Under the pieces are notes generated by a model. The model was not told the origin of the DNA. It worked only from the letters and a program-made list of their open reading frames with translations, and did not search any database. Source: Burkholderiales bacterium (lineage in GTDB: Bacteria > Pseudomonadota > Gammaproteobacteria > Burkholderiales > Burkholderiaceae). Taken from it: a stretch of 9,688 nucleotides of DNA. Below are positions 1 through 9,688 of the stretch, piece after piece. Positions within the stretch are counted from its first letter, which is position 1. Each line of letters begins with the position of its first letter. The stretch covers positions 1 to 9,688 of the forward strand of contig CANBQJ010000140.1 in the NCBI GenBank assembly GCA_947371645.1, read 5' to 3'. Made by a program: the position numbers and the translations under genes.

Positions 1-718
1 GGCAGTCGCCGCCCACGGCATTGAGGTGCATGCCGGGGCGCACCTGGCGGTCGTGCACGATGGTGGCTTGCGTTTTGTCGGCGGTGAGCGTGGTGACGAT
101 GTCGGCGCCGTGCAGGGCCTCGTCCACGCTGTGGCAGGCCTGGATGTGCAGGCCCGTCCCACCCAGGCGGTGCATCAGCTGGTGGGTGGCTTCGAGGTCG
201 ACGTCGAAGAGGCGCACGCTCGTGATGCCCACCAGGTGCTGGAAGGCAACGGCCTGGAAGGCGCTTTGCGCGCCGTTGCCGATGATGGCCATGACCTGGC
301 TGCCTGGGCGTGCCAGGGTGCGTGCGGCCATGGCCGATGTGGCGGCGGTGCGCAGGGCGGTGCTCAAGGTGAGCTCGCTGACCAGCAAGGGCGTGCCCGT
401 GTGCATGTCGGCCAGCACGCCAAAGGCCATGACGGTGGGCAAGCCTGCGGCCGTGTTGCCCGGGTGGCCGTTGACGAACTTGAAGCTGTAGAGGTGCGCG
501 TCCGCGATCGGCATGAGTTCGATCACGCCTTCAGGCGCGTGGCGGGCGATGCGGGGTGATTTGTCGAACTCAGGCCAGCGCTGGAAGTCGGACTGGATGG
601 CCAAGGCCAGCCCTTGCAAGGTGGCCGGCAAACCCTGGCGCTGGACCAGGCGGGCGGCGTCGTGCGCGCTCAGGAAATGGGTGCCGATGCGGGGGATGGG
701 TGCGGTGGGGCAGGTCAT
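1..718 (-). CDS. ocd: Ornithine cyclodeaminase, N-terminal 239 residues (runs off left edge)
   Basis: The family converts L-ornithine to L-proline and ammonia in the cytosol, using bound NAD(H). Seen: the minus-strand frame opens at ATG 718-716 and stays open to the window edge. A GAGAGG Shine-Dalgarno (730-725) lies 6 nt upstream. Residues include FDKSPRIARH (51-60), GVIELMP (64-70) with Glu67, FKFVNGHPGNT (79-89) with Lys80, a Rossmann loop IIGNGAQSAFQ (about 150) and a terminal NAVGGDC. The Glu-Lys spacing of 13 and the FK-VNGHP and NAVGGD signatures match, from memory, Pseudomonas ornithine cyclodeaminase rather than the looser mu-crystallin group. The family is about 350 residues, so roughly one third is missing off the edge; the gene is cut, not broken. 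It is divergent from the Lrp-type regulator, which probably controls it. Alternative: another ornithine cyclodeaminase/mu-crystallin family dehydrogenase. Confidence 0.9.
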   Translation of the reverse strand, partial: MTCPTAPIPRIGTHFLSAHDAARLVQRQGLPATLQGLALAIQSDFQRWPEFDKSPRIARHAPEGVIELMPIADAHLYSFKFVNGHPGNTAAGLPTVMAFGVLADMHTGTPLLVSELTLSTALRTAATSAMAARTLARPGSQVMAIIGNGAQSAFQAVAFQHLVGITSVRLFDVDLEATHQLMHRLGGTGLHIQACHSVDEALHGADIVTTLTADKTQATIVHDRQVRPGMHLNAVGGDC

Positions 719-833
719 GAGGGGCCTCTCAAGCGGACAGCCCCAGTGTGCAAGGAGGCGCCGTCAAGCACCATGCCGCAAAGGTTCACGCATTGCGCAA
801 AAAGCTGACACATCGGCAGCCGTTGATGTCAAT
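719..833. promoter_or_regulatory. Divergent control region between ocd and the Lrp-type regulator
   Basis: This 115-bp gap must carry the start signals of both divergent genes. It contains a perfect 8-bp palindrome, TTGCGCAA (793-800). A related element, TGCCGCAAA (774-782), shares CGCAAA with TTGCGCAAA (793-801) at 19-bp spacing, close to two helical turns, which suits a regulator that binds as a multimer. On the minus strand a consensus -35 hexamer TTGACA (832-827) is present, but I find no good -10 at the right distance. On the plus strand TTCACG (785-790) is followed 17 bp later by ACACAT (808-813), a weak promoter match overlapping the palindrome. Autoregulation and control of ocd from this site are inferred from the arrangement. 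Confidence 0.4.
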
Positions 834-1268
834 ATGGCAAGCATGGACAGTCTGGACTTGCAACTGCTGGCCCTCTTGCGCCAGGACGCACGCCTGAGCG
901 TGGCCGATCTGGCGCACAAGCTGGGCGTCTCACGCGGCACGGTGGGCAACCGCATCCGCAAGCTCGAAGACGCGGGCGTGATCCTGGGCTACACGGTGCG
1001 CCTGAGGCCGGACAGCCGGCCAGATGAGATCGTGGCGTGGATGAGCATCGCTGTAGAGGGCAACGACATGCGCAAGGTCATCAGCATCCTGCTGGGTGAC
1101 CCCGGCGTGGCCGCCTTGCACGACACCAATGGCCGCTGGGACCTGCTGGCCGAGTTGCGCGCCGACCACCTGCAAGGCTTGTCGAAAGTGATGGAGCGCA
1201 TCCGCCTGATCAAGGGCATCAGCCACACCGAGACCAGCATCCACCTGGAGAGCCACCGCCTGGCTTGA
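834..1268 (+). CDS. Lrp/AsnC-family transcriptional regulator
   Basis: A 144-residue DNA-binding regulator, close to the usual 145-165 for this family. The N-terminal winged helix-turn-helix spans about residues 5-60, with LSVADLAHKLGVSRGTVGNR as the helix-turn-helix and RKLEDAGVILGYTVRL leading into the hinge. The C-terminal RAM-type ligand and oligomerisation domain spans about 65-140, with alternating strands and helices such as VAWMSIAV and the LHDTNGRWDLLAEL segment. Family members sense amino acids and often control the neighbouring divergent catabolic gene, here ocd, so ornithine, arginine or proline is the likely effector (inference). The frame is open further upstream, but ATG 834 gives a family-length protein and avoids overlap with ocd. 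ATG 843 is an alternative, and neither has a strong Shine-Dalgarno. The stop abuts the stop of the convergent ATP-grasp gene. Confidence 0.92.
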   Translation: MASMDSLDLQLLALLRQDARLSVADLAHKLGVSRGTVGNRIRKLEDAGVILGYTVRLRPDSRPDEIVAWMSIAVEGNDMRKVISILLGDPGVAALHDTNGRWDLLAELRADHLQGLSKVMERIRLIKGISHTETSIHLESHRLA

Positions 1269-1279
1269 TCAGCTGATCA
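1266..1279. repeat. 14-bp perfect palindrome holding two convergent stop codons
   Basis: TGATCAGCTGATCA reads the same on both strands. Its first TGA (1266-1268) ends the plus-strand Lrp-type gene, and the complementary TGA at 1271-1269 ends the minus-strand ATP-grasp gene, so the coding regions meet with no spacer. It lacks a natural loop and a T-run, so an intrinsic terminator role is doubtful. Confidence 0.6.
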
Positions 1280-2516
1280 GCAGGATGCGAATCAGGGCCG
1301 GCAGGATCTCCATGGTCTTGAGCAAGGCGGGGTGAGGGTCGCGCCAGTCCAGGTAGGCGTGGCCTTTGGCCTGCAGCAGGCTGCGCAACCAGGCCCAGCG
1401 AGACACGCGTTCCTGAGCTGCCTGGTGAGACCGCGATTGCACATCTCTCGCCAGGTTGACCCAGAGCTTGTGGGTGAGCGTGGGCAGCAGTGGCAGGTCG
1501 CGCAGGGGGTCGCCACACAGCTCGCGCATGGCCACCCAGGGCAGGTTCAGCCCGCAGTCTTCCAGGTGGCCGATCGAGCTGAACGGCCGTGCGTTGAAAT
1601 CGATCAGGTAGAAGCGGCCGGTGCTGCTGTCGCGCAACCACTCGATGCCGAAGATCCCGTGGTAACGGGTGTGCCCCAGCAGCGCCAGCGTGTAAGGGAT
1701 GATGACGTCGTCGGTGGGGCAGCGCGTAGACGGGATCTCACCGTAAGTGGTGCTGCCGAAGTGCGGTGGGTGCTGCCGGATGCGCCGGTGGGTGCAGATG
1801 GTGCGCACGGACCCCTGTGCGTCGGCGTAGCCGTAGGTGTCGTAGATCTCGCCATCGCCACCTTGCAGGATCTGCTGCACCAGCAGGCCATCCCGCGGCC
1901 GGTCGCGCATGTAGTCCAGCAGGCCTTCCCGGCTGTCGAAGACCTCGTTCTTGGCGGCAATGGCCACGCCTTTGCGGCCCCCATAGCTGGGCTTGACGAT
2001 GTAGGGCGGTGGGAATTGCGCCACCCAACCCTGGAAGGCGGAGTCGTCTTCGCAGCGCGTCCAGGGGATGACCGGCACGTCGGCGGCTTCCGCCAGGCCG
2101 TACAGGCGCTCTTTCTGGATGATGCTGCTGATCACTGAAAACGAGGTGTCCCAGAGTCGGCACACCTTGCTCAGCTGATGGCGGTGGCGTGCCAGGAACA
2201 GGGCCTGGTGGTCGCAGGTGGCGATCAGCACGGGTTTGACCGGCATCTTGCGCGCCACATCGCGGATGTGCTGCAGCAGCCGGGCGGCCGTCGGGCTGGC
2301 CTCCAGCAAGGAGACTTCGCTGGGGTAGCGCGACACCTTGAGCGGGTCTGCCGGGTCGAAGGTCACCGCGTGGACGTGCACCCCTTCACGGGCGAGCGCG
2401 CGCACGGTCGCCAGCCCCGTCAATACCTTGCACAGCACGATGGCGTGGGTGGGGCTAGCGGCCTGGCTGAGCGCTGGCAGGGGGTCAATCCCCCGCCAGG
2501 TGATGTTGGCTGACAT
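1269..2516 (-). CDS. ATP-grasp domain ligase of unknown substrate
   Basis: A cytosolic 415-residue protein with an ATP-grasp fold, the family that couples ATP hydrolysis to joining a carboxylate (via acyl-phosphate) to an amine or similar nucleophile. Seen, numbering from ATG 2516: an N-terminal Rossmann-like region starting AIVLCKVLTGLATVRAL (about 25-41); the ATP-binding strand and loop YIVKPSYGGRKGVAI, with Lys175 as the likely nucleotide-binding lysine; LLVQQILQGGDGEIYD (about 211-226); and GIFGIEW with Glu302 followed by YLIDFNARP with Asp316, Asn318 and Arg320, the expected magnesium and phosphate ligands. The layout resembles the predicted ATP-dependent carboligases of COG3919. The C-terminal tail is short and hydrophobic (ALIRILLIS). 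ATG 2516 is chosen over an in-frame TTG at 2531; neither has a strong Shine-Dalgarno. It is divergent from the HlyD/protease/SecA-like operon. A role in modifying that system's substrate is possible but unproven. Confidence 0.8.
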   Translation of the reverse strand: MSANITWRGIDPLPALSQAASPTHAIVLCKVLTGLATVRALAREGVHVHAVTFDPADPLKVSRYPSEVSLLEASPTAARLLQHIRDVARKMPVKPVLIATCDHQALFLARHRHQLSKVCRLWDTSFSVISSIIQKERLYGLAEAADVPVIPWTRCEDDSAFQGWVAQFPPPYIVKPSYGGRKGVAIAAKNEVFDSREGLLDYMRDRPRDGLLVQQILQGGDGEIYDTYGYADAQGSVRTICTHRRIRQHPPHFGSTTYGEIPSTRCPTDDVIIPYTLALLGHTRYHGIFGIEWLRDSSTGRFYLIDFNARPFSSIGHLEDCGLNLPWVAMRELCGDPLRDLPLLPTLTHKLWVNLARDVQSRSHQAAQERVSRWAWLRSLLQAKGHAYLDWRDPHPALLKTMEILPALIRILLIS

Positions 2517-2739
2517 GTCCGACTTCAACAAGATCAGCTTTCTGGGGTCGATGGCCGCCGAACGGACATGGCTGACTGGTCGCCCTGGTTGAGGTTTGTG
2601 AATCTGGCCCGGCAGTTTGCCTTACCCAAGCTTGCACTGCCGTGTCTGCAAACCCGTATATGAGCGGATTGCAAACTGGCATTGTGGTGCTGGAAGCCTT
2701 TCGTGAATCTTTCAATACCGATCCCCCTGACCAAAGGCA

Positions 2740-2768
2740 TTGGCGCAGTGTGTCGAATTGGACAAAAT
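2740..2768 (+). promoter_or_regulatory. Candidate sigma-70 promoter of the adaptor/protease/SecA-like operon
   Basis: TTGGCG (2740-2745) and CAAAAT (2763-2768) are separated by 17 bp, each matching 4 of 6 consensus positions. Transcription would begin near 2775, giving a leader of about 47 nt before the TTG start at 2822. It lies in the most A/T-rich part of the gap. This is motif matching by eye only. Confidence 0.35.
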
Positions 2769-2809
2769 CAGCAGTTGCACCCGCCGTGTCCCCTCTCGCC
2801 ATTCAGCCT

Positions 2810-2814
2810 GGGAG
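2810..2814 (+). promoter_or_regulatory. Ribosome binding site supporting the TTG start at 2822
   Basis: GGGAG sits 7 nt upstream of TTG 2822. It is 22 nt from the next in-frame start, ATG 2837, which has no Shine-Dalgarno of its own. This favours the TTG as the true start. Confidence 0.45.
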
Positions 2815-2821
2815 CCCCCTG

Positions 2822-4594
2822 TTGAGTCCTCACCCCATGGGCGAACGCCTTCGCCATGCCTCGCCACCGCCCGCCCAGCCAGACCTGGTGCAGATGCAGC
2901 ACCCCGCGTGGGCCTGGGCTGCGCACCTGCGTGGGGTGGGTGTGGCACTCCGGGGGGTGGCGGTGTTTGCGGTGGACGAGGGCACGCGGCTGGATTTTCC
3001 AGATGCCGAGGCCACCTTGCAGGCGCGGTGGGTGGCGCTGCGCGCGCAGGTGTCTGCTCAGCAGCCGGTGTGCGTGTCCCCGGCAGAGACGCACTCACCG
3101 GAATTGCTGATGGGCCTGGCCCTGGAGGGTGCGGATGGCCAGCCTGCGGTCGTGGGTGTGGCGCTGGTGCCCCCTTGTACCGAACGCACGATGCAGCTGG
3201 TGCGCCTGTCGGCCGCCTGGTTGCAACTGGCTTGGCGGCGCGAAGGGCTGACCCAGCGCGTTCAGGGCGCGCAACTGCTGGACATGCTGGCCCATGTTGC
3301 CTCTCACGATCAGGCCCGCACGGCGGCACAGGATTGGCTCAACCGCAGTGCCGTCCTGGCCCGGCAGGCCTGGCCGGTGCAGGCTGCCCCTGATGTGAGC
3401 CTGAGCCATTTCCAGGTGCGGCGCGGGGTGCCTCGATGGTGGGTGACCTCCGAGACCGCCTGGGCCGAAACGGGTGCACCGGCCTTGGCCGCGGCCACCG
3501 AGCTGGCCATGCAGGCTGCCGCCACTCTGCATGAGGTGGACGAGCCCGCTGGCTGGGCGTTGCCCGTCTTGCACGATGGGCAGGCGGTGAGCGTGCTGGT
3601 GGCCGTGTGGTCGCAACAAGGCCAGGCGCAGGCGGCCAGGCCGGATGGCATGGCGGTGATCTTGCGCGCCAGCCTGGCGCTGGTCGAGCCCTTGCTGCGC
3701 CAGTGGGCGCTGGCCGAGCGTGGTCTGATGGCCCATGCCTGGGCATCCGTGCAGGGCGTGTGGCGCAAAGGCGTGGGCCCAGGGCACCTGGGCTGGAAGG
3801 CCGGCAGTGTGCTGGCCCTGGTGCTGGTGGCGGCGCTGGGCCTGGTGCCGGTGGACGAGCGGGTCACGGCCAGCACCGTGATCGAGGGTCAGACGCGCCA
3901 GCTGGTGACGGCACCCTTCGATGGCTTCGTGGCTCAGGTGCGCGTGAGGCCGGGTGAGCGCGTCCGCGAAGGCCAGTTGCTGGCGGTGCTGGACGACCGA
4001 GACATCCGCCTGGACCAGGCCGCGCAACGCAGCGCCCGAGAGCAAGCCGCAGGCAAGTTGAGGCAGGCCCTGGCCGAGCGCGACACAGGTGCCGCCGCCC
4101 TGGCACAGGCCGAACTGCAGCAGGCTGAAGCCCAGCTCACCCTGGCCGACACCAAGCTGGCGCGAGTGGACTTGCGTGCACCCATGTCTGGCCTGGTCGT
4201 CTCCGGTGACTGGAGCCAGAAGCTGGGCAGCCCGGTCGACAATGGCAAAGAGATGTTCGAGGTGGCCGACACCGATGGCTACCGGGTGGTCCTGCACGTG
4301 CCCGATCACGACATCCCTCGCGTGAAGCTGGGGCAGCCGGGCCAGGTGCGGCTGACGGGCCACCCCAGCAGCAGCTACCCGTTTCGCATCAGCCGGGTGA
4401 CGTCCACGGCCAGTGTCGAAGAAGGCGTCAACGGCTTTCGGGTCGAGGCGCAGTGGGTCGGCCCCTTGCCGCCACTGAGCCCGGGCATGCAGGGCGTGGG
4501 CAAGGTGGACGTGGGGCGCACGGTGCTGCTGGACGTCTGGACCCGCTCTACCCGCGACTGGTTGCAGCTCAAGCTGTGGGCCTGGTTGTGGTGA
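2822..4594 (+). CDS. HlyD-family periplasmic adaptor with cytosolic GAF-like N-terminal region
   Basis: A 590-residue adaptor counted from TTG 2822; ATG 2837 (585 residues) is the alternative. Residues 1 to about 320 are soluble and carry no signal peptide. The part around 230-305 (LAAATELAMQAAATLHEV, WALPVLHDGQAVSVLVAVW) looks like a GAF-type sensory fold, which is a tentative reading. One membrane segment follows at about 323-345 (SVLALVLVAALGLVPV). The periplasmic part then has a first lipoyl-like half (QLVTAPFDGFVAQVRVRPGE, about 359-390), an Ala/Gln/Glu-rich coiled-coil hairpin (about 395-445), a second lipoyl half (VDLRAPMSGLVVSGD) and a beta-barrel region (GYRVVLHVPDHDIPRVKLGQ, about 481-500). 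HlyD-type adaptors normally bridge an inner-membrane pump and an outer-membrane channel. Here no pump is encoded; the next gene, 21 bp away, is a membrane protease, so this probably docks on that protein. First gene of the operon. Confidence 0.85.
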   Translation: MSPHPMGERLRHASPPPAQPDLVQMQHPAWAWAAHLRGVGVALRGVAVFAVDEGTRLDFPDAEATLQARWVALRAQVSAQQPVCVSPAETHSPELLMGLALEGADGQPAVVGVALVPPCTERTMQLVRLSAAWLQLAWRREGLTQRVQGAQLLDMLAHVASHDQARTAAQDWLNRSAVLARQAWPVQAAPDVSLSHFQVRRGVPRWWVTSETAWAETGAPALAAATELAMQAAATLHEVDEPAGWALPVLHDGQAVSVLVAVWSQQGQAQAARPDGMAVILRASLALVEPLLRQWALAERGLMAHAWASVQGVWRKGVGPGHLGWKAGSVLALVLVAALGLVPVDERVTASTVIEGQTRQLVTAPFDGFVAQVRVRPGERVREGQLLAVLDDRDIRLDQAAQRSAREQAAGKLRQALAERDTGAAALAQAELQQAEAQLTLADTKLARVDLRAPMSGLVVSGDWSQKLGSPVDNGKEMFEVADTDGYRVVLHVPDHDIPRVKLGQPGQVRLTGHPSSSYPFRISRVTSTASVEEGVNGFRVEAQWVGPLPPLSPGMQGVGKVDVGRTVLLDVWTRSTRDWLQLKLWAWLW

Positions 4595-4615
4595 GCACGG
4601 CACATCGGGGTGAGC

Positions 4616-6793
4616 ATGTCGCTGCTGTCTGAGCACTGGCATGCCGTGCGACACGCCCGCTTGAGCCTGCGCGATGGCGTGCAGGTCATCCACCGGCGAT
4701 TGCGTGGCCGGCCATGGGTGTTGCTGGTCGACCCGGTGAGCCAGCGTTTTCACCGGCTCACGCCCCAGGTGTGGTCGGTGGTGCGCCTGCTGGATGGCCT
4801 GCGCAGCCTCGATGAGGTCTGGGCGATGGCCTGTGGCCTCGCCGGTCGGGAGGGCGCGGACGGAGGTGAAGGTGGCGAGCACGCTGCGGTCATCACCCAG
4901 ACGGAGCTGGTCCAGCTCATGTCCACCCTGCATGGGCAGGACTTGCTGCGCAACCACACCTCGCCGGATGCCGCCGAGGTGCAGGAACGCCACCAGCAGC
5001 AGCATCGCCAGCGCCGCATGCAAAGCTGGCTCAACCCCATGAGCCTGCGTCTGCCACTGCTGCACCCTGACCCCTGGTTCGAACGCCATGCCACCCTGGC
5101 GCGTGCCCTGTTCACCTGGCCGGTGCTGTGCCTCTGGCTGGTGCTGGTGTTGCCCGCTGCAGGCCTGGCCTGGCAGCACCTGGGCGAGCTCACCGACAAC
5201 CTGTCAGACCGCGTGCTGTCGGCCTCCAACCTGGCGGTGCTGTGGCTGGTCTACCCCCTGGTGAAAGCGGTGCACGAGTGTGCACACGGCATGGCCGTGA
5301 AGGCCTGGGGCGGGCGGGTTCGGGAGATGGGCCTGATGCTCATCCTGTTCACGCCTGTGCCATATGTCGATGCCAGCGCGTCCTACCGCTTTCACGACAA
5401 GTGGGCGCGTGCGGCGGTCGCCGCCGCCGGCATCATGGCCGAGCTGGCGCTGGGTGCCCTGGCCTTGCTGGTGTGGTTGTCTGCGCAAGATGGCGTGGTC
5501 AAGGCGCTGGCTTACAACGTGGTGCTGATCGCGGGCGTGTCGACGCTGCTGATCAACGGCAACCCGCTGATGCGCTACGACGGCTACTTCGTTCTGTGCG
5601 ACCTGCTGGAGGCGCCGAACCTGGCCCAGCGCGCCGGACAGTACCGCCGCTACCTGCTGGACCGCTTCGTCCTGGGCTCACCGGACGCCCAAGCGCCTGT
5701 GGGCGTGGAGGGCGAGCGCAAGCTGCTGCTGGCCTACGGGCTGCTGGCGCCGATCTATCAGCTCACGGTCACCATCGGGGTGATCTGGTTCGTGCTGGGC
5801 CAGTACCTCCTGGCGGGCGCTTTGATGGCCTTGATGGCGGTGTGGAGCAGCCTGGTGGTGCCGGTGTGGCGGGGCTGGCAACACCTGCGCCAGTCGTCCA
5901 CGCTGGCCAGGCGACGTGGCGTCGCGTCCAGAAGGGCCTTGGCCCTGTTGCTGCTGGCCCTGGGCCTCATCGCCCTGGTGCCGGTGCCCTTTCACACGGT
6001 GCACCAGGGCGTGCTGTGGTTGCCCGATGAGGCCATCGTGCGGGCGCAGGTGGATGGCCACGTGCGCAATGCAGAGGTGAGCGACGGCCAGCCCGTGGTG
6101 GCTGGGCAGACCCTGGTGCAACTGGACAACCCCTCGGTGATGGCGGAGTTTCAGTCGGCCACGGCAGCGGTGGCGCAGGCCCAGGCAGCGCTGCGCCAGG
6201 CACAGGTGCAAGCGCCTGCGCAGGTGCAGGGCTTGCAGGAGACGCTGGCATCACGGCAGTTGCGCTGGCAAGAAGCCCACAAGCGCTGGGCCGCCCTGAC
6301 CGTGGTGGCGGGCACGCGGGGGCGCTGGACGCAAGCCGTGGACACGGTCTGGGCAGGGCGCCATGTGAAGCGCGGTGACATCCTGGGCTACACGGTGGAC
6401 GGCCCCGCACGGTTGGTGCGCGTGGCGGTGACCCAGGATGACATGGACCTCATCCAAGGTCGCCTGCAGGGCCTGGCGGTGCGGCCGTGGCAGTCCCAGG
6501 CCAGGCCGGTTGCCGCGACCCTGCGGCGCCTGGTGCCGGGCGGAGACGTGGCGCTGGTGTCGGCGGCTTTGGGCACGCGTGGCGGCGGCGATATTGCGGT
6601 CGACCCGTCGGATGGTGAAGGGCGCCGAAGCCTGGCGCGCGTCTTCGACTTGGAGGTGGCCTTGAGCCAGCCGGTGTTGGTGGACGTGTTTGGTGGCCGT
6701 GCCGACGTGCGCTTTGACCTGGGTCGCACGCCTTTGTTGCTGCAAATGGGGCTGCGCTTGCGCCAGACCTTCCTGTCGCGGCTGGCTTGGTGA
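4616..6793 (+). CDS. PqqD-like / M50 site-2 protease / HlyD-type fusion membrane protein
   Basis: A 725-residue multidomain membrane protein. The N-terminus (about 20-118) resembles PqqD winged-helix proteins (WVLLVDPVSQRFHRLTPQVW), which bind peptides in RiPP pathways. A membrane protease domain follows: helices from about residue 160, the zinc motif HECAH (His220, Glu221, His224), then NPLMRYDGY (316-324) with Asp322 as the third expected zinc ligand. The catalytic set is therefore complete for peptidase family M50. After further helices, the last near 441-459, comes a HlyD-type part: lipoyl half IVRAQVDGHVRNAEVSDGQP, an Ala/Gln-rich coiled coil (about 505-565), the second half (VDTVWAGRHVKRGDILGY) and a barrel-like C-terminus. 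ATG 4616 has GGGG at 4607-4610; an in-frame GTG lies at 4610. Middle gene of the operon. Role inferred: cleaving or gating an exported polypeptide, with its adaptor arm partnering the upstream protein. Confidence 0.88.
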   Translation: MSLLSEHWHAVRHARLSLRDGVQVIHRRLRGRPWVLLVDPVSQRFHRLTPQVWSVVRLLDGLRSLDEVWAMACGLAGREGADGGEGGEHAAVITQTELVQLMSTLHGQDLLRNHTSPDAAEVQERHQQQHRQRRMQSWLNPMSLRLPLLHPDPWFERHATLARALFTWPVLCLWLVLVLPAAGLAWQHLGELTDNLSDRVLSASNLAVLWLVYPLVKAVHECAHGMAVKAWGGRVREMGLMLILFTPVPYVDASASYRFHDKWARAAVAAAGIMAELALGALALLVWLSAQDGVVKALAYNVVLIAGVSTLLINGNPLMRYDGYFVLCDLLEAPNLAQRAGQYRRYLLDRFVLGSPDAQAPVGVEGERKLLLAYGLLAPIYQLTVTIGVIWFVLGQYLLAGALMALMAVWSSLVVPVWRGWQHLRQSSTLARRRGVASRRALALLLLALGLIALVPVPFHTVHQGVLWLPDEAIVRAQVDGHVRNAEVSDGQPVVAGQTLVQLDNPSVMAEFQSATAAVAQAQAALRQAQVQAPAQVQGLQETLASRQLRWQEAHKRWAALTVVAGTRGRWTQAVDTVWAGRHVKRGDILGYTVDGPARLVRVAVTQDDMDLIQGRLQGLAVRPWQSQARPVAATLRRLVPGGDVALVSAALGTRGGGDIAVDPSDGEGRRSLARVFDLEVALSQPVLVDVFGGRADVRFDLGRTPLLLQMGLRLRQTFLSRLAW

Positions 6794-6802
6794 GGGGCCG
6801 GC

Positions 6803-8830
6803 ATGCACGCAGCACTGAAGCCTGATGCCACCCTGGCGCGCAAGCTGGCCGGGCCCACCTGGGTGCGGGCCGACACGCAACGCGACGAGCGTGGCGCCGA
6901 GCTGGGGCCCAAGCTGGACCGTGCCCTGCGCGACCTGCCTGGCTGGCTGCCGCCTCGCGGGGTGTCCAGGCGCCGCATCGACGCGGTGGACGCAGAGATC
7001 GGCCGCGCTGCGCAGGACATGGCCGGCTGCTCGGACGACGAGGTCGTAGCGCGCTTTCGCCGGTCGCTCTCACACGTGAAGTGCCATGCCCAGCCCTGGC
7101 GATGGCAGGTGGATTGGGCCCGCATCTGGGCCTGCGTGGGCCTGGCCAGCCAGCGGCGATTGGGCATGTGGCCACACGGCGTGCAGTTCATGGGGGCGGG
7201 CCTGCTGCTGCGCGGTCACCTGGCGGAGATGCGCACCGGCGAGGGCAAAACCCTGGTGGCGGCCCTGGCGGCCACGGTGATGGCGGGGTCGGGCGCGCGC
7301 GTGCACGTGGTCAGCACCAACGACTACCTCGCCCAGCGCGATGCGCAGGAGATGCAGCCCTTGTTCGCCTTCTTTGGCCTGGGCGCCGCGCACGTGGTGG
7401 ACGGCATGGAAGTGCCCTTGCGGCGGCTGGCCTACCAGCAAGCTGTTTGCTACGTCAGCGGCAAGGAGCTGGTGTTCGACTACCTCAAGGACACGCTGGT
7501 GGGGCATGGGCAGACGCCGTGGCGAGTGGCTTGCGCGCGGCAGGCCTGGGTCGGTGACCTGCCTGGCCAGCTGTCGCCTGAGCCGCCTGTGGTGCCGGCC
7601 CTGCACTTTGCCATCGTCGACGAGGCCGACAGCGTGCTCATCGACGAGGCCAGCACACCCATGATCCTGTCGAGGGAGGTGCCTGGCCAGTATGAAGCCG
7701 AGCTGATGGACTGGGCCGTGTCGGCCGCACGCGGCTTGGTGCCTGGGCGCCACCACATCATGCGTGAAGGACGGCGCCTGGAGGTGCTGCCAGCGGCCTT
7801 GGATGCGGTGCCGGCCATGCCTGCTGGCGTGCGGGCCATGTGGCGATCGCGTGCCTGGCAAGAGACCTTGCTGCGCCAGGCCCTGACCGCCTTGCACCTC
7901 TTCCACCGTGACCAGCACTACCTGGTGTCCGACGAAGGCAAGGTGCAGATCGTGGACGAGTCCACAGGCCGCCTGATGCCCGACCGGTCCTGGGAGCAGG
8001 GCCTGCACCAGATGGTGGAGGCCAAGGAAGGGCTGGCGCAGACCGCAGGGCGCGACACGATGGCGCGGCTGACTTTTCAGCGCTTCTTCCGACGGTACTA
8101 CCTGCTGTCTGGCTTGACGGGGACGGCTTCCGAGGCCTCGCGAGAACTGTGGACGGTCTATCGCCTGGGCGTGCGCAAGCTGCCCCCACATCGCCCGGAC
8201 CAGCGCAGGGTGTTGCCCGCGCAGTGCTGGCCGGATCGCGACCTGAAATGGCAGGCGGTGTGTGACGACGCGCTGCGGGCCGCGCAGGCCGGGCAAGCGG
8301 TGCTGGTGGGCACACGCAGCGTCGAAGCTTCAGAGCAGGTCTGTGCGGTGTTCATGGCGCGCGGGGTGCCGCATGTGGTGCTCAACGCCCGGCAGGATGC
8401 GCAGGAGAGCGAGATCGTGGCGCAAGCCGGGCAGTCGGGACGGATCACGGTGGCCACGAACATGGCGGGCCGCGGCACCGACATCCGTCTGGATGACCGC
8501 GCGCGGGTGGCCGGGGGCCTCCACGTCATCCTCACCGAGTTTCATGACTCGCCGCGCGTGGACCGTCAGCTGTACGGTCGATGCGGGCGCCAGGGTGACC
8601 CGGGTACGTTGCGCGCCATCGTTTGCGCCCAAGACGCCTTGTGGCAGGCGTGGCCAGACTCAAGGCGGCGCTGGATGCTCCAGGGCATGCACATCCAGCT
8701 GGCGGTGCTGGACCTGGGGCGTTGGTGGGCTCAGCAGCAGGCAGAGCGCCGCTTGCGCGCTCAACGCCAGCAGACCTTGAAACAGGACCGCGACCTGCGC
8801 AAGCTCATCGGCTTTGCCGGCAGGGTGTGA
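6803..8830 (+). CDS. Short SecA-like preprotein translocase ATPase
   Basis: A 675-residue SecA paralogue; housekeeping SecA is about 900. SecA is the cytosolic ATPase that drives unfolded proteins through the SecYEG channel. Seen: Walker A MRTGEGKT (143-150, Lys149); VSTNDYLAQRDAQEM; Walker B IVDEADSVLIDEA (271-283, Asp273-Glu274); the SecA-specific VDESTGRLMP and GLHQMVEAKEG (about 384-411); LSGLTGTA; GTRSVEASEQV; ATNMAGRGTDI (551-561); and QLYGRCGRQGD (589-599) with arginines 593 and 596. Both motor domains are thus intact. The preprotein cross-linking region is short and divergent, the helical scaffold and wing are reduced, and there is no C-terminal cysteine-rich zinc motif for SecB or lipid binding. 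The gene starts 9 bp after the protease stop, with GAGGGG (6792-6797) overlapping that stop codon, so translation is probably coupled. Inferred role: dedicated motor for the substrate of this operon rather than general secretion. Confidence 0.93.
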   Translation: MHAALKPDATLARKLAGPTWVRADTQRDERGAELGPKLDRALRDLPGWLPPRGVSRRRIDAVDAEIGRAAQDMAGCSDDEVVARFRRSLSHVKCHAQPWRWQVDWARIWACVGLASQRRLGMWPHGVQFMGAGLLLRGHLAEMRTGEGKTLVAALAATVMAGSGARVHVVSTNDYLAQRDAQEMQPLFAFFGLGAAHVVDGMEVPLRRLAYQQAVCYVSGKELVFDYLKDTLVGHGQTPWRVACARQAWVGDLPGQLSPEPPVVPALHFAIVDEADSVLIDEASTPMILSREVPGQYEAELMDWAVSAARGLVPGRHHIMREGRRLEVLPAALDAVPAMPAGVRAMWRSRAWQETLLRQALTALHLFHRDQHYLVSDEGKVQIVDESTGRLMPDRSWEQGLHQMVEAKEGLAQTAGRDTMARLTFQRFFRRYYLLSGLTGTASEASRELWTVYRLGVRKLPPHRPDQRRVLPAQCWPDRDLKWQAVCDDALRAAQAGQAVLVGTRSVEASEQVCAVFMARGVPHVVLNARQDAQESEIVAQAGQSGRITVATNMAGRGTDIRLDDRARVAGGLHVILTEFHDSPRVDRQLYGRCGRQGDPGTLRAIVCAQDALWQAWPDSRRRWMLQGMHIQLAVLDLGRWWAQQQAERRLRAQRQQTLKQDRDLRKLIGFAGRV

Positions 8831-8841
8831 GCTCCTGTCCT

Positions 8842-8874
8842 GACGCGAGGCCGGGCTTGTCAGGCCCGGGCGTC
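8842..8874. terminator. Candidate bidirectional terminator hairpin
   Basis: GACGC (8842-8846) and GCGTC (8870-8874) flank an inner CCGGGC/GCCCGG stem (8851-8856 and 8864-8869) with a 7-nt loop and an unpaired GAGG on one side. It lies 11 bp after the SecA-like stop and spans the stop codon of the convergent gene. There is no T-run on either strand, so termination strength is uncertain. Confidence 0.4.
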
Positions 8875-9438
8875 ACGGCGGCGGCGCACGCATGCCCAGG
8901 CGATCCCGCCCCCGAGCACGCCCATCCAGATCGCACCCACTTCAGGCACGGTGGCTGTTGCCACGGTCTGGCCGGACGCGACGACATTGAAGTCACCGTC
9001 CAGCACCTCAAAGGGCTGTGCACCGGGTTGACCAGGGCCTGACCAGACGAAGCGCAGCGAGACCTTGGCGGCAAAGCTGCTGTCCAAAGGGCTCAATGCC
9101 GTCAGCAGCAGTTGCCCATCGGTGCCCAGGCCCGCATCGGGCTGGCTGAGCAGTGGGTCCAGCTTGGCGCCCTGGTCATTGCTCAGCAGGGTCAGTGACG
9201 AAAACTGCGCCGGCGCGAACAGGAGGTTCAGCGCATCGAAGGTGGCGAAGGGCCCCTTCACGCTGTAGTCGAGGCGCCAGAGGTCTTGCCCGGCCACTGC
9301 ATCGGCCAGGTTGGTCGCCGTGTACTGAACGTTGGCGGCAGAGGCCAAGGTGCCCGTCACCAGGGCGACCGATGCACACAGCAGCCGCAAGGCGTTGCGG
9401 CAGTGGGTCAGGCCAGAACCGTTCAAGCGGGAGTCCAT
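8860..9438 (-). CDS. Exported protein with PEP-CTERM-like sorting tail
   Basis: A 192-residue protein with both ends typical of exosortase substrates. The N-terminus has a signal peptide: arginine at NALR, hydrophobic LLCASVALVTGTLASA, and probable cleavage after residue 34 (ASA before ANVQ). The C-terminus has VPEVG (164-168), a glycine-containing hydrophobic helix (AIWMGVLGGGIAWACV) and the basic end RRRRDARA. In PEP-CTERM proteins this tripartite tail directs recognition and processing by exosortase at the inner membrane; the usual second proline of VPEP is valine here. The middle is predicted beta-rich (TNLADAVAGQDLWRLDYSV), with no recognised enzymatic motif. ATG 9438 is preferred because an AGGA lies about 7 nt upstream and the signal peptide has normal length. 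ATG 9474, overlapping the stop of the upstream propeller gene, would add 12 residues. No exosortase gene is present in the window. Confidence 0.75.
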   Translation of the reverse strand: MDSRLNGSGLTHCRNALRLLCASVALVTGTLASAANVQYTATNLADAVAGQDLWRLDYSVKGPFATFDALNLLFAPAQFSSLTLLSNDQGAKLDPLLSQPDAGLGTDGQLLLTALSPLDSSFAAKVSLRFVWSGPGQPGAQPFEVLDGDFNVVASGQTVATATVPEVGAIWMGVLGGGIAWACVRRRRDARA

Positions 9439-9470
9439 GTGGGATCCTGTTCTCGTGCGTGGTGTTTGCA

Positions 9471-9688
9471 TCATGCACCCACATTGACTTTGTAGACCTC
9501 GCCTTGCGTGGAGGCGACCCAGAGCTTGCCGTCCGGGGCGAAGCTCAGGCCGGAGATTTCGTTTTGGTTGACGCCTTGAGCGGAGACATCGAGGGTGCGC
9601 AGTTGGGTGAGGGTGCCATCGGCGGCGATCTGGAACTCCACGAGTGAGGAGCCGCCATTGGCCGCGCCCAGCCAGAGGTGGCCGGTGG
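9471..9688 (-). CDS. C-terminal end of a beta-propeller (NHL/SMP-30-like) protein
   Basis: Only the last 71 residues and the stop are in the window; the gene continues past the right edge. Two blade-like repeats are visible, each with a Gly-x-Leu-Trp-Val/Leu pattern: TGHLWLGAANGGSSLVEFQI and SGLSFAPDGKLWVASTQGEV, ending YKVNVGA. The D-G-K-L-W-V-A core is typical of NHL, SMP-30 and two-component-regulator propeller blades, which bind ligands or proteins and are often periplasmic or extracellular. The full domain order cannot be seen. The stop codon (TGA, 9473-9471) overlaps ATG 9474 of the next frame, and the PEP-CTERM-like gene's preferred start is 32 bp further on, so the two are probably co-transcribed. 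Confidence 0.65.
   Translation of the reverse strand, partial: TGHLWLGAANGGSSLVEFQIAADGTLTQLRTLDVSAQGVNQNEISGLSFAPDGKLWVASTQGEVYKVNVGA

Follow-up and report, generated by a model that had tools for sequence, protein, structure and literature searches.

A conserved short SecA and M50-HlyD operon from a Burkholderiales bacterium as a candidate exporter of giant LEPR-XLL proteins

The window, a 9,688-nucleotide stretch of DNA from a Burkholderiales bacterium, contains a three-gene operon which probably encodes an export system dedicated to giant repeat proteins that have a LEPR-XLL-type signal at the N-terminus and lack an evident Sec signal peptide. The observed basis of this model is a conserved set of parts, intact ATPase and zinc motifs, the C-terminal loss in the SecA protein, a cassette free of ABC ATPases and the association with LEPR giants. 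The operon represents a divergent version of a module that is already known, the secondary-SecA_DEAD, type-I-like one described by Kamneva, Poudel and Ward in 2015 (PMC4452313). Beyond that study, the present analysis adds a likely cargo, the LEPR giants, together with a sister class that lacks SecA and a tally of the parts.

Organization of the operon and its products

Genes A, B and C are three open frames, all on the plus strand, with gaps of 21 bp (A/B) and 9 bp (B/C). Gene A starts with TTG at 2822, in a reading frame open back to 2642 with an alternative ATG at 2837, and ends at 4594. The start of gene B is an ATG at 4616, with an in-frame GTG also present at 4610. Shine-Dalgarno-like stretches are found before each gene (GGGAG before 2822, GGGGTGAG before 4616 and GAGGGG before 6803), and the layout is as an earlier note on this DNA had stated: three co-directional genes with these gaps and a Shine-Dalgarno before each. 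A promoter and terminator scan of the window gave no signal above shuffles. The features are:

2822..4594, plus strand: gene A, HlyD-type adaptor, 590 aa (Pfam HlyD_3, HlyD_D23)
4616..6793, plus strand: gene B, PqqD-like/M50/HlyD fusion (Peptidase_M50 and HlyD_3)
4664..4969, plus strand, approximate limits: PqqD-like N-terminal region of gene B, predicted from kinship and a daptide protease model match from residue 19
5273..5287, plus strand: HExxH zinc site of the M50 domain, residues 222-226, HECAH (H222, E223 and H226 invariant in 27 aligned relatives)
5555..5581, plus strand: second M50 motif, residues 316-324, NGNPLMRYD (N316, N318, P319, L320 and D324 invariant in 27 relatives)
5978..6742, plus strand: adaptor (HlyD/MexA-like) half of gene B, residues 457-711
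6803..8830, plus strand: gene C, short SecA, 675 aa (NBD1-PPXD-NBD2 followed by a scaffold-helix stub)
7235..7252, plus strand: Walker A motif TGEGKT (GEGK invariant in 28 aligned members)
7619..7630, plus strand: DEAD motif (invariant in 28 aligned members)
8860..9474, minus strand: small frame with an N-terminal signal-like stretch and a C-terminal hydrophobic-plus-arginine tail, judged by eye
9471..9686, minus strand: C-terminal 71 aa of a probable giant protein, the frame running off the window; candidate substrate, from similarity to the end of the giant at locus L010

The product of gene A is matched by Pfam HlyD_3 (E 8e-20) and HlyD_D23 (E 7e-16). It consists of an N-terminal part that is GAF-like by kinship, a hydrophobic stretch and a periplasmic adaptor; the GAF call itself comes from 24/26 aligned relatives and is absent for the window copy. 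Gene B is matched by Peptidase_M50 (E 2.1e-6) and HlyD_3 (E 1.4e-5). The HExxH site and second zinc-ligand motif expected of an M50 site-2 protease are both present and invariant in 27 aligned members. These Pfam matches, with those of gene C, agree with the families named in the earlier note (HlyD adaptor, PqqD-like/M50/HlyD fusion, SecA-like protein), except that PqqD is called only in relatives (12/27 aligned) and not in the window copy. The structure model of gene B has a mean pLDDT of 82.8; among the Foldseek and VIA-align matches shown, the adaptor half alone was matched, which is uninformative for the M50 half.

Among NCBIfam models, gene B comes closest to that of the daptide HExxH intramembrane metalloprotease, NF041824 (E 4.5e-49), which has the same PqqD-like plus M50 arrangement. 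Together with the PqqD calls in relatives, this likeness would suit a RiPP-like peptide maturation operon, in which the PqqD-like domain binds a leader and the M50 domain cuts it. However, the score of 167.6 bits is below the curated cut-off of 300, the 379-position model that was matched has no HlyD half, and the daptide protease has other cargo. Furthermore, clustering of frames of at least 70 aa gave no conserved precursor family and the recurring partner is a giant protein, leaving peptide maturation as an extremely improbable role.

Gene C is matched by SecA_DEAD (5e-75), P-loop_SecA and SecA_PP_bind, with no match to SecA_SW. The same pattern is seen throughout the 28 short SecAs, window included: the first three families are called in 28/28 and SecA_SW in 0/28. 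The protein ends after the second nucleotide-binding domain, without the wing, the two-helix finger or the rest of the scaffold, and the short-SecA profile stops at residue 608 of Bacillus subtilis SecA. A full-length SecA is also encoded in 20/20 tested genomes with the system. In a tree that took in no sequences from PMC4452313 itself, short and canonical SecAs are split with 100/100 support and gene C falls with the short ones, its long branch making the exact position unsure.

Two other kinds of SecA resemble gene C. The accessory SecA2 proteins (C. difficile, M. tuberculosis; 6sxh, 4uaq) are likewise paralogues beside a canonical SecA, with NBD1, PPXD and NBD2, but are described as retaining the scaffold and two-helix finger (PMC7503281), both of which are gone in the short SecAs here. 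Gene C lacks this mark of a SecA2, as seen from the absence of SecA_SW in all 28 and from the profile end at residue 608. SecA-N68, a laboratory truncation of E. coli SecA (5k9t), ends at a place similar to gene C (structural match TMq 0.56), although it is a construct and not a natural protein. It has been reported that SecA-N68 does not catalyse translocation, yet binds SecYEG with high affinity and hydrolyses ATP (PMC5603524).

These likenesses bear on a two-step route, whereby the short SecA, alone or with canonical SecA, would move the giant over the inner membrane at SecYEG and the adaptors and TolC would act later. The PPXD is kept in 28/28 short SecAs, the similarly cut SecA-N68 binds SecYEG, and Gram-positive SecA2 proteins are reported to work with SecY (PMC7503281). 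Conversely, the short SecAs lack the wing, the two-helix finger and most of the scaffold, SecA-N68 is inactive in translocation, and a crude measure shows nothing like the hydrophobic stretch of a signal peptide in the giants (below). The two-step route is considered unlikely.

Conservation of the cassette and comparison with known systems

The HlyD adaptor, M50-HlyD and short SecA genes are kept together across phyla. Across 67 related loci, the M50 gene lies upstream of the short SecA gene in 61/61 with room and the HlyD gene in 51/51, so the arrangement in the window is not due to chance. The conserved co-occurrence of the three families, which the earlier note had proposed to check, is borne out by this fixed order. 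A third adaptor is located downstream in 57/60, and TolC often adjoins the related cassettes; both are missing from their expected place in the window. The earlier note had missed TolC and the third adaptor as parts of the module.

The nearest orthologous cassette, L106 (SecA 61%, M50 59%), has the row LEPR giant, TolC, HlyD, M50, SecA, adaptor. On a Pontibrevibacter plasmid, the RefSeq annotation contains a LEPR-XLL gene of 31.8 kb, DUF3467, an adaptor, a PqqD-family protein, a DEAD helicase and an adaptor.

In the 2015 module, a SecA_DEAD protein that lacks SecA_SW is encoded next to M50, HlyD and GAF-HlyD proteins and in some cases an OEP, with no ABC transporter (PMC4452313). Kamneva et al. 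proposed SecA as the ATPase, in place of an ABC transporter, and the M50 protein as the pore, leaving the role open, and noted that module partners can be encoded elsewhere (PMC4452313). The window operon has the SecA_DEAD protein without SecA_SW, the M50-HlyD neighbour and the grouping with short SecAs. The GAF-HlyD protein is matched in its HlyD part, with GAF called in relatives and not in the window copy, and the third HlyD/biotin-lipoyl protein is absent from the window and present in L106. There is no mention of "giant" or "LEPR" in the main text of PMC4452313, as far as that text was available; the legend of its Fig. 3 has proteins over 1,000 aa drawn interrupted.

The link between the SecA and M50 genes is close in a set of 100 Burkholderiales genomes, where every short SecA gene (15/15) has a main-class M50 gene no more than about 205 bp away and 15/16 main-class M50 genes have a short SecA beside them. 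A sister class has a giant and an M50-HlyD protein, with an outer-membrane factor and adaptor in 8/10 loci and a SecA match in 0/10, which indicates that a SecA motor is not universal. As L081 is also a main-class M50 cassette with no SecA beside it, export may not need SecA. Both cases favour a reading in which the short SecA is not the motor but acts on giant chains as an unfoldase, chaperone or quality-control factor, while the M50/HlyD core draws on another energy source. The tight coupling in the Burkholderiales argues against such a non-motor function, which is quite improbable.

An adjacent ABC transporter set in relatives, which the earlier note had named as the finding that would explain the adaptors otherwise, was not found in the cassettes; the TolC and third adaptor were. 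With real ABC sequences from the loci as queries, ABC ATPase matches came up at 8 places in 7/118 loci, all of them at a distance of 4.7 to 11 kb from the M50 gene and none closer. In L071 and L077, both of the sister class, the match is on the M50 strand with other genes between, some on the opposite strand. None of the window proteins scanned against Pfam and NCBIfam had an ABC family match.

Type I secretion of giant adhesins (SiiE and LapA type) also combines HlyD-type adaptors and TolC with giant repeat cargo. LapA is a giant repeat protein exported by this route, and the signal of type I giant adhesins is C-terminal. Here, an M50 protein and a short SecA stand in place of the ABC transporter and the cargo motif is N-terminal. 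SiiE has been described as a giant repeat cargo of type I secretion (PMC8277102). Ordinary type I secretion, driven by an ABC transporter encoded elsewhere with the cassette as an accessory, would fit the HlyD adaptors and TolC, which are type I parts, and the ABC search was confined to the 118 loci. Nevertheless, the scarcity of ABC ATPases in those loci and an M50-HlyD fusion and SecA foreign to known type I systems make it very unlikely.

Giant LEPR-XLL proteins as candidate cargo

The LEPR-XLL giants (NCBIfam NF012209) are proteins of very large size that carry a LEPR motif at the N-terminus, as do the giants beside the cassettes. In the literature found, an exporter is not named for them; a LEPR-XLL protein of about 8,000 aa was noted in Vibrio sp. 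VB16 (PMC10868602). Giant proteins with this motif adjoin most cassettes, with open frames of up to 14,768 aa. With frame ends computed from motif position and frame length, and one split M50 copy (genome G015) excluded, a LEPR frame lies within 5.1 kb of 18/28 cassettes, the other 10/28 having no over-cut-off LEPR frame nearby.

Among the 100 Burkholderiales genomes, LEPR matches over the cut-off occur in 10/11 genomes with the system versus 6/89 without. When three groups are pooled and seed genomes excluded, they occur in 19/29 genomes with an M50-HlyD protein versus 4/205 without (p 3.7e-17, uncorrected for kinship). The association is weak in the Alphaproteobacteria alone (2/4 versus 2/71, p 0.013). 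The earlier note had suggested a search near the operon for very long repeat proteins that share a motif at their N-termini, and the LEPR giants, which adjoin the cassettes and co-occur with them, answer to this description.

The NF012209 model has only 24 positions and gives chance matches (72/100 genomes at E up to 10), hence only matches over the cut-off were counted. Chance-like matches retained in the counts are those in G114 (23-aa frame), G022 (214 aa) and G014 (69 aa), as well as G235 (390 aa) and G215 (268 aa), both without an M50 partner. The listing limits were E 10, 0.1 and 0.02 by search, so over-cut-off matches with E above 0.02 would escape in the Nitrospirota and Alphaproteobacteria.

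Signal-peptide-like hydrophobicity was assessed by a crude measure, a mean hydropathy of 2.0 over 15 residues. This value is reached by 0/18 giant N-terminus rows (16 genes), by 28/55 adaptors, for which a longer stretch was scanned, and by 7/11 TolC proteins.

The earlier note had also claimed that the window holds no large repeat protein, which is contradicted by the minus-strand frame 9471..9686. This frame is convergent with the operon and has 48% identity over 69 aa (E 7e-19) to the C-terminal end of the L010 giant frame, located upstream of a related cassette. Among the loci compared, it matched solely L010/L101, which are from one genome. From this similarity, the frame is likely the end of a giant protein whose start lies outside the window. 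The small frame 8860..9474, which it overlaps by 4 nt, has no Pfam or NCBIfam match.

Two further candidate marks of the giants were set aside. A C-terminal W-x-[IVW] pattern is present in 12/26 rows (random mean 1.34), but the rows are related and some repeat one gene or are not giants. DUF4347, found in many giants, was rejected as a marker of the system as it occurs elsewhere, e.g. in a proposed type VI effector (PMC8262886).

Proposed mechanism and significance

PqqD-related domains bind leader peptides. In the exporter model, recognition of the LEPR segment would take place in the cytoplasm, with the PqqD-like domain of gene B as the simplest candidate reader. The short SecA would then feed the unfolded chain, by ATP hydrolysis, into an inner-membrane assembly of gene B, a putative stand-in for the membrane domain of an ABC transporter. 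At the M50 site, the N-terminus of the giant may be cleaved or set free, and passage to the cell surface would lead through the HlyD domains of genes A and B, a third adaptor and TolC. The energy coupling, the pore and the cleavage are inferences of this model. Counted against the model are the SecA-less sister class and L081, the inactivity of SecA-N68, the 10/28 cassettes without a nearby LEPR frame, the weak Alphaproteobacterial signal, a third adaptor and TolC that are not in place in the window, and a giant whose start is out of view.

A more specific form is held tentatively, as a plausible reading. This is a one-step system for LEPR-XLL giants with a PqqD-like reader, a SecA motor without the SecY-contacting C-terminal part driving the M50 protein, HlyD/TolC conduits and a parallel SecA-less branch.

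The module was published in 2015 without a role, and the LEPR-XLL giants, among the largest bacterial proteins, provide a concrete candidate cargo. If correct, the exporter model suggests an exit route for proteins thousands of residues long that lack an evident signal peptide, and the LEPR-XLL motif would gain a function as an export signal. A SecA paralogue that is not expected to use SecY in the usual way would become a testable motor, for which the SecA-less sister class is a natural control.

Gene content of the window and conservation of the cassette

The cassette consists of three genes on the same strand, with gaps of 21 bp between gene A and gene B and 9 bp between gene B and gene C. 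One flank carries a cyclodeaminase-like frame, an Lrp/AsnC-like regulator and a frame that weakly resembles carbamoyl-phosphate synthase, while the opposite flank contains two frames, both on the minus strand.

Cassette genes and selected flanking frames of the window
1269-2531, minus strand: 420-aa frame, only a weak resemblance to the large subunit of carbamoyl-phosphate synthase (E 3e-4)
2822-4594, plus strand: gene A, HlyD adaptor
4616-6793, plus strand: gene B, M50/HlyD fusion with a PqqD-like N-terminus
6803-8830, plus strand: gene C, SecA-family ATPase of 675 aa
8860-9474, minus strand: small frame; signal-like start and, at the C-terminal end, a hydrophobic segment and then arginines

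The PqqD domain was called in 12 of the 27 aligned relatives of gene B and the GAF domain in 24 of the 26 aligned relatives of gene A, neither being called in the window's own copies. The 1269-2531 frame perhaps encodes an ATP-grasp enzyme. The tail of the 8860-9474 frame is PEP-CTERM-like by eye, but lacks the PEP triplet, and the frame has no family match in Pfam or NCBIfam.

The module is described in Kamneva, Poudel and Ward 2015 (PMC4452313), where SecA is suggested for the ATPase and M50 for the pore and the role is called completely unknown; the system is therefore not new. The terms "giant" and "LEPR" have no match in the main text of that paper. No paper tying the module to LEPR giants, very long proteins with an N-terminal LEPR-XLL motif (NCBIfam NF012209), was found in a literature search that stopped short of work citing the 2015 paper.

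A single scan of genome contigs, with the short SecA of the window as query, returned 67 loci, mostly from Proteobacteria, with some from Nitrospirota and the former Deltaproteobacteria and a single locus from a MAG that bears the label Bacteroidia. Wherever enough contig is present, the short SecA is preceded by an M50 gene (61/61) and an HlyD gene (51/51), and followed by a third, short adaptor in 57 of 60 loci; L050 is listed with L005 and L058 among the exceptions, despite its adaptor being found by tblastn. Across 100 genomes drawn evenly from the Burkholderiales, all 15 short SecAs above 640 bits (11 genomes) lie within ~205 bp of an M50 gene of the main class, as distinct from the more distant sister class below; this count excludes a 635-bit frame of canonical length and a 203-aa fragment. 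A single further main-class M50 gene in these genomes (G036:C2) is without a short SecA. This locus, L081, has the main-class giant, adaptor, M50 and HlyD genes with no adjoining SecA gene, and its genome carries two other cassettes, both with SecA. Of 118 loci, 7 contain an ABC ATPase match, in every case at least 4.7 kb from an M50 gene.

Protein matches among the 67 loci include DUF3467 (17), TolC (16), DUF4347 (14), HDOD (13) and SapC (7), all lower bounds because flanks were cut. One or two HDOD-domain genes, possible regulators, lie directly upstream of the HlyD gene in 13 loci of gammaproteobacterial type (e.g. L018, L033, L049, L059, L065). A small DUF3467 gene, perhaps encoding a further part or a chaperone, is found just upstream of the HlyD gene in 17 (e.g. 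L006, L008, L023), and also in L088 and L090. The SapC genes are near 7 of the loci.

The short SecA and the sister class without it

The short SecA is truncated and its motifs are intact. Every one of 28 aligned sequences has the GEGK of Walker A, the DEAD motif and the NBD2 motifs unchanged, and none has a wing/scaffold domain; the profile alignment to B. subtilis SecA ends at residue 608. The structure model of gene C (mean pLDDT 78.6) resembles SecA of SecY complexes (6itc, TMq 0.76) and also truncated E. coli SecA-N68 (TMq 0.56). The latter is described in a passage of PMC5603524 as unable to catalyse translocation while keeping SecYEG binding and constitutive ATPase activity. Full-length SecA above the family cut-off is also present in all 20 genomes tested, several of which hold more than one short copy, and canonical and short SecAs separate in the tree with support of 100/100. 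At L086 (G085:C7, 6193-9897, minus), a SecA-like frame of more than 1,200 aa has neighbours that look like lpxC, ftsZ and ftsA. It matches the query in stretches whose query ranges overlap, and may be a canonical SecA carrying an insertion or the product of faulty assembly.

Distant M50-HlyD proteins (~225 to 355 bits) exist without SecA. In a sample of ten such sister-class loci (L068-L077), a long frame adjoins the M50 gene, and matches were found to an outer-membrane factor and adaptor (8/10), to an HlyD protein (9/10) and to SecA in none. Of three HlyD proteins scanned, one had a GAF call, and the giant of L068 carries the LEPR variant LEPRFMFDGAA. HExxH is kept in all nine M50 proteins examined; a search for one form of the second M50 motif gave no match in those nine. 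SecA is either optional, or the energy source differs between the two classes; of all the findings, the sister class weighs most heavily against SecA as an essential motor.

Association with giant proteins

The module is associated with giant proteins. In many cassettes a very long frame ends just upstream or starts just downstream, and those N-termini that can be seen have in common a motif of the LEELExRxLFSGG or LESLEPRLLLSA type; four of five tested exceeded the cut-off of the NCBIfam LEPR-XLL model. Within the 100 Burkholderiales genomes, 10 of the 11 that have the system carry the motif over cut-off, versus 6 of the 89 that lack it. A second tally left out the seed genomes and counted any M50-HlyD protein, giving 13/20 with versus 2/79 without in Burkholderiales, 4/5 versus 0/55 in Nitrospirota and 2/4 versus 2/71 in Alphaproteobacteria (pooled 19/29 versus 4/205, p 3.7e-17, not corrected for kinship). 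The motif is also over cut-off in 17 of 19 other system genomes, in G014 solely in a 69-aa frame.

A frame with the motif over cut-off lies at most 5.1 kb from 18 of 28 cassettes, and a weaker variant adjoins three more (L033, L040 and L065, in G013, G014 and G020). The longest giant frames reach 14,768 aa, stop to stop. On annotated plasmids, the cassette comes after a long gene: one of LEPR-XLL type in Pontibrevibacter (31.8 kb), an Ig-like one in Mesorhizobium (31.6 kb) and one for a calcium-binding protein in Alisedimentitalea (24.4 kb). Genome G049 has at least five over-cut-off LEPR frames of ~8,000 to 14,000 aa (14056, 10519, 9914, 8007, 9929). Near the C-terminus, the giants of L001-L003, L009, L028, L030 and L052 contain W-x-I (NDWEIRL, NRWRIKP, QDWHIRL). 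W-x-[IVW] occurs within the last 40 residues in 12 of 26 rows, which are related, against a random internal mean of 1.34.

The window's probable giant and the proposed mechanism

The nearest orthologous cassette found is L106 of Roseateles caseinilyticus P7 (identity 61% for SecA, 59% for M50, 49% for HlyD), with the order LEPR giant (12,080-aa frame), TolC, HlyD, M50, SecA, adaptor. Its adaptor and TolC are absent from the corresponding place in the window. A window frame at 9471-9686 (minus) is similar to the last part of the Pseudorhodoferax Leaf267 giant frame (48% identity, E 7e-19) and matches no other locus compared. On the Leaf267 contig (L101, G006:C27), an LEPR frame of 826 aa overlaps the long frame of 5,948 aa in another phase of the same strand; the Leaf267 giant is therefore interrupted, either by a natural frameshift or through an assembly error. 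From this match, the 9471-9686 frame is likely, not certainly, the C-terminal end of a giant protein, because the similarity lies in a module that is repeated. The 8860-9474 frame overlaps the end of this putative giant frame by 4 nt.

The component parts, their intact motifs, the truncation of SecA and the association with giants are established by the comparisons above. In the proposed mechanism, the PqqD-like domain would recognise the LEPR segment and the short SecA would feed the chain, which would pass either through the M50 membrane domain or alongside it, undergo cleavage and leave by an HlyD/TolC conduit. SecA is marginally favoured as the energy source, and M50 as the actual pore is a tentative assignment, rather doubtful as it stands. 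It is highly probable that the module exports and that the LEPR giants are its cargo; the full proposal, an exporter of LEPR giants working by this mechanism, is considered reasonably probable.
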